This document shows positions 1-64,000 of a stretch of 64,000 bases of DNA, one piece after another (position 1 is the first letter of the stretch; every line of letters begins with the position of its first letter). Position numbers and translations under genes: made by a program. The notes beneath the pieces are model-generated. The model did not search any database. It was not told where the DNA came from and saw only the letters and a program-made list of their open reading frames with translations. The stretch is from an uncultured bacterium (GTDB taxonomy: Bacteria > Desulfobacterota > BSN033 > UBA1163). Location: contig CALLAL010000013.1 of assembly GCA_938002255.1 (NCBI GenBank), positions 1-64,000 on the forward strand, in the 5' to 3' direction.

Positions 1-1
1 G

Positions 2-136
2 CTTAAGGTTAACCGAAGCACCATCACTCTTCTCTACTATGAAAAGGCAAAAAGGGTTGAGCTTGACGTTCTCGATAAGCTCTGCAAATACTTTGGCTGC
101 TCTCTCAATGAGCTCTTGGAGTATAAGGAAGAATGA
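2..136 (+). CDS. XRE/Cro-type HTH regulator, 5' end outside window
   Basis: An open frame entering from the left edge encodes the last 44 residues of a small helix-turn-helix protein and stops at 134-136. The text includes NRSTITLLYYEKAKR, then LDVLDKLCKYFGCSLNELLEY. This matches the recognition helix and the last two helices of the short YozG-type Cro/C1 family, which are usually 65-75 residues long. The family binds DNA as a dimer and commonly regulates mobile-element genes. It converges on the topoisomerase gene that ends at 296. The 22-bp palindrome upstream of that gene is a candidate target for a regulator of this kind, but this is inference. The N-terminal part is not visible. Confidence 0.8.
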   Translation, partial: LKVNRSTITLLYYEKAKRVELDVLDKLCKYFGCSLNELLEYKEE

Positions 137-295
137 TCTTCTAAAATACTTCCGCTTCAATTTTTTTTGTAATTGATAATCTTCTGATTGGTGGGGTTTG
201 AAAAAAGTTTAGAATTCTTTTACTCGTTAGTTGGATTTTCAAACAGGGGATTCTTATAAATCGATAAAATCCTTCAGAATTGGGAATAAAGATCC

Positions 296-2968
296 CTACC
301 TAAAGACTCTATAATCTATTAATCTTTCTGTCTGTTCTTTAAAAGATCTGGAAGAGAGAAATAATACGCTATCGTCCAAGTAAGGTGTTTTATTCGTAGA
401 AATATTTATCTCTAATTCATCTTTTAATTTATTGGCCTGATTTCCAATCTCCTCTCTTAATGAATTAAGAACATCTACATATGGTGCGATTTCCTTTTTT
501 ATGGAGTCCTGGATCGTTTCTAACTTTTTTCTATATTTTCCTTCGATCCCGCTGAGCTTCTTTCGAATATCAAGGAGTTGATCCGTTTGCAGGGAAATAC
601 TGTCCCTTAGTATCTCGCTGAACTTATTCCTCTCAGATTCAACAATTTTGGGTAGATCCACAACTAATTCTTTATCTAAATACTTCTCTATATTTTCTTC
701 GACAATCTCCCGGAATTTCCCTGGCATTAATGCCTCAAGAGCATCTAATTCTGTGGCCCCCCTCTCTTTCTTTCCCCTCCTCGGTGCTTTAGGAAGGATT
801 GCAAATTCTTGACTCTCCATTTGTTCTTGGGTGAGGATAATCGGATGGACACAAACCTCTTTTTTATCGCTCAATAATCCTTCATTTCTGAGTCGGATTA
901 TTCGATGTTGAAGGGTTCTAGAAACGGTCACAGGCATATTCTCCCCTGCCGGATCATAATCAGAGATATATAGAATTACCGAAGGCTTTTCAGTCTTCAT
1001 TGCCCTTTCTCTTAAAAAAATCTCAATATTCGTGATACTCGCATACCCCACATTTTGAACCAGGATGATCCCATATTTCCTACATATATCCTCTAAGATA
1101 TCATTCATTGTGGCCTTTTCAGTCCATATTTCAAGATGAACGGGTTGTAATGCACTCAGGGTTCTAAATGCTAATTGCATATTTATCTTAAACTCGGGTA
1201 TTCTAAACTCCCCAATCCTGAGTGTATCTAATCTTATTTCTGGAAGAGACCAGGAAGGAAAATCTATTTCTTTTCCCGATTCAAACGAGGTTACAAATCT
1301 TCCATAAGGAGGGGGGGCCCTTCTATCAATTATTTTTAGAGGATCTAATAAACCCAGTTCTCTCGCAAACTTTGACGTTTTTAAAAGGTAAGCCCAACAA
1401 GAATCGGTATTCTCATAGGGTTTATTTGTGTGTCTCATCACCTTTGTGGGTTGGGATACGATTTGATAATGCAGCCGCCTTAAATGGGTCAATTTATTAT
1501 CGGGATTCAATCTATTCCATATCTCCTGGAACCATAAGGCCTGAGTAATTTTCGCATAGCTCTCACCTGTAAAAAAAGGGTCGTCTTTGTTGATTTTCAG
1601 ATACTTTGATCCCTGCTCAGTTAAATTCTCCTTTTCTAATAACGAGTAATTTTCATTTGAGACTTTATTCTTAATCTCCTTAATTTCTTTTTTATCAGAA
1701 TTACGCTGTCTTTCCCCTGAGGAGCTACGTGTTTTATAGTCTCGATTAATCTTTTTTATAAGCTTTAAAAATAATTTTTGTATATCTTTATTAATTTCAT
1801 CTGGAATCGATGGTTTTTTTGACCCACTAACAATCGGAAGATACGGAGTGTTAATATTAATGTAAAATTCAGTAATTTTTTTTAGGCTGATGCAATTCAT
1901 ACGAAGATTTATCTCAGCGGATATTACTCCATCTGAATAGATATCTATAGGTAAAATTGGAACGGGACTCTTGTTAATAAAAAACAATACTTCACCGTAT
2001 TTTTTAAAATATTTATTTTTATCTGGAACCAATTCGTCCGATGGTTTGGCCCACAATTCCACAATATAAGGAATTCTAAGAGATTCTTCCTCATCATCCG
2101 TTTCCTTTTCATAATAACCATATTTTTTAATATAAAAATAGCGCTTTGAATAACTCAATCTTCCAACGTATCCCAATCGGGAAGGCTTAACTGGCTTATG
2201 AAACATCTTTAATTTCTCTAAAATTTCTTTAGAGTCTTCTAAAGTGATTTCTTCTGCATTTCTTTGCTTCAGGAGACTTTGGATCCGCTTATCAAAAACC
2301 TTGATGCTATATCTTCCCCCGAATAATTCTTTAATCACATGAATTACTTTTTTATTTCTATAATCGATCGATTTCAATAATAAATGGAATGATCTTGAAT
2401 CATACCACCAGGGAGAACTGTAACCCTTATACTCAGGACCTTGAGCTAATTTATTTGCAAGACGCCCCCAAAATAAGTCTAACTCATCAATATTTTGGGG
2501 AAATTTAATATAAATTGTGGTTCCATCTTCATAATTATCACCCTCGGCTATCCGCTTATATGTTGTCCCTTTCTCCCCTGGCTCTAATAAAAGGGTTCTT
2601 CCTCGAGTTGAAACCTTTAAAGTTGCAGAATAACAATAAACCACACCCGCTACAAACCGTAAGCCTCTCCCCATATATCCACGTCTGGGATATCTCTCCC
2701 CCTTTGTAGAATAAGTCTTCCGATTAACTGAAAAAAGATAAGCTATCTCCTCATCCGAACCCGGGATACCTGGACCTTCATCAGATATAGAAACGTCATT
2801 ATTACCCCAATCAATAGAACAATAACCTTCCGAAGAATCAATAGCATTATCAACAAGTTCTTTTATTGCAAGAGCTATGTGATATTTCTCTCTTACGCCT
2901 GAAATTCTTGTAAGACCATCTGGTGTTAAGTAATCCAAATAATCATCCACATGGATTTCGGCTACCAT
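296..2968 (-). CDS. Single-chain type IIB DNA topoisomerase, Topo VIII-like (GHKL ATPase fused to Toprim)
   Basis: This 890-residue protein joins a Topo VI-B-like ATPase half to a Topo VI-A-like cleavage half. The GHKL motifs are ELVDNAID (37-44), DEGPGIP (63-69), GYMGRGL (97-103) and DGTT (148-151). A transducer-like segment with INKSPVPI lies near 331-338. A winged-helix segment carries LRRLHYQIV with Y501 as candidate DNA-cleaving tyrosine. The Toprim fold shows EIWTEK (613-618) and SDYDPAG (669-675). Residues about 775-855 look like a coiled coil. Fused A and B subunits define Topo VIII, described on free and integrated plasmids, which fits the integrated element here. The start has a GAGAGGTGA ribosome site. 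The gene is clearly more AT-rich than the chromosome to the right. Strand-passage activity is inferred; a GHKL/Toprim protein with another role, such as defence, is possible. Confidence 0.75.
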   Translation of the reverse strand: MVAEIHVDDYLDYLTPDGLTRISGVREKYHIALAIKELVDNAIDSSEGYCSIDWGNNDVSISDEGPGIPGSDEEIAYLFSVNRKTYSTKGERYPRRGYMGRGLRFVAGVVYCYSATLKVSTRGRTLLLEPGEKGTTYKRIAEGDNYEDGTTIYIKFPQNIDELDLFWGRLANKLAQGPEYKGYSSPWWYDSRSFHLLLKSIDYRNKKVIHVIKELFGGRYSIKVFDKRIQSLLKQRNAEEITLEDSKEILEKLKMFHKPVKPSRLGYVGRLSYSKRYFYIKKYGYYEKETDDEEESLRIPYIVELWAKPSDELVPDKNKYFKKYGEVLFFINKSPVPILPIDIYSDGVISAEINLRMNCISLKKITEFYININTPYLPIVSGSKKPSIPDEINKDIQKLFLKLIKKINRDYKTRSSSGERQRNSDKKEIKEIKNKVSNENYSLLEKENLTEQGSKYLKINKDDPFFTGESYAKITQALWFQEIWNRLNPDNKLTHLRRLHYQIVSQPTKVMRHTNKPYENTDSCWAYLLKTSKFARELGLLDPLKIIDRRAPPPYGRFVTSFESGKEIDFPSWSLPEIRLDTLRIGEFRIPEFKINMQLAFRTLSALQPVHLEIWTEKATMNDILEDICRKYGIILVQNVGYASITNIEIFLRERAMKTEKPSVILYISDYDPAGENMPVTVSRTLQHRIIRLRNEGLLSDKKEVCVHPIILTQEQMESQEFAILPKAPRRGKKERGATELDALEALMPGKFREIVEENIEKYLDKELVVDLPKIVESERNKFSEILRDSISLQTDQLLDIRKKLSGIEGKYRKKLETIQDSIKKEIAPYVDVLNSLREEIGNQANKLKDELEINISTNKTPYLDDSVLFLSSRSFKEQTERLIDYRVFR

Positions 2969-3016
2969 AAGAATTAAATCACCTCTCTTTTTTTACAGAA
3001 ATTGAGATTTTTGACT

Positions 3017-3047
3017 ATTTTACAGGCAAGCCTGTAAAAAATTTCAA
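3017..3047 (-). promoter_or_regulatory. Topoisomerase promoter with embedded 22-bp operator palindrome
   Basis: On the minus strand a -35-like TTGAAA (3042-3047) is followed 19 bases later by TAAAAT (3017-3022), or 17 bases later by TGTAAA. A perfect palindrome at 3018-3039, with arms TTTTACAGGC and GCCTGTAAAA around a 2-base centre, fills the spacer. An operator at this position would block RNA polymerase directly. It lies about 50 bases upstream of the topoisomerase start at 2968. The palindrome is seen directly; the promoter and repressor roles are inferred. Confidence 0.5.
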
Positions 3048-3199
3048 AAACCAAAATTTTTGCAATTTTCGATCTATTTAATTGCGTTCTATGGCTCACA
3101 AGTTGAATCTAACTATATGAAATTAAAATTAATTTTATTCTTATAAAAATTTACTCAATGATTGTCTCATCTTTGGTTTAAAATTGGAATTCTGGATTC

Positions 3200-3251
3200 G
3201 GATCAATTTTAATCAAATTCTGTGCCATATTAACCCGATAAAAATTGATCC
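3200..3251. repeat. Inverted repeat, 15-base arms with one mismatch
   Basis: The left arm at 3200-3214 (GGATCAATTTTAATC) and the right arm at 3237-3251 (GATAAAAATTGATCC) pair over 14 of 15 positions around a 22-base centre. The outer 11 bases are perfect. It lies in AT-rich non-coding DNA of the integrated element. A replication or transfer origin, a regulator site or an RNA hairpin are all possible; the sequence does not decide. Confidence 0.5.
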
Positions 3252-3349
3252 AACAAAAATTGAATAAAATATAATGATTTCCAATAATTATCTATTTTTA
3301 TAAGTAGCCTATTATAAAGATCGGTTTTTAAACCTGGTAAAATTTATTA

Positions 3350-3817
3350 TTATATTTTTTCTAATCCTAAGACCCTTAAAATTGGACATTCTTCGCAGTC
3401 CCTCACATTCTCCCCGATTAGCTTTATTAAATATGCCTCTTTCGCCCAAGATCTCCGCTTTCTCATTACAACCCTCTTCTTTATCTTCCTCGCTTCCTTG
3501 ATAAGGAGATTCCGCATCAACGGATTTATTTTAAAAATAGAACAAGCCTGATCTGCTACGACCATCGGCTTTATTGAAGGCTTACAGCTTATCGCCGCCT
3601 CCATCCAATCAAGGACCTTGGAAGGAAGTCGATACCCTTCTCCCAACCATCGGACCTCCCTCAATATTTTTTTGAAGAACTCTCCGTCTTTATCCCGAAT
3701 CCGAATAAGCAAACGCCTGAGGAACCATGGAAACTCCTTGAGCCTCTCGGATTCCATAATCTCACCAATCACCATATCCCAAAAACCCTTAGCCTCCTGA
3801 GATAACCTTTGAGCCAT
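3350..3817 (-). CDS. Hypothetical basic protein of the integrated element
   Basis: I do not recognise this 155-residue protein. It is predicted largely helical and basic, with runs such as KKRVVMRKRRSW in the second half. It ends with a short cysteine motif, DCEECPILRVLG, that could bind metal. An AAGGAGGT ribosome site sits 6 bases before the ATG at 3817, so translation looks real. It has no signal peptide or membrane segment. It lies between the topoisomerase gene and the divergent HD-domain gene; GC content is intermediate between the AT-rich topoisomerase gene and the chromosome. A DNA- or RNA-binding role would fit the charge but is a guess. Confidence 0.6.
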   Translation of the reverse strand: MAQRLSQEAKGFWDMVIGEIMESERLKEFPWFLRRLLIRIRDKDGEFFKKILREVRWLGEGYRLPSKVLDWMEAAISCKPSIKPMVVADQACSIFKINPLMRNLLIKEARKIKKRVVMRKRRSWAKEAYLIKLIGENVRDCEECPILRVLGLEKI

Positions 3818-3868
3818 AGGGGACCTCCTTAAAGGTGCAAAAATGAAGGTTAGGGCACCCCCTCCCCA

Positions 3869-3895
3869 CCCCCTCCCCCTGAAGGGGGAGGGGGG
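3869..3895. repeat. C/G-rich perfect hairpin
   Basis: CCCCCTCCCCCT at 3869-3880 pairs with AGGGGGAGGGGG at 3883-3894 around a GA loop, giving a 12-bp stem. A second shorter hairpin follows at 3946-3966 (CCCCTTTT / AAAAGGGG). The non-coding stretch 3818-4053 between divergent genes otherwise holds only the ribosome sites. The very GC-rich stem contrasts with its AT-rich surroundings and looks like a dispersed intergenic repeat; no T-run follows, so it is not a classical terminator. Confidence 0.45.
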
Positions 3896-4053
3896 AAGTG
3901 GGAACTATTTATTGATAAATATATTATTATTTGACACCCCCTTCCCCCCTTTTAAATCAAAAGGGGAATTAACCCTATCTACTAATAGTATTACTTCCCT
4001 AAAAGAAAAATTTGCCCGAAAAAAGTAATACCTTAATAGAAGGAGGTAAAATT

Positions 4054-5316
4054 ATGTGGCTTAAAAAGATTCTGGACTTCCTGGGAGGCCCGGAAGAGCC
4101 AGAGGAAGAAAAAACCCCGGCCAGGGAGGATAAAAAACCAATAACATTAAAAGAAGAAGCCAAACCCTCCTCTCCCCCACCCAAAACCCCAAAAATAAAA
4201 CCCCCGGAAGAGGAACTCCAGCTCGAAAAGAGAAGCCCCTACGTAAAAAAAATCCTAAAAGAATTCTATATCCCTTACCGCCATTCATTCGATACCCAGC
4301 GTGCTACCGAGGGCCTCCTCCTGCTCGTGGAGTTTCTCGACCAGGAAGGAGACTGCCCATCCATCGTCCGAAATTCAAAAGAACCAGAAGAAAGACTCCT
4401 CAATAAACTGGCCTCCCCCTTCCAGAAGGTTTCCCTCAAAGAACACAGTCTCAATGTAGCCCGGGAGATCGTAAAACTAATAAACCCAGGGTTAACTCCT
4501 GAAAGTCAAAATTCTTTTTCAGAGCCACTTATCCCTGAAGGGGTTATCATTGCTTTAGGACATGATCTGGGGAAAATCCCTTCGGTAAGAGACCAAAAAT
4601 TCTATCTCAAGGCAGACCATCCCATCCTCAGCGCCCTAAAACTCGAAGAAATCTTCTCCAAAGTTACCCCACCCCACTGGATAGAAAATGCTAAAGATTG
4701 CATTAAAAACCACCATCGGCCTTCTTCTACTACTTATACTACTCTTACTACTTACAAACCCCTCGAAACTCTCCTAAAGGAAGCAGACCGAAGAGCAAGA
4801 GAATTAGAGATTCTTAAATGTCACCCTGACCTTAAACCCAGACCCCCAAAAACGTGGCCGGATCCAAAGAAAATCCTCCAGCTCATCGTCCCTTTGATCA
4901 ATAAGATCCAGCCGAACAATAAATTCGCAGCCTTCTCCTGGGGATCTATCATCTTCGTACAACCCGATGCCCTCTACGACGCAGCAAAAAAACTCGCAAT
5001 CGAAGAAAAGATCGTTTCCTGGGACCTACTGCTGGAATCAGAAAAGAGAAGGATAGAAATTCAAATCGTCGACGCCCTTCGGAAAGAAAGGATGCTCGCT
5101 GAGGAGATCCCCCAAGGCCTCTACGGAAGAGTATGCGAAATAGAATACCCTAAACGAACCACCTCGATGATCCTTGTGCCAATCAAAATCGAAGCCTTAG
5201 AAAAACTCCCAAGCCAAATCATAAGAACCTATAAACACGGACACCTCGCCAAGATCCAGTCTGTAAAAATTAACCCCCTGAAACCACCCTGGGAGAGGCG
5301 GCCATTTTTTAAATGA
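4054..5316 (+). CDS. HD-domain phosphohydrolase-like protein of the integrated element
   Basis: This 420-residue protein starts at the ATG at 4054, preceded by AGGAGG; an ATG further upstream lacks this site. Residues 10-60 are a low-complexity charged and proline-rich segment. An HD-type metal site follows: H131 (KEHSLN), H170-D171 (GHDLGK), H220-H221 (NHHRP) and D245 (KEADRR). The family binds two metal ions and usually cleaves phosphate esters. The arrangement recalls the HD segment of TraI_2/MOBH proteins of integrative conjugative elements, but no relaxase histidine triad is seen, so calling it a relaxase is not supported. The C-terminal 150 residues are unrecognised. It heads a + strand run with the membrane hydrolase, excisionase-like protein and integrase. 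Confidence 0.6.
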   Translation: MWLKKILDFLGGPEEPEEEKTPAREDKKPITLKEEAKPSSPPPKTPKIKPPEEELQLEKRSPYVKKILKEFYIPYRHSFDTQRATEGLLLLVEFLDQEGDCPSIVRNSKEPEERLLNKLASPFQKVSLKEHSLNVAREIVKLINPGLTPESQNSFSEPLIPEGVIIALGHDLGKIPSVRDQKFYLKADHPILSALKLEEIFSKVTPPHWIENAKDCIKNHHRPSSTTYTTLTTYKPLETLLKEADRRARELEILKCHPDLKPRPPKTWPDPKKILQLIVPLINKIQPNNKFAAFSWGSIIFVQPDALYDAAKKLAIEEKIVSWDLLLESEKRRIEIQIVDALRKERMLAEEIPQGLYGRVCEIEYPKRTTSMILVPIKIEALEKLPSQIIRTYKHGHLAKIQSVKINPLKPPWERRPFFK

Positions 5317-5347
5317 AACACAGTAATACATATATGGAGGTCCAAAT

Positions 5348-5803
5348 ATGAAATGGATAAACCATCAAATGATCACGTTCATCTCCTTCTCCCTGTTTTT
5401 CGACTCATTAGGAGATAGTCTTCTTGCCTCCTGCAGCTCCGTCCTGCCAGATCTTTTAAAATCTAAAATCCTAAAACCTTTTCTCTTTAACCGCCCCCGG
5501 CTTCCACACAATCCCATCTTCTGGATTCTCCCCTTGGCTCTAATCTACTGTGGAAGTAAACTCCTCTCCCTCCTCTTTCCCATAGACTTCCTCCCTACAC
5601 CTGAAACCCTCCTCTGGCTCTTTGCCGCCGGCATCGGCTCCCATCTCCTCCTCGATGCCTTCTCCGATTACCCCATCGTTCTACCAAGGGGCAAAGAGAT
5701 CGCTTTCAAATGGTATGAAAACCAAACCCCATCTGAAGACCTCTTCGTCCTATTCTGTCTCCTTTTCATCTGCTCTCTTAAAATCCTTACGGAGGTTCTC
5801 TAA
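5348..5803 (+). CDS. YdjM/DUF457-type membrane-bound metal-dependent hydrolase
   Basis: This 151-residue protein has the features of the YdjM (LexA-regulated, inner-membrane) hydrolase family: an N-terminal NHQMITF, a SSVLPDLL segment with the conserved acidic residue, RLPHNPIFW, and GIGSHLLLDAFSDYP, where His and Asp would bind metal. Hydrophobic stretches at about 60-80, 85-105 and 130-148 suggest three membrane segments. The substrate is unknown for the family. It has a GGAGGT ribosome site and lies 31 bases after the HD-domain gene; its TAA overlaps an ATG of a tiny open frame. Co-transcription with its neighbours is likely. Confidence 0.65.
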   Translation: MKWINHQMITFISFSLFFDSLGDSLLASCSSVLPDLLKSKILKPFLFNRPRLPHNPIFWILPLALIYCGSKLLSLLFPIDFLPTPETLLWLFAAGIGSHLLLDAFSDYPIVLPRGKEIAFKWYENQTPSEDLFVLFCLLFICSLKILTEVL

Positions 5804-5871
5804 TGAAAAGACCCAAAGGATTGCCCTACTGCCCAACCTTAATGAAAAAGGAGCTCTGCGGGAATGGCTGA
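5803..5871 (+). CDS. Possible 22-residue linker ORF
   Basis: The stop of the membrane hydrolase overlaps an ATG (TAATG at 5801-5805) that opens a 22-codon frame, MKRPKGLPYCPTLMKKELCG then NG. It ends at 5869-5871, inside the start of the next gene at 5864. Such overlap suggests translational coupling. It could be a true micropeptide with two cysteines, a decayed gene fragment, or chance. No family is recognised. Confidence 0.3.
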   Translation: MKRPKGLPYCPTLMKKELCGNG

Positions 5872-6265
5872 AAAAGAAATGATCGAAAAACCCACTACAA
5901 AATCCAGCGGAGAGAATAAATTCATGGATGTCCAGGAAGTAGCCTCCTATCTTCACGTCAAACGATCAACCGTCTACCAGTGGACAAGTGCGAAAACTCT
6001 CCCCTGTTATAAATTTGGCCGATTGATAAGGATCCGAAAAAATGATCTAGAAGAGTGGATTGAAAAGCATCGAATCGAGATAAACGACAAGGAGAGAAGG
6101 ATAAAAGAAACCTTTCGATCCCCCCAGAGGCCGATCCTTGATATCGATCGCCTCATCAAGCGATGTATTGAAGAGGAGAAAGGAAAAGGGTATACTGCCT
6201 CTCTGGAGAAACCAGGGAAAGACAAGGGCCTCGGAAAGGAGGGAAAATATGGGTCTTTATATTAG
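5864..6265 (+). CDS. Excisionase-like MerR-type HTH DNA-binding protein
   Basis: This 133-residue protein contains the helix-turn-helix 17 (excisionase/AlpA) fold at about residues 22-68: FMDVQEVASYLHVKRSTVYQW, then LPCYKFGRLIRIRKNDLEEW. These proteins bind att or promoter DNA and steer integrase toward excision or regulate element genes. The C-terminal 60 residues are charged and of unknown use. The ATG at 5864 has AAGGAG about 10 bases upstream. The gene overlaps the integrase start at 6249 by 17 bases, a typical xis-int arrangement. Confidence 0.75.
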   Translation: MAEKEMIEKPTTKSSGENKFMDVQEVASYLHVKRSTVYQWTSAKTLPCYKFGRLIRIRKNDLEEWIEKHRIEINDKERRIKETFRSPQRPILDIDRLIKRCIEEEKGKGYTASLEKPGKDKGLGKEGKYGSLY

Positions 6266-7325
6266 AGGCCAAACCTGGTGGATGAGCTTTACCTATAGGG
6301 GAAGACAATACAGAAAATCGACAGAAACTAATGACAAAAAGGTTGCAGAAAAGATTTATTACAAACTCCGAACCCTAATTGCCGAAGGGAAATGGTTCGA
6401 GAAGTCACCGGGCGAAGAAATCACCTTCAGGGAGATGATCAATAAATATCTAAACGAACACTCCAGGATAAATAAGACGCCTAAATCTTATGATCGGGAC
6501 AAAGAGCTCGCCAATCATCTCAATCAGTTCTTCGGAGAGCTCATGCTTACGGAAGTTACCCCCAGACATATCTATGAATATAAAGTTGTGAGACGCAAAG
6601 AAGGGGCTTCTCCACGAACCATTAACTATGAGCTCTCCCTCATGAGCCACGCCTTCAATCTCGCAAGAAAAGAGTGGGAGTGGATAAATGAAAATCCTGT
6701 CAATAAGGTTTCAAGAGAAAAAGTCAACAACATGAGGGAACGGTGGCTTACCTTTGAAGAGGAGGAAAGACTTCTTAAGGCCTCTCCCGGATGGCTTCAG
6801 GAACTCATCATCTTTTCTCTCGAAACCGGGCTCAGGCAGGGGGAAGTGTTGAATCTTCAGTGGCCCCAGGTGGATCTTTTCAGAAAAACCATCACTATCC
6901 TGGAACAGAAAAACAGAGCAAAAGACGTTTTACCCCTGAACGAGAGGGCTTTGGAGATCCTAAAAGCAAGGGCAAAAGTCAGACACATAAGGACAAATTA
7001 TGTGTTTTTTAACAAAAACGGAGTTAGATTCAAGGTAAGCAACCTTCATAGAGCTTTCTATTCGGCCCTGAGTCGTGCTTCTATTAAAAATTTCCGGTGG
7101 CATGATTTGCGTCACACTTTCGCAACAAGACTCGTTCAGGCTGGAGTAGATCTTTATACCGTTCAGAAGCTTGGTAGATGGAAAGAAGTTAAGATGGTCC
7201 AAAGGTATGCTCACCATTACCCCGAGAGTTTAAGGAAAGGAATTGAGGTTTTGGATGAAATTAGGAGAAAATTTATCACAATTTTATCACAATCGGAAGG
7301 ATTCAAAATTGAGGATAGTACATAA
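6249..7325 (+). CDS. Tyrosine recombinase (site-specific integrase)
   Basis: This 358-residue phage-type integrase starts at ATG 6249, chosen because AAGGAGGG lies just upstream and the protein then begins like an AP2-type arm-binding domain (GLYIRGQTWWMSFTYRGRQYRKST). A core-binding SAM-like domain spans about 55-150. The catalytic set is visible: R196 (TGLRQGE), K221, H285-R288 (HDLRHTF), W311 (LGRWKE) in the His/Trp position, and Y320 (VQRYAHH). It cuts and rejoins att sites through Tyr320. Its stop is 14 bases from the 3' end of tRNA-Gln, so that tRNA is the likely attachment gene. It should act with the excisionase-like protein it overlaps. Confidence 0.92.
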   Translation: MGLYIRGQTWWMSFTYRGRQYRKSTETNDKKVAEKIYYKLRTLIAEGKWFEKSPGEEITFREMINKYLNEHSRINKTPKSYDRDKELANHLNQFFGELMLTEVTPRHIYEYKVVRRKEGASPRTINYELSLMSHAFNLARKEWEWINENPVNKVSREKVNNMRERWLTFEEEERLLKASPGWLQELIIFSLETGLRQGEVLNLQWPQVDLFRKTITILEQKNRAKDVLPLNERALEILKARAKVRHIRTNYVFFNKNGVRFKVSNLHRAFYSALSRASIKNFRWHDLRHTFATRLVQAGVDLYTVQKLGRWKEVKMVQRYAHHYPESLRKGIEVLDEIRRKFITILSQSEGFKIEDST

Positions 7326-7339
7326 CTCTCTGAAATCAT

Positions 7340-7413
7340 TGGCTGGGGGACGAGGATTCGAACCTCGATTCACGGAGTCAGAGTCCGTTGTCCTACCATT
7401 GAACGATCCCCCA
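7340..7413 (-). tRNA. tRNA-Gln(CTG), element attachment gene
   Basis: A full cloverleaf reads on the minus strand: acceptor TGGGGGA paired with TCCCCCA, D arm with TTCAATGGTAGGA, anticodon stem ACGGA/TCCGT with loop CTCTGAC (anticodon CTG), T arm GAGGTTCGAATCCTC, discriminator G and an encoded CCA at 7340-7342. Length is 74 with CCA. It lies just downstream of hisS in the same direction. Its 3' end faces the integrase gene, the usual arrangement for an element inserted into a tRNA 3' end. The second copy of the tRNA end, marking the other element border, is not found in 1-7339. Confidence 0.95.
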
Positions 7414-7488
7414 CTCTGAAAACCGCAAAGCACATCGGGTTTGGGGCATGGCGTGCAAAAATTATATATCATATAATGGACCTAACTT

Positions 7489-8748
7489 TCAATCCCGAAG
7501 GATCTTTCTCCCAAGGATCTGAACCAATTCTTGTAGGGGGATCTCTTCCTGGGATTGGTTCGCCATATTTCTGAGGATGGCTCTACCCTTCTTCAACTCT
7601 TCTTCACCCAGAATAAGCACATATCGGGCATTTAGCTTATCAGCCCGCCTCATCTGGCTTTTCAGACTCTTTTCTTCGTAGTCAAATTCCGCTCTGATCC
7701 TTTCAAGATGGAGTTGATGGGCAATTCGGAAGGCATCTTGTTTGCCATCTTTTCCCTGAACTGCAATGAAGAGGTCTAACGGTCGTTTCAACCCCTTATT
7801 TTTCGGCAGAAGAGAGATCAATCTTTCCATACCGATCGCAAATCCGATACCAGGAATGTCGCGCCCTCCAATCTCCTGGAAAAGATTATCATACCGACCC
7901 CCTCCTGTGACGGCGTTCTGGGCGCCAAGGTCGTAGGAAACAACCTCAAAGGCAGTCCGGGTGTAATAATCCAATCCTCTTACCATTTTTGGATTCAGCA
8001 CATACTCAAGTCCTGCCATCGAAAGGTGTTCCTTCACTCGATTAAAATGATGATCGCATTCTTTACAGATGAAATCGCTGACCTTGGGAGCATCAACAAT
8101 CGTCTCCTGGCAGCTCTGGACCTTACAGTCGAAGATGCGAAGGGGATTGGCCTGAAGCCTTCTCTGGCAGTCCTCACAAAGTTGAAATGATTTTTTTGAC
8201 AAGAAAGCCCTCAACTCCTCCCGATACCTGGGGCGACATTCCCGGCATCCTAATGAATTGATCTGGAGCTCGAGCTTTTCGAGCCCTACCTGCCTTAAAA
8301 AATGGATGAGCATGAGGATGACCTCAGCATCCACGACGGGATTGGCCACGCCAAAAACCTCTGCATCAATCTGGTAAAACTGGCGATAACGCCCTTTCTG
8401 GGGTCGTTCGTAACGGAACATCGGACCGATGCAGTAAAGTTTCGCCACTGGATCAAAGGTGAAGAGCTTATGCTCAAGATAGGCCCTTGCCATCGAAGCG
8501 GTCGCTTCAGGTCGAAGGGTCAAGGAACTGCCCCCTTTATCGGTAAAAGTATACATCTCTTTTTCTACGATGTCCGTCGCTTCACCAATGCCTCTTATAA
8601 AGAGTTCTGTTTTCTCGAGGATTGGAATGCGGATTTCATCGAATCCAAAACCTTCAAAGACCTCCCGAACTGTCTCTTCAACGAACTGCCATTTCCCGAT
8701 CTCATCAGGGAGGATATCATTGAAACCCCGAATGGCCTTAATCTCCAT
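7489..8748 (-). CDS. hisS: Histidine--tRNA ligase
   Basis: This 419-residue class II synthetase charges tRNA-His. It begins MEIKAIRGFNDILPDE, typical of the family. Motif 2 is visible in GPMFRYERPQKGRYRQF, and the histidine-specific motif in RGLDYYTRTAFEVV. The TGGGRYDNL segment and a C-terminal anticodon-binding domain (about 325-415) complete it. Unusually for many homologues it has a CxxC-rich insert (residues about 165-220, with CRECRPR, CEDC and CKVQSC) that may bind zinc. The length is normal. tRNA-Gln follows 76 bases downstream in the same direction. Confidence 0.96.
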   Translation of the reverse strand: MEIKAIRGFNDILPDEIGKWQFVEETVREVFEGFGFDEIRIPILEKTELFIRGIGEATDIVEKEMYTFTDKGGSSLTLRPEATASMARAYLEHKLFTFDPVAKLYCIGPMFRYERPQKGRYRQFYQIDAEVFGVANPVVDAEVILMLIHFLRQVGLEKLELQINSLGCRECRPRYREELRAFLSKKSFQLCEDCQRRLQANPLRIFDCKVQSCQETIVDAPKVSDFICKECDHHFNRVKEHLSMAGLEYVLNPKMVRGLDYYTRTAFEVVSYDLGAQNAVTGGGRYDNLFQEIGGRDIPGIGFAIGMERLISLLPKNKGLKRPLDLFIAVQGKDGKQDAFRIAHQLHLERIRAEFDYEEKSLKSQMRRADKLNARYVLILGEEELKKGRAILRNMANQSQEEIPLQELVQILGRKILRD

Positions 8749-8851
8749 ATTCTCTTCCCTCAGTCACCGTAATTTAGCCCATCCCTTCTAAAAAGTCAAA
8801 ACTGGACATTTAAAATACAAACGGTTGATTTCTGAAGAGTTTTAAGATAAC

Positions 8852-8882
8852 TTTACCCAATAAGACAAGGAAGTTCTATAAT
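8852..8882 (+). promoter_or_regulatory. Probable sigma-70 promoter of the phosphohexomutase gene
   Basis: A perfect -10 box TATAAT at 8877-8882 is preceded by a weak -35 (TTTACC, 8852-8857) with a 19-base spacer. It lies 54 bases before the ATG at 8936, which has its own AGGAGGA site. Confidence 0.45.
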
Positions 8883-8935
8883 CGCTATGCGCTGTGCTTG
8901 ATGCACCATACCTATTCACCGAGCAGGAGGAAGCG

Positions 8936-10297
8936 ATGAAGATTAATCCTCAGATTTACAGAGAGTATGACATCAGGGGAGTGGTGGACAAGGATCTGAC
9001 ACCTGAGATTGTTCGACGATTGGGGAAAGGATTTGGAACCCATCTGATCAGACAGGGGAAAAAATTGCTTGCTGTCGGAAGAGATGGGAGGCTAAGTTCA
9101 AAGGCCTATAGTAATGCGCTGATCGAGGGCCTGCTTTCCACTGGATGCGATGTGGTCAATATAGGCGTTTGTCCAACACCGGTCTATTATTTTTCGATCT
9201 TCTACCTCGATCGGGAAGGTGGAGCAATGGTTACAGGAAGTCATAATCCTCCTGAATTCAACGGATTTAAGGTTTCGGTAGGGAAGAGTACCATCTTCGG
9301 TGAAGAAATACAGAAGGTAGGACGATTGGTGGAGAAAGGCGATTTTGAGGTAGGGAGAGGAAGCCTTTCCGAAACTGAAATCATCCGTCCCTACCAGGAC
9401 TATATCAGGAAGAACATCCATCTTGAGAGAAAACTGAAGGTCATCCTCGATGCAGGGAATGGTACAGGTGGAGTGGTCGCCGGACCATTACTAAAAGACC
9501 TTGGCTGTGAAGTTGAAGAACTTTATTGCGACATCGATGGCCGGTTTCCCAACCATTTCCCAGACCCAACCGTTCCGGACAATCTCAAAGATTTAATCAG
9601 CCGGGTGTTAAAAACCCATGCAGATGTGGGGATCGGATATGACGGAGATGCTGATCGTATCGGGGTCGTTGATGAGCAGGGGAATATCATCTGGGGAGAC
9701 CAACTGATGATCCTCTTTTCACGGGAAATTCTGAAACGGCAGAAGGGAGCTACCTTTATCGCTGAAGTGAAATGTTCACAGAATTTATTTAATGACATTG
9801 AGAAAAACGGGGGAAGAGCGATCATGTGGCGTACGGGCCATTCCTTGATTAAAGAGAAGATGAAGGAAGAGAAGGCCGCCCTGGGAGGTGAGATGAGTGG
9901 TCATATCTTCTTTGCAGATCGTTACTTTGGCTATGACGATGCCATTTATGCCTCCTGCCGGCTTCTTGAACTGCTTTCAAGAACGGATAGAACCCTGTCA
10001 TCCCTCCTCGCGGATGTCCCAAAAACTCACATCACTCCAGAGATCAGGGTCCCCTGCCCTGATGAGATTAAATTCAAGGTAGTGGAAAGGGTAAAAGAGG
10101 AGTTGAGAAAGGATTACCCCATCATCGATGTGGACGGGGTGAGGGTGAAGTTTGAGGATGGCTGGGGATTGCTTCGAGCCTCGAACACCCAACCGGTTCT
10201 AGTCCTCCGATTTGAAGCCTTGACCGAGAATAGGCTTCAGGAAATTAAAACGCTGTTGGAGGAAAAGGTCAAGAATGCGATTCAGACGATCAGATAA
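8936..10297 (+). CDS. Phosphomannomutase/phosphoglucomutase
   Basis: This 453-residue enzyme interconverts hexose 1- and 6-phosphates (mannose or glucose) for polysaccharide synthesis. The start at 8936 is set by AGGAGGA and by the family N-terminus MKINPQIYREYDIRG. The four phosphohexomutase domains are seen through the phosphoserine loop TGSHNPPEFNGFK, the magnesium loop GYDGDADRIGVV, the sugar loop GGEMSGH and the phosphate-binding RASNTQPVLVLRFEA near the C-terminus. Length is normal for the AlgC/ManB type. uppP follows 77 bases downstream and also serves envelope synthesis. Whether mannose or glucose phosphate is preferred cannot be told. Confidence 0.9.
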   Translation: MKINPQIYREYDIRGVVDKDLTPEIVRRLGKGFGTHLIRQGKKLLAVGRDGRLSSKAYSNALIEGLLSTGCDVVNIGVCPTPVYYFSIFYLDREGGAMVTGSHNPPEFNGFKVSVGKSTIFGEEIQKVGRLVEKGDFEVGRGSLSETEIIRPYQDYIRKNIHLERKLKVILDAGNGTGGVVAGPLLKDLGCEVEELYCDIDGRFPNHFPDPTVPDNLKDLISRVLKTHADVGIGYDGDADRIGVVDEQGNIIWGDQLMILFSREILKRQKGATFIAEVKCSQNLFNDIEKNGGRAIMWRTGHSLIKEKMKEEKAALGGEMSGHIFFADRYFGYDDAIYASCRLLELLSRTDRTLSSLLADVPKTHITPEIRVPCPDEIKFKVVERVKEELRKDYPIIDVDGVRVKFEDGWGLLRASNTQPVLVLRFEALTENRLQEIKTLLEEKVKNAIQTIR

Positions 10298-10374
10298 TCA
10301 CGTCACCAGAGACTGGAGAATCCCTTCATCTGATACACCGGTGATCTGGTAATCGCTCTGAGCATGGATGGGCG

Positions 10375-11163
10375 ATGAAAATCTCTCAAGCTATTTTTCT
10401 CGGAATCATACAGGGGCTGACCGAGTTTTTACCAATCAGCAGTTCCGGCCATCTTGTTTTCTTCCAATCCCTTTTCGGAATGAAAGCACCTCAACTCTTT
10501 TTTGATGTCATGCTCCACTTTGGAACCCTCCTCGCCGTGCTCCTCTATTTCAGGAAAGACATCTCTGGCCTTCTTCGAGGGATAGGATCAACGGTAACTC
10601 AAAGGGGGAGAAATGAGGGAGGGATGATTCTCTTTATATGGATTCTCGTCGCAAGCCTTCCCACTGGTCTGATGGGCATTCTTTTCAAAGACTGGTTTGA
10701 ATCCTTTTTCGCTCAACCCAAAACGGTAGGAGCGATGCTTCTCGTTACCGGTATGACCCTCTGGCTCACCCGATGGACCAAACAGGAAGGAAGGGACCTG
10801 ACAAAAATGAGATGGATGGATGCCCTTCTCATTGGAGTGGCTCAGGGATTGGCGATTATCCCAGGAATTTCAAGGTCAGGCGCAACCATCTCCGCAGCGC
10901 TTTTTTTGGGGTTGAACCGGCAACTGGCTGGAAGATTTTCATTCCTCCTGTCGATTCCAGCCATTCTGGCTGCCACGGTTTTGGAACTTCAAAAAGTAGA
11001 TTCCGTTTCGGAGATCCACATTGCCTCTTTTGGAGCCACCATCGCCTTTTTGATAGGCCTCCTGTCCTTAGCCTTCTTGATGAAGGTCATTCAGAAGGGG
11101 ACACTGCACCATTTCTCCTATTATTGCTGGGGGTTCGGGATGCTGATGATCCTGATCGTCTGA
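10375..11163 (+). CDS. uppP: Undecaprenyl-diphosphatase (BacA-type)
   Basis: This 262-residue integral membrane enzyme removes one phosphate from undecaprenyl diphosphate, recycling the lipid carrier for peptidoglycan and other envelope polymers. The two hallmark segments are present: GLTEFLPISSSGHL near residues 14-27 and PGISRSGATISAALFLG near 160-177. About seven to eight hydrophobic segments are visible, and the length is normal. The gene follows the phosphohexomutase on the + strand and ends against the convergent kinase gene. A stem-loop with a T-rich tail begins at its stop codon. Confidence 0.95.
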   Translation: MKISQAIFLGIIQGLTEFLPISSSGHLVFFQSLFGMKAPQLFFDVMLHFGTLLAVLLYFRKDISGLLRGIGSTVTQRGRNEGGMILFIWILVASLPTGLMGILFKDWFESFFAQPKTVGAMLLVTGMTLWLTRWTKQEGRDLTKMRWMDALLIGVAQGLAIIPGISRSGATISAALFLGLNRQLAGRFSFLLSIPAILAATVLELQKVDSVSEIHIASFGATIAFLIGLLSLAFLMKVIQKGTLHHFSYYCWGFGMLMILIV

Positions 11164-11192
11164 TCCTTTCAAGTAAGGATCCCCTTTTCTTT
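11162..11192 (+). terminator. Rho-independent terminator after uppP
   Basis: GATCCTT (11162-11168) pairs with AAGGATC (11175-11181) around a 6-base loop and is followed by CCCTTTTCTTTT. The stem overlaps the last codons of the convergent kinase gene, so the two transcription units are tightly packed. Confidence 0.6.
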
Positions 11193-12695
11193 TAAAACGT
11201 TACGCCAACCCCTGATCAAGCTTTGACGTTTTTGATCCGACAGGGTCGGATAAAAAATCTCTTCTTCACGAACCAAAGATTGAACCTCTCCGATATCCTT
11301 CCAGAATCCCGCCGAGAGGCCAGTTAAAAAAGCACACCCCAGGGCTGTAGCATCAGCGATCGAGGTATGATGAACGGGGATTCCGAGGAGGTCTGCCTGG
11401 AATTGGAGGAGAGGAGGCCTCGCCGCTCCTCCTGAAGCCATAATCCTCCCGATGCGAAAATCAGACAGGGTTTGAATCCTGTTCAGGATATCAAGAATAA
11501 GATAGGCAATCGATTCCATCCCCGCCCTTAACCCGATCTCTTTCAAAGGATAGCCGTCTCTCCCGGTAAACTCTGTAACTGCCGTCTCCTTCCAGTAAGG
11601 AGCCGCAATTCCATACATCCCTGGAATCATATACCATCCTTCTGATGAAGAAGCCATCTGGCTCTCCCAGTTCTGCGATGCCTCCGGAAGGCCTCTCTCT
11701 TTTTCAAACCATTCAAACAGAGACCCGACTGCATTGACGGTCCCTTCGACCACATAGGTCGTTGTGTCTGAATCAGAATATCCGACATTGGTCAGAAGAC
11801 CCTCTGCAATCAAAGGGATCGAACCGATATTGACGAGGACGCCCGCCGAAGTTCCATAGTTAATCCCACAGTGTCCTTTCTCAAAACCACCCAGCCCCAA
11901 AAGGGCTCCCTGATGATCTCCGATGGAACAGAGAAGGGGAATGGATTCTCTTTTGAAGAGATAATGTCCGTAAAGGTGGCAGGTGGGAAATACTTTGGGC
12001 AGAATGGAAAGGGGCGCTTCAAAAAGGGGGAGTAACTCCGGATCCCAATCTCGCTTGTGGATATTGAACAGCAACGTTCTTCCGGCAATCGATTCGTCTG
12101 TAGCACAAACCCTTTCTTTAGTGAAATGCCAGAGCAAGAAACTGTTCCAGGGAGAAAAAATTGTGCTCTCCCTTTTGATCCATAAAAGGGTTGCTGGATT
12201 GTTTTGAAGCAGCCAGAGGAATTTGGGACCTCCATAATGGCCGGTCAATGGAAGTCCTGTCTTCTGATAGATTTCGTTTCTGTGAGGGTTCAGGGTTTCG
12301 CAGACACGTTTTGCCCTTAAGTCCTGCCAAGAAATGATCGGGGTTAGCGGCTCCCCGGTGTCTCGATCCCAGAGAAGGAACGAAGACCTCTGACAGGCCA
12401 GTCCAATGGCAGAAACATGATGGCCATCGGCATAGATCGCAGATAATATCTCGTTGATTGCTTTTCTTGTTTCTTCAAGAAGGAGGGTGGGATTCTGTTC
12501 TGCATGGTCTGGTAAAGGCCGTTCCGTTTTGAGTGAACGGAAAGAGCGATAGGCACATCGTGCTTCGCGATCAAAGGCGAGGACCTTGGTTCCCGAACTT
12601 CCCTGGTCAATGGCAACGATGAACGAATCCAATTTACGGGTATCTTCTTTTAAGGAGGTGGAGGAGACGATCGGGATGATCTGTAATAATGGCAT
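11169..12695 (-). CDS. FGGY-family carbohydrate kinase, glycerol kinase-like
   Basis: This protein of up to 508 residues has the ASKHA kinase fold. The first phosphate loop is DQGSSGTKVLAFD near residue 30, followed by an actin-like middle with GGFEKGHCGINYGTSAGVL and a second loop ASGGAARPPLLQFQADLLG, then ATALGCAFLTG. The motif AAPYWKETAVTEF resembles the glycerol kinase APYW segment. Its place after the glycerophosphodiesterase and Ugp transport genes supports glycerol as substrate, giving glycerol 3-phosphate; the family also uses xylulose and other polyols. The ATG at 12695 overlaps the diesterase gene by 62 bases and lacks a clear ribosome site; a TTG about 66 bases further in could be the true start. 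Confidence 0.8.
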   Translation of the reverse strand: MPLLQIIPIVSSTSLKEDTRKLDSFIVAIDQGSSGTKVLAFDREARCAYRSFRSLKTERPLPDHAEQNPTLLLEETRKAINEILSAIYADGHHVSAIGLACQRSSFLLWDRDTGEPLTPIISWQDLRAKRVCETLNPHRNEIYQKTGLPLTGHYGGPKFLWLLQNNPATLLWIKRESTIFSPWNSFLLWHFTKERVCATDESIAGRTLLFNIHKRDWDPELLPLFEAPLSILPKVFPTCHLYGHYLFKRESIPLLCSIGDHQGALLGLGGFEKGHCGINYGTSAGVLVNIGSIPLIAEGLLTNVGYSDSDTTTYVVEGTVNAVGSLFEWFEKERGLPEASQNWESQMASSSEGWYMIPGMYGIAAPYWKETAVTEFTGRDGYPLKEIGLRAGMESIAYLILDILNRIQTLSDFRIGRIMASGGAARPPLLQFQADLLGIPVHHTSIADATALGCAFLTGLSAGFWKDIGEVQSLVREEEIFYPTLSDQKRQSLIRGWRNVLKEKGILT

Positions 12696-13506
12696 CCACC
12701 TTAAGATGAATAAATCTTTCCATCTCTTCCTCGGTATTCAAGGTATAGACCCCTATCTGGATTCCTTCTTGATGGGCCCGTGAGATATTCTCTAAATTCA
12801 AAACCGATTTTCGGCAATTCAGGATTAAGAAAGGCCGGCCTTCGGTCACTTCCACCGGGAAACTCCATGGCCGGTTGTAGAGATAAGCAACGGAAAGAGA
12901 AGCGTTTTCCTTTAATATCTGTTCAAGGATCAGAGGATCGAAGGATGAAAAAAGGACCTGGTTGAGCATCCCTGATTTTTCTACCTCACGCAGAGCCCGA
13001 TTTGCCAGATCCAGAAGGGTCCATTGGCCGTAATCTCCCTTTTTGAGTTCGATATTGACCCGAACCTTTTCTCTGGCCATTTCGAGAACTTCTTTCAGGG
13101 TTGGGATCTTTTCTCCTGAGAAGGAAGGATGAAATTTTAAACCAGCATCCAACTGCTTCAGCTCTCGAAGGGTCTTCTCCATCACCTTCCCTTTTCCGGT
13201 CGTTGTCCTCTCCAACGTCTCATCGTGAAGGACCACAACCTCTCCATCCCTTGATAAGCGAACATCAAGTTCAATCATGTCACTGCCCACTTCGATCGCT
13301 TTTTTAAAAGCGATCATCGTATTTTCCGGAGCAATTCCAGAAAATCCCCGATGGGCAATGACGGTCACCGGAACCTTTCCGGCTGAAAAGGTCCGTTTAA
13401 TCGGCTCTGATCCACTCATCCTATCCCCTATTGCAGAACCTACCGTACTCCCCATGAGCAGAAGAATCATTGAAACCCACTTCGAAGGATTCCAAATCAA
13501 TCTCAT
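12634..13506 (-). CDS. Glycerophosphodiester phosphodiesterase, exported
   Basis: This 290-residue enzyme splits glycerophosphodiesters, released from phospholipids, into glycerol 3-phosphate and an alcohol. An N-terminal hydrophobic stretch (about 10-27) suggests export to the periplasm. The GDPD motifs are clear: IAHRGFSGIAPENT, a metal-binding IELDVRLSRDG, VVLHDETLERTT and NIELKKGDY. The start overlaps the ugpE-like stop by four bases (ATGA), so translation is coupled. In this setting it would feed glycerol 3-phosphate to the Ugp transporter and glycerol to the kinase that follows. Length is normal for the single-domain UgpQ/GlpQ-type bacterial enzymes. Confidence 0.9.
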   Translation of the reverse strand: MRLIWNPSKWVSMILLLMGSTVGSAIGDRMSGSEPIKRTFSAGKVPVTVIAHRGFSGIAPENTMIAFKKAIEVGSDMIELDVRLSRDGEVVVLHDETLERTTTGKGKVMEKTLRELKQLDAGLKFHPSFSGEKIPTLKEVLEMAREKVRVNIELKKGDYGQWTLLDLANRALREVEKSGMLNQVLFSSFDPLILEQILKENASLSVAYLYNRPWSFPVEVTEGRPFLILNCRKSVLNLENISRAHQEGIQIGVYTLNTEEEMERFIHLKVDAIITDHPDRLLHLLKRRYP

Positions 13507-14357
13507 TTCTCACTTTCGATCAGCCCATGGACAAACCAGCGCTGCATCAGGACCACCACGAGCACAGGAGGAAGAAGAGCCATCATCGCCGCTGCCATCA
13601 CGAGATTCCACTCTGGAAGCTGGGTTCCTGTAGGAACGGTTGAGGCAATGCCCACCACGACGACCTTCATCTTATCTGAACTGGTGATCATCAGGGGCCA
13701 CAGGTATTGATTCCACCCATAAATAAACATCACGACAAAGAGAGCTGCCATATTGGCTCCGGAGTTGGGAAGCAGGATGGACCAGAGAAATCGAAGGGGG
13801 CCAGAACCATCTATTTTGGCCGCATCCACCAGCTCATCAGGAATCGTTAGATAAAATTGCCGAAAGAGAAAAGTTGCAGTCGCAGAAGCAATCAACGGAA
13901 TCGTAAGCCCCGCATAGGTATTGATCCATCCTAAATAACTGACCACCTGATAGGTTGAAATGATTCGAACCGGAACGGGTAACATTAAGGTGATAAAGAT
14001 CGCCCAGAAGGCGAGTTGTTTTCCCCTGAAATTGAAATAGACAATGGCAAAGGCGGATAGAATCGAAATGGCAATTTTCCCAAGGCTAACCCCCAGGGCA
14101 ACGATCAAACTGTTCAGGAGAAGTTGGCCCATCTGGATACGTTTCCAGACCTTGGTATAATTCTCTATCAGATGGTTTGAAGGCATTAATTTCTGAGGCT
14201 TTTGGATGGATTCCTCCATACTCTGAGTGCTAACCACAAATCCATAATAAAGGGGAAACCCAATCAGACAGATCGACAGGATGAGAAGAAGGTGAATGAT
14301 CAGTTTCTTCCAATCCTTTTTCGATCGTGGAGGGCTGTGAAAAACCGTTTTCCCCAT
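13503..14357 (-). CDS. ugpE: Glycerol-3-phosphate-type ABC transporter permease (UgpE-like)
   Basis: This 284-residue inner membrane protein is a MalG/UgpE-class permease. Six hydrophobic segments are visible, beginning at about 19-42. The cytoplasmic EAA loop that docks the ATPase reads IPDELVDAAKIDGSGPLRFLWSILLP near residue 185-210. Its ATG overlaps the ugpA-like stop by one base (TAATG), and its own stop overlaps the diesterase start. Substrate assignment rests on neighbouring binding protein, diesterase and kinase; other sugar permeases share the same fold. No gene for the ATP-binding partner is in the cluster. Confidence 0.8.
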   Translation of the reverse strand: MGKTVFHSPPRSKKDWKKLIIHLLLILSICLIGFPLYYGFVVSTQSMEESIQKPQKLMPSNHLIENYTKVWKRIQMGQLLLNSLIVALGVSLGKIAISILSAFAIVYFNFRGKQLAFWAIFITLMLPVPVRIISTYQVVSYLGWINTYAGLTIPLIASATATFLFRQFYLTIPDELVDAAKIDGSGPLRFLWSILLPNSGANMAALFVVMFIYGWNQYLWPLMITSSDKMKVVVVGIASTVPTGTQLPEWNLVMAAAMMALLPPVLVVVLMQRWFVHGLIESEK

Positions 14358-15253
14358 TAATAAAAGACCCTCCTCTCTGTATAACGGAATTGAAGCACCG
14401 TCAGAAAAATGACCAGGGCCATCAAAATAACCGATTGAGCGGCGGAGAGCCCCATTCTCATATGGACGAATCCATCGAGGTAAGTCTTATAGACCATGAT
14501 GGTAGTCGCATCCCCAGGACCTCCTTGAGTGACGGCATGGATGATCCCGAAGGTTTCAAAAAAAGAAAAGACCATATTCATGATGAAAAGAAAGAAGGTG
14601 ACCGGCGAGAGGAGCGGAAAAGTGATCCACCGAAACAATCGGAACCCACTCGCTCCGTCCACTTTGGCCGCATCAATGACAGATTTTGGGATAGTCTGAA
14701 GCCCTGCCAGAAAGAAAGCAACGTTATATCCGAGATGGGCCCACGTGGCTGCGAAGATCACCAGTAAGAGGGCGACCCAGCCCTTGAGGAGCCAGTTAAA
14801 CTCATAAGGAGTCACCATGGAGAGAAGATAAGGCAGAAGACCATAAGAGGGATGAAAGATAAAAAGCCAGATAATGCCTGACACCGGAGGCGCAATGCCA
14901 TACGTCCACAGAAGCCCCGTCCGGTAGAACCTGAGTCCCCGGATTTTCTGATTGGCTAAGGCTGCAATAAACAGAGACACGGCTAATCCTAAAAAGGTAA
15001 CCCCTCCTGAAAAGATAAAGGAATGCAAAACGCTTCGATGATATTCCGGAGAGGTGACGAGCCGGTGGAAATTTTCCAGACCGACAAAGATTTGCCGGTC
15101 ACCAAAGGGAGAAACTTTGAAGACTGAAAGGCGCAGGGATTCAAAGGAGGGCCAGAAAAAGAAGACAACCACAATCATGAGCTGGGGAGCAATGAGAAGA
15201 TAAGGAAGGAATCTGTTTTTGAAAATGGATTTCTTCATAATGGGCCATGGCAT
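14357..15253 (-). CDS. ugpA: Glycerol-3-phosphate-type ABC transporter permease (UgpA-like)
   Basis: This permease of up to 298 residues is the MalF/UgpA-class partner of the next gene. Hydrophobic segments start at about 17-36, and the EAA loop reads IPKSVIDAAKVDGASGFRLFRWITFPLL near 195-222. The QGGPGDATT segment before the last helices is typical of UgpA. The ATG at 15238 (MKKSIF) is an alternative start and neither has a strong ribosome site. Both permeases should form the transmembrane channel that accepts substrate from the periplasmic binding protein encoded upstream. Confidence 0.8.
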   Translation of the reverse strand: MPWPIMKKSIFKNRFLPYLLIAPQLMIVVVFFFWPSFESLRLSVFKVSPFGDRQIFVGLENFHRLVTSPEYHRSVLHSFIFSGGVTFLGLAVSLFIAALANQKIRGLRFYRTGLLWTYGIAPPVSGIIWLFIFHPSYGLLPYLLSMVTPYEFNWLLKGWVALLLVIFAATWAHLGYNVAFFLAGLQTIPKSVIDAAKVDGASGFRLFRWITFPLLSPVTFFLFIMNMVFSFFETFGIIHAVTQGGPGDATTIMVYKTYLDGFVHMRMGLSAAQSVILMALVIFLTVLQFRYTERRVFY

Positions 15254-15291
15254 TTAGCCATTTTAAATCAAAAAACCTCGTTTTCTAAGCG

Positions 15292-15363
15292 AAGGTGACG
15301 GTAAGGAAATCCGGTTGATGTTTCACCCAAGGGTATGTTTACGGGCATCCTCCCCGTCACCTT
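15292..15363 (-). repeat. Inverted repeat between ugpB-like and ugpA-like genes
   Basis: AAGGTGACGG at 15292-15301 pairs with CCGTCACCTT at 15354-15363 over 10 bases, with a 52-base interval. On the minus-strand transcript it would form a long hairpin between the binding-protein and permease genes, where partial termination or 3' end protection often raises binding-protein yield. That role is inferred. Confidence 0.4.
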
Positions 15364-15374
15364 TTGACAAAACA

Positions 15375-16682
15375 TTACTTGTACAGGACCGCAAACTCTT
15401 TTAAAAATTCGTTCCCTTTTTTCACAGCGTCGTCAAGTCCCTGTTTCGCCATCTTCTTTCCGCTGACCACATTTTCCAATTCTTCTTCAATGGCGTCACG
15501 GATGGCGACTAAATTTCCTAAACGAATGCCCTGACTACTGGCGGTCGTCTTTCCGCTGGTGATTTGGGCAAAAGCGGTCCACAGATGGGGATTCTTCTTA
15601 AAGTGATCGGTAGCCTGAAGAGCCTTGAGAGCAGACTGACTGATCGGGAGATATCCGGTAATAGAATGCCACCAGGCTTGCTGCTCTGTCTTTCCTAAAA
15701 ACTCAAGGAATTTCGCTACGGCCTTATATTCCTCTGGCTTATGGCCCTTCATCACCCAGAGCGTGGCTCCACCGATAATCGAGTTTCCCTGTGGAAAACC
15801 TGCCAGCCGGGGTAGAAACCCGGTCCCCCATTCAAATTTGGCAGTTTTGGTCAACGTTCCAACCAGAGCGGTGGAAGCAAGCCCAATCGCCGCTTCCCCA
15901 TTGATGATCGGCTGGTCCCCTTTGCTTCCCCTACCCGAATACGTGTAAATCCCTTCCTTCTGCCATCGAGCCAGAAGTTCCCAGAATTTGACCCCAAAGG
16001 AACCATTGATTTTCAACTGGGTTGCAAGCCCAGCAAAACCATTCTCCTGATCCGCAAAGGGTTGGTCATGCCAGGCATGCATGTTCTCAACGAGGGTCCA
16101 GGAGGGCCAGGCTGTGGTAAACCCGATTTTAGTTGCTCCTGAAGAGACCGCTGTTTTTGCCATCTTCTCAATTTCATCGAATGTTGTGGGAGGTTTGTTA
16201 GGATCGAGCCCGGCTTTCTGAAAAATACTTTTATTATAATAGAGAATAGCCGTGGAGGAGTTAAAAGGCATCGAATAAAGGTTTCCATCCTTGGAGTAAT
16301 AAGATTTTACAACGCTTATAAAATCAGCCCAATCAATCTTGATGCCTTGATCAGCCATTAATTGATAGACTGGATAGATCGCTCCTGAGGAAAGCATGGT
16401 CTGTGTCCCTACTTCAAAAACCTGTAAGATGTGGGGAGGATTTTTTGATCGATAGGCCGCAATCCCTGCCGTGAGGGTCTCCGTGTAGGTCCCTTTATGA
16501 ATCGCTTTCACCTCATACTCTGCCTGGCTGGCATTAAATTTTTGTGTAATTTCATTGACCCTTTCGCCTAAAAATCCAGTCATGGCATGCCACCATTGGA
16601 TTTCTGTTTTGGCTGAGCCCCAGACTGGAAAAAGCATGACCAACGCCAACACCACCGACCATACAAAAAATTTCGTTTTCAT
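15375..16682 (-). CDS. ugpB: Periplasmic glycerol-3-phosphate-type binding protein (UgpB-like)
   Basis: This 435-residue protein is a cluster D/UgpB-type solute-binding protein. An N-terminal signal peptide (about 1-24, ending VWGSAK) directs export. The mature start, TEIQWWHAMTGFLGERVNEI, closely recalls UgpB, which binds sn-glycerol 3-phosphate and glycerophosphodiesters. Further family marks are SMPFNSSTAILYYNKSIF and TGYLPIS. AGGAGGTG precedes the ATG. A TTGACT/AAGAAT promoter lies upstream, and a miniature transposable element is inserted 11 bases further out beyond its target duplication. It heads the run ugpB-ugpA-ugpE-diesterase-kinase. Confidence 0.87.
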   Translation of the reverse strand: MKTKFFVWSVVLALVMLFPVWGSAKTEIQWWHAMTGFLGERVNEITQKFNASQAEYEVKAIHKGTYTETLTAGIAAYRSKNPPHILQVFEVGTQTMLSSGAIYPVYQLMADQGIKIDWADFISVVKSYYSKDGNLYSMPFNSSTAILYYNKSIFQKAGLDPNKPPTTFDEIEKMAKTAVSSGATKIGFTTAWPSWTLVENMHAWHDQPFADQENGFAGLATQLKINGSFGVKFWELLARWQKEGIYTYSGRGSKGDQPIINGEAAIGLASTALVGTLTKTAKFEWGTGFLPRLAGFPQGNSIIGGATLWVMKGHKPEEYKAVAKFLEFLGKTEQQAWWHSITGYLPISQSALKALQATDHFKKNPHLWTAFAQITSGKTTASSQGIRLGNLVAIRDAIEEELENVVSGKKMAKQGLDDAVKKGNEFLKEFAVLYK

Positions 16683-16728
16683 CCTGACACCTCCTGTTAG
16701 ATCATCATGTTACGAAATGGTATCCAAC

Positions 16729-16756
16729 ATTCTTTACAATCTGGTTAAAAAGTCAA
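16729..16756 (-). promoter_or_regulatory. Promoter of the ugp-type cluster
   Basis: On the minus strand TTGACT (16751-16756) and AAGAAT (16729-16734) are separated by 16 bases, about 45 bases before the ugpB-like ATG at 16682. No repeated Pho-box is obvious, so phosphate control cannot be claimed. Confidence 0.5.
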
Positions 16757-16775
16757 GAATTTTTTATGAAGGGGA

Positions 16776-17000
16776 GTAACCCGTCAGTGATGGGGTGTTT
16801 TCGGTTTAAAAGGGTTGGAACGTTCCTCCTCCAAAACCTTGAAGAGCGGTTATAAGAGGTTACCTCATCGGGGCCCTCATGCCCTTTGAATCGGATTTTT
16901 TTGAATCAGATTGGGTCGTTTTGACGAACAGAGGTTTCGCTATAAGGTTTTTCCGAGGCAACCTCCAAACCCTTTTTTATTTCTTTAACTGAGGGGTTAC
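16776..17000. mobile_element. IS66-type miniature inverted-repeat element, copy 1
   Basis: This 225-bp non-coding element begins GTAACCCGTCAGT and ends ACTGAGGGGTTAC, 13-base terminal inverted repeats with one mismatch. It is flanked by a perfect 8-base duplication GAAGGGGA at 16768-16775 and 17001-17008. Its reverse complement matches the element at 36706-36931 at about 90% along the full length. IS66-family ends start GTAA and make 8-base duplications, so it is probably a non-autonomous derivative mobilised by such a transposase; none is encoded in this window. It fills the gap between the uvrC stop and the ugpB-like promoter. Confidence 0.88.
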
Positions 17001-17015
17001 GAAGGGGAAAACCAT

Positions 17016-18854
17016 TTAGGATGGGTGAAAATAATGATATACGGTTTCTGCTAAATTGCGGTTCATTCGGGGGACATTCTGAAGTTCCTCGAGAGTCGCC
17101 TCTTTAATTCGTTCAACACTGCCGAAATATCTCAGGAGTTCTCTCTGCCGGATTGTCCCGATCCCTGGAATTTGATTCAGAACAGATCGGAGGGCTTCCT
17201 TCTTCCTGATTTTTTTGTGATAGGTGAGCGCAAAGCGGTGTGCTTCGTCACGAATCTGATCGAGAAAAAGAAGGACCGAGGAGTGTTTACCCAAAAGGAT
17301 GGGCTCTTTATACTGGGGATGGAAGATCTTTTCATCCACTCGTTCCCCCTGATGACGCAGGTTTCCTGCCCTTCTCTCTTTAGCCAGGCTGAGCAGGTCT
17401 ACTTCTTTAATTCCTAACTCCTTAAACACTTCTTTCGCCACATTGAGTTGGCCCTTGCCTCCATCTAATAAAACCAGGTCGGGAAGATCCTTTTCATCGA
17501 TTGCCCTTCGATACCGTCTCAGGAGGACTTCGAACATCATCCCGTAATCATCTGCCCCCTCGATGGTCCTAATTCGGAAATGGCGGTAGCGGTCTTTCCT
17601 AGGTTTTCCATCCTCAAAGGTGACCATTGATCCGACGGCCTGGCCACCCTGGAGATTGGAGATATCGAAGGCTTCGATCCGTTTAGGAACTCTACGAAGA
17701 TGTAGATTCTCCTTTAAGTCCGATAAAAAATCGCCCTTCTCATTCTCCAGATGAATCTCTCGGTGAAGAAACTTTTCGGCATTCTCAGAAGCCATCCTGA
17801 GGAGTCTCCTCTTCCCCCCCTTTTGAGGGAAAAGGAGCTGGACCTTTTTCCCTTTCAACTCTGTTAACCATCCTTCCATAAGATCCTTCTCCGGGATGGG
17901 TTTGGGAATGAGAATCTCTTCGGGAATGAACCGATCCTCCCGATAATACTGTTTGATAAAAGAGGAGAGGATTTCTTCCGCTGGAAGACTGACGGATGAA
18001 AGATTAAACCCTTTCCCTCCTAAAAGTTTTCCAGCTCTAATAAAAAGGGAGTAAAGAGCCACTCGACCGTCTTGCCGATATAACCCAATGACATCCCTAT
18101 CCATCATATCCCGGGAGACAACGACCTGTTTTTCAATGACCTTTCGAATATGTTCAATCTGATCCCGAATTCTCGCTGCTTTCTCAAAATGGAGTTGGTC
18201 TGCTGCCTCTGCCATTTGCCTTTCCAGCCTTTCGAGGAGGTCTCTGTTTCTCCCTTCCAGAAACAACTTCACCTGTTGAATGACCTCTCCATATTGAGTC
18301 CGGTCGATCTTACCACAGCAAGGTCCTAGACAGCGGTCCATCTCATAATGGATACAAGGTCTTGTCCGGTGTGAGAATTTGGCCTCCTGACAGGTCCGGA
18401 TGGGAAAAAGCCGCCGGATCAATTTCAAGGTTTCCTTGAGCGAAGTGGCAGAGGGATAGGGACCAAAGTAAAGGGAGCAATCCCTTTTGATTCGTCTTAC
18501 GATGGTCAGGGTTGGAAAATCTTCTTCTATGGAAAGCCTCAGACAGGGATACCGCTTATCATCCCTCAGTTTGATATTATATCGGGGGTGATGCTCCTTA
18601 ATAAGATGATCTTCAAGGATGAGGGCTTCTTTCTCTGTATCCGTCACAATGGTTTCAACGTCCATCACCTTTTCCAACAGAGCGAGCGTCTTGGCATCCT
18701 TCTCCTTCAATCTCTGGAAGTAGGAACCCACCCTTTGCCTGAGATTGCCAGCCTTGCCTATATAGAGGACAGTTCCTTCTTGGTCCTTAAAAAGATAAAC
18801 TCCAGGACTGGCAGGCAAACTCTCAATTTTCTGTTTTAAGACCGTTGCGGCCAT
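17016..18854 (-). CDS. uvrC: Excinuclease ABC subunit C
   Basis: This 612-residue protein makes both incisions around a DNA lesion after UvrB is loaded. The N-terminal GIY-YIG nuclease reads GVYLFKDQEGTVLYIGKAGNL (about 18-38). A UVR motif that contacts UvrB lies near 205-240 (HFEKAARIRDQIEHI). The RNase H-like second nuclease includes EAFDISNLQGGQAVGSMV and LVLLDGGKGQLN. A C-terminal helix-hairpin-helix pair follows (IPGIGTIRQRELLRYFGS). A four-cysteine set near 150-175 (CQEAKF, CIHYE, CLGPCCG) may hold an iron-sulfur cluster. uvrB lies 29 bases upstream on the same strand, so the two are co-transcribed. Confidence 0.97.
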   Translation of the reverse strand: MAATVLKQKIESLPASPGVYLFKDQEGTVLYIGKAGNLRQRVGSYFQRLKEKDAKTLALLEKVMDVETIVTDTEKEALILEDHLIKEHHPRYNIKLRDDKRYPCLRLSIEEDFPTLTIVRRIKRDCSLYFGPYPSATSLKETLKLIRRLFPIRTCQEAKFSHRTRPCIHYEMDRCLGPCCGKIDRTQYGEVIQQVKLFLEGRNRDLLERLERQMAEAADQLHFEKAARIRDQIEHIRKVIEKQVVVSRDMMDRDVIGLYRQDGRVALYSLFIRAGKLLGGKGFNLSSVSLPAEEILSSFIKQYYREDRFIPEEILIPKPIPEKDLMEGWLTELKGKKVQLLFPQKGGKRRLLRMASENAEKFLHREIHLENEKGDFLSDLKENLHLRRVPKRIEAFDISNLQGGQAVGSMVTFEDGKPRKDRYRHFRIRTIEGADDYGMMFEVLLRRYRRAIDEKDLPDLVLLDGGKGQLNVAKEVFKELGIKEVDLLSLAKERRAGNLRHQGERVDEKIFHPQYKEPILLGKHSSVLLFLDQIRDEAHRFALTYHKKIRKKEALRSVLNQIPGIGTIRQRELLRYFGSVERIKEATLEELQNVPRMNRNLAETVYHYFHPS

Positions 18855-18883
18855 CGAAAAATTGCTCTTTCCTGATTGACTTT

Positions 18884-20878
18884 TTACCTCATCTTCAATT
18901 CCATCTCTTCAAGACGCTGAATCTTGTCCCGTAGCTCGGCAGCTCGTTCGAATTCGAGCCGGGAGGCAGCCTCCTTCATCTCTTTCCTCAGCTTTTGGAT
19001 CAGGGATGGAATCTCTTTAACCGAAACATATGCCTCATCAACATCCGAGGCCGAGGGAACCGTAAAATAATCCGCCTCATAAATGGAGGCTAAAATATTC
19101 CGGACCGATTTTTGGACACTCTGAGGGGTAATCTTATTTTTCCGATTATACTCCTCCTGAATCTTTCGTCGGCGGTTCGTTTCCAGGATGGCTTGATCCA
19201 TGGCGCTGGTCATTGTGTCTGCGTAGAGAACCACTTTGCCGTTAATGTTTCTGGCAGCTCGACCAAACGTTTGAATCAGGGATTTCTCTGATCGGAGGAA
19301 TCCTTCCTTATCCGCATCGAGGATCGCCACCAGGGAAACTTCAGGAAGATCAAGCCCCTCCCTTAACAAGTTGATTCCAATGAGAACATCGAATTTGCCG
19401 AGTCGGAGGTCCTGGATGATCTCCACACGATCAAGGGTGTCGATGTCCGAATGGAGGTATTGGACACGGATTCCAAGATCGGCATAATATTCGGTTAGAT
19501 CCTCTGCCATTCGCTTGGTAAGGGTGGTCACCAGCACCCTCTCCTTTTTCTTTATCCGCTGCCGGATCTCTTCTAAAAGATCATCCACTTGATTTTTGGC
19601 TGGCTTGACTTCAATCAGAGGATCGCTCAGTCCTGTTGGACGGATAATCTGTTCGACCACTCTCCCCTTGCTCTTTTTCAACTCATACTCACTCGGAGTG
19701 GCGGAGACGTAGATCACCTGATGGACACGTTTCTCAAACTCTTCGAACATCAAGGGTCGATTATCGAGCGCTGAGGGGAGTCGAAATCCATAATTCACCA
19801 AGGTCTCCTTCCTCGAACGGTCTCCCCTAAACATCCCGATCAACTGAGGAATGGTGACATGGCTTTCGTCGATGAAGATGAGAAAATCCTGAGGAAAGTA
19901 ATCAAGGAGCACGGGGGGAGGCTCACCAGGTTTTCTTCCGGTGAGGTGACGGGAATAATTTTCAATCCCCTGGCAGTAGCCAAGTTCCTGAAGCATCTCA
20001 AGGTCAAAGTTCGTCCTCTGCTCCAATCTCTGAGCTTCCAAAAAACGGTTCTGCGATTTAAACCAGGCGACCCTTTCCTTTAACTCTTCCCGGATATTCT
20101 GGATAGCCATGTGAAGCCGCTCGGGAGGGGCCACATAATGGCTCCCGGGATAGATGGGAATTTTTTCGAGGGACTGCCACACCTTTCCCCTTAATGGATC
20201 AATCTCCGAGATCGCTTCCACCTCATCGCCGAAAAGCTCGATACGGATCGCACGATTCTCCTCATGGGCGGGAAACACTTCAACCACATCCCCCCGAACC
20301 CGAAAGGTCCCGCGATGGAAATCGATATCATTTCGCTCGTACTGAATCTCCACTAACTTCGAAAGAATGTCCTCCCTTGTGATGTTCATCCCTTTCTCTA
20401 AATAGAGAAGCATGCCATGATAGGCTTCTGGAGATCCCAGACCATAGATACAGGAGACACTGGCTACAATGATCACGTCATTCCTCTCCAGAAGGGAGCG
20501 TGTGGCGGAGTGTCGCATTTTATCAATCTCTTCATTGATCTGCGTGTCCTTTTCGATATAGGTATCGGTGGAGGGAAGATAGGCTTCGGGCTGATAGTAA
20601 TCGTAATAACTGACAAAAAATTCAACGGCATTCTCCGGGAAGAGTTCTTTGAACTCTCCGTAAAGCTGTGCAGCCAGCGTCTTATTATGGGAGATAACCA
20701 ACGTGGGCTTTTGAACCCTCTCGATCACATGGGCCATGGTGAAGGTTTTGCCCGAGCCGGTTACCCCGAGAAGGACCTGATGAGGAGCACCCTCAAGAAT
20801 CCCCTGGCTCAACGTCTCAATCGCCTGAGGTTGATCCCCTTTGGGTTTGAAGTCCGAGACAAGTTTAAATCGAGGCAT
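18884..20878 (-). CDS. uvrB: Excinuclease ABC subunit B
   Basis: This 664-residue DNA repair helicase-like ATPase verifies damage and recruits UvrC. Walker A reads [11 protein letters not shown] (about 37-47). The beta-hairpin that probes DNA includes [13 protein letters not shown]. The DESH box ([11 protein letters not shown]) and helicase motif VI ([14 protein letters not shown]) are present, and the UvrC-binding UVR motif ([17 protein letters not shown]) ends the protein. Length is normal. The ATG at 20878 has no clear Shine-Dalgarno sequence within 15 bases, so initiation may be weak or from an A/T-rich leader. It leads the uvrB-uvrC pair. Confidence 0.97.
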
Positions 20879-20928
20879 GAAATTATTTTACAACAAAAAA
20901 GGAGGGAGGGGAAAGGATAGACTTTCTC

Positions 20929-22428
20929 TTAACCGTTGTTGTCGGAGTGTTCGGGTTTGAGTTTCCTCTGGACGCCTGAGGAAAAGACGATGATAGCAGA
21001 CTCTCCATCCACCGGGCATTTGTTCTCGCAGATGCCACATCCGGTACACTTCTCCTCTTTGACAAGGGGTCGTTTCTTCTCGTCGCCTATGATGGCGTGA
21101 TAGGAACACTGTTCATTACAGACGAGGCAGATCTTATCCGTATCCCAGGCGATGCACCGCGTTTTGTTGATGTGGGCGACCCCCATCTGGATGAGTCGTT
21201 TCTCTTCAAGAGAGGTAGCCCGAATCGCCTCAGTCGGACAAACCCTCCCACAAAAATTGCAGAATTCTTCACAATATCCAATGCGAGGGACCAATCGGGG
21301 CGTGTAAAGCCCTGCCAGACCGGCTTCCAAGAAGGTGGATTGAAGGGCATTATTCGGGCATACCTTTAAACATTCTCCGCAACCTGTACAGACAGCAACA
21401 AATTCTTCTTCGGGTAAAGCCCCGGGCGGACGGATCAGCCGATTATTCTTCAATCCACTCTCGGATTGGAGTGGGTTGGTTTTGATCATCAATGCAGAAA
21501 GACAGCCAAAGGCCAGTGAACCCAGCACATATCTTCTTGAAAGATTGACGCCATTTGCGGTTTTCCAACGTGGTAAGCTGAAATGGAATGAGACAGCTTG
21601 AGGAGGACATTCGAGACATTTGAAACAGGCGATACAGTCCTGATGGCGGTAGTCCCGGGGAGACGTTTCAGGGATGGCCCCCACAGGGCAATCCCGAACA
21701 CATCTCTGACAGCTTGTGCAATCCTCCGTCACAGATCGTTTGAATATTCGGAGACGGGAGGAAATCGAAAAAAGGGTTCCTAAGGGACAGAGGTATCGGC
21801 ACCAGAACCTCTTTCGAATGACTCCCAGAGCAAGAATTGCAACGAAGACAAGGAAAATCAAAAGATTGACTTTAAAGATAGGCAGAGGGACACTCGACAT
21901 GAAGAACGAGTTCGAAGGTAAAATCGTCTGGACCGATGGAAGAAGATGATTATAAAGATAGATGGCCGGAGGATAAAAAGCGATGACCAATGTCCTGGTC
22001 ACCAGGCTGATGGGATCGAGAAGATACATCACTTGAAAGGCCAACAATCCAGCGATGATGGAGAAGAAAAAAATCCCATAACGAAGTCTCCGGAGAGATG
22101 CATCCTCAAAGGGTTTTGTTCTCTTCCGTTCTCGAAAGAGAAGACGATCGAAGAAATCGATCGTTGCCCCCATCGGGCAAAACCATCCACAAAAAAAATT
22201 TCCAAAGACCATCACGAAGAGGAGTACCCCGAAGGCGGGAAACATTCTCTCAATGATCCCCTTATGGGTTAGGCTTGAAATCACCGCAATAAAGGGGTCG
22301 AGACGGAGATAGAGATCGACCGGAATCTTGATCTCCATTGGGAAAGCGGTTCTAATGACCAGATAGAGAAGGAAGAAAAAAGAAAGGGTTTGAACCGTCC
22401 TCCTCATCAGAGGAATCCATCGGTTCAT
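20929..22428 (-). CDS. NapH-NapG-like fused membrane ferredoxin protein
   Basis: This 499-residue protein looks like two electron-transfer proteins joined. Residues 1-230 are NapH/NosR-like: four to five membrane segments and the paired motifs CGWFCPMG (80-87) and CRYLCPLG (210-217). Ferredoxin motifs follow at 237-247 and 265-274. Residues 295-310 carry an internal twin-arginine-like segment, LSRRYVLGSLAFG, then a NapG/MauM-like part beginning RPPGALPEEEF with four more cysteine clusters (347-357, 386-397, 425-441, 461-471). It probably passes electrons from the membrane quinone pool to periplasmic clusters. Its ATG overlaps the upstream DUF362 stop by four bases, so they work together. The redox partner is unknown. 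Confidence 0.8.
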   Translation of the reverse strand: MNRWIPLMRRTVQTLSFFFLLYLVIRTAFPMEIKIPVDLYLRLDPFIAVISSLTHKGIIERMFPAFGVLLFVMVFGNFFCGWFCPMGATIDFFDRLLFRERKRTKPFEDASLRRLRYGIFFFSIIAGLLAFQVMYLLDPISLVTRTLVIAFYPPAIYLYNHLLPSVQTILPSNSFFMSSVPLPIFKVNLLIFLVFVAILALGVIRKRFWCRYLCPLGTLFSISSRLRIFKRSVTEDCTSCQRCVRDCPVGAIPETSPRDYRHQDCIACFKCLECPPQAVSFHFSLPRWKTANGVNLSRRYVLGSLAFGCLSALMIKTNPLQSESGLKNNRLIRPPGALPEEEFVAVCTGCGECLKVCPNNALQSTFLEAGLAGLYTPRLVPRIGYCEEFCNFCGRVCPTEAIRATSLEEKRLIQMGVAHINKTRCIAWDTDKICLVCNEQCSYHAIIGDEKKRPLVKEEKCTGCGICENKCPVDGESAIIVFSSGVQRKLKPEHSDNNG

Positions 22429-23375
22429 GTGGCACTCACCCTCTTAACCCGAACTTTTGAAAGATCGATCTGGCCCAGCCCCATCTCAAAGGCAAGTTTG
22501 ACAAACCGGATTTCTTCCGGTTTGAAAGGTTTTCCAGTCTTAGGATGTTTGAAAAAGGCGGCTGCGTAAGCATCTGCCGCTACGATATCGGTCGAAGCAA
22601 TCACCTCACCGATATCTTCTGTTTTCCCCGGCCCTTTGGGCCCATTGGTGGTAAGGATTCGAATGGCGTCAACAACCACCAGATCTGGTTTCCGGAGCGT
22701 ATTGATATCCGCAATGCATTGATGGAGGTCAATCTTATGAAGCAATTCCATGTCCCAAACAATTCCAATGAAATTTTTCATCCCCAAAGTCAGTTCCGTT
22801 GCAAAGTGATGCTTAGGAATGGGGAAATTGATAAAGACATCTGCCTCGAGGACATCCCTCAGAACCTCTGCCGTTTTCAGTTTCTTTCCATTCGGGATCT
22901 CAACCTTCTTGTAAACATTCCTGCCATGGCCAGAGAGAACATCTGCCCCTGCCTTCTGTCCTGCCTCTTTCAACCCTGACCTTGAAAAACAGAACTGATA
23001 GTTGTCGCAGGTATGATCCCAAACCGCCACTTTCTTCGCTCCTGCCTCATAGCACATCTTCACCAGGGCGGTGAGAAGTTCAGGATTGTTCGTGCAGGCC
23101 TGCTCTGGAGTCCTCGCCCAGGCGATATTTGCCTTAATGACTACTCTCTGTCCCTTCTTCACGAATCGTCCCATGCCTCCCAGAGGAGTCATGGCCGCCT
23201 GTAGAAGCTGGGAAGGAGATCCATGTTTTGCAATCACCAGATCTGCCTCACTGGAGGCGTGAGCCAGTGTTCCATAAAAAGGAAGTTGGTGCAACACCAA
23301 AGGGGTTGCTGTCAGAGCGGCAGCTCCCTTGATAAATTCTCTCCGCGTAACGTTCCACTTTTTGGATGTGTCCAT
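22425..23375 (-). CDS. DUF362 protein with Tat signal
   Basis: This 316-residue protein begins with a twin-arginine signal (TRREFIKGAAAL, about 10-21), so it is exported folded, which usually implies a cofactor. The body is the DUF362 fold, with VVIKANIAWARTPEQACTNNPEL, the AGAKKVAVWDH segment and IPKHHFATELTLGMKNFIGIV. DUF362 proteins are often found with ferredoxins, but their reaction is undefined. AAGGAG precedes the ATG. It is translationally coupled (ATGA) to the fused ferredoxin protein downstream, so a shared periplasmic redox role is likely. Confidence 0.82.
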   Translation of the reverse strand: MDTSKKWNVTRREFIKGAAALTATPLVLHQLPFYGTLAHASSEADLVIAKHGSPSQLLQAAMTPLGGMGRFVKKGQRVVIKANIAWARTPEQACTNNPELLTALVKMCYEAGAKKVAVWDHTCDNYQFCFSRSGLKEAGQKAGADVLSGHGRNVYKKVEIPNGKKLKTAEVLRDVLEADVFINFPIPKHHFATELTLGMKNFIGIVWDMELLHKIDLHQCIADINTLRKPDLVVVDAIRILTTNGPKGPGKTEDIGEVIASTDIVAADAYAAAFFKHPKTGKPFKPEEIRFVKLAFEMGLGQIDLSKVRVKRVSAT

Positions 23376-23442
23376 CGTATCTCCTTTTTCTCAATCTGAA
23401 ACCTAACCTTCAAAGAGCATAGGGATTTCATGAGTTTTCAAT

Positions 23443-24492
23443 TTAAGGTTTGAGGGTCAATAGGGAGGCTCCTTTATCTGTCCCGAACCAGATTCCATTT
23501 CTATCTTCTGCGGCAGAGAAGACATTAGGGCTGATCAGTCCATCGGCAGTCGTCAAAGCCTCCCATTGTCTGGTTGGTAGGTCATAAAGGCTTACGCCAT
23601 TATCCCGACAGACAACGACCTTTTCCTTGGCGATGGCAAAAGAGTGAATTCCTCCGTTTTTTAAATGATCGGTTGGCTCCAGCCTTCTCCATCGGTCAGA
23701 ATTGGAATCGTACTCAAAAAGGCTCCCCCCAATTCCGCCTGCCCAGATCCGCTGTCCCACCTTAACCAGCGTTTTGATTTCGACGTCTGTCAATCCTTCT
23801 TTTTCTGAATAGTTTTTCCAGATTCTTTTGGCCTTCTGAAGTTTACTGATTCCACCATTGGTCGCAATCCAGAGATGCTCAGGCTCAACCAGAATGGAGT
23901 TTACAAAATTGCCCGAAAGACCATCCCGGGTTGAAAAGAATTGTTTCCAGCTCTCTGTTTTCTTATCGAGAAGGGAGAGCCCCTTTTCCGATCCCACCCA
24001 GAGAAGTTCGTCATCCACAGCGATGGCATTCACTTTTTTGGCACGACCATCATTGGTATTGAATGCTTTCCATGGAGGATTTTTCTGAGGATGATAATAG
24101 GAAATTCCTCCACCTCCAAATCCATAAAAGTAAGTCCCAAACCAGATACGATCTCTATCGAGGGTAATCACAGAGACATGATTATAAGAGAGGTGGTTTT
24201 TCCACCGGATACTTTCACCGTCATCCACTTTAACGACTGGCTCACCTTTGGTGGTATAATGTTTGAAAACCTTTTTGGCTCTGTCATAAAGCGTTGCCCC
24301 ACCTTCATAAGTCCCGAACCAGACCTCTTCATCCTTGACGACAATCGCAAAGACCATGTCGCTTGAAAGCCCTTCCTTTTGAGTGAGGGATTGAAATGAG
24401 AGAGGTCTCTTCAGAGGACCTGCAAGACCTTCCGTAAACATCGCTATCGTTAGGAGACAGGAAATACACATGACGATTAACCATTGCTTCAT
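23443..24492 (-). CDS. Exported two-component-regulator-type beta-propeller protein
   Basis: This 349-residue protein has a signal peptide (about 1-24) and then repeated blades of the Reg_prop type. Recurrent texts are EVWFGTYEGGATLYD, RIWFGTYFYGFGGGGISYY, LLWVGSEKGLSLLD, HLWIATNGGISKL, RIWAGGIGGSLFEYD and GIWFGTDKGASLLT. Such blades usually form the periplasmic sensor half of hybrid kinases, but no kinase part is present here, so it is a free periplasmic propeller. It has an AAGGA ribosome site and lies 67 bases upstream of the DUF362 gene on the same strand. It may sense a ligand or act as a scaffold; the ligand is unknown. Confidence 0.75.
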   Translation of the reverse strand: MKQWLIVMCISCLLTIAMFTEGLAGPLKRPLSFQSLTQKEGLSSDMVFAIVVKDEEVWFGTYEGGATLYDRAKKVFKHYTTKGEPVVKVDDGESIRWKNHLSYNHVSVITLDRDRIWFGTYFYGFGGGGISYYHPQKNPPWKAFNTNDGRAKKVNAIAVDDELLWVGSEKGLSLLDKKTESWKQFFSTRDGLSGNFVNSILVEPEHLWIATNGGISKLQKAKRIWKNYSEKEGLTDVEIKTLVKVGQRIWAGGIGGSLFEYDSNSDRWRRLEPTDHLKNGGIHSFAIAKEKVVVCRDNGVSLYDLPTRQWEALTTADGLISPNVFSAAEDRNGIWFGTDKGASLLTLKP

Positions 24493-24646
24493 AGGTCATC
24501 CTTCTCTTCCATTGAAAATTGATTAATTATGTCCATTTCCTTTTCCATTTTCAATACCCCTGTTGAGTAGGAATGCCTTATTAGGGATGCCCTCTGAGGT
24601 CGCCAAGGGGATCGAAGAAGAAGAACCTTTTCCGCTGTTGAATTCC

Positions 24647-24675
24647 TTGATCCTTTTTAAGAGATTTGTTATGAA
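24647..24675 (+). promoter_or_regulatory. Candidate promoter of adenine deaminase gene
   Basis: TTGATC (24647-24652) and TATGAA (24670-24675) are 17 bases apart, 22 bases before the ATG at 24698. No purine riboswitch fold is recognisable in 24493-24697. Confidence 0.4.
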
Positions 24676-24697
24676 ATGCGAGGGAGGCAATATTTAG

Positions 24698-26422
24698 ATG
24701 GCTCGACTTGCGGAAAGGATTCGTGTCGCATCAGGAGAGGGAGAGGTTGATCTCCTGATCAAAAATGGGAGGGTGGTGAATGTCTTCTCCGGTGAGATTG
24801 AAAAGAAAGAGGTCGCCATCTATGACGGGATCATCGTAGGGTTTGGAGATTATCCGGCAAAGAAACTGATCGATGTTAAAGGAGACTTTCTCTGCCCGGG
24901 ATTGATCGATGGCCATGTCCACATTGAATCGAGCATGGTGACCATCCCAGAATTTGCAAAAGCGGTGCTTCCAAGAGGAACAACCACAGTGGTCATTGAT
25001 CCCCACGAAATTGCCAATGTATCAGGGATAGAAGGGGTTCACTTCATGGCGAATTCAGCCAAAGGAGTCCCTTTAAATGTTTTTATCATGCTTCCTTCTT
25101 GTGTTCCTGCCACCTCGATGGAGACTGCAGGAGCTAAGCTTGGAATACGAGAACTAAAATCTCTTTTTAAAGAACCCTGGAGCATCGGACTTGCAGAAAT
25201 GATGAATTTTCCAGGGGTGATCTACAGGAATCCAGAGGTTTTAAATAAGATAGAGATGGCAAAAGGAAAACGAATCGATGGCCATGCTCCTTCCCTTTCA
25301 GGCAAGGGCCTCTTTGCCTATCTGACGGCTGGAATACGCTCTGACCATGAATGCACCACTGCCAAAGAGGCAAAAGAAAAGATGAAAAATGGAATGTGGA
25401 TCATGGTCCGGGAAGGTTCGACTGCAAGAAACCTGAGAGACCTTCTTCCGCTGGTCCATGCTAAAAATGCCAGGCGATTCTTCTTTGTCACCGACGATCG
25501 TCATCCTAAAGAACTTCTCAAAGAAGGTCACATCGATTCAATGGTGAGGGAGTCGATTCGGCTTGGACTTGACCCCATTCTTGCCATCCAGATGGCTACC
25601 CTCAATGCTGCAGAATACTTTAGATTGGATGATCTTGGAGCCCTTGCTCCGGGATATAAGGCAGATATCCTCTCCTTTGATCACCTGGGCCGATTTCAGA
25701 TTAAAAAAGTTTTTAAGGATGGACTCCTGGTCGCTGAAGGAGGGAAACTGCTCGCTCCGCCTGGTAAACGATTACCACCCTACAGGTTAAAAAGCAAACA
25801 AATGCTTCAGATCAAACCCCTTCGTCAGGAATCTCTTTTATTGAGAAGCAGCCAATCCCTCGCCAAAGTGATCCAGATCATTCCCGATCAAATTATCACC
25901 CAAAAAGTACTAAAACACATCGTTTTAAAAGATGGAGTGGCTTACCCGAACCTTGAAGAGGACATCCTCAAAATCGCAGTTCTGGAGAGACATCATCGTT
26001 CGGGAAATATCGGACTCGGTTTTGTTAGGGGATTGGGATTGAAAAAAGGAGCAATGGGGTCAACGGTGGCTCACGACTCTCACAATCTTGTCGTCGTAGG
26101 AACAAACGATCAAGAGATGTTAAAAGCCATCGAAACCCTTAAGGCCATGGGAGGAGGACTGGTTGTGGTCGAAGATGAGAACATATTGGCCTCCCTTTCT
26201 CTTCCTATTGCCGGATTGATGGCAGACCATTCGGTCCTTGACGTCCATCACTCATTAGAAAAATTGCAACGGGCGGCGAGATCTTTGGGAAGTAAACTTG
26301 CTGATCCGTTTATGACCCTTTCTTTTCTCTCTTTGCCTGTCATCCCGGAATTGAAGATGACGGATAAAGGACTCGTCGATGTGAATCAATTTAAAATCGT
26401 ACCCGTCTTTGGAGAAGACTGA
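24698..26422 (+). CDS. ade: Adenine deaminase
   Basis: This 574-residue amidohydrolase converts adenine to hypoxanthine and ammonia in purine salvage. The metal-site and family motifs are present: DGHVHIESS, the adenine-deaminase hallmark VIDPHEIANV, GLAEMMNFPGV, DGHAPSLSG, RSDHECTT and VTDDRHP. The C-terminal adenine deaminase domain (from about 400) includes GFVRGLGLKKGAMGSTVAHDSHNLVVVG. Length is standard. A GGGAGG ribosome site lies 10 bases before the ATG. An M20 peptidase gene follows 89 bases downstream. A diverged paralogue lies at 34140-35864. Confidence 0.94.
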   Translation: MARLAERIRVASGEGEVDLLIKNGRVVNVFSGEIEKKEVAIYDGIIVGFGDYPAKKLIDVKGDFLCPGLIDGHVHIESSMVTIPEFAKAVLPRGTTTVVIDPHEIANVSGIEGVHFMANSAKGVPLNVFIMLPSCVPATSMETAGAKLGIRELKSLFKEPWSIGLAEMMNFPGVIYRNPEVLNKIEMAKGKRIDGHAPSLSGKGLFAYLTAGIRSDHECTTAKEAKEKMKNGMWIMVREGSTARNLRDLLPLVHAKNARRFFFVTDDRHPKELLKEGHIDSMVRESIRLGLDPILAIQMATLNAAEYFRLDDLGALAPGYKADILSFDHLGRFQIKKVFKDGLLVAEGGKLLAPPGKRLPPYRLKSKQMLQIKPLRQESLLLRSSQSLAKVIQIIPDQIITQKVLKHIVLKDGVAYPNLEEDILKIAVLERHHRSGNIGLGFVRGLGLKKGAMGSTVAHDSHNLVVVGTNDQEMLKAIETLKAMGGGLVVVEDENILASLSLPIAGLMADHSVLDVHHSLEKLQRAARSLGSKLADPFMTLSFLSLPVIPELKMTDKGLVDVNQFKIVPVFGED

Positions 26423-26511
26423 ATTCCAAATTCGGAAGGGGGATTAAAGATTGCGGAAGGAAACAGATAACTGCTATGAGCGATGCTTTGCACTAAGCAG
26501 GTGGAGGTTTT

Positions 26512-27828
26512 ATGGATTGGAATAACATACGTGATGAAGCGACCCGTTATCTTCAGGACTATACCCGTATCAATACGGTTAACCCTCCTGGAAATGAAAT
26601 CGAGGGAGCAACGTTTCTTAAAAAAATCCTCGATGCCGAATCCATCCCCTCCCAGATCTATGAACCCTCTCCCGGCCGAGGGAGTCTCTTAGCCACATTA
26701 AAAGGAAATGGTTCAAAACGTCCCATCCTGCTGTTGAATCACATTGATGTGGTCCCGGTTGAGAAGGAAGGATGGGAATGTCCTCCCTTGGATGGAGTGA
26801 TCAAAGAAGGATACCTCTACGGCCGTGGAACCCTCGATTGCAAATCTCTGGGAATCATCGAGTTGATGGCACTCCTCGTCCTCAAACGGGAGGGCATCCC
26901 TCTTCAAAGAGATCTGATCTTCTTTGCCACCGCCGATGAGGAGACAGGCGGCAAATGGGGGGTTCAATGGGCCATGGAGAACCTTCCTCCTCTTAGAGAG
27001 ATTGAATATGCGCTTAATGAAGGAGGACATATCATTCTTAACGAAGATGGAACACCGGACCGTTACGCTATCTCAAATGGTCAGAAGGTCATCTTTCAGC
27101 TCAAGCTCAAAGCGCGAGGAACATCCGGTCATGGTTCAATGCCCCATTCCGATAATCCAAATGTGAAACTGGTTCAGGCGTTAAATTTAATAACCCGATG
27201 GGAAACCCCGTTTCACATCATCCCCACGGTTAAAGATTATTTTAAAAAGATGGCCTTCAAACAGCCTCCTGATAAGAGGGGTTTTTTCGAGGATATTGAG
27301 AAAGGGCTCAACGACCCATCCTTTTCGACCTGGCTTACCTCCAATCCGATCTACAATGCTATGGTGAGAAATACCATTTCTCTGACTGTCCTGCAGGGGG
27401 GCACCAAAGCCAATGTCATCCCATTGGAATCCACAGCCACCCTTGACTGCAGATTGATTCCCGGCACAAACAAAGAAAAATTTTTAGAAGAGGTTAAGAA
27501 AAGGTTGGGGAACGAAATGGAGGTGGAGATCCTCTCAGAGAGCGAATCCCTTCCCCCCTCTCCTCTCGATACGGAGCTCTACAGGGCCATCGAAACTTTC
27601 GCCGCAGAAAATGACCCGGACTGCCCGATTGTTCCCTACCTGCTTGCAGGCGCTACCGATAGCCGCTTTCTGAGAGAAAAAGGAATCATCACCTATGATT
27701 TCTGCCCTTTTCGATTGACCGAAAAGGAATTAATGAGGGTCCACGCCAACAACGAACGAATTGACTTAGAGAACTTGAAATTTGGGACAAAAGCCTTGGT
27801 GGAAATCCTAAAGGCAGTGGCGGTTTAA
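26512..27828 (+). CDS. M20-family metallopeptidase/deacylase
   Basis: This 438-residue zinc hydrolase belongs to the M20 (ArgE/DapE/carboxypeptidase G2) family. Metal and catalytic residues are visible in LNHIDVVP, YGRGTLDCKS and ATADEETGGKWG, with the dimerisation (lid) domain including RGTSGHGSMPHSDNP, and the last ligand His in RVHANNERI. The reaction is hydrolysis of a peptide or acyl-amino-acid bond; the substrate cannot be told. No signal peptide, so it is cytoplasmic. GGAGG lies 6 bases before the ATG. Confidence 0.88.
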   Translation: MDWNNIRDEATRYLQDYTRINTVNPPGNEIEGATFLKKILDAESIPSQIYEPSPGRGSLLATLKGNGSKRPILLLNHIDVVPVEKEGWECPPLDGVIKEGYLYGRGTLDCKSLGIIELMALLVLKREGIPLQRDLIFFATADEETGGKWGVQWAMENLPPLREIEYALNEGGHIILNEDGTPDRYAISNGQKVIFQLKLKARGTSGHGSMPHSDNPNVKLVQALNLITRWETPFHIIPTVKDYFKKMAFKQPPDKRGFFEDIEKGLNDPSFSTWLTSNPIYNAMVRNTISLTVLQGGTKANVIPLESTATLDCRLIPGTNKEKFLEEVKKRLGNEMEVEILSESESLPPSPLDTELYRAIETFAAENDPDCPIVPYLLAGATDSRFLREKGIITYDFCPFRLTEKELMRVHANNERIDLENLKFGTKALVEILKAVAV

Positions 27829-27894
27829 AGGGATGGAGATAAACCCCTGATGAAAGAAGAGATGTTTCAAGCCCTTCTTTGCCAAAATCTTCCC

Positions 27895-28116
27895 CTATTT
27901 TCGAAACAGGGTAAAGAGGAGGGTTAACAGTAAGCTAATCAGGATGGAGGTGGTGAGAGGAAAATAGAAAGTAAATTTTTCTCTCTTAATAAGGATATCC
28001 CCGGGGAGCCTGCCCAGCCAGGGGATTTTATCACCTACCATGAGTAGGAGACCCATCAAAATAATAAAAACACCCAACAGAACAAGGAGCTTACCTAAAG
28101 CACCCAAACCGAACAT
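27895..28116 (-). CDS. DUF2905 small membrane protein
   Basis: This 73-residue protein starts at 28116, where GAGGAG precedes the ATG. It has two hydrophobic segments (about 6-27 and 50-70) separated by the conserved DUF2905 loop KIPWLGRLPGDILIKREKFTFYFPL. The family is widespread and of unknown function. It lies 19 bases downstream of queH on the same strand and is probably co-transcribed with it. Confidence 0.8.
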   Translation of the reverse strand: MFGLGALGKLLVLLGVFIILMGLLLMVGDKIPWLGRLPGDILIKREKFTFYFPLTTSILISLLLTLLFTLFRK

Positions 28117-28135
28117 TTTTTCTCCTCTATAAGGC

Positions 28136-28672
28136 TCAAAAATTCTTTTTGAGAAACCTTTCTTTCTCGCTATAAATGCAACCACAATATTGTTGCCGAT
28201 AAAGGTCTAAGGCCTTCGAGATCTCTAATCCTCTTTTCCACCCTTGACGAAAATCCTCATAATAAAAAGGAATCCCCTCTTCTTTTCCTATCCGTTCACC
28301 CGTCTGTCGAATCTGATCGTGATTCTGGTGGGTACTCTGTAGCAACGTGGTCGAAAACTGGTCAAACTTTCCCTTCTTCGCCTCCCGGGCAGTAGCCTCC
28401 AGCCGAAGCGAATAGCAATAGGAACATCTCTCGTCAACACAATGAGAAACATTTTTTAAAAACTCTTCGAGCAGATATTCATCACGGTAGATGACGTCTA
28501 ATCCGCCCTGAGCTGAATATTTCTTAAGGGCATCCAATCTTTTTTGATATTCCTGATAGGGATGAATGTTGGGATTGAAGAAAAAGCCTACGACGTTATG
28601 ACCTGCTTCCTTTATTTTTTCAACAGGAAAAATCGCACAATTGGCACAACAAATATGGAGAAGGATTTTCAT
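28136..28672 (-). CDS. queH: Epoxyqueuosine reductase QueH
   Basis: This 178-residue enzyme performs the last step of queuosine synthesis, reducing epoxyqueuosine in tRNA. It is the cobalamin-independent QueH type (formerly DUF208). The cysteine pairs typical of the family are seen: HICCANCA (about 6-13), ERCSYCYSLRLE (about 88-99) and YRQQYCGCIYSE (about 158-169). These hold a 4Fe-4S cluster and a further metal. The gene starts 24 bases after the ppsA stop on the same strand. Confidence 0.93.
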   Translation of the reverse strand: MKILLHICCANCAIFPVEKIKEAGHNVVGFFFNPNIHPYQEYQKRLDALKKYSAQGGLDVIYRDEYLLEEFLKNVSHCVDERCSYCYSLRLEATAREAKKGKFDQFSTTLLQSTHQNHDQIRQTGERIGKEEGIPFYYEDFRQGWKRGLEISKALDLYRQQYCGCIYSEKERFLKKNF

Positions 28673-28696
28673 CTGTCCGGTGAAAGAGCAAAGGCA

Positions 28697-31180
28697 TTAA
28701 CTCGCCGCAAGCTCCATTTTTTCTGGTTCTTTCCGTCGGGGAATCCCCAATTCTTTCTCGACCTGTAAAATCCTTTCCGTGGTTTTGATCACTGTATCTG
28801 GATTAAGAGAAATACTGTCAATCCCACATCGGACTAAAAATTCAGCAAATTCAGGATAATCACTTGGAGCCTGTCCACAGATGCCTATCTTTCGACCATT
28901 CTTCTTTGCTTTCTCAATCATCCACTGAACCATTCGTTTAACTGCTTGATCCCTTTCGTCAAACAAACGTGCAACCTTTTCAGAATCCCGATCCAATCCC
29001 AGAACCAACTGGGTCAGGTCATTTGAACCAATGGAGAACCCATCAAAGATCTCGCTGAACTCATCGGCTAAGATCACATTGCTTGGGATTTCACACATCA
29101 TATAGATTTCCAGACCATTCTTTCCCTGAACCAGGCCGTATTTCCTCATCTCAGCAACGACAAGCCTTCCCTCCTCTACGGTCCGACAAAAGGGAATCAT
29201 CAATTTCACGTTGGTCAGTCCCATCTCATCCCTGACCTTCTTCATCGCCAGACATTCGAGTCCAAAACCTTCCTGATAATCTTCATCATAATAGCGGGAG
29301 GCTCCGCGGAATCCAATCATAGGATTGTCTTCCACGGGTTCAAAATGACTTCCTCCAATGAGATTGGCATATTCATTCGTTTTAAAATCACTCATTCGTA
29401 CGATCACATCCCTTGGATAAAAGGCTGCTGCAATCTTGGCAACCCCCTGGGCTAATTTATCGATAAAAAAAGCCTTTTTATCTTCATAGCCTATGGTCAA
29501 TTGTTCAATCTCTTTTCGGAGATGATCATCCTTTAAGGAATCGAACCGAACCAAAGCCATCGGATGAATCCGGATGACATTGTTGATGATGAATTCCAGC
29601 CGGGCAAGCCCAACGCCGTCGTTAGGAATAAAGGAGAGGTGGAAAGCGTTGTCCGGATCTCCCACATTCATCATAATACGGGTTTGAGGTTTCTCGAGGT
29701 GCTCCATATCAAAGCGCTTCACCTCATAGTCGAGAATCCCTTCATAGACGATTCCGGTCTCTCCTTCAGAACAGCAAACCGTTGCGGTTCGATAGTCTCT
29801 CAATATATCGCTCCCATTCCCGGTTCCAACAACACAGGGAATTCCCAACTCCCGGCTGATGATGGCTGCGTGGCATGTGCGTCCTCCCCGATCTGTAACA
29901 ATTCCTGCAGCAATCTTCATAATAGGTTCCCAATCAGGATCGGTCATCTGAGTCACGAGAACCTCACCCTTTTTAAACTGATCAATCTCCTTCACACTGG
30001 AAAGGACATGGATGGGACCTGCGCCAATCTTCTCGCCCACACTCCTTCCCTGAGTAAGAATCCTACCCCGCTCCTTCAAGATATACGTTTCGAGAATATT
30101 TCGGTTGTGCTGGGATTTCACCGTTTCTGGTCTTGCTTGAAGAATAAAAAGTTGCTGGGTGATTCCATCTTTAGCCCACTCAATATCCATGGGCGTATAA
30201 GTCCCCGCCTTCTTTGAATAATGATCTTCGATCAAGACCCCCCATTTGGCGAGCTGGATGATTTCATCCTCCTCCAGGATATATTTTGACTTCTCCTGAA
30301 TCGAGACAGGAATGTTTTTGGTGGACCCCTCGCCTTCCATCGCATAAACCATCTTAATCTCTTTTGTTCCGAGGGTTTTTTGAATGATCGGTTTATAGTT
30401 CTGTGAGAGGCGAGGTTTGAAGACATAGAATTCATCAGGGTTGATGACTCCCTGAACAATATTCTCCCCAAGGCCATAAGCCCCTGTAATATAAACAACG
30501 TGAGGAAAGCCTGATTCGGTATCAATCGTAAACATCACTCCTGAACAGGCTTTATCCGATCGAACCATCTTTTGAACGCCAATGGAAAGAGCCACCTGAA
30601 AATGATCAAAGCCTCGATGGGTTCGATAAGAGATCGCTCGATTGGTGAAGAGGGAAGCAAAACATCTTTTACATGCTTGAATCAGGGCATATTCCCCTCG
30701 AATATTGAGATAGGTCTCCTGCTGTCCTGCAAAGCTTGCGGTGGGAAGATCTTCGGCGGTGGCACTGCTACGCACAGCAACATCTGTATCTTCACCATAT
30801 TCTTTGCATAACTTGCGATAAGCCTTAATAATCTCTTCCACAATCCCTCTGGGAAACTCAAGGCTATAGATGAGCCTTCGGATACGGCTCCCTCTCTCCG
30901 AAAGATTCTCAACATCGTCGATGTCAAGGTCTGACAGGATATCCCGGATACTCTCCCTCACTCCGGGTTTCTTCATGATATATTGCCACTCCTGAACCGT
31001 CCCTTCATCTAAGAAATCGTGGTAGGCGTTGACCGTCACTGCAAACCCATTCGGAATATTTACCCCGAGCCCACTCAACTCCTTCCGCATCTCTCCGAGG
31101 GAGGCATTCTTACCTCCCACAAGCGGAAGATCTTCCATCCCGATCTCATCAAACCATAGAACATAGGGTTTATTTCCCAT
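28697..31180 (-). CDS. ppsA: Phosphoenolpyruvate synthase
   Basis: This 827-residue enzyme makes PEP, AMP and phosphate from pyruvate and ATP, a gluconeogenic step. The start at 31180 is set by GGAGGAGAGG and by MGNKPYVLWFDEIG; upstream codons would add unneeded residues. The N-terminal ATP-grasp-like half includes VGGKNASLGEM and VRSSATAEDLPTASFAGQQETYLN. The swivelling domain has the phosphohistidine motif GGRTCHAAIISRELG. The C-terminal barrel ends with FSIGSNDLTQLVLGLDRDS and GICGQAPSDYPE. A strong promoter lies upstream, divergent from ppdK. Confidence 0.94.
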   Translation of the reverse strand: MGNKPYVLWFDEIGMEDLPLVGGKNASLGEMRKELSGLGVNIPNGFAVTVNAYHDFLDEGTVQEWQYIMKKPGVRESIRDILSDLDIDDVENLSERGSRIRRLIYSLEFPRGIVEEIIKAYRKLCKEYGEDTDVAVRSSATAEDLPTASFAGQQETYLNIRGEYALIQACKRCFASLFTNRAISYRTHRGFDHFQVALSIGVQKMVRSDKACSGVMFTIDTESGFPHVVYITGAYGLGENIVQGVINPDEFYVFKPRLSQNYKPIIQKTLGTKEIKMVYAMEGEGSTKNIPVSIQEKSKYILEEDEIIQLAKWGVLIEDHYSKKAGTYTPMDIEWAKDGITQQLFILQARPETVKSQHNRNILETYILKERGRILTQGRSVGEKIGAGPIHVLSSVKEIDQFKKGEVLVTQMTDPDWEPIMKIAAGIVTDRGGRTCHAAIISRELGIPCVVGTGNGSDILRDYRTATVCCSEGETGIVYEGILDYEVKRFDMEHLEKPQTRIMMNVGDPDNAFHLSFIPNDGVGLARLEFIINNVIRIHPMALVRFDSLKDDHLRKEIEQLTIGYEDKKAFFIDKLAQGVAKIAAAFYPRDVIVRMSDFKTNEYANLIGGSHFEPVEDNPMIGFRGASRYYDEDYQEGFGLECLAMKKVRDEMGLTNVKLMIPFCRTVEEGRLVVAEMRKYGLVQGKNGLEIYMMCEIPSNVILADEFSEIFDGFSIGSNDLTQLVLGLDRDSEKVARLFDERDQAVKRMVQWMIEKAKKNGRKIGICGQAPSDYPEFAEFLVRCGIDSISLNPDTVIKTTERILQVEKELGIPRRKEPEKMELAAS

Positions 31181-31208
31181 GAGCCTCTCCTCCAACTTTT
31201 TTATAATC

Positions 31209-31237
31209 AATTTATCTAAACCCTCCCCCCTTGTCAA
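31209..31237 (-). promoter_or_regulatory. Sigma-70 promoter of ppsA
   Basis: On the minus strand a perfect TTGACA (31232-31237) and TAAATT (31209-31214) are 17 bases apart. The transcript would start near 31202, giving a leader of about 22 bases before the ATG at 31180. Confidence 0.65.
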
Positions 31238-31326
31238 GACAAAGGCGTTTGGACAGATCATTGATTTTTTACCTAAATAAAATTATGATGAGAATTGATG
31301 CACAGAAAAGGAGGATGGAAACGGGT

Positions 31327-34143
31327 ATGAAATATGTCTATCTCTTTGAAGAGGCGGATGGCTCCAATAAGAAGCTATTCGGAGGAAAAGGGGCCGGGCT
31401 GGCCGAGATGACCCGCATGGGACTTCCTGTTCCGCCTGGTTTTATCGTTACCACTGAAGCCTGCCTCGTGTACTATGCAAATAAGAAAAGACTTCCTGAA
31501 GGATTGATGGAAGAGGTCCAGGTCAATTTGAAGAAGGTTGAAGAAAAAACCGGGAAGGGTTTTGGAAACCCCCAAACCCCCCTCTTCTTTTCTGTCCGCT
31601 CAGGGGCCGCCCTTTCTATGCCTGGCATGATGGACACCATCCTCAATCTCGGATTGAATGATGCTACCATCGAAGGATTAATCCAGATTACATCAGATGG
31701 AAGATTTGCCTATGATGCCTATCGAAGATTCATTCAGCTTTTCGGGAAAATTGCCCTGGGAGTCGATGAGAAAGAATTCGATCAGATTCTAAATAAAACG
31801 AAGGAAAAAGTAGGGGCCAAAGATGATACCGATCTCGATGCAGACCATCTCAAAGATATTTGCAAACAATATCTGACGTTAATCAAAAAAGAAACAGGAT
31901 CGACTTTTCCTGAAGATCCAATGATCCAATTGAAATTGGCGATCGAAGCAGTCTTTCGATCCTGGATGGGGAAAAGGGCGGTGGATTATCGTAGGGAATT
32001 TCATATCACCCCTGAAATGGCCAATGGCACGGCAGTCAATGTCTGTACCATGGTCTTTGGAAATATGGGCTTTGACTCTGCGACCGGTGTGGCATTCACA
32101 CGGGACCCTGGAACGGGTGAAAACGTCCTGTATGGAGAATACCTTGTCAACGCTCAGGGGGAAGATGTGGTAGCGGGTATTCGAACGCCCAAACCCATTT
32201 ACGAAATGAAGAAAGAAATGCCTAAGACGTACAGAGAGCTGGAAAGAGTAAGAAAAATCCTTGAGGAACATTTCCGGGAGGTTCAGGATTTTGAATTTAC
32301 CGTTGAGAAAGGAAAGCTTTACATTCTCCAGACGCGAAATGGAAAGATGAACGCCCAGGCTATCGTCCGGACTTCCCGGGAGATGGTTGCTGAAAAAATG
32401 ATCAATAAGGAGAAGGCGGTTCTGAGATTGAAGCCCTATGATCTGGAGCAACTTCTCCACAAACGGATCGACCCAAACTTCAAGGGGAAACCCATCGCCA
32501 CAGGACTTCCAGCCTCTCCTGGAGCTGCCTCTGGCAAGGCGATCTTCGATGCTGATGAAGCCGAACGCATGGGAAAACTCGGCCACAAGGTCATTTTGGT
32601 TCGAGAAGAAACCAAACCTGAGGATATCCATGGATTCTTTGCTTCTCAAGGAATCTTGACCAGTCGGGGAGGGAAAACCTCTCACGCTGCCGTAGTCGCC
32701 AGAGGGATGGGAAAACCTTGCGTCTCGGGTTGTGAATCCCTCTATATCGACCCCAAAGCAAGAGAAGCCACCGTGGGCAACCTAAAGATTAAAGAAGGAG
32801 ACTTTATCACCATCGACGGTTCAAGAGGGGAGGTCTATCTGGGTGAGGTGCCAACAGTAGATCCGGAAATTAGCAAAGATCTCCTCACCATTCTGAGCTG
32901 GGCAGATGAGATTAGAACCCTGGGGGTTCGGGCCAATGCCGACACTCCTGAAGGGGCCATTAAGGCAAGGCAGCTTGGCGCGGAAGGAATAGGCCTTTGC
33001 CGAACGGAAAGAATGTTCAACGCTGTGGATCGACTTCCGATCGTCCGCGAGATGATTCTTGCGAGCTCAAAGGAGAAAAGGGCAGAAGCCATCGAGAAAT
33101 TGCTTCCCATGCAAAAAAGTGATTTTAAAGAGATTTTCAGGGCGATGAAAGGTCTTCCTGTCACGGTCCGGCTTCTCGATCCCCCTCTTCATGAATTTCT
33201 TCCCTCTGCGGAAGAGTTGGCCTCTGAACTTCGTAATCTGGAGAACCTTGAGACCGCTCTCGAATCGATGGAAAATATCTCTCAGGCAATGAAATACCTC
33301 GATACCACTTCGAGGGAGTCCCTTAAGCTGCTCGAACAGGTCGCAACCCACATCACCGAGATCAGAGAGAAAAGGCTTGGCAGAAAACTGATCCGGAAAC
33401 AGCAGGAGACGCTACGAAAGGTCAAGGAAATGATGGAAGTTAACCCGATGCTGGGCCATCGGGGCGTCCGGCTTGGAATCACCTATCCAGAAATCTATAA
33501 AATGCAAATTCAGGCTATTTTGGAGGCCGCTGCTGAATTGATCAAAGAGGGCGTGGAAGTCCAACCGGAGATCATGGTGCCACAGGTTTGCACCGCTCAG
33601 GAACTTAAGTGGGTTTACGAATTGGTTAAAAAGGTTCAGCGGGACGTAGAAAAAGCATTTAAGGTGAAGATCCAGTTCAAATTTGGAACGATGATCGAAG
33701 TCGTTAGAGCGTGCATGAGGGCAGGAAGATTGGCAGAAGTTGCGGATTTCTTCTCCTTTGGGACGAACGATCTCACTCAGGCCACCTTCTCCTTCTCACG
33801 AGAGGATGCAGAGAACAAATTCCTTCCCCTTTATAACCAGCGGAAGATCCTTCAGGACAACCCTTTTGAAGTTCTCGATGTGAAAGGCGTGGGGAGATTG
33901 ATGATGATTACGGTCGAATGGGGAAGGAGAACCAAACCTGACTTGAAAATCGGCATTTGTGGGGAACACGGAGGACATCCTGAATCTGTTGAATTCTGCC
34001 ACTCCATTGGCCTCTCCTACGTGAGCTGCTCTGTCCCGCGCCTCCCCATTGCAAGGCTTGCCGCGGCCCATGCAAAACTGAAGGAAGTCGAACAAAAACC
34101 CATTCAGCAATACGATCCTGACTATACGAGCGTCCTCTTCTAA
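31327..34143 (+). CDS. ppdK: Pyruvate, phosphate dikinase
   Basis: This roughly 938-residue enzyme reversibly interconverts pyruvate, ATP and phosphate with PEP, AMP and pyrophosphate. The family N-terminus MKYVYLFEEADGSNKKLFGGKGAGLAEM fixes the start near 31327; an ATG at 31315 directly abuts AAAGGAGG and is an alternative. Motifs are SVRSGAALSMPGMMDTILNLG in the nucleotide domain, GGKTSHAAVVARGMGKPCVSG with the phosphohistidine, and FGTNDLTQATFSFSREDAE plus ICGEHGGHPES in the C-terminal barrel. It is divergent from ppsA and its stop overlaps the convergent amidohydrolase by four bases. Confidence 0.95.
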   Translation: MKYVYLFEEADGSNKKLFGGKGAGLAEMTRMGLPVPPGFIVTTEACLVYYANKKRLPEGLMEEVQVNLKKVEEKTGKGFGNPQTPLFFSVRSGAALSMPGMMDTILNLGLNDATIEGLIQITSDGRFAYDAYRRFIQLFGKIALGVDEKEFDQILNKTKEKVGAKDDTDLDADHLKDICKQYLTLIKKETGSTFPEDPMIQLKLAIEAVFRSWMGKRAVDYRREFHITPEMANGTAVNVCTMVFGNMGFDSATGVAFTRDPGTGENVLYGEYLVNAQGEDVVAGIRTPKPIYEMKKEMPKTYRELERVRKILEEHFREVQDFEFTVEKGKLYILQTRNGKMNAQAIVRTSREMVAEKMINKEKAVLRLKPYDLEQLLHKRIDPNFKGKPIATGLPASPGAASGKAIFDADEAERMGKLGHKVILVREETKPEDIHGFFASQGILTSRGGKTSHAAVVARGMGKPCVSGCESLYIDPKAREATVGNLKIKEGDFITIDGSRGEVYLGEVPTVDPEISKDLLTILSWADEIRTLGVRANADTPEGAIKARQLGAEGIGLCRTERMFNAVDRLPIVREMILASSKEKRAEAIEKLLPMQKSDFKEIFRAMKGLPVTVRLLDPPLHEFLPSAEELASELRNLENLETALESMENISQAMKYLDTTSRESLKLLEQVATHITEIREKRLGRKLIRKQQETLRKVKEMMEVNPMLGHRGVRLGITYPEIYKMQIQAILEAAAELIKEGVEVQPEIMVPQVCTAQELKWVYELVKKVQRDVEKAFKVKIQFKFGTMIEVVRACMRAGRLAEVADFFSFGTNDLTQATFSFSREDAENKFLPLYNQRKILQDNPFEVLDVKGVGRLMMITVEWGRRTKPDLKIGICGEHGGHPESVEFCHSIGLSYVSCSVPRLPIARLAAAHAKLKEVEQKPIQQYDPDYTSVLF

Positions 34144-35864
34144 ACCTCAAGAGTTAGGACTTTTCTATCTTTCAATCTCACGTAGCCATGATGAGTGATT
34201 CGCAAGTGGGGAATCGCAGCAGTGCTGAGGGTGTCAATCGTCAGGGTAGGTTTACCCCACTTTGCTCCGTTTTCGATAAGAGAGGCGTCGAGGTGTCTGG
34301 TTTCATCTCGAATCGCTTCCATCGGTTTTAAAGAAATTAACCCGCAGAGAGGAGCGGGAAATTCTGCAACAATGTCGTTTCCGATGGCAAAGACCCCACC
34401 CCCTCCGTTCTCTTTGAGCCTCTCCATCACAGTCTTCATAGAGGAAGCCTCACAACCCACGACAATCATATCGGTAGAATCCCAGTTCATTGTCGTCCCA
34501 TAGGCTCCTCTCTTGAGGCCAAACCCTTTGAGAACCCCCATGAATCTCTTCCCGGACCCCAACCGATCAAGGGCAAGTACCCAGATGAGATCTTTGGACT
34601 CCTCAGGGTCCTGGAGATCGATGAGCCTCTCCTGGGTGACAAGACGGCTCACCAACTCGATGGCTCTCACTTTTCCGTGAGTGGGAAGGGAGGGAAAGGG
34701 ATAATCCCCGATCCTTATCGTATGAAACATGGGGTCAGGGAATAAAACCTTCTTCGGTTCAACCAAATTTTGTCCATCTTTAAAGATGATCTTTCCTTCA
34801 ACCATCACCAGTTGAGGGTAAAACTCCTCTGGAGAAGGGATGAGAACCAAATCGGCCATTTTACCCGGTGAAAGGGAGCCAATCAGAGGGTCCAGTCTGA
34901 AATGTTCAGCCACATTGATCGTAACCATTTGATAAACCAACGCTGGAGGAATACCCATTTTGAGTGCCCTTCGGACAGCAGCATCCAGATAACCTTCCTC
35001 AAGAAAATCCTCAGGATCAACCCCATCTGTAGTAAGGATGAGTCTTCTGAAATCGATCTGCCTTTTAAAAATCCCGGCAACGCCAGGAAGTTCCTTTCTG
35101 ATGGACCCTTCACGAATCATCACCCAGAAGCCTAACCTCAGCCGTTCAAGGACTTCTTCTGCGGTGATAGGCTCGTGGCAGGAAGAAATGCCAAAGCCCG
35201 CGTACGCTTGAAGCCTTCTGAGCGGTGCACCTGCCGTGTGGCCTTCAATCACCTTGCCCATCTCAAGGGCAACCGCGATCAACCCTTTGAGTCTTTCCCC
35301 CTGTTCGTTTTCTAAGAAGAGATTTCCCCAATAGATCTCTCCAACCCCAAGGCAGTTGGGATGCTTGAGCAAAGAAACAAAATCCTCCAGGCTTGGAGCC
35401 ATGCTCTCTTCGGCAGGCGTCAGCCCGCAGACCGGCGGAATGGTGTGAAAAAATCGGATGGGTTGTCCCTCAAAACCCTGAACCGGAGCCTCAATGCCCC
35501 CTTTTCCAGCAATCGTTGCAGTCTCCATCGTTTCCGTGATGACAGTGGTTACCCCTGTTGGAATCACATGACTAACAAACTCTTCAATCCCATAACGGTT
35601 ACTTACAGTGTGCGTGTGTCCATCAATCAAACCTGGAAGAACTACCATTCCCTTCGCATCAATCACCTGGGTCTCAGGGCCTTTTACAAAATCCATATCG
35701 CTTCCAACATACGCAATCCTGCCATCCTTAATCCAGACCGATTGGTCAGGAATAAACTCTTGTGTAAGAGAATTGAACAGGTTGGGCCTCGCGATGACGA
35801 CATCTGGAGGCACTCCTCCGAATGCCACGGCTGGAAGGATAAATCTTTTCCTCACTTCATCCAT
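34140..35864 (-). CDS. Adenine deaminase-like amidohydrolase, diverged paralogue
   Basis: This protein of about 574 residues aligns in order with adenine deaminase: GLIDGHTHTVS, GVGEIYWGN, EGHTAGAPL, SCHEPITAEE, LTTDGVDPEDF, and the C-terminal domain GVLKGFGLKRGAYGTTMNWDSTDMIVVG. The metal ligands therefore look kept. However the hallmark DPHE after the first strand is replaced by TVITETMETAT, and the segment differs in nearby residues, so adenine may not be the substrate. The ATG at 35864 is chosen; a TTG 15 bases upstream is possible. It starts 16 bases after the thioesterase stop, in the same direction, and converges with ppdK. Confidence 0.75.
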   Translation of the reverse strand: MDEVRKRFILPAVAFGGVPPDVVIARPNLFNSLTQEFIPDQSVWIKDGRIAYVGSDMDFVKGPETQVIDAKGMVVLPGLIDGHTHTVSNRYGIEEFVSHVIPTGVTTVITETMETATIAGKGGIEAPVQGFEGQPIRFFHTIPPVCGLTPAEESMAPSLEDFVSLLKHPNCLGVGEIYWGNLFLENEQGERLKGLIAVALEMGKVIEGHTAGAPLRRLQAYAGFGISSCHEPITAEEVLERLRLGFWVMIREGSIRKELPGVAGIFKRQIDFRRLILTTDGVDPEDFLEEGYLDAAVRRALKMGIPPALVYQMVTINVAEHFRLDPLIGSLSPGKMADLVLIPSPEEFYPQLVMVEGKIIFKDGQNLVEPKKVLFPDPMFHTIRIGDYPFPSLPTHGKVRAIELVSRLVTQERLIDLQDPEESKDLIWVLALDRLGSGKRFMGVLKGFGLKRGAYGTTMNWDSTDMIVVGCEASSMKTVMERLKENGGGGVFAIGNDIVAEFPAPLCGLISLKPMEAIRDETRHLDASLIENGAKWGKPTLTIDTLSTAAIPHLRITHHGYVRLKDRKVLTLEV

Positions 35865-35879
35865 AGTAAATCCGTTCAA

Positions 35880-36644
35880 TCACTCTATTTTCATCCATCT
35901 CACCCTGGCTCGGCAGAGCTCCTGGCCATCCTGTTTCCTTACGATCGCATGAAGGTATGTTGGAGGAGAATCTTTCTTCTGCTCTGACCGAACAAATAGC
36001 TCATCGCCGCAGTTTGACTCTGCCAGGAAGTTAATTTCAAGAGACGAAATCTGATGGGTCTGATGCATCTCAAAGGAATAGCTATCGAGAATCCACTCGA
36101 TATATCGTGCGTTGTTCACATGGAAGTTCAGATCAAGATCACTGTAGCGAACAGTCAAAAAAGTCCCTTCATGAGCGTTTGGCGCCGGAAGTTTTTCCAG
36201 GGTAGTCTTCCCGCCATGTTGATCCGGTAGAGGGTCCAGCCCTCTGAGGAAGGGTTCAATCCGTTGGGGTTTTCGGGTCTTTGAATCAAGCACTACCCAG
36301 GCGCTCTTCGCCCCACCAACGACCCAGCCATTCCCTTTGACGATCGAAAAATCCCTAAAGGCAAACAGTCGACTGCTTTCTAATAACCAGGTCTTGACCC
36401 GTACCGTATCTCCCCAGGCAGGGTATTCGCTGATATCGATCGCCAAACGGGAGAGAACCCAGAAGAAATCGTTTTGAGAGAGATCGGGATACCCTACGCC
36501 AATACGGTTGGCATGGTTCCATGCGGTCTCCTGTAGATACTTCCAGAGGCTCGGGAGAAAGATCCTGTTTTTCGCATCTACTTCATAAAAACTGACAAGA
36601 TACGTATCTTCCCAGGTTTGTGGTTTCATCAGATTCTGTGACAT
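35880..36644 (-). CDS. Acyl-ACP thioesterase family protein
   Basis: This 254-residue protein has two hotdog domains of the FatA/FatB-type acyl-ACP thioesterase family. The N-terminal half includes FYEVDAKNRIFLPSLWKYLQETAWNHA and the C-terminal half YSDLDLNFHVNNARYIEWILDSYS, which holds the Asn-His pair of the active site. It would release free fatty acid from acyl carrier protein, or act on acyl-CoA. No signal peptide. A TTGACA/TACTTT promoter lies upstream, with a miniature transposable element directly beyond it. Confidence 0.85.
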   Translation of the reverse strand: MSQNLMKPQTWEDTYLVSFYEVDAKNRIFLPSLWKYLQETAWNHANRIGVGYPDLSQNDFFWVLSRLAIDISEYPAWGDTVRVKTWLLESSRLFAFRDFSIVKGNGWVVGGAKSAWVVLDSKTRKPQRIEPFLRGLDPLPDQHGGKTTLEKLPAPNAHEGTFLTVRYSDLDLNFHVNNARYIEWILDSYSFEMHQTHQISSLEINFLAESNCGDELFVRSEQKKDSPPTYLHAIVRKQDGQELCRARVRWMKIE

Positions 36645-36664
36645 CGCTTCATCCTTTTCGATAC

Positions 36665-36693
36665 AAAGTAAAACAGAGGTCCAGGGTTGTCAA
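36665..36693 (-). promoter_or_regulatory. Promoter of the thioesterase gene
   Basis: On the minus strand TTGACA (36688-36693) and TACTTT (36665-36670) are 17 bases apart, about 20 bases before the ATG at 36644. The left target duplication of the neighbouring miniature element begins only 5 bases upstream of the -35 box. Confidence 0.6.
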
Positions 36694-36705
36694 TCTTCCG
36701 GGTGC

Positions 36706-36931
36706 GTAACCCCTCAGTTAAAGAAATAAAATAGGGTTGGGAGGTTGCTTCGGAAAAACCTTGAAGCGAAACCTCTGTTCGTTAAAACGACCCAATCTGA
36801 TTCAAAAAAATCCGATTCAAAGGGCATGAGGGCCCTGATGGTGGTAACCTTTTATAACCGCTATTCAAGGTTTTGGAGGAGGAACGTTCCAGTCCTTTTA
36901 AACCGAAAACCTCCCATCACTGAGGGGTTAC
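36706..36931. mobile_element. IS66-type miniature inverted-repeat element, copy 2
   Basis: This 226-bp non-coding element has perfect 13-base ends, GTAACCCCTCAGT and ACTGAGGGGTTAC. A perfect 8-base duplication CCGGGTGC flanks it at 36698-36705 and 36932-36939. It is in the opposite orientation to copy 1 (16776-17000) and about 90% identical over the whole length. The 381-base gap between thioesterase and flavoprotein genes (36645-37025) is mostly this element. No transposase is encoded, so it must be moved by an enzyme encoded elsewhere. Confidence 0.9.
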
Positions 36932-37025
36932 CCGGGTGCAAACTTTCGGCTTGAAACCTCCAGTGGATTATGATACGGTCGGTTCAAATCCGATAGAAAC
37001 GATTCATTTCATCCATGGAGGAAAC

Positions 37026-37742
37026 ATGAACGTCATCGCATTAAATGGAAGCGCAAGGGGAAAGAAAGGGGTTACATGGAAATTGATGGATTCCCTTCTG
37101 AAAGGACTCTCAGAGGGAGGAGCGGTTATAAAAGAATTCCAGCTCAAGGAGATGAATATCTCACCCTGCAGGGCGTGCCTGACCTGTATGCATAAAACCC
37201 CGGGGCAATGCGCTCAGCGGGATGATATGGATCAGATCTATCTTCCCCTGAAAGAATCGGATCTATTTTTAATGGGCACACCTGTTTATACAGACAGCAT
37301 GAGTGCTCAGATGAAAGCAGTGATGGATCGCTGTATCTGCGGGATGGATCCTTTTTTGGTGCGGGATATTTCAAACAGGATCAGGCACCCCTTCAGCTGG
37401 TCCATGCCTTCAAAATTTTTTCTTGTATCAACTTCTGGCTTTCCTGAAGTAGAAAGTTTTTCTCCTCTCATCCTGACGTTCAAAGCCCAGGCCGCAAATT
37501 TTGGCGCTGAATCGATCGGAGAGATCTGTATCCCTGGCTCCATCGCCCTACAGATGGCGCCGCATCTTCTCGAACCCCGTCTCAGCCAGATCCAAGAAGC
37601 AGGAAAGGCACTTGCTCTTCATGGAAAAATAGCACCCACTCTTTTAGAGGAGCTAAACCAACCCATTTTGACCACAGCCCAGTATCTCGAACTCTCTGCA
37701 AAATATGAGTGCTGGGCCAGAAAAAGCCGAGGAGAAGGATAA
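37026..37742 (+). CDS. Flavodoxin-fold NAD(P)H-dependent reductase, iron-sulfur flavoprotein-like
   Basis: This 238-residue protein starts at 37026 behind GGAGG; the frame upstream runs into the miniature element and is not coding. The N-terminus MNVIALNGSARGKKGVTWKL is the FMN phosphate loop of the flavodoxin-like reductase family. A cysteine cluster, CRACLTCMHKTPGQC (about 54-68), resembles the 4Fe-4S motif of archaeal-type iron-sulfur flavoproteins. GTPVYTDSMSAQMKAVMDR is the second flavin contact. It likely carries out NAD(P)H- or ferredoxin-linked reduction; the acceptor is unknown. Confidence 0.8.
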   Translation: MNVIALNGSARGKKGVTWKLMDSLLKGLSEGGAVIKEFQLKEMNISPCRACLTCMHKTPGQCAQRDDMDQIYLPLKESDLFLMGTPVYTDSMSAQMKAVMDRCICGMDPFLVRDISNRIRHPFSWSMPSKFFLVSTSGFPEVESFSPLILTFKAQAANFGAESIGEICIPGSIALQMAPHLLEPRLSQIQEAGKALALHGKIAPTLLEELNQPILTTAQYLELSAKYECWARKSRGEG

Positions 37743-37753
37743 AAAAATCTTAT

Positions 37754-38881
37754 TTAGCGTGCTTTCCGGATCTGGATAAAAGAGACTCGCGTGACCCCTC
37801 CCTGGGGAACGACGTGATCCTTCGTATAAGCACTGATCTGGGTCGTATAGGTCCCTTCTGGCCGAATCCCGAAAAGCAGGCGACCTGCATAAGGAGGTGG
37901 AGGTTCTCGATAAGAGGCATCCAGACCTCCGACGCCCGCCAGAACCCATCCAGGAGCAATCTCGCTGCGAGCAATGCCTACACCGTTTTGAACAGGTGGA
38001 CCTTCCCTCTCAACCACCGAGAACTCCAATCTGCTAAAATGGGGAGATCGATCTCGGCGTGGGACAAAAATGGAGTAAGCGGTCACACTTGCTGGGGAAG
38101 GAATGACATGATCTTTGCTCGATGCGGCCCACCCATAAGGAGTCGGCGTACTTTTGAATAAAAGGTTCCCCGTCCCTGTCCAATTGACCCGTACCCCTCC
38201 TCCCAATAAAAAGGATTGAGGAGGAATAGGGACCTCTGTTTTTGGATGGGAGCGAACATCGGACGTTTTTGAATACATTCGGATATCCCGAAGCAATTCG
38301 GAGGGGGGGATCGATCTCCCCGAACGATCCCTTAATCGGAGCCCAATCGCATAGACAGAAAGGTTGTGGACACAGGGAAGGTAATGATCCTTCGAACTTG
38401 CCACCCACGTGGTGAGCCGCTCATCCAACGGCCGGCTCTCCGTAAGAAACGCTCCAGGACCGTTTCCGTAATCCACATAGGCACCGCCTCCCACGACGAT
38501 GAAATCAGGTTCTACCTGACACCCTATTGATTGAATGGACTGTGCCTGGGGAGATGAAGCTTCATAAATCCTCACTTCCACCTCTCCTGACCAGTCGTAA
38601 AGGGATGAAACCATCCGGCCCCGGTCCCGATGTTCCCCCAATTTCTCCATTCGCTTCCAATTTGGATTCAACAGGTACTCTTGATTGGTCTGAGGGTCTC
38701 GATAGAGTTTTGTCTCAAGAGTGTAAGGCGGGGGATAATCCCGTCTTGGTTCCCGGGAGGGTTCCTCAGGAGATCGGTAACGATAAGAACTCTCCCCTTC
38801 CATATGATAGCAACTCATAGATAAAGCCATACTGAATAAAAAAAGTCCGATCCATATCCACTTTCCTCTTCTTACATCCAT
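37754..38881 (-). CDS. Probable lipoprotein with threefold repeat (SKDH motif)
   Basis: I do not recognise a named family. The start at 38881 has GGAG upstream. An N-terminal hydrophobic segment (about 8-22) ends ALSMSC, a poor but possible lipobox at C24, so it may be lipid-anchored. After a proline/charge-rich linker (30-60), three similar units of about 60 residues appear near 126-185, 222-275 and 310-372. Each has a glycine-rich start (VVGGGAYVDYG, LLGGGVRVNWT, LAGVGGLDASY), then WVASSKDHYLP, WAASSKDHVIP or ISAYTKDHVVP. This suggests a three-bladed or beta-prism surface protein. It follows glyS on the same strand. Confidence 0.65.
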   Translation of the reverse strand: MDVRRGKWIWIGLFLFSMALSMSCYHMEGESSYRYRSPEEPSREPRRDYPPPYTLETKLYRDPQTNQEYLLNPNWKRMEKLGEHRDRGRMVSSLYDWSGEVEVRIYEASSPQAQSIQSIGCQVEPDFIVVGGGAYVDYGNGPGAFLTESRPLDERLTTWVASSKDHYLPCVHNLSVYAIGLRLRDRSGRSIPPSELLRDIRMYSKTSDVRSHPKTEVPIPPQSFLLGGGVRVNWTGTGNLLFKSTPTPYGWAASSKDHVIPSPASVTAYSIFVPRRDRSPHFSRLEFSVVEREGPPVQNGVGIARSEIAPGWVLAGVGGLDASYREPPPPYAGRLLFGIRPEGTYTTQISAYTKDHVVPQGGVTRVSFIQIRKAR

Positions 38882-38924
38882 TCCTCTTCTCCTTTCTGAG
38901 AAAACCGAGGTCATGGCTTCCCAA

Positions 38925-40994
38925 TCAAGTCAATTTGGAAAAATCAGCAAATCTTAAGAAGAGTTTTCCAATCGCATCCAGAAGCGCAAGCCGATTCGTT
39001 CGAAGTCTCTCTTCTTCAACCATCACCATCACGTGATCAAAGAACTCATCAATCGCCTTTTTCATCCGACTCATCTCAAGGAGGGATGCAGAGTAATCTC
39101 TCTGGTGAAGAAGAACGTCAACCTTCTCTTTAGCCTTGAGAAAGGCTTGATAAAGATTTTTTTCAGCCGTTTCTGAAAAGAGGGACGGGTTAATCTTCTT
39201 CTCAGAGGGCATTCCCTTTAAAATATTCATCGCCCTCTTAAAGCCGATGACGATCGATTCAAAGTCCTCCCACTCCCTTGCTCTTCGTAAAGCGTCAATC
39301 CTCTGTTGGACATCGAACAACTGATCAAAGGACGTTGAAAGGACTGCATCAATCACATCAAAAGGAAATCCCTGATCGATCAAAAAGTTTTGATACCGAA
39401 CCCGGAAGAACTCTAAAACGTCAACCTTTACCTCGGCCAAAGGCCGTTCCAGCTTCTCTTCCAATCCTTTCCCACTCTCTTCGATCAATTCAACCAGAGA
39501 AAGGGGATAAGCTTTCTCGAGAAGGATCCGGATGATCCCCAAAGCCTGGCGTCTCAGACCAAAGGGATCAGCAGTTCCTGTTGGAAGAAGCCCCACTCCA
39601 AAACAACCCACGATGGTGTCCATTTTATCGGCGATGCTGACGATATCTCCAACAGGGGTGGAAGGGAGCCGATCTCCCGAAAAGGCAGGGAGGTAATGCT
39701 CATAGATGGCATCACACACCTGCGGGTCTTCTCCTGAACGTTTTGCGAATTCCCGACCGATGATCCCCTGAAGTTTTGGAAATTCTCCTACCATCCCTGT
39801 CACGAGATCCGCTTTACACAGAAGGGCCGCCCGATCCACAGCCTCACGGAGGTTCGGGTTAACCTGCTCCACGATGTAGGCGGCTAACCTTCGGAAACGC
39901 ATGACCTTTTCGTAAGAGGTTCCAAGTTTTGCTTGAAAGATAACCTTCTTCAGTTCCTCCACTCTCTTCTCAAGCGGAATTTTCAGGTCTTCCTTGAAGA
40001 AGAAGGCTGCATCAGAGAGTCTCGCTTTCAAGACACGCTCATTGCCCTTCACTACGATCACCTTATCTTTGGGAATGAGATTGCTGATGAAGAGGAAATG
40101 GGGAAGCAATTGCCCATGATCACCCATCAGGGGGAAATATCTCTGGTGTTCTTTCATGGAATGGATGACCACTTCTGGAGGCAACTGGAGGAACGTCTCA
40201 TCAAAACTTCCGCAGAGAGGATAAGGGTATTCCACCAGAAAATTAACCTCCTCTATCAGGGCTTCATCCCTTACCACTCTCCCGGACACTTTGGCGGCTT
40301 CACGGATCATTCCTTCTTCAATGCTCTTTTTTCTTTCAACCGGATCAACAATCACAAACGCTTCTCTCGTCTTTACAAGATAGGTTTTAAGATCCCTAAC
40401 CACGATAGGGGCTGGAGCCATGAATCGATGGCCATAGGTGACCGTTCCACTCTCAATTTTGTCAAGTTGAAAAGGAACCACCTCTCCTCCGAAGAGGCAG
40501 AGGATCCAGTGTATGGGTCGGGCAAAGCGAATCGTCCCTTCTGCCCATCTCATCGACTTCTGGAAGGGAATCGATAGAATGATTTTGGGGAGGAGTAAAG
40601 AGAGTAAGTCCATCGTCGCTTTCCCGGGTTCTTTCTTGATGGCACAGAGGTACTCCCCTTTTTCGGTTTGGACCACCGTCAGGGATTCGACAGGAACAGA
40701 CTGACTCTTCGCAAACCCGATGGCCGCCTTTGTTGGAAGTCCCTGGGCATCGAACCCCGCCATTTTGGAAGGACCGATCTTTTTAATCTCTTCGTCTCTC
40801 TGTCTGTCAGCAACCCTCTCAGCGGAAAGAACGATTCGCCGGGGCGTCCCGAAGGTTTGGATTCCTTCGAAATCAATTCGGTGGGTGTCAAACTCCTTTT
40901 GAAAAAGTTCTTGAAGGCCCGAAAGAGCTTGGGGTACAGCCCCAGCAGGAATCTCTTCCGTCCCAATCTCTAAAAGAAGTTCTTTCATTTGCAT
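38925..40994 (-). CDS. glyS: Glycine--tRNA ligase beta subunit
   Basis: This 689-residue subunit binds tRNA-Gly in the two-subunit bacterial glycyl-tRNA synthetase. It begins MQMKELLLEIGTEEIPAG; the ATG two codons in (40988) may be the true start. Family segments are GTPRRIVLSAE, FQKSMRWAEGTIRFARPIHWI, YPLCGSF, EHQRYFPL and the HD-like ADKMDTIVGCFGVGLLPTGTADPFGLRRQALGI. A C-terminal anticodon-binding domain follows (about 580-680). Length is normal. The alpha subunit lies 68 bases upstream on the same strand. Confidence 0.96.
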   Translation of the reverse strand: MQMKELLLEIGTEEIPAGAVPQALSGLQELFQKEFDTHRIDFEGIQTFGTPRRIVLSAERVADRQRDEEIKKIGPSKMAGFDAQGLPTKAAIGFAKSQSVPVESLTVVQTEKGEYLCAIKKEPGKATMDLLSLLLPKIILSIPFQKSMRWAEGTIRFARPIHWILCLFGGEVVPFQLDKIESGTVTYGHRFMAPAPIVVRDLKTYLVKTREAFVIVDPVERKKSIEEGMIREAAKVSGRVVRDEALIEEVNFLVEYPYPLCGSFDETFLQLPPEVVIHSMKEHQRYFPLMGDHGQLLPHFLFISNLIPKDKVIVVKGNERVLKARLSDAAFFFKEDLKIPLEKRVEELKKVIFQAKLGTSYEKVMRFRRLAAYIVEQVNPNLREAVDRAALLCKADLVTGMVGEFPKLQGIIGREFAKRSGEDPQVCDAIYEHYLPAFSGDRLPSTPVGDIVSIADKMDTIVGCFGVGLLPTGTADPFGLRRQALGIIRILLEKAYPLSLVELIEESGKGLEEKLERPLAEVKVDVLEFFRVRYQNFLIDQGFPFDVIDAVLSTSFDQLFDVQQRIDALRRAREWEDFESIVIGFKRAMNILKGMPSEKKINPSLFSETAEKNLYQAFLKAKEKVDVLLHQRDYSASLLEMSRMKKAIDEFFDHVMVMVEEERLRTNRLALLDAIGKLFLRFADFSKLT

Positions 40995-41062
40995 AAGGCG
41001 TAATCCGTGTCTGTTTTTCGTGTTGGAAATTTAATGGGTCTCGAAGATTGCTTTGAATTGAT

Positions 41063-41962
41063 TCACTCCGAAGTCGGAGCACTGAACTCTGACCTTTTCT
41101 TCAACAGCGGGAACCCCATCGCTTCTCTCTGCTTGAGATATCCCTCAGCGCACAACCTCGCCAATGTCCTCACCCGAAGGATATAGCCCATTCTTTCAGT
41201 AACACTGACGGCACCCCGGGCATCGAGAAGGTTGAAGGTATGGGAGGTCTTCAAACAATAGTCATAAGCGGGCAAAACAAGGCCGTTCTCAATCAGGCGC
41301 TTCGCTTCCCTTTCGTACATCTCAAAGAGTCGAAAAAGCATCTCGACATCAGCCAGTTCAAAATTATAGGTAGAAAATTCCACCTCCCCTCGATGGTGGA
41401 CATCTCCATAGCGGATCTCTTTCGTCCACTCAAGATCATAAACGTTGTCAACCCCCTGAAGATACATAGCGATTCGTTCGATGCCATAGGTGATCTCGAC
41501 AGGAATGGGGCTGAGCTCAAGGCCACCTGCCTGTTGGAAATAAGTGAACTGCGTAATCTCCATCCCGTCGAGCCAGACTTCCCAACCCAATCCCCACGCC
41601 CCTAAGGTTGGGGATTCCCAGTCGTCCTCCACAAAACGGATATCGTGGCTGATCAGATCGATTCCCAAAGAGGTGAGACTCTTGAGGTAAACTTCTTGAA
41701 TATCCATAGGGGAGGGTTTGAGAATGACCTGATATTGATAATAATGTTGGAGGCGATTAGGATTTTCTCCATAGCGACCATCGGTAGGACGACGAGAGGG
41801 TTCCACATAGGCTACCCTCCAGGGTTCTGGTCCCAGGACTCTAAGAAAGGTAGCAGGGTTAAACGTTCCAGCGCCCACCTCGATGTCATACGGTTGTTGA
41901 ATGACGCAACCTTGATCTGCCCAAAACCTCTCCAGAGAAAAGATCAGTTCCTGAAAATTCAT
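41063..41962 (-). CDS. glyQ: Glycine--tRNA ligase alpha subunit
   Basis: This 299-residue catalytic subunit activates glycine. The start at 41962 is preceded by GAGAGGAGA and gives the standard [26 protein letters not shown]. Class II motifs are visible in [33 protein letters not shown] and in [24 protein letters not shown]. It precedes glyS, and recO lies 124 bases upstream on the same strand, a common order. Confidence 0.97.
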
Positions 41963-42086
41963 GCTTTCTCCTCTCATTCAATAACGCAGTAGGATGTAGC
42001 ACGAGAAAAGTGAAATGTCAAAGTTCAAAGGTCAAAACAAGCCTATCCTCCGGATGTTAAACAGGAGTGATGGTAAACGTTTCCTT

Positions 42087-42884
42087 TCATTTCGCATTTG
42101 AATTTTCCAACTTAGAAACAGAAGAAAACGTCTCTCTAAGCCCTTTGAGCGATTTCAGCTCTTTTCCCAGCTGATGAGCGATGAAGCGAGGAAGGATCGC
42201 CCGGCTCTCGGTAAGGGCTTGAGCGGTAAATTTGATCCGATTCAGTTTTGAAAGTTCGATCTGGGCTGCCTGGTCAATGAAACGAGCCGTTCCCAGGGAA
42301 ATGGGAAGAAGTTTTTCCCCATATCTGGAACATCGATGACAGATAAGCGTCCCTTTCTCAAGGGAGAAGAAGAGAGAAGGATCATCCCTCAACACTTCCC
42401 AATTTCGTTGACAGAGGCCACAATGGATCAAATGAGGACGATATCCGAAGAGGGAAAGCATCCGAATCTCAAACATCCTCAACTGCTCCTCTCCCGGCTC
42501 CAGTCGGTCAAGATCTTCTAAAAAAGTCAGGAGGAGATCGAAGACTTCCGGATGCCTCTCCCTTTCCCCAGCCATTTCGTTAACCAATTCGAGGTAGTAG
42601 TTTCCGTAATAAATTTTTCTTAAATCCTCTCGGATCTTTGGAAAGAGGTGAAGAAGATCACCGCTCTCTATCCGCACGAGCCCCATTCCCTCCCGATCGA
42701 AAAAGATGAGACGGAGGTGGGTAAAAAGTCCTAACACATTTTGAAACCGTTTTTTACTCCTTCTGGCCCCCTTGGCAATTCCTTTCAGTTTACCAAAATC
42801 CTTCGTAAAGAAGGTCGTGATTTTATCCGATTCCCCATAATTAAGACTGCGGATCACTATGGCTTGGGTAGAGAAGAGTGGCAT
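42087..42884 (-). CDS. recO: DNA repair protein RecO
   Basis: This 265-residue protein helps load RecA on gapped single-stranded DNA with RecF/RecR. The N-terminal OB fold begins with TQAIVIRSLNYGESDKITTFFTKDFGKL. A zinc finger follows in the second half, with C-x2-C (CGLC) and C-x2-C (CHRC). Length is typical. It lies between lolA and glyQ on the minus strand. Confidence 0.92.
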   Translation of the reverse strand: MPLFSTQAIVIRSLNYGESDKITTFFTKDFGKLKGIAKGARRSKKRFQNVLGLFTHLRLIFFDREGMGLVRIESGDLLHLFPKIREDLRKIYYGNYYLELVNEMAGERERHPEVFDLLLTFLEDLDRLEPGEEQLRMFEIRMLSLFGYRPHLIHCGLCQRNWEVLRDDPSLFFSLEKGTLICHRCSRYGEKLLPISLGTARFIDQAAQIELSKLNRIKFTAQALTESRAILPRFIAHQLGKELKSLKGLRETFSSVSKLENSNAK

Positions 42885-42974
42885 AGATTATGACACGCTT
42901 TCGGGCTTTTAGGATCAGGTAACCGTTTCCAAAAGTCATACTCCTGTTTAATGGGCCTCCTGTTTTGGCCCTGA

Positions 42975-43661
42975 CTACTTGGATGTCTTGCCTCCGGAAG
43001 GAATTGATTCCTGCATTTTGATTACTTCTGTTCCCGGAGGGATTTTAAACTGAAAGAAGGAGGAAGAAAGGTTCGTATTGGTCTTAATGTCCGAAAAACG
43101 CGTTCGCGTCACATTTCCGAGACCATCGAAAACATCGACCTGAATCACCAAGAAGGTTTTTTTATCAATCATTAAAGATAACTTTGAAACCGCTGGATGG
43201 GGGTCTTTGGGAGCAATGTCGATCTGGAGTTGGTCTTCTTTTGAAGAAGGGACCTCCTCAGTGGTAAGGAGTTTGAAATCCCGTCTCAGATCCCCTTCGC
43301 CCATTAAAAATCCAAACTCTTTAATCATCTTATCGGTGGCAGCGACAAGCACCTGTTTCTCATCGGGTTGATAGAACCAGAGGGACTGGCCATCAGAAAT
43401 AATTTTCTGGTTTGGGACACGATAGTCCCATCGCATCATCCCCTTTTTCTTAAAATAGACCTTCCCTTCTCCCCGTTGAGACTGACGCATCACTTTTCCG
43501 ATGTATTCCTGGATAAAACTGGCTTCGAAGTCATGGGTCTTCTCGTACTGGTTTTGAATCTCCGCCAAAATGTTCTGTGGAGGGGATGCAAACCCGTTCG
43601 TCTGAAATGCCATCCCAACCCCAAACAAGAAAAAACTGAGCAACAATGAAATGCTTCTCAC
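42975..43661 (-). CDS. lolA: Outer-membrane lipoprotein carrier LolA
   Basis: This 228-residue periplasmic chaperone shuttles lipoproteins to the outer membrane. The start is the GTG at 43661, since AAGGAGG lies directly upstream and the protein then opens with a signal peptide (MRSISLLLSFFLFGVGMAF, cleaved near FASP). The open-barrel fold is seen in FEASFIQEYIGKVMRQSQRGEGKVYFKKKGMMRWDY and the later QIDIAPKD strand. The start is 10 bases after the ftsK stop, so the genes are co-translated. Its presence indicates a two-membrane envelope. Confidence 0.9.
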   Translation of the reverse strand: MRSISLLLSFFLFGVGMAFQTNGFASPPQNILAEIQNQYEKTHDFEASFIQEYIGKVMRQSQRGEGKVYFKKKGMMRWDYRVPNQKIISDGQSLWFYQPDEKQVLVAATDKMIKEFGFLMGEGDLRRDFKLLTTEEVPSSKEDQLQIDIAPKDPHPAVSKLSLMIDKKTFLVIQVDVFDGLGNVTRTRFSDIKTNTNLSSSFFQFKIPPGTEVIKMQESIPSGGKTSK

Positions 43662-43671
43662 GGTAGCCTCC

Positions 43672-45939
43672 TTAGGGTTCAATCTTCTTAATCAGAACTT
43701 CTCTCGGTTTAATCCCATCAGAGGGCCCTACCACCCCCTCCTCTTCCATCTTTTCAATAATGCGGGCCGCCCGGTTATAGCCAATTCGAAACCGCCTCTG
43801 GATAAGAGAGATGGACGCCTGACCGGTCTCTGCCACAAAGGCAAGGGCTTCATCATACTTCTCATCATATTCATCGTCCTCACTGGGTCCGCCTTTTTCC
43901 TTTTTGGTCTCCGTGAGAATCGAAGTGTCATAAGACGGTTTGCCCTGTTTCTTTAAAAATTCAACCACCCTTTTGATCTCTCCGCTTGAAATATAAGCGC
44001 CGTGGATGCGGATTAACTTGGCACTCCCGGGTGGAAGAAAGAGCATATCTCCTGATCCGAGAAGATGTTCTGCACCCACCGTATCGAGAATGGTCCTTGA
44101 ATCCACCTTGGAGGTGACCTGGAATGAAATCCGTGCAGGGAAATTGGCCTTGATAAGGCCGGTAAGCACATCAACGGAAGGCCTCTGGGTGGCTAAGATC
44201 AGATGGATACCGACGGCTCTTGCCATTTGGGCAAGTCGGGTGATGGCCTCTTCTACCTCTTTGGAAGAGATCATCATCAAATCCGCCAGCTCATCAATCA
44301 CCACGACGATATAAGGAAGCCGCTCAATCTTCTCGTCTTCTTTGGGTTCATTTTCTTCCATCCTATCGCCTCGGCGTTTGTGCCCCTTTCCCTTCTCCTT
44401 CAATTCCTTATCCACTTTCTGATGGTAATGCTCAATATTTCTGACCGCCTTTTCGGCTAAGATCGTATATCTCCGTTCCATCTCCTCAACGAGCCATTTA
44501 AGAGCAAGGGCTGCTTTTTTAGGATGGGTCACCACGGGGAGTAAAAGGTGGGGTATCCCGTCATAATCAGAAAGTTCCAACATCTTTGGATCGATCATGA
44601 TGAATCGAACCTCATCCGGCGTGGCTTTAAAGAGAATGCTGTTGATCATGGCATTGACCGAAACGCTTTTTCCTGATCCGGTTGACCCCGCCACCAAAAG
44701 ATGAGGCATCTTGGCCAGATCAAAAACGAAGGGTTCTCCAGAAATATCCTTTCCAATGGCAAAGGAAAGTTTCGATTTTGAGTTTCGGAAGAGATCGGAA
44801 TCGATAATCTCTTTGAGGTAAACGGTTTCCCTGACCGCATTCGGGACTTCAATCCCGACGACGGATTTCCCTGGTATCGGAGCCACGATTCGAATGGTTA
44901 CCGCACTGAGAGCCAACGCCAGATCATCGGCTAAATTGACAATCCGGCTGACCTTCACCCCCGGAGCTGGCTCAAACTCATACACCGTAATGACCGGGCC
45001 AGGTCTCACCTCCACCACCCGTCCTTCCACCCCGTAATCCAGAAGTTTCTTCTCCAGGATCCTGGAATTCATCACCAGACTATCCCGGTCGATCTTCTGT
45101 CGTTTCTCCGTCTCTGCTTCCAAGAGAGAGAGCGGAGGAAGTTGAAATTCCTTTTGGGTCTCTAAAAACGCAAAAGATCCTTGTTCCGCAACCTCCTCCT
45201 GTTTTTTTGAAGGGCCGGGCTTTCCCACCACCACGACAGGAGGAGGTTCAATCGTTTTCTCCTTTCCCTCTGTTTTGATTTCTGCTCTGGTGGCTTCTTT
45301 ATCCTGTTTTTGCTTGATGAACTTCTTTGCCCTCTCCGCTCGCTCCCTTCTTACCATCTTGATCGTCCCCAACGTCTCAATCCATTTAACTGCGTTGCGC
45401 ATCAAATGGCGGACAACGCCAACAAAGGAGACTCCTGTCCCCAAAACAAAGCCAAGGACAAACATCAGGGCAAAGAGGATCGTCGCTCCCGGAAGATTGA
45501 AGTAACGGACCAGATGCCTCGAAAAAATCTCACCCACCAACCCACCAGCGAGGGGCTCTTGTGTGTAACTTTTTAAAAACTTCATCCACAGACTGAAAAG
45601 GGAAGAAGTAGCCAAAAGGAAGAGGAACCAACCTCCTAATTTTACCAGGGGATATTTCCACTCCCATCGAAGGACAAAGCTGAAGGCATAAAGACCAAGA
45701 ATAAGCGGAATCAAAAAAGAGGGAAACCCGAACGTTTGAAAGATAAAACTTGAAAGGTAAGCCCCCACAATACCCATCCAGTTACTAACCCCTCTCCCTT
45801 TTTGAGAAGAATAAGAGAAAAGGGATGGGTCTGTGGGATGATATGAAATCAGGCTGAGAAAAAGAAAGAGGGCCATGGCAATCAGGAAAATCCCAAGGAT
45901 CTCCCTTTTCAATTTCTCTTTGATCGATTCCTCAATCAC
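43672..45939 (-). CDS. ftsK: DNA translocase FtsK/SpoIIIE
   Basis: This 755-residue protein clears chromosome ends through the division septum. Four hydrophobic segments occupy the first 180 residues. A short charged linker (about 195-260) follows, then the RecA-like motor with Walker A VAGSTGSGKSVSVNA and Walker B YIVVVIDELADLM. A winged-helix gamma domain ends it (ALAFVAETGQASISLIQRRFRIGYNRAARIIEKMEEEG), which reads polarity sequences. The linker is much shorter than in E. coli FtsK. The start is a GTG with a weak ribosome site. Confidence 0.95.
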   Translation of the reverse strand: MIEESIKEKLKREILGIFLIAMALFLFLSLISYHPTDPSLFSYSSQKGRGVSNWMGIVGAYLSSFIFQTFGFPSFLIPLILGLYAFSFVLRWEWKYPLVKLGGWFLFLLATSSLFSLWMKFLKSYTQEPLAGGLVGEIFSRHLVRYFNLPGATILFALMFVLGFVLGTGVSFVGVVRHLMRNAVKWIETLGTIKMVRRERAERAKKFIKQKQDKEATRAEIKTEGKEKTIEPPPVVVVGKPGPSKKQEEVAEQGSFAFLETQKEFQLPPLSLLEAETEKRQKIDRDSLVMNSRILEKKLLDYGVEGRVVEVRPGPVITVYEFEPAPGVKVSRIVNLADDLALALSAVTIRIVAPIPGKSVVGIEVPNAVRETVYLKEIIDSDLFRNSKSKLSFAIGKDISGEPFVFDLAKMPHLLVAGSTGSGKSVSVNAMINSILFKATPDEVRFIMIDPKMLELSDYDGIPHLLLPVVTHPKKAALALKWLVEEMERRYTILAEKAVRNIEHYHQKVDKELKEKGKGHKRRGDRMEENEPKEDEKIERLPYIVVVIDELADLMMISSKEVEEAITRLAQMARAVGIHLILATQRPSVDVLTGLIKANFPARISFQVTSKVDSRTILDTVGAEHLLGSGDMLFLPPGSAKLIRIHGAYISSGEIKRVVEFLKKQGKPSYDTSILTETKKEKGGPSEDDEYDEKYDEALAFVAETGQASISLIQRRFRIGYNRAARIIEKMEEEGVVGPSDGIKPREVLIKKIEP

Positions 45940-46024
45940 AGCTTCCCCCGCTCTTGCCTCAACAAGGTGTTCAACGATAGTTTCAATGGTTTCATAAGAA
46001 AAAGGGATGGGTGCGCCATAGGAA

Positions 46025-46744
46025 TTAACATGGTTTGTGAGAAATCAATTCAAAATTTTTTTTGATGGTTTCATCCACCTGTGCCATTAACATATTCCTG
46101 TCTTTCATGGAATAGGACGCCGTCTCTATAGGTTCCCCGATCCGAATCCGGATCTCTCCCGGGCAAGCCGTCAAACGATCTTTGGGCATGATTTCTCGAC
46201 TTCCTGCAATCGAAATGGGAACAATGGGAACTTTTGATTTCATGGCTAAAGTAAATCCTCCCTTTTTAAAAGGCTGAATTGCTCCATTGGGACTTCTCGA
46301 TCCTTCTGGAAAGATGACGACGGACATCCCCTCCCTGATTTTCTGGGCGGCCTGATTCATGGCCTCAACCGTTTCGCGCGTCCCCTGCCGATCCAAGCTG
46401 ATATAGCCTGCAGCACTCATCGTCCATCCAAAAAAAGGAATTGAAAAAAGTTCCTTTTTCGCTAGCCATTTGAAATGGAAAGGGAGATAACCAAGAAGGG
46501 CAAAGATGTCGTAACTTCCTTGATGGTTAGACATAAAGATGAAAGGACCTTCCCCTTTGATTTTTTCCAGCCCCTCGACCCTCACACGGACCTGATTTGC
46601 CAGTAGAGCAATCCGTCCCCACCATTGGGCAAAACCATGACCGATTTTACCTTTTCGGTCAATGGGATAAACCAACAAGGTAAGGCCCCCCAGGATCAGC
46701 GTGGCCAGGACAATACAGGACCAAACAAAAATCGTGCGCAACAT
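46025..46744 (-). CDS. plsC: 1-acyl-sn-glycerol-3-phosphate acyltransferase
   Basis: This 239-residue membrane enzyme adds the second acyl chain to lysophosphatidic acid, giving phosphatidate. The N-terminal hydrophobic helix (about 5-25) anchors it. Catalytic box NHQGSYDIF (HxxxxD-like) and the glycerol-phosphate box FPEGSRSPNG are present, as is VPIVPISIAGS. It lies between the cooC-like gene and ftsK on the same strand. Confidence 0.92.
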   Translation of the reverse strand: MLRTIFVWSCIVLATLILGGLTLLVYPIDRKGKIGHGFAQWWGRIALLANQVRVRVEGLEKIKGEGPFIFMSNHQGSYDIFALLGYLPFHFKWLAKKELFSIPFFGWTMSAAGYISLDRQGTRETVEAMNQAAQKIREGMSVVIFPEGSRSPNGAIQPFKKGGFTLAMKSKVPIVPISIAGSREIMPKDRLTACPGEIRIRIGEPIETASYSMKDRNMLMAQVDETIKKNFELISHKPC

Positions 46745-46879
46745 AAACCTGTTTAAATCTCAACGATCAAAGCTAAAATGTCAAAGGAATGCCAAATTCT
46801 TAAATAGGCATTTACCTAAAGGCCTAATCCAGTCGAATAGAGATAGGTGGCCCTTTGTCATTTGAAATGATCTCAATGA

Positions 46880-47653
46880 TTAAATTCTCTTCTCCAACTC
46901 TTCGAGGATGGCTCGCACCTCGTCTTTGATCTGGTCGTCCATATCGTAGGGGGACTTTCCCACCCGATCTGCCTCAAGAATTTTCGGGTTGAAACTCATA
47001 TGTCCCAGGACTGGAAAATCAGAAAGATTCTCTTCAATCACCTTCCGGTCTTCTTCCGAGGTGATTTTATTCCCAACGATCATGATCTTCTTGATCTTCA
47101 GATCTTCCCCCAATTTTCTAATCTGTTTTGCCGTCTGGATGGCTCTCTGCCCTGGTTCGACGACTATGATGAGCCCATCCACATATCCTGTGCTTCCTCT
47201 TCCGAGATGCTCGAGACCGGCTTCCATATCAATGATGAGCGCTTCATCTCGGAGAATCAGGACATGACGAACCAGGTTCTTCAGAAGAACATTTTCGGGG
47301 CAGAAACACCCCCCACCCCCCTGGGGAATACACCCCAGTAGAAGAAGCTTGATGCCCTGATAGTTTACCCCTAATTCATCAGGAATATCATCCACCTTGG
47401 GATTGAGTCTAAACATGGCACCAAAGGTCCCCTTTTGGGCTCCCGTCCTCTCTTCAATCAGTGAGGTCATGGCGGCAATTGGTGAGAGCTTATCCGAAAT
47501 CTCCTTGGGGAGACCGATGGCTGATGCCAAATTGGAATCTGGATCGGCATCAATGGCAAGGACTTTCTTGCCTTGAGATGCTAAAATCCTCGCCATCACC
47601 CCTGCCAGCGTTGTTTTACCGACTCCACCTTTTCCAGATATCGCAATCTTCAC
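46880..47653 (-). CDS. CooC/AcsF-type nickel-insertion ATPase for CO dehydrogenase
   Basis: This 257-residue protein starts at a GTG (47653) behind GGAAGGAGG; the frame upstream lacks a ribosome site. It opens VKIAISGKGGVGKTTLAG, a deviant Walker A of the MinD/SIMIBI class. The motifs IDADPDSNLASAIGLP, PQGGGGCFCPENVLLKNLVRHV and DMEAGLEHLGRGS are those of CooC/AcsF, where the Cys-x-Cys of the dimer binds nickel or zinc. It matures carbon monoxide dehydrogenase or acetyl-CoA synthase, so the genome probably encodes one, though none is in this window. MinD-like proteins lack this CxC text. Confidence 0.87.
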   Translation of the reverse strand: MKIAISGKGGVGKTTLAGVMARILASQGKKVLAIDADPDSNLASAIGLPKEISDKLSPIAAMTSLIEERTGAQKGTFGAMFRLNPKVDDIPDELGVNYQGIKLLLLGCIPQGGGGCFCPENVLLKNLVRHVLILRDEALIIDMEAGLEHLGRGSTGYVDGLIIVVEPGQRAIQTAKQIRKLGEDLKIKKIMIVGNKITSEEDRKVIEENLSDFPVLGHMSFNPKILEADRVGKSPYDMDDQIKDEVRAILEELEKRI

Positions 47654-47822
47654 AGGATGATTCCTCCTTCCAACTAACGTAATCATATCCAAATTTTCAT
47701 AAAAAGTCTAATGGTTCCGAATGGCCCTACGCACCCGATCTGATGAGTTGGGTACTCAAACCCATGCAGAGTAGACTATTTTACGTTAACCCTTTGGCTT
47801 TAAAGACCTTTGTGTGTATTTA

Positions 47823-47831
47823 TGCTATAAT
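47823..47831 (+). promoter_or_regulatory. Extended -10 promoter of the histidine kinase gene
   Basis: TGCTATAAT at 47823-47831 is an extended -10 element with a perfect TATAAT. No good -35 is seen, which is usual for this type. It lies 62 bases before the ATG at 47894, in the gap divergent to the cooC-like gene. Confidence 0.5.
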
Positions 47832-47893
47832 ATTTTTGACATGATGAGAACATTCCTTTTCATTCCCTTTACTGAATCGGGGGAGCTCCTATC

Positions 47894-49342
47894 ATGAGGT
47901 TGACCATCTTCTCAAGGGCTCTTATGGGATATCTGGTCCTCATCCTTTTAGTGGTTGCCATGGGAGCTTACACCTACTACCAGATGGATCGGATTCACAA
48001 CCTCACTGAATCCATCCTGAACGTCAACAATGACATGATCGATCGCTCAGAAAAACTCTTAGACCTGATCTATTCCCAGGTCCGATATGAAAAGAAGTTT
48101 ACCATTTCCAAGGATGAGATTTTTTATGAAGAGTTTTTACGGCTCCGAAAGGATTTCGATCAGATGTTCAATGAAATAAAGCCGCCAGAAGATTTCCCAC
48201 AGGCAGGACACCATCTGAAAAACATCCAGGCATTTTACCAGGATTATCAATCTCTGGTGCAGGAAGAGGCCGAATGGATCAAAGCCGGTCTCTCCAAGGG
48301 ACAGCTCCCCTCTCTGTCAATGAAAAAAGAAGAGAAAACTCAATCCATGATTCATGAACTTGAACAATTGAAAATCATCATTCGGCAGAATTCCACGGAC
48401 AAGATTAAACGGTTGTATACCATCGGAACAGAGTTTCGCCAAATGGGAATCATGATGATCGGCTCTTTTATCCTGATCGCAATCATCGTCTCCATGCTGA
48501 TCAAACGGAGTATTACCTTGCCTGTCTCGCTCTTAAAAAAGAAGACCCTGGAAATCGGTCAGGGTAATTTTAAAGGAGACCTTCGCCTTTCTTCTCCACC
48601 GGAATTGGCAGAGTTGGCAGGTGCTTTTAATCTTATGTGTAACAGATTAAAAGATCTCGACCAGATGAAATCTGATTTTTTCTCAACCATCACCCATGAG
48701 CTCCGTTCTCCTCTTTCAACGATTAAGCTTGGGATGGACCTTCTTAAGGATGGAATGGAGGGCCCCATCACAAGAGGACAAAAAGAAATCCTGGAGGGAC
48801 TGGAAAAGGAGTGCCTTCGGCTCATCGGTTTAATTAATTCCTTATTAGACCTCTCCAAAATGGAAGCTGGAATGATGCCGTTTCATCTCGAGCCTCAACC
48901 GATTGCTCCTCTCATTGATCAAACGCTCAAGGAATTGAAACCGATGGTTGATTCTAAAAAAATCAGCATCCAAACCAGGATCATGGAAGGATTGCCTAAT
49001 ATCAAAATGGACAGGGAAAGGATCCTTCAGGCCTTGCGTAATCTCATCGGAAATGCGGTGAAATTTACTCCGGAGAGAGGTCAAATCAAGGTCACTGCCC
49101 GCTCCGTCGATCATGGATTGGAGGTCTCGATCGAAGATACCGGCCCGGGCATCCCTAAAGAACACCTCATCACCATTTTCGAAAAATTCCAGCAGGGGGT
49201 CACCAGTCAACCCTCCCCAAATCAGGGGACAGGATTGGGATTAGCCATTGCAAGACAGATCATCACTCACCATGGTGGTAAGATATGGGCAAACAGTCAA
49301 CTCGGGCATGGAAGTACCTTCTTCTTTTTCTTGCCTGCCTAA
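47894..49342 (+). CDS. Membrane sensor histidine kinase (QseE/GlrK-like layout)
   Basis: This 482-residue kinase has a membrane segment at about 8-26, a helical periplasmic sensor (27-183) of the four-helix-bundle kind, a second membrane segment (186-203), a HAMP domain (204-256), a HisKA domain with phospho-acceptor H268 (STITHELRSP) and a HATPase domain with NLIGNAVKFTPE, DTGPGIP and GTGLGLAIA. The signal is unknown. The next gene, overlapping it by 58 bases, encodes a TPR lipoprotein, the same pairing as QseE-QseG in enterobacteria. No response regulator follows, so the partner is elsewhere. Confidence 0.9.
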   Translation: MRLTIFSRALMGYLVLILLVVAMGAYTYYQMDRIHNLTESILNVNNDMIDRSEKLLDLIYSQVRYEKKFTISKDEIFYEEFLRLRKDFDQMFNEIKPPEDFPQAGHHLKNIQAFYQDYQSLVQEEAEWIKAGLSKGQLPSLSMKKEEKTQSMIHELEQLKIIIRQNSTDKIKRLYTIGTEFRQMGIMMIGSFILIAIIVSMLIKRSITLPVSLLKKKTLEIGQGNFKGDLRLSSPPELAELAGAFNLMCNRLKDLDQMKSDFFSTITHELRSPLSTIKLGMDLLKDGMEGPITRGQKEILEGLEKECLRLIGLINSLLDLSKMEAGMMPFHLEPQPIAPLIDQTLKELKPMVDSKKISIQTRIMEGLPNIKMDRERILQALRNLIGNAVKFTPERGQIKVTARSVDHGLEVSIEDTGPGIPKEHLITIFEKFQQGVTSQPSPNQGTGLGLAIARQIITHHGGKIWANSQLGHGSTFFFFLPA

Positions 49343-50166
49343 GTCTTCAGTTCCTTTTTAACTGTGCTCTGATCCAAGACTCAAAGCGAGCCGCTGAAGA
49401 ACCGAAGTCGTTCGAGGAAGCCAGGGAATACCTTCGCCTCGGGCACAAGCTGCTCCTCCAAAAGGATTACGAAGGGGCAAGACTGGCCTATCAAAAAGTT
49501 CGTTCCTTCACTCCTGGCCAACCCTTGGAAGATCAGGCGCTTTGGGGCATGGCCATGATTGACGCCCATTTCGGAAATCCAAACAAAAATTATAAAAAAT
49601 CCATTGAACACCTTCTTACACTTTTGAACGAGTATCCCCAAAGTGACCTTGTGGAGCAGGCAAAAATTTGGGTCGGGGTACTCTTAGAGAATGTGGAGTC
49701 CAACCAAAAGATAGAAAAATTATATGAAACCCTCCAGAACATGGAAAAAATAAAACACACGATCCGGGAATCTCAAAAAGGGAGATCTTCTGAACCACGA
49801 TGGGATGAACACACCGCTGGCCGGGAACTGCTCCAGCAAAGCCTCAAGGCCCTGTCCCACGGGAATTTTGAGGGAGCCATCAGCGAAAACCAGAAAGTTT
49901 TATCCTCCCCTGATCCCCGATCTCCAAAAGCGGAAGCCCTTTTTAATTTAGGATTTCTCTTCGCTCACTATGAAAATCCTCAGAGGAATATTGAGAGATC
50001 CATCGATTTCTTTAACAGACTCATTAAGAATCATCCCAAAAGCCCCTGGGTCGAACATGCCAAGATCTGGATCGGAGTTCTCCAGGAAAATGAGGAGTTA
50101 ACCCGTCTCATCCAAAAGTTAAAGCAAGTGGACATCGAAGTGGAAGAGATGAAGCGGAAAAGATGA
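49285..50166 (+). CDS. TPR lipoprotein (QseG-like position)
   Basis: This 293-residue protein has a basic start, a hydrophobic stretch (about 11-25) and a lipobox-like FLFNC, so it is likely a lipoprotein. The body consists of helical repeats in two similar halves: RLGHKLLLQKDYEGARLAYQKVRS with AKIWVGVLLENVE, and LQQSLKALSHGNFEGAISENQKVLS with AKIWIGVLQENEE, each having a YPQS/HPKS turn. This indicates duplicated TPR units. It overlaps the histidine kinase gene by 58 bases, so it may tune that kinase at the envelope. The role is inferred from position. Confidence 0.72.
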   Translation: MGKQSTRAWKYLLLFLACLSLQFLFNCALIQDSKRAAEEPKSFEEAREYLRLGHKLLLQKDYEGARLAYQKVRSFTPGQPLEDQALWGMAMIDAHFGNPNKNYKKSIEHLLTLLNEYPQSDLVEQAKIWVGVLLENVESNQKIEKLYETLQNMEKIKHTIRESQKGRSSEPRWDEHTAGRELLQQSLKALSHGNFEGAISENQKVLSSPDPRSPKAEALFNLGFLFAHYENPQRNIERSIDFFNRLIKNHPKSPWVEHAKIWIGVLQENEELTRLIQKLKQVDIEVEEMKRKR

Positions 50167-50183
50167 AAAGAACCTGCACCCGT

Positions 50184-50993
50184 TTATTGAGGTGACGGAG
50201 TAAACTTCTGATAAATCTTTTGGTCTGAGAAAAGGGGGATAAAAAGGGTTGGATAAACCAAGGGCAATGCTTCATCCTTCCCGATCACCAGGTATCCTGT
50301 TTCCTTAAGACTCCGAAAAAGTTTCGCAAGCACTTTGATCTGAGATTCCTTAGAGAAATAGGTAAAGACTAAATTGCGACAAAAAATCAGATCCATGCCA
50401 AGAAAGGGTTCTTCGGTGAGGATGTCATGCCGTTTAAACTCAACGCTCCCCTTGATAGATGGGTGTAAAACAAATAACCCATCTTCTTCGTTAAAGTATT
50501 CTTGGAGAATCTTCATTGGCATCTCTCTCAAACTGCTCTTCTTGTATCTTCCCTCCTTTGCCCTCCGGAGCATCTTCTCGTCAATATCCGTTGCTAAAAC
50601 AAAAAGGCGAACCTCCGGATAATCCTTTTTAAACTGTTGATTCCAGAGCAGTGAAAGACTATAGGGTTCCTCCCCGCTGGCACAACCAACAGACCAGATG
50701 TTTAATTCACCTTCTGCTTTGTTCTGAAGGATCGGTGGGAAGATGGAATGGCCGAGGGTATCAAAAACCTCCTGATCTCGGAAGAAACGAGAAAGGGTGA
50801 CGGTGAGAATTTTGGAGAGAGAACCCTTCTCATCAGGATCCTGTCGGACTTTTAAGTGGTATTCATCAAAACAAGAAAAACCAAGCTCATAGATTCTCCT
50901 CTCGACTTTCCGTTTAATCCCCCTCCTCTGGAAGGGCCGCCACTGAAGGCCAAGAAGGGGTGCAATTTCTTTAAGAAATTGATCAAAGGACAT
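50184..50993 (-). CDS. CheR-type protein-glutamate methyltransferase
   Basis: This 269-residue protein starts at 50993 with AAAGGA upstream, overlapping the ogt stop by 11 bases. It has the CheR N-terminal helical domain (SFDQFLKEIAPLLG, RRIYELGF) and the SAM-binding domain with NIWSVGCASGEEPYSLSLL, LATDIDEKMLRRAKEGRY and MDLIFCRNLVFTYFS. CheR methylates glutamates of chemoreceptors using S-adenosylmethionine. No other chemotaxis gene is nearby, and the pentapeptide-binding beta subdomain appears present. The usual NVLIYF text reads NLVFTYF. It may serve another signalling array. Confidence 0.85.
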   Translation of the reverse strand: MSFDQFLKEIAPLLGLQWRPFQRRGIKRKVERRIYELGFSCFDEYHLKVRQDPDEKGSLSKILTVTLSRFFRDQEVFDTLGHSIFPPILQNKAEGELNIWSVGCASGEEPYSLSLLWNQQFKKDYPEVRLFVLATDIDEKMLRRAKEGRYKKSSLREMPMKILQEYFNEEDGLFVLHPSIKGSVEFKRHDILTEEPFLGMDLIFCRNLVFTYFSKESQIKVLAKLFRSLKETGYLVIGKDEALPLVYPTLFIPLFSDQKIYQKFTPSPQ

Positions 50994-51489
50994 GGGTCCT
51001 TTCGAAATCGAGAAGTTTCTGTTTGATTTTAAGCCCATGGCCAAAACCGCCTAGACCTCCATTACGTTCAATCACCCTGTGGCAGGGGATAATCAAAGGA
51101 ACAGGGTTGACACCGTTGGCCTTCCCAACTGCCCGGAAAGCTCTGGGATGGCCAATGGCGCGGGCGATATCCTGATAGGAACGCGTCTGTCCATAGGGGA
51201 TTTTTGCCAGTGCAGACCAGACCTTTTTCTGGAAGGGTGTCCCCTTCAAATCAAGTCTGCAATGAAACTTCTTAAGTTTCCCCTCTAAATACCGCTTTAA
51301 CTGAAGAATGATGTCCTTGTTTTTGAGAGGGTCTTTGACGATACACGGAGGAAATTGCTCTTTAAGAGTTTTCAAAAAAGCTTTTTCCGAAGTCAAAAAA
51401 TCAACCCTACAGACGCCTCTTTCCGTTGAAGCCACAAACACCTTTCCCAACCACGACGACTCAAACAAAGCGTAATAGACTTTGTCCAT
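50983..51489 (-). CDS. ogt: Methylated-DNA--protein-cysteine methyltransferase
   Basis: This 168-residue suicide repair protein removes methyl groups from O6-methylguanine. The active site reads IPCHRVIERNGGLGGFG, with the acceptor Cys about residue 138. The preceding FQKKVWSALAKIPYGQTRSYQDIARAIGHPRAFRAVG is the DNA-binding helix-turn-helix. The N-terminal RNase H-like domain is present but lacks the Ada metal site, so this is the constitutive Ogt/MGMT form. Confidence 0.94.
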   Translation of the reverse strand: MDKVYYALFESSWLGKVFVASTERGVCRVDFLTSEKAFLKTLKEQFPPCIVKDPLKNKDIILQLKRYLEGKLKKFHCRLDLKGTPFQKKVWSALAKIPYGQTRSYQDIARAIGHPRAFRAVGKANGVNPVPLIIPCHRVIERNGGLGGFGHGLKIKQKLLDFERTHVL

Positions 51490-51519
51490 ACCTGCCTCCT
51501 CCGTTTGAATAAGTGACTC

Positions 51520-52569
51520 CTATGGCGGGATCCTGTCTTCTGTTTTCTGAAATGTGTAAAGGCCGGCTTTGATCAGCCCCATGGGACCGGTCATCATCGT
51601 GTTTCCACCGGGTGCGGCATATTGAAAAGGCAGGGGAATTTCTTTGAAGAGGGCGCGGTTGGGTCCGGTTACCCAAATGGAGACTTTCCCAAAATAGGGC
51701 ATCAAGGTAATGACTCCATGGCCATCATCATCAAAGACCTCCTTTCGGGTTAATTCTCCTCGAAGAAAACGTCGGAGGTGATTCTCCAATTTCTCAGGAG
51801 TCAACCGGTGGGTATGATGTTCATAGAGACCCACTATCTTCCTGTCAATCAAAAGGGCAGCAATCGTATGGCCATTTCCTATATTAACGACGAGAGAGGG
51901 TTCGTCCACGTCGTCCACACATCCTAAGATGGCAGAGAAAGCGGTATCCATCAGAAGGACAGGCAATGAGGTAGCTCTCTTTACGGCTTGTGCACTTGAT
52001 TTCATTCTGAGATAAAAATCCGGTATGGAATGTTCTGTAAAGTGAAAGAACTCTGGACGGTTATCCTTTTTTAACATCGCCTCCATCTGATCGAATCGGA
52101 AGGTTCGATCAGAAACCCCTCGGGGTGCCACACCATGGTCCTGCACAGCAACCGCGATGAGATCGAAGTTAAAATCTTCTCCAAATTGGATGAGGAAATG
52201 GCGAAGAAGAGGAAGGTCGATTTCACAAATCTTAAATTCCTGAAACGTTCCTGGAGAAGGATGATCTCCAATTTCTATCCCCATCGATCGGACTTCATCC
52301 AGGTCATTGCGGATGGAATAGGCGGCGGATTCCTCCATCACCACCCGATAGCCCTTTTTGAGATGATCCAGAATGGCTCGACTGATGGATCCTCCGCCAA
52401 TAGTATCTCCATAAATATAGAGATCCCCTTCGATCCTTCTTAATCTTTTGGCGAGGACTCTGGATGGGGTCGGCAGAACAAGACTGGTGCAATTTTCGAT
52501 CTCCTTTTCGGAGTCAAACAGGAGAATGTCTTGCGTCCCCGCCCCGATATCAATGGCCAGTATTTTCAT
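51520..52569 (-). CDS. DUF1786 protein, actin/ASKHA-like ATPase fold
   Basis: This protein of about 349 residues starts MKILAIDIGAGTQDILLFD, an ASKHA phosphate-1 loop. The later VVNIGNGHTIAALLIDRKIVGLYEHHTHRLTPEKL and GPMGLIKAG match the DUF1786 family, which appears in archaea and anaerobic bacteria and is sometimes labelled pyruvate formate-lyase activating-like without proof. No radical SAM motif is present here. An upstream in-frame ATG at 52617 is less likely since the family begins at the loop. It lies between rtcB and ogt on the minus strand. Confidence 0.72.
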   Translation of the reverse strand: MKILAIDIGAGTQDILLFDSEKEIENCTSLVLPTPSRVLAKRLRRIEGDLYIYGDTIGGGSISRAILDHLKKGYRVVMEESAAYSIRNDLDEVRSMGIEIGDHPSPGTFQEFKICEIDLPLLRHFLIQFGEDFNFDLIAVAVQDHGVAPRGVSDRTFRFDQMEAMLKKDNRPEFFHFTEHSIPDFYLRMKSSAQAVKRATSLPVLLMDTAFSAILGCVDDVDEPSLVVNIGNGHTIAALLIDRKIVGLYEHHTHRLTPEKLENHLRRFLRGELTRKEVFDDDGHGVITLMPYFGKVSIWVTGPNRALFKEIPLPFQYAAPGGNTMMTGPMGLIKAGLYTFQKTEDRIPP

Positions 52570-52661
52570 CTGTTCAATAACAGGGATCAAGGATTCAAGG
52601 TTGAAGAGTCTGATCAATGAGGACTTTCACTTGATCCATAGACCCCTTGGCCCCTTGGACC

Positions 52662-54116
52662 CTATCCTTTAACCACTCCCATCGGCACCAATTTGACAAC
52701 CTTCAAACTGATCCCGGCATGGTGGACAACATTGACGACATCGTTGACGTCTTTGTAAGCGTCAGGGATCTCTTCTTCGATCGTCCCTCGACTCGCTCCT
52801 TTCACAATGATTCCCTTGTCCTCCATCTCTCTGACAATCGCCCTTCCCTTGGCGGCCTTAATGGCCTGGTGACGACTCATAACTCTTCCGGCTCCATGAC
52901 AGGTAGAGCCAAACGTCTCTTTCATGGCCTGCTCTGTCCCGATTAAGACATAGGAACACCGGCCCATATCTCCAGGGATGAGGACAGGTTGTCCCACATC
53001 CTGGTAATCCTTTGGAATATCCTTATGGCCAGGGGGAAAGGCTCGCGTCGCCCCTTTTCGATGTACACAGACCCTCTTCTTCTCTCCGTCGATCGTATGT
53101 GTCTCAATCTTGGCAATATTATGACAAACATCATAAACCACCTGGAGTCGAAGATCGCTCGGGCTCCTCTTAAAAACCTGTTCGAAGGTCTCCCTGACCC
53201 AGTGGGAAATCATCTGGCGATTGGTGAAGGCATAATTGGCTGCACAAGCCATTGCTTGAAGATATCGCTCTCCCTCTGGTGAGGAAATAGGAGCACAGCA
53301 GAGCTGAGGGTCTGGAAGTTCGATCTGATACTTCCGGGCCGAATCCATCATCACCCGAATATAATCGTCGCAAACCTGGTGTCCCAACCCTCGGGACCCT
53401 GTGTGCACGAGGATGGTAATCTGATCTTTCCATAATCCTAAAGCTCTGGCAATCACCTCATCGAAAACCTCAGCGACATACCCCACCTCCACAAAATGAT
53501 TCCCTGACCCTACAGTTCCTAATTGGGCCCTCCCCCGTTCCATCGCTTTTTCAGAGACCTGATCCGGATCCGCCCCTTCAATGCAACCCTGTTCTTCAAT
53601 ATGGTCAAGATCTTCATCTGCCCCATAACCTTTCTCAACCGCCCACTTCGCTCCCTTCTTGAAAACCTGTTTCTGTTCTTTCTCACCCAACTTCAAATCC
53701 TTACGGTGAGAACCGACTCCAGAGGGAATGTTCACAAAGAGGGCCGCCACCAACTCTTTCATCTTTCCCTCAATCTCTTTTCGGCTCAGACCTGAGCGCA
53801 TCAGCCTGACCCCTCAATTGATATCATATCCGACCCCGCCGGGAGAAACGATCCCATGATTCAGATCGAAAGCCGCTACTCCACCAATAGGAAAACCGTA
53901 TCCCCAGTGGATGTCAGGCATGGCTAAGGAAGAACCAACAATGCCCGGAAGCCATGCAACATGAGCCACTTGCATGAGACTCTGATCTTTCCGGATATCC
54001 TCGAGCATTCGTTCATCTGCATAAACGACCCCATCCGTTCTCATTTTTCCCTCGCGTGGAATCCTCCAGCGGTAGTCGTCTATTTTCTGAATCTTAATCT
54101 TCTCTTCTCCTGCCAT
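52662..54116 (-). CDS. rtcB: RNA ligase RtcB, probable selenoprotein with in-frame UGA at residue 101
   Basis: RtcB joins RNA 3'-phosphate (or 2',3'-cyclic phosphate) ends to 5'-OH ends using GTP and manganese. The frame 54116-52662 gives 484 residues with one internal TGA at 53814-53816. The first part ends GGVGYDIN, the stop follows, and the same frame continues [10 protein letters not shown]. Family members read DINCGVRL, so UGA replaces exactly the metal-binding Cys (Cys98 in the Pyrococcus enzyme). The other ligands remain: GSGNHFVE (His ~207), [10 protein letters not shown] (~238), CHNIAK (~332) and the guanylylated His in [11 protein letters not shown] (~407). A SECIS-like hairpin lies 20 nt after the UGA. 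The ATG at 53801 has no ribosome site, arguing against two genes. Archease is encoded just upstream. Confidence 0.88.
53784..53816 (-). promoter_or_regulatory. Bacterial SECIS element with its UGA codon
   Basis: On the minus-strand mRNA the UGA (53814-53816) is followed after 20 nt by GCUC (53794-53797), the six-base apical loop AGGUCU (53788-53793) and GAGC (53784-53787). A further G-C pair forms across a bulged C below this stem. The loop AGGUCU is the same as in the E. coli fdhF SECIS, where it contacts SelB, and there it lies 17 nt after the UGA. The spacing and loop together support selenocysteine insertion. The selC, selB, selA and selD genes are not in this window. Confidence 0.8.
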
Positions 54117-54172
54117 TGGATTTGCTCCTCTTTTTTATTGTTCACCGTTCATGATCCACCGTCCATCGATTC

Positions 54173-54607
54173 TCATAAATCCAGAATCACCTGCGCTCTC
54201 CAGCCTTCCCCCTCCCTCCTGACTTGGATCTGATGGTAAGTGACGGATTTCACCCCGGTGTGAATCACATGAGTCCCCTCCTGAAAGGATTCTCCTTTGG
54301 CCACTGCCTTCAGCCCATTTTTCCCAACCTTTTCAACCCTGAAGTGCTTAAAAAGAAGATTTTCCACCTCATGGAGATAAAGAAGCTCATTCAACCAGTC
54401 CACCATCAGTCGTTCCAGGCTCTCTCCGGGCAATTCAATCCTTCTCTCTTCCTTCTGTCGAACCCTTTTTAAATCAGTAATGAGATGAAAGAACCCGACT
54501 CCTGCATTTTCAAAAAGGGTCTTAAGATCTTTCCCATAGATGACCAATCCGATATCGGCTGTGTGATCCAGAATATCAAAACGTTTTCTTTTCTTTTTAA
54601 ACTCCAC
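54173..54607 (-). CDS. Archease (RtcB cofactor)
   Basis: This protein of about 144 residues speeds RtcB guanylylation and broadens its nucleotide use. The family signature is clear: RFDILDHTADIGLVIYGKDLKTLFENA, then VDWLNELLYLHEVE and the C-terminal TYHQIQVRREGEGWRAQVILDL. The start is one of two adjacent GTG codons (54610 or 54607) behind GGAGAAGG, because the frame further upstream overlaps the thioesterase gene and is not archease-like. It lies 56 bases upstream of rtcB, giving the classic archease-rtcB pair. Confidence 0.9.
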   Translation of the reverse strand: MEFKKKRKRFDILDHTADIGLVIYGKDLKTLFENAGVGFFHLITDLKRVRQKEERRIELPGESLERLMVDWLNELLYLHEVENLLFKHFRVEKVGKNGLKAVAKGESFQEGTHVIHTGVKSVTYHQIQVRREGEGWRAQVILDL

Positions 54608-54632
54608 CACCTTCTCCGAAAGGAAACGGAAC

Positions 54633-55019
54633 TCATCCGGATTTCTTTTTCTCAATCTTTTGATAAAAAAGGTCTTTTGAGACAAGGACACGCTCATGCT
54701 CCCCTTCAGCCACTTTCTCTCTCTCATCATAGGCGTCAATCAGGAAGAGGAGTCTATTTTTTTGAATTTCCTTCAGGAGGGCATGAGCCGTTACTCTCAT
54801 CCCAAGAGGGGTCGCAGCGAGATGTTTGATATTGATCCGTGTCCCAAGACTCCACTGGTCTGTAGGAAGGAAATCGGCTATCGCATGGAGCGCTGCCTCT
54901 TCCATTAATTGGATCAGTCTCGGAGTTGAAAGGACATGGATTGGAAGATTCCCCAAGTGACTTACCAGATCCTCTTCACACACCACCATTTCAGCTTTTC
55001 CTGTCAACCCCGGTACCAT
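54633..55019 (-). CDS. Hotdog-fold thioesterase, FlK-like
   Basis: This 128-residue single-hotdog protein resembles the fluoroacetyl-CoA thioesterase (FlK) group. Key stretches are STPRLIQLMEEAALHAI (helix with Glu), LGTRINIKHLAATPLGMRVTAHALL (with the His) and LIDAYDEREKVAEGEHERVLV. Such proteins hydrolyse small acyl-CoAs or may bind ligands without catalysis. It sits between the ferritin-like protein and archease on the same strand. Confidence 0.78.
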   Translation of the reverse strand: MVPGLTGKAEMVVCEEDLVSHLGNLPIHVLSTPRLIQLMEEAALHAIADFLPTDQWSLGTRINIKHLAATPLGMRVTAHALLKEIQKNRLLFLIDAYDEREKVAEGEHERVLVSKDLFYQKIEKKKSG

Positions 55020-55106
55020 GATTTACCCCCTATTCTCGAACGGAACATTCAATCCTTCTCCATCCATCAAAGACTTTTGCAGGGGTCCCTTTTCTCATTT
55101 CAAACA

Positions 55107-55556
55107 TTAGAACTCCTTTAAAATCTCTTCGTCATAGATTTTCTCAAGCCTCTCTTTATGTGTGGACTCTTCCTGGGCAAGGATCAACAATAATTTTTTA
55201 AGATTGGGATCCGTCACCAACTTGGATGTGGAGGTGTAAAGATTCTGGGATCTCTCCTCATTCTTAATGGCCATTCGGAGGAGTTCCTCATAGGTCAGTT
55301 CTGGTCCGAAGGGAATATCCTCAATCTTTTCACTGATCCCAAGCCCTTTCGTCTCTTTTAACTTCATCCGGCCAACCTTTTTCACGTCAAAGGCTTCAAG
55401 CCTTTTTCGATGTTTCTCCTCCTCTTCAGCCAATTCCTTAAAGAACTGTTTGACTCCGGGACGCGCACGATCTGCAGCAATGTGGTAAGCCGTGGCGGCA
55501 TCCGCCTCTTTCCGGATAGCAAACCTCAAAATTTCCTCAGCGCTATTCAGTTTCAT
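55107..55556 (-). CDS. Ferritin-like/rubrerythrin-type diiron protein
   Basis: This 149-residue four-helix protein has the carboxylate-bridged diiron pattern twice: EILRFAIRKEADAATAYHIAADRA with ELAEEEEKHRKRLEAF, and ELLRMAIKNEERSQNLYTSTSKL with ILAQEESTHKERLEKIY. It lacks the rubredoxin cysteines of full rubrerythrin. Such proteins protect anaerobes from peroxide or store iron. Its start overlaps the preceding DUF2007 gene by 14 bases. Confidence 0.85.
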   Translation of the reverse strand: MKLNSAEEILRFAIRKEADAATAYHIAADRARPGVKQFFKELAEEEEKHRKRLEAFDVKKVGRMKLKETKGLGISEKIEDIPFGPELTYEELLRMAIKNEERSQNLYTSTSKLVTDPNLKKLLLILAQEESTHKERLEKIYDEEILKEF

Positions 55557-55794
55557 CTTTTGCCTCCTCCTGATAGAATTTTTTAACCTCAGCCACCATC
55601 TGCTCTGCTGGACCTCGAAAGGCTTCTGGCACCATCACCTTTCCCCATCCCTTCTGCGGAAGATAAAGACCATCATAGGCAGTGTCGAGAAAAGAGGTAA
55701 TCATATAAGGAATACCCCTTTCCTCTAAAACTTGGGCGATCCGATCTCCCTCAAAACGGTTTTCTATGACCCCTACCTGTATCCAGTCTGTCAT
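55543..55794 (-). CDS. DUF2007-like small protein
   Basis: This 83-residue protein has the pattern of DUF2007 (putative signal-transducing) domains: an initial strand, FEGDRIAQVLEERGIPYMIT, a loop, then GWGKVMVPEAFRGPAEQMVAEVKKF. No catalytic residues are apparent. It heads the minus-strand run with the ferritin-like protein, thioesterase, archease and rtcB, and overlaps the next gene by 14 bases. Confidence 0.65.
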   Translation of the reverse strand: MTDWIQVGVIENRFEGDRIAQVLEERGIPYMITSFLDTAYDGLYLPQKGWGKVMVPEAFRGPAEQMVAEVKKFYQEEAKDETE

Positions 55795-55958
55795 GAAGCC
55801 CCCCTTCCTGCCCGACTTAAATTTATTATATAACGAAAATAGAATAACCTAAAGCATATTTTTTTCATCCACGGCGCAAACCCAATCGTTTCAATCCAGT
55901 CATGGTCGATGGAGGAACGTAGTCTTCTCCTCCTTTTAGTGATTGATGAAAATCATTT

Positions 55959-55984
55959 GTAATCCCTCAGTCAAAGTAAGAAAA
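55959..55984 (+). repeat. Solo remnant resembling the miniature-element end
   Basis: GTAATCCCTCAGTCAAAG followed by TAAGAAAA agrees at about 22 of 26 positions with the first 26 bases of the element at 36706. No matching opposite end is found within 230 bases to the right, so it would be a decayed or solo end. It sits 6 bases before the -35 box of the XRE-cupin gene. The non-coding gap 55795-56056 otherwise shows only that promoter. Confidence 0.4.
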
Positions 55985-55990
55985 AAAGAG

Positions 55991-56018
55991 TTGAAATAAA
56001 TCAAATTGTGAGTATAAT
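55991..56018 (+). promoter_or_regulatory. Promoter of the XRE-cupin gene
   Basis: TTGAAA (55991-55996) and a perfect TATAAT (56013-56018) are 16 bases apart. The ATG at 56057 follows AAGGAGGAGGT. Confidence 0.65.
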
Positions 56019-56056
56019 GGTGCGTTAATAATCCATTCCGACATCAAGGAGGAGGT

Positions 56057-56611
56057 ATGGTCACAAAAAAGGTGGATGAAAAATCTTTTGGGGCCAAGAT
56101 GAAACAGTTGAGACAACTGAGGAAAATGACCTTTGAAAATCTTGCTAATAAAACCGGGCTTTCCAACCGTTATCTTAAGGAAATCGAAGAGGGGAAGATC
56201 ATCCCGCCCGTATCGGCGGTCATTCAAATCTCAAAAGCCCTCTCCATTGACTCGGGTTCTTTTCTCTCTGCGGAGGAACAGGAAGCCCTGGCTAGAAAGC
56301 GAAAAGAGAGCTTTTACAAACGGACCCAGGCTTACTCTTATAAAACCCTTACGCCGGAAGCAGAATCCAAACATATGAAAGCCTTTCTGGTGACAATCGA
56401 CCCCAAACAGGACCATCGGATGGTAGAATACAGGCATGAAGGCGAAGAATTTATTTATGTATTAAAAGGAGAGGTAGAGGTTCGAGTCGGTGAAAATGAA
56501 AACCACCTCAAAAAAGGAGAGACGCTCCATTTTGACTCAGGCATTCCCCATAAACTTCGAAACCTGTCCGATGAAGAATCCAAGCTCCTGGTGGTGCTCT
56601 ATACACCCTAA
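56057..56611 (+). CDS. XRE-family regulator with C-terminal cupin
   Basis: This 184-residue protein has an N-terminal helix-turn-helix (KMKQLRQLRKMTFENLANKTGLSNRYLKEIEEGKIIPP, about 14-52) and a C-terminal cupin barrel (HEGEEFIYVLKGEVEVRVG, LKKGETLHFDSGIPHKL). The cupin keeps the His and Glu positions for metal or ligand binding. Proteins with this layout repress genes in response to small metabolites. The ligand and targets are unknown; it is divergent from the DUF2007-rtcB run, which it might regulate. Confidence 0.85.
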   Translation: MVTKKVDEKSFGAKMKQLRQLRKMTFENLANKTGLSNRYLKEIEEGKIIPPVSAVIQISKALSIDSGSFLSAEEQEALARKRKESFYKRTQAYSYKTLTPEAESKHMKAFLVTIDPKQDHRMVEYRHEGEEFIYVLKGEVEVRVGENENHLKKGETLHFDSGIPHKLRNLSDEESKLLVVLYTP

Positions 56612-56725
56612 CTTCATTTCGGATTTCGCCTGCCCCTGGGCAATTCTTTGGCAGACGGGGGATGCGGAATTCGGATTAAAATCCTTGTTGACTTTGCCAT
56701 CGCCGGTTTGCAATGAGCAATGATT

Positions 56726-57601
56726 TTACTCTCTCCAGTTTCTGGGGACTCCTGCAAAGGAAGCCCTTCGCTCCAATTCGTTCAACTGTTCTTCAAAATA
56801 ACGAATGGCATTATTAATTCTCCTCAACTCCGTTTGATATCGCCGTTGCTCATAGGTGGCCTTAAGCCCCTTTAACTCTTCGAGGTTACGGTGGTAAAAG
56901 CGGAATTGGCCTACCCAGTATTCCTTGCTATATCCCCCTGGCCGCTCTGGCGAGGGCATTCCCTGGAGAGAATAAAGAGTCATCTTCCCATTAAGGGAAT
57001 CGAGCACCACTTTGAACTTATTGAGAAATGAATTGCCGAGGAGACCCGGATAGGAGGGCATATTAAAGACAAGGGCTTCTGTATGCTCCACCTCCGCTTT
57101 TCCGACCCGGACCGACTGCAGGGTGATTAATGGCGTGAGGATCACATCGCTGACACTGGCAACACGAATGAAAGGAGTCGTCTCATCCATGCGGATCCCT
57201 AATTCCTTTGCAATCTGACGACTGATGAGTGAAAAACTTGCTCCTGTATCTACAACGAAATGTTCTTTTACCCTACCATTCAGAACTACTTCGGCAAGCC
57301 AAAGTTCGTGCCGACGAAGGAGGGGAACTTCATAGCCTTCTGCCTCGAAGGGTTTTAAAGGAGAGGGTCTTTCTGAAGGGGGTTTGGATGTTTCAGATAA
57401 TCCTATTGATGAGGCCTCCCCTTTTCCTTTGGGAATTTTTCTCTGCTCCGCAGCAGGACGGTATTTCTCTGGAACTTTTGTAAGGTCATCAGCAAAATGG
57501 AGTGTTCCTTTCTCATCCACCCACTGATACAGCTCTCCGTAACAAGGAGCCATCCAGAGGAATGTCATCATGAGAATCGGGAGAAAGCGCTGTGCTTTCA
57601 T
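56726..57601 (-). CDS. Exported retropepsin-like aspartic protease with DUF4124
   Basis: This protein of about 291 residues starts at 57601 behind GGAGGGGG. It has a signal peptide (about 1-22), a DUF4124 segment (ELYQWVDEKGTLHFADDLTKVP), a linker, then a single retropepsin-like domain with FVVDTGASFSLIS around the catalytic Asp and LLGNSFLNKFKVVLD near its end. The C-terminal 60 residues form helices. These clan AA proteins act as homodimers; substrates are unknown. It is divergent from ubiE. Confidence 0.8.
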   Translation of the reverse strand: MKAQRFLPILMMTFLWMAPCYGELYQWVDEKGTLHFADDLTKVPEKYRPAAEQRKIPKGKGEASSIGLSETSKPPSERPSPLKPFEAEGYEVPLLRRHELWLAEVVLNGRVKEHFVVDTGASFSLISRQIAKELGIRMDETTPFIRVASVSDVILTPLITLQSVRVGKAEVEHTEALVFNMPSYPGLLGNSFLNKFKVVLDSLNGKMTLYSLQGMPSPERPGGYSKEYWVGQFRFYHRNLEELKGLKATYEQRRYQTELRRINNAIRYFEEQLNELERRASFAGVPRNWRE

Positions 57602-57726
57602 AACCAGTGAATCCCCCCTCCTTCTCCCATATCCTATAAGATTCTTTCCTTCACCTATCTTTGTTGATGCTTCACCCGTTAGTACCCTTTGCAAGCCATT
57701 TTACCGCTTGCCATCAGGCTTGTCAA

Positions 57727-57755
57727 TTGCCCTCCTATGCCTCTTCTGCTATAAT
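57727..57755 (+). promoter_or_regulatory. Promoter of ubiE, near-leaderless
   Basis: TTGCCC (57727-57732) and a perfect TATAAT (57750-57755) are 17 bases apart. The expected start of transcription, about 7 bases later, coincides with the ATG at 57763, so the message may be leaderless. Confidence 0.55.
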
Positions 57756-57762
57756 GATTTGG

Positions 57763-58470
57763 ATGAACCCTTACGCCTTGACCCAGGAATCGATACGGAA
57801 TCTATTCAACAATATCGCCCCCACCTATGACTTTCTAAACCATCTTCTTAGTTTGCGCAGGGATATCTATTGGAGAAAGAAGGCCGTTCTTGAACTGGAT
57901 GGACATCAGGGTTGGATGCTCGACATTGCTACTGGCACAGGAGACGTGGCCATTGAAATGATCAATCAGGGAAACGGAAAACGGAAGGTCTTCGGTCTCG
58001 ACTTCTCAGAACCCATGATCAGGAAGGCCCAGGAAAAACTACTCAAACGGAATCTTTCCGGGAAGATCACCCTCGGGCTGGGTGACGCCCTCTTTCTTCC
58101 CTTTCGCAACAATAGTTTTGTCGGTTTGGTGATCGCCTTTGGTTTAAGAAATATTCCCCAAAAAGAACAAGCCCTTTCTGAAATGGTTCGGGTCGTTAGG
58201 CCGGGTGGAAAAGTGGTCGTCCTTGAATTCACCTTGCCCGAGAGAGGACTGATGAAAAGAATCTATCCTTTTTATTTCAAGAGGGTACTCCCCCGGGTGG
58301 GCGGATGGATCTCTGGAGATCGACATGCCTATGCTTACCTTCCTGATTCCGTTTCCCTGTTTAGATCAACGAAGGATTATGAGAAACTGATGGTCCATTC
58401 CGGATTAAGAGAGGTGTTCTCCCGACTCCTGACTGGAGGTATTGTGTCTATCATTTCTGGGATTAAGTAG
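57763..58470 (+). CDS. ubiE: Ubiquinone/menaquinone biosynthesis methyltransferase
   Basis: This 235-residue enzyme methylates the quinone ring with S-adenosylmethionine (MenG/UbiE). The start at 57763 gives MNPYALTQESIRNLFNNIAPTYDFLN, the family opening. The SAM motif is MLDIATGTGDVAIEM, followed by VFGLDFSEPMIRKA, LGDALFLPF and the signature VVRPGGKVVVLEF. The final GGIVSIISGIK is also typical. In an anaerobe it most likely serves menaquinone. The acetyltransferase gene follows 5 bases after its stop. Confidence 0.93.
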   Translation: MNPYALTQESIRNLFNNIAPTYDFLNHLLSLRRDIYWRKKAVLELDGHQGWMLDIATGTGDVAIEMINQGNGKRKVFGLDFSEPMIRKAQEKLLKRNLSGKITLGLGDALFLPFRNNSFVGLVIAFGLRNIPQKEQALSEMVRVVRPGGKVVVLEFTLPERGLMKRIYPFYFKRVLPRVGGWISGDRHAYAYLPDSVSLFRSTKDYEKLMVHSGLREVFSRLLTGGIVSIISGIK

Positions 58471-58475
58471 AACCA

Positions 58476-58943
58476 ATGATTCGGCCGTTTACCCTTGAGG
58501 ATTTGGATGCTATTCTGAAGATTGAGCAACTTTCTTTTCCGAAATCACCTTACGATCGGATGACCTTCGTCCATCTCCAGGTTCTTTATCCCCAATCATT
58601 CCTCGTCTATACAGAAAAGAGAGCCGATGGGGAAGAAGAGGTCCTGGGTTATATCATTTTCTCTCCCGAGGGACACATCATCTCCCTTGCCGTTCTTCCT
58701 GAACATAGAAGAAAAGGGATAGGGAGGGCCCTTCTCCACCAGGCCATGGAAACTCCCCAACTCCGTTTGCTCCATGCTGAGGTTAGAAGAAGTAACCTTG
58801 GGGCACAGGCCTTTTACTTGCGTATGGGATTTCGGATCATGGGGATGGCCCCTAATTATTACGGAAATGAGGATGCCCTGATCATCCAGTGGAAACCTTC
58901 TTTCGTAACGCCTTCTTCAGAAAGGCACTCTGGTCACCATTGA
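58476..58943 (+). CDS. GNAT acetyltransferase, RimI-like
   Basis: This 155-residue protein has the GNAT fold: IRPFTLEDLDAILKIEQLSF at the start, the acetyl-CoA motif ISLAVLPEHRRKGIGRALLHQA, and EVRRSNLGAQAFYLRMGFRIMGMAPNYYGNEDALIIQ, the pattern of RimI, which acetylates the N-terminus of ribosomal protein S18. An alternative target cannot be ruled out. It is in one run with ubiE, 5 bases apart. Confidence 0.83.
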   Translation: MIRPFTLEDLDAILKIEQLSFPKSPYDRMTFVHLQVLYPQSFLVYTEKRADGEEEVLGYIIFSPEGHIISLAVLPEHRRKGIGRALLHQAMETPQLRLLHAEVRRSNLGAQAFYLRMGFRIMGMAPNYYGNEDALIIQWKPSFVTPSSERHSGHH

Positions 58944-59040
58944 GAACCAGGATATTCTCTTTTTCTCCCCCTCCCTCTCATTGACAAGAAGTTGGCTCTC
59001 TGTTAATGGGTGAATGGGTGTTGAAGGGATCGGAGGACGT

Positions 59041-60432
59041 ATGAGTGGTATCTTTGGTATCGTTTCGAAAAAAAACTGCGCGGATATGCTTCTTTATGGA
59101 ACCGACTATCATTCTCATATGGGGACGGAATACGGGGGTATGGCCGTTTTCGGAAAACAATTCCATCGCTCCATTCACGACATTAGCAAATCTCAATTTA
59201 AATCAAAATTCTTTGAAGAATACAAGGAGATGAAAGGAAACCTCGGTATTGGGGTCATTAGTGATCGGGACCCTCAACCATTGATCATCGGATCAAAGTT
59301 TGGAACGTTTGCGATTGTCATGGCAGGATTGATCGAGAATCTCGATGAATTGGGACTCGAACTCCTGAAAGCCGGAGAAACCTTCGGTGAAATCTCCCAT
59401 CGTGGGCTGAACTCCGTTGAATTAGTCGCTAAGCTGATTACACGAGGACGAACCCTTCTGGAAGGCATTGAGGGAATCTATGATAGAATTCAAGGGTCTG
59501 CCTCTCTTCTGCTCCTGAAAAAAGAAGGTATCCTGGCGGCGAGAGATCGTCTGGGAAGAACTCCCCTGGTCATTGGGGAAAGAGACGGAGAGTTTGCGAT
59601 CGCCACAGAAACCTGTTCCTTTCTAAACTTAGGATTTCGGATCAAAAAATATCTCGATCCAGGGGAGATTGTCTTCATCCGAAAGTCTGGATTGGAAGAG
59701 AAAGTGCCCGGGAAAGCGAAGAACCAGATCTGTGCTTTCTTGTGGATCTATACGGGTTATCCTGCCTCAAGTTATGAAGGGATCAGCGTGGAACTGGTCA
59801 GAGAACGATGCGGTCGATCGCTGGCCAAAAATGACCCGATCCAGGCAGATCTCGTGGCAGGCGTTCCGGATTCTGGCGTTGGCCATGCCATTGGCTATGC
59901 GATGGAATCTGGAATACCTTACCGAAGGCCCTTGGTCAAATATACGCCTGGCTATGGAAGAAGCTATACCCCTCCTTCTCAGGAGATCCGAGATTTAGTC
60001 GCAACCATGAAGCTCATTCCCGTTAAAGAGGTGATCTGTGGAAACCGGATTGTCCTCTGTGAAGATTCGATTGTTCGGGGCACCCAACTGAAAAATTACA
60101 CAATTAAAAAACTCTGGGAGTGTGGCGCCAAAGAGGTTCATATTCGACCTGCCTGTCCCCCTTTGATGTTTCCCTGTCGTTTTGCCCTTTCAACGCGGTC
60201 TATTAAGGAATTGGTGGCCCGTAAGGCCATCCGGGCCCTTGAGGGAAGAGAGATTGGGGATGTCAGGGAATATACAGATCCCCGAACCCAGAAATATAAA
60301 CGAATGGTTGATTGGATTAGAAGGGAATTAGGCGCAACCACTTTAAAATATCAGACCATTGAAGATATGGTGGAAGCCATCGGTCTTCCCAGGGAGAAAC
60401 TCTGCCTCTATTGCTGGAAAGGAAATGATTAA
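59041..60432 (+). CDS. PurF-like phosphoribosyltransferase with degenerate glutaminase site
   Basis: This 463-residue protein has the two-domain layout of amidophosphoribosyltransferase, which makes phosphoribosylamine in purine synthesis. The start at 59041 follows GGAGG and gives MSGIFGIVSKK, where active enzymes have MCGIFGI: the nucleophile Cys is Ser. The usual RGQ-xx-AG and GHxRYST motifs are also changed (MGTEYGGM; GIGVISDRDPQP). The C-terminal part keeps GVPDSGVGHAIGYA and the PRPP loop CEDSIVRGTQLKN. Cysteines like those of the iron-sulfur form occur (QICAFLWIY, CLYCWKGN). It may use free ammonia or do something else; it is probably not the only PurF of the organism. Confidence 0.8.
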   Translation: MSGIFGIVSKKNCADMLLYGTDYHSHMGTEYGGMAVFGKQFHRSIHDISKSQFKSKFFEEYKEMKGNLGIGVISDRDPQPLIIGSKFGTFAIVMAGLIENLDELGLELLKAGETFGEISHRGLNSVELVAKLITRGRTLLEGIEGIYDRIQGSASLLLLKKEGILAARDRLGRTPLVIGERDGEFAIATETCSFLNLGFRIKKYLDPGEIVFIRKSGLEEKVPGKAKNQICAFLWIYTGYPASSYEGISVELVRERCGRSLAKNDPIQADLVAGVPDSGVGHAIGYAMESGIPYRRPLVKYTPGYGRSYTPPSQEIRDLVATMKLIPVKEVICGNRIVLCEDSIVRGTQLKNYTIKKLWECGAKEVHIRPACPPLMFPCRFALSTRSIKELVARKAIRALEGREIGDVREYTDPRTQKYKRMVDWIRRELGATTLKYQTIEDMVEAIGLPREKLCLYCWKGND

Positions 60433-60502
60433 AGAATGGAGTCCAAAGTAAATAATTCCAAAAGACATCACCGAACTCAAAACTCACTATTTGGAACAAT
60501 CT

Positions 60503-60952
60503 TTATTTAGAGAACCTCACCCGATCGCCTACTTTAATCCCATTCTTAGAAAACCAGCCCTGAGTCATCTCCAGAGCATAGAGGATCGGTTTGGGTGGGG
60601 CATGAGAGGTCAGCGTAAGCGGTTTCATGTCCGTAATCTGAACAATCCGTCCTTCCCGGTCAATGAAGGCAATGCTCAGGGGAATGAGAGTATCTTTCAT
60701 CCAGAAACGGTGATACCCCTCTTCTTCAAAAACGAAGAGCATCCCCTCTTCTTTCCCCAGATGTCTTCTGCCCATCAATCCCTGAGCTCGTTCCTCCGGG
60801 GTTCTTGCGACTTCCACGCGAATCTCTTTTCCTTTGAGATAAAGAGGAATCTTCTGAAGGTCTTCAGAGGAGATGACGGAGGGCAAGAGGCATAGACACA
60901 GAACAAAGAAAAGCCTAATCCCTTGGCCCGGAGGACCGCTTGCTTTTCCCAT
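60503..60952 (-). CDS. DUF192 exported protein
   Basis: This 149-residue protein starts at 60952 with GGGAG upstream, and begins with a signal peptide (about 10-28, [14 protein letters not shown]). The body is the DUF192 beta-fold: [53 protein letters not shown] and [21 protein letters not shown]. The family is widespread and without assigned function. Its start overlaps the small membrane protein gene by 38 bases. Confidence 0.88.
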
Positions 60953-61145
60953 CCCAATCTCCCTGTTCGATCTGATTGGCAAGTCTCCGTATCTCGTCTC
61001 TAATTTTACCTGTGTTCCACTGAATGAATAAAACCCAGAGGGGAAGCAAAAGCCAAATGACGAGGAGGATCCCCAAAAAGACAAGGATGGCAATCCCAAT
61101 CCCAGTGGGAAACTCCTTAAATATCTGCTCAAGATAGACATCCAT
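60915..61145 (-). CDS. Small single-span membrane protein
   Basis: This 76-residue protein has one long hydrophobic segment (about 16-40, [27 protein letters not shown]) followed by a charged helix with [16 protein letters not shown] do not recognise a family. A GGATGAGG ribosome site precedes the ATG, and the gene lies between the lipoprotein and DUF192 genes with overlap, so it is likely expressed. Confidence 0.6.
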
Positions 61146-61165
61146 CGTTACCTCATCCCCCTTCT

Positions 61166-61453
61166 CTATTTGCTCTGTTCACCACCCAATTTTTTCCTCA
61201 GTTTTTCATTGATCCTTAACACCTGATCGACATCCGAACCACTCACTTCCCAGGAATAATTATCTTTCCCATCCCTCTTCAGCTTGATCTTGACCTCCGG
61301 AGGAAGCGCTTCTTCTCTCTCTATTTTCTCCTTTTCGATGGTGACCTTCGGAATCTGTAATGGCTCGGATGTGATATCAGAGGAAGACGGCTTTCGTTCA
61401 CAACACACTAAGAATACCGAAAAGATCAGACCTGCTAAGAGCATTCTTATCAT
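61166..61453 (-). CDS. Small lipoprotein, unknown function
   Basis: This 95-residue protein starts at 61453 behind GAGGAGGA. MIRMLLAGLIFSVFLVCC forms a lipoprotein signal with a cysteine acceptor near 17-18. The mature part is short and charged, ending LRINEKLRKKLGGEQSK. No family is recognised. It precedes the small membrane protein and DUF192 genes, 20 bases apart. Confidence 0.6.
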   Translation of the reverse strand: MIRMLLAGLIFSVFLVCCERKPSSSDITSEPLQIPKVTIEKEKIEREEALPPEVKIKLKRDGKDNYSWEVSGSDVDQVLRINEKLRKKLGGEQSK

Positions 61454-61786
61454 TGGATCAATCCTCCTCAGACACTCAAATCCTCCCAGATGTTGCATGA
61501 TTTCTGTTTAAATGGGCAGGGGCGATTCGTTCGGCAAGGCATCGAGGCGAACCTTTTTCTGTATCAGCACAACCGTTTCATGTCCCTGCCGGAATTGACG
61601 TTAAGTAAAGCCCCCCGTTTTCCATAACATGATAAAAAACCGCCATTCGAAGCCTTGTAGAGCGGATGGCCCTTGCCCGTCTTTGAAATGGGTGGGGTCT
61701 TTCTTTTCTACACCCAAAGTTTACTGACTCGATCTGATCTTTCAACAGGGTGTGGTTTCTGTTGATCTAAAATCTCTGGAAGGTAT
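61454..61786. other. Non-coding stretch with a possible structured leader
   Basis: No coding frame is convincing in these 333 bases. At 61515-61521 GGCAGGG pairs with CCCTGCC at 61584-61590, and inside lies a GTTCG/CGAAC pairing on the minus strand. This could be a folded leader upstream of the lipoprotein gene. No known riboswitch consensus is recognised. Confidence 0.3.
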
Positions 61787-63316
61787 TTATTCACTTTTGA
61801 TCAATAAACGGCATCCTTGTAAAAATTCTTCCTTAGACTTGGCCTCTTGGGGATAAGAATAAGTTTTGAACTGCACCTCAGTCCCCTTGGGGACATATCC
61901 CCCCTGGGTAAGCTTGACCTCGACCCTTTCCCCAATCTCTTGGGCGAGTCTTTGATCGATAAACGAAAAGAGATAGATGAGATGATTGGGAAAAGGAACC
62001 ACCAGATCGACGGAACGAACCATCTTCTGAAGGGCATACTTGATGCCTCCCCACAATTCATAACTGAGGCTCATCTCCCGCTTCATTCTCGAATCCCAGA
62101 ATTTAACCTGAATCACGGAGAAAGGGAGCCCCTCTTTCTCCGCTTCTTCCAACATGGGCTGAACAATCAATCTGAAGATGTTGGGAACTTGAAGAAGGGG
62201 TAGGGTAAAGATAAAGGAGCTGCCACTTCCCAATCGGCTTTCCACTTGGATCGATCCCTGATGCCCTTCGATGATCTCTTTCGTGATGGCAAGTCCGAGC
62301 CCAGTTCCCATTGAAATGCCCGTACTCTGTCCTTGATAGAATCGGTTAAAAACATTGGGCAAATCTTCAGGAGCGATGCCGATTCCTGTATCACTCACCA
62401 TTACCTTCAAATAGTCTCTCTTTTCTGTCAATCCTCTCGTATCAATACTGATCCGGCCTCCAGTGGGTGTAAATTTAATGCCGTTATTGATCAGATTGAT
62501 AAAGACCTCGATGAGGCGATTCCGATCAATCAAAACTTGAGGCATTTCAGGGTCAAGCCGGCTCTCTAAGGTGATTCGCTTCTCCTCGAGGGCTTGAGCT
62601 AACGTCATGGAGGCATCTTCAACCACTTCTGTCAAACGGGCGGGTTCAAATTTCAACTGAAGCCCTTTTCCGGATTCAATTCTTGAGAAATCCAGAAGGG
62701 TATCAATAAGGTTGGTAAGTCTCAAGATGTTTTTGTGGGCAATGCCTAAATACTCTTCCTGAGATTCTGTCAGAGGCCCTCCATGTCCCTCAAGCATGAG
62801 GGAAATAAACTCTTTGATCACCGTGAGGGGAGTACGTAATTCATGAGAAACACTCGAGACGAAGATAGACTTCAGGTTGTCAAGTCTCCTGAGATCTTCG
62901 TTTGCTTTTTCAAGTTCCATCGATTTTTGTTTGAGATCCCTTAAGAGCCTTTTCTCCCGAACGACTCGGTTCAACTTTGCCCTCACCTCATCGAGGGAAA
63001 AAGGCTTGTTCACATAGTCTGTGGCACCGCATTCGACCACATCCGTAAAGGTGTAGGAGGCCCCATGGCCAGTCATGGCAATGATGTGGATATCCGGAAA
63101 CTCAGTTCGGACGGTTTTGATCAATTCGAATCCATCCATTTCGGGCATTTTGATATCTGTGAGCAATATCGTAAAGGGTTCATGCCTCAATGTTCCTATG
63201 GCTTCCAATCCATTGGAGGCCGTTTGGACTTCAAATCCAAGGGTCGTCACATACGACGCCACCATTTCCAGAATGAGGGGCTCATCATCGACAATCAAAA
63301 TTCGTTCCTTATCCAC
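61787..63316 (-). CDS. Response regulator-histidine kinase hybrid with degenerate GGDEF-like tail
   Basis: This 509-residue cytoplasmic protein begins with a receiver domain (1-120) whose phospho-acceptor is D54 (LLTDIKMPEMDG). A coiled coil (120-150) leads to a HisKA domain with H158 (VSSVSHELRTPLT) and a HATPase domain with NLINNGIKFTPTGG, SDTGIGIAPEDL and GTGLGLAITKEI. Residues about 385-509 resemble a GGDEF fold by hydrophobic pattern (PFSVIQVKFWD, MVRSVDLVVPFPN) but contain no GGDEF motif, so cyclase activity is unlikely. There is no membrane segment. The lytic transglycosylase gene lies 68 bases upstream in the same direction. Confidence 0.85.
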   Translation of the reverse strand: MDKERILIVDDEPLILEMVASYVTTLGFEVQTASNGLEAIGTLRHEPFTILLTDIKMPEMDGFELIKTVRTEFPDIHIIAMTGHGASYTFTDVVECGATDYVNKPFSLDEVRAKLNRVVREKRLLRDLKQKSMELEKANEDLRRLDNLKSIFVSSVSHELRTPLTVIKEFISLMLEGHGGPLTESQEEYLGIAHKNILRLTNLIDTLLDFSRIESGKGLQLKFEPARLTEVVEDASMTLAQALEEKRITLESRLDPEMPQVLIDRNRLIEVFINLINNGIKFTPTGGRISIDTRGLTEKRDYLKVMVSDTGIGIAPEDLPNVFNRFYQGQSTGISMGTGLGLAITKEIIEGHQGSIQVESRLGSGSSFIFTLPLLQVPNIFRLIVQPMLEEAEKEGLPFSVIQVKFWDSRMKREMSLSYELWGGIKYALQKMVRSVDLVVPFPNHLIYLFSFIDQRLAQEIGERVEVKLTQGGYVPKGTEVQFKTYSYPQEAKSKEEFLQGCRLLIKSE

Positions 63317-63384
63317 GTCTTCAGTCCTTTGCTTTCAAGGTAAGAATATTCCTTTTGCCCGATAATTTCAACAAAAAATTCTGG

Positions 63385-64000
63385 TTATTTTGTTTGAGAC
63401 TCTTTCTCCCATTTGGATAAAAAATCCCGGAATCGATCAACGCTCTCCAAAGGGAGATTAAGAAACTGAACCCCTGCAGGGATCACGTCCTCTAAAAGAT
63501 GAAGGTTCATCTCTTTGACCTCTTTATAATAGCATCGAATCGCTCTGGCAATCTCTATGAGGGGAAGAGGCTGTTTCAATTCTATCTGGACTCTTGCTAA
63601 ACGGAGGGGGGCATACCGTTCATGATCCTCAAGATAAAACCCGTATCGGTTGGGGTCGGAGAGGATGATCTTGGCAACGGCAATCTTATAGACATATCGT
63701 TCCGTCTCCAGAGGAAGGGCGAGGTAAAAGTAGTTGCTCGTCTTCTGGGACTCAACCTCTTTCCTGACCCGATTCTCTCCCGCATTGTACGCCGCCATCG
63801 CCAGGGTCCAGCTACCAAACTCGTCATAGAGGTTTTTGAGATAGGTCAAGGCACCATCGGTGGCTTTATAGAAATCGAAGCGTTCGTCGAGAGCCTTTTG
63901 TTTTCGCATCCCATATTTCTCCCCCGTGGATGGGATAAATTGCCAGATCCCGGCCGCCCCTGAAGAAGAAACCGCCTGGGGCCTCAGACCGCTTTCCGTA
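63385..64000 (-). CDS. Lytic transglycosylase SLT domain protein, 5' end outside window
   Basis: The frame runs off the right edge. The visible 205 residues hold a lysozyme-like SLT domain: TESGLRPQAVSSSGAAGIWQF, with the catalytic Glu, then TGEKYGMRKQKALDERFDFYKATDGALTYLKNLYDEFGSWTLAMAAYNAGENRV. This is the MltD-type arrangement; it cleaves peptidoglycan to 1,6-anhydro products in the periplasm. The tail has a region with LPLIEIARAIRCYYKEVKEMNLHLL rather than obvious LysM repeats. The signal peptide would lie beyond 64000. Confidence 0.88.
   Translation of the reverse strand, partial: TESGLRPQAVSSSGAAGIWQFIPSTGEKYGMRKQKALDERFDFYKATDGALTYLKNLYDEFGSWTLAMAAYNAGENRVRKEVESQKTSNYFYLALPLETERYVYKIAVAKIILSDPNRYGFYLEDHERYAPLRLARVQIELKQPLPLIEIARAIRCYYKEVKEMNLHLLEDVIPAGVQFLNLPLESVDRFRDFLSKWEKESQTK

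Follow-up and report, generated by a model that had tools for sequence, protein, structure and literature searches.

Organization of the fused topoisomerase gene

The window, the whole 64,000-nucleotide stretch of DNA analyzed here, carries near its first base a gene for a topoisomerase-like protein of 890 residues (Table 1). The minus strand of this interval, which the preliminary description did not specify, is a single uninterrupted open reading frame, and the plus strand is riddled with stop codons. The ATG start codon is preceded about 10 bases upstream by AGAGGTGA. The protein is composed of an N-terminal B module, a charged linker, an A module, and a C-terminal helical tail. The combination of GHKL and Toprim parts in one 890-residue chain, as given in the preliminary description, is borne out by the uninterrupted reading frame and by the positions of the motifs. 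A protein of 898 residues encoded on a contig of a Bacteroidota metagenome-assembled genome (L016) is 46% identical and colinear throughout, including the linker, core, and tail. Because this colinear relative comes from another metagenome-assembled genome, the fusion of the B and A modules is not an artefact. The fused gene of L016 adjoins a type III restriction-modification gene pair (L016 4334-8766).

Table 1 Features of the fused topoisomerase gene and of the surrounding element (window coordinates).
Feature	Coordinates	Strand	Evidence or remarks
Whole topoisomerase gene: fused GHKL-transducer and winged-helix/Toprim, 890 aa	296..2968	-	colinear 898-aa relative L016, 46% identity
B module, residues 1-390: GHKL ATPase, predicted H2TH-like helices (~185-260), transducer	1799..2968	-	
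Charged linker, residues 391-450	1619..1798	-	low-confidence helices in model; also in L016
A module, residues 451-765: Toprim and a winged helix bearing the catalytic Tyr	674..1618	-	
R497xxxY501 catalytic tyrosine motif	1466..1480	-	invariant 76/76
Toprim glutamate E617	1118..1120	-	invariant 76/76
Toprim DxD, D670/D672	953..961	-	invariant 76/76
E740, putative fourth acid / clasp residue	749..751	-	kept 72/76
Helical tail at the C terminus, residues 766-890, with terminal LFLSSRSFKEQ motif	299..673	-	
155-aa protein upstream of topoisomerase gene	3350..3817	-	no match in Pfam, NCBIfam, PADLOC, PHROGs, plasmids
HD-domain protein	4012..5316	+	Pfam HD above cut-off
Small membrane protein, weakly YdjM-like	5348..5803	+	below Pfam cut-off
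Excisionase-type HTH protein	5864..6265	+	HTH_17 and TIGR01764 above cut-off
Tyrosine integrase	6252..7325	+	Phage_integrase E 7e-36
att repeat, 3' part of tRNA-Gln	7325..7386		second copy at G000:C5:11586-11647
tRNA-Gln (CTG), integration target	7340..7413	-	ARAGORN

The integrated element

The topoisomerase gene belongs to an element integrated at a tRNA-Gln gene, in agreement with the tRNA-associated element proposed earlier. The integrase gene lies beside the tRNA gene, and a search of the host genome located a second copy of window positions 7325-7386 on contig C5, with 61 of 62 bases identical (98%). An integrated element should be flanked by such an att repeat, and this 62-bp copy marks its other end. 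Contig C5 extends for 335 bp more from the att copy and then ends. The AT-rich composition, described previously as unlike that of the host, is evident as a GC content of 35–37% over positions 1-4000, against approximately 44–50% over most of the remaining window.

The window begins at a contig end and thus covers no more of the element than its last 7.3 kb. Window positions 1-141 exactly equal the end of contig C21, which fits an assembly overlap of k = 141. Both the window contig and C21 probably continue into one common contig that the bin does not contain. The assembly therefore lacks the middle of the element, which a search by composition and contig ends did not recover. In seven genomes of the same genus, hisS adjoins the tRNA-Gln gene. 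The stretches of these genomes that were examined do not contain the integrase region, and the C5 flank was not found next to their tRNA-Gln gene. Neither the HD gene nor a full-length match to the topoisomerase gene was found in the related genomes searched. The plasmid relatives of the HD protein, from Geobacter, Desulfosarcina, Pelobacter, and Campylobacter, match its HD part alone. The 155-residue protein was considered as a conserved third subunit comparable to the products of the 159- and 163-residue genes beside Topo VIII (L002, L003), and was rejected as it has no blastp similarity to them.

Two repeated sequences were observed in the host genome. A 209-bp segment of contig C59 (G000:C59:131-339, L200) is 98.6% identical to C5:11634-11842 (L143) and duplicates the element's left end elsewhere on the chromosome, beside a CAGAGTCC-like core. 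This left-end copy is perhaps what remains of a previous insertion. Copies of a dispersed repeat, about 226 bp long and 93–95% identical, lie in opposite orientations at window positions 16776-17004 and 36706-36931, and another lies on contig C59 (L200 9306-9536).

Structure of the ATPase half

The B module contains a GHKL domain recognized by the Pfam profiles HATPase_c and HATPase_c_3 above cut-off at residues 31-158. The GHKL ATPase motifs claimed from the first reading are present: the N-box E37/N41, the G1 box D63xG65xG67, and the G2 box G97xxG100xG102. Residues 185-260, approximately, are predicted from the domain order and from their helices to be H2TH-like. The transducer contains the invariant K384 within a TPY.P...K.P stretch that resembles the end of the Topo VI-B transducer.

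Residues 8-386 match single-chain proteins encoded on plasmids of Paenibacillus, Pseudomonas, and Methylobacterium. The reference Topo VIII is the plasmid-borne protein of P. polymyxa, and Topo VIII from this species relaxes supercoils (PMC7614492). The B module is 31% identical to the plasmid Topo VIII of P. polymyxa (blastp, E 3e-42). An interpretation of the P. polymyxa matches as separate ATPase subunits was rejected, because their full open reading frames contain the Toprim half. The predicted model of the full-length protein has a pLDDT of 66.7, with the transducer part below 50 and of low confidence. The first three PDB matches of this model are Topo VI-B (1mx0, the best) and Top6B of M. 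mazei, and MutL and GyrB rank lower.

Structure and active site of the cleavage half

The residues R497, Y501, E617, K618, G641, D670, D672, and G675 show no variation among 76 aligned A modules, and E740 is present in 72 of them. The tyrosine put forward earlier as the candidate for cleavage, Y501, is in the right position, and the Toprim DxD site was found at D670/D672. The active site of M. mazei Top6A is formed by R102/Y106 with E202, D254, D256, and E342 (PMC13040014). R497/Y501, E617, and D670/D672 of the window protein correspond to R102/Y106, E202, and D254/D256 of Top6A, and the spacing between the arginine and the tyrosine is equal. Judging by position and role, E740 would be the counterpart of E342. 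In enzymes of type IIB, the tyrosine acts against the Toprim domain of the partner, the two being approximately 10 Å apart before cleavage (PMC13040014).

The monomer model of the A module (AF2) reached a pLDDT of 86.6 and a pTM of 0.81. Its best PDB matches are Top6A structures (1d3y and that of M. mazei), followed by Spo11. The TM-scores of the fold matches are modest, at 0.16–0.47. A search of a viral structure library gave no significant match, and the Pfam profiles TP6A_N and Topo-VIb_trans did not match the 890-residue protein. In profile comparison, the A module matches Topo VI-A itself weakly (hhalign E 0.002, probability 13%). The same comparison yielded E 4e-37 for Mini-A and E 5e-8 for the A module of canonical Topo VIII. 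The family phrog_6247, annotated as DNA topoisomerase and representing the phage Mini-A family, matches the A module with E 2.8e-17 in PHROGs, and the phage relatives of the module carry a topoisomerase annotation. Residues 457-888 match stand-alone proteins of about 500 residues on haloarchaeal plasmids, including pR1SE (L009).

The window protein resembles Topo VI (Top6A/Top6B) and Spo11 in the fold of both halves and in the active-site residues. In contrast to Topo VI, which is encoded by two genes and forms a heterotetramer, it is the product of one gene and has marginal sequence similarity.

The C-terminal tail was described beforehand as a coiled extension. A helical tail exists, but it is not peculiar to this protein, since long Mini-As also have it. 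The tail helices end in the motif (L/I)x(D/S)SxRx(Y/F)xxQ, which is common to nearly all long Mini-As, among them the stand-alone proteins of haloarchaeal plasmids such as pR1SE, and which the short Mini-As of approximately 300 residues lack. The motif is a mark of the long Mini-A subfamily. Two long Mini-As (L024 and L068) close with an extra zinc-ribbon-like cysteine motif.

Ancestry of the two modules

The window protein and its L016 relative are placed together in the trees of both modules. In the tree of B modules, the pair is sister to canonical Topo VIII, with support of 99.9/100 and, under the mixture model, 99/99. In the tree of A modules, the pair lies inside the long Mini-As, nearest to proteins from Methanotrichaceae (L018) and Desulfovirgula (L023); the sister relationship with L018 has a support of 100/100 under the simpler model and 93–94 under the mixture model. 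Canonical Topo VIII A modules form one clade with a support of 100, apart from the window A module. Forcing the window A module and the canonical Topo VIII A modules into a joint clade costs 12–15 log units (AU p 0.062 and 0.044).

The comparison with Topo VIII of the P. polymyxa plasmid type reveals both common and distinct features. Both are single chains of B and A modules encoded on mobile elements, with approximately 30% homology in the GHKL and transducer regions. The window protein has the B-A fusion found in most members of the family, GHKL and transducer homology with intact motifs, and carriage on an integrated element. However, its A module is on the long Mini-A branch and does not group with that of Topo VIII. 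The canonical Topo VIII A module contains a DPRG...PHTGEEIPLGT stretch, which is missing from the window A module, and the window protein is about 140 residues longer. The A module shares the winged helix, the Toprim core, and the set of active-site residues with Mini-As of the phage NP1/PaMx25 type, which, however, stand alone, whereas the window module is fused to an ATPase.

The assignment of the ATPase half to Topo VIII and of the cleavage half to the Mini-A family is supported at the level of sequence. The identification as Topo VIII-like in the preliminary description therefore holds for a single-chain protein resembling a type IIB topoisomerase, with the ATPase half of Topo VIII, and fails for the cleavage half, which is that of a Mini-A. 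The label Topo VIII alone is incomplete for the 890-residue protein. A hybrid of Topo VIII and Mini-A may already stand described in the literature.

A module swap between type IIB subfamilies has moderate support from these sequence comparisons, with AU p values of 0.04–0.06. The B modules outside the pair of Topo VIII and the window protein (L210-L212 and L239) carry canonical-type A modules, and the window A module thus looks like a replacement, which is the simpler history. The protein could instead be an ordinary Topo VIII that originated from one ancient B-A fusion, with the canonical A modules diverging later and no swap of modules. The common single-chain order and the clear Topo VIII character of the B module fit such a history, and because the AU values are borderline against a joint A clade, it retains some weight. 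We nevertheless consider it unlikely, since the window A module is 31–34% identical to stand-alone long Mini-As, with which it has the C-terminal tail motif in common, and, at a cut-off of E 1e-3, the profile of the long A modules missed those of canonical Topo VIII. The occurrence of canonical-type A modules with B modules from outside the clade also argues against it.

Proposed mechanism

We consider it likely that the tRNA-integrated element encodes, in the window protein, a type IIB topoisomerase that acts as a homodimer, depends on ATP, and is assembled from a Topo VIII ATPase and a long Mini-A cleavage module. The single chain contains the full set of catalytic residues of a type IIB topoisomerase. 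Two chains would dimerize through their Toprim/winged-helix cores and, upon ATP binding, also by way of the GHKL domains. A transient double-strand break would be introduced into one duplex by Y501 of one chain, together with a metal held by E617, D670, and D672 of the partner's Toprim domain. A stagger of two bases is expected by homology. The GHKL gate would shut with ATP, sensed by K384, a second duplex would pass, and the break would be resealed. We speculate that the enzyme relaxes or decatenates the DNA of the element during excision or replication. The activities of Topo VIII were reviewed as weak, and many members of the family seem to be partly inactivated (PMC7614492).

The restriction-modification neighbors of two relatives, the gene pair next to the L016 topoisomerase and a restriction endonuclease adjoining the P. 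polymyxa Topo VIII, keep alive the idea of a defence nuclease, whose Toprim/tyrosine core would, like JetD/MksG or Gabija, cleave invading DNA while the GHKL domain serves as a sensor or switch. Wadjet/MksBEFG and Gabija employ Topo VI-like Toprim dimers (PMC13040014). Such a function is nevertheless improbable for the window protein, which retains the full catalytic tyrosine motif. PADLOC gave no match, the element genes seen include no JetABC-like or other SMC-type partners, and neither JetD/MksG nor GajA is among the PDB fold matches listed. A closer kinship to a GHKL/Toprim defence family, named at the outset as a finding that would speak against a topoisomerase, is thus not apparent, the best folds being Top6B and Top6A. 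Similarly improbable is a Spo11-like enzyme whose programmed double-strand breaks would, with no strand passage, initiate the element's excision, replication, or recombination: it would accord with Spo11 being among the best fold matches of the A module, with the cleavage-only activity of A. degensii Topo VIII (PMC7614492), and with stand-alone Mini-As that have no B gene, but every ATPase and transducer residue that a strand-passage cycle requires is intact here.

Distribution of the modules and implications of the fusion

Mini-As are known chiefly from phages and archaeal viruses. The long Mini-As found here stand alone on haloarchaeal plasmids, in phages, and in other genomes. No GHKL or B gene was detected beside them on five of five phage contigs and seven of eight haloarchaeal plasmids; the eighth plasmid has one weak, sub-threshold GHKL match. 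In L064, the Mini-A gene is near polymerase/exonuclease-like and dUTPase-like genes, which suggests a role in replication. In genome and viral collections, relatives were found by alignment-based scans; single-sequence scans returned none. The fused form is rare: a third fused member was not found in 395 genomes of the phylum of the window, in 396 genomes of the phylum of L016, or in the viral contigs.

No function is known for Mini-A proteins, and up to 2021 neither a Topo VIII nor a Mini-A from archaea had been characterized (PMC8185306, PMC8084294). Because a Mini-A core occurs naturally in one chain with a complete ATPase, Mini-As are predicted to cut DNA by type IIB chemistry. The fusion also predicts that Mini-As can be driven by an ATPase, either fused or in trans, and the hybrid suggests an exchange of modules between type IIB subfamilies. 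We give even weight to, and against, a broader hypothesis that the fusion is a Rosetta stone. According to it, the Mini-As of phages and haloarchaeal plasmids would be cleavage cores workable under a GHKL ATPase, type IIB enzymes would have interchangeable A and B modules, reshuffled two or more times on mobile elements, and the window enzyme would be a hybrid of both subfamilies. Single-chain type IIB topoisomerases are already known as a kind of enzyme, and the new aspect is the apparent joining of a Topo VIII ATPase to a Mini-A cleavage core in one of them. The protein offers one polypeptide for structural work in a family hitherto known for weak activities.

The single chains called T8n (L038, L045, and L052, including Nitrospiraceae) also combine a GHKL half with a Mini-A-like A module. 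Unlike in the window protein, their B module is very distant (16–20% identity), its G1 box is degenerate, with N in place of D63, and the A module is outside the long clade. In these chains the two module types were apparently paired a second time, separately, and the ATPase activity has possibly been lost. Two phage-like contigs carry a split Topo VIII, in which the B gene is directly followed by a canonical-type A gene (L211 5908-8542 and L212 3378-5998). A genome from the same genus as the host (G007) encodes a Mini-A-like protein of 284 residues (L006 1177-2028).
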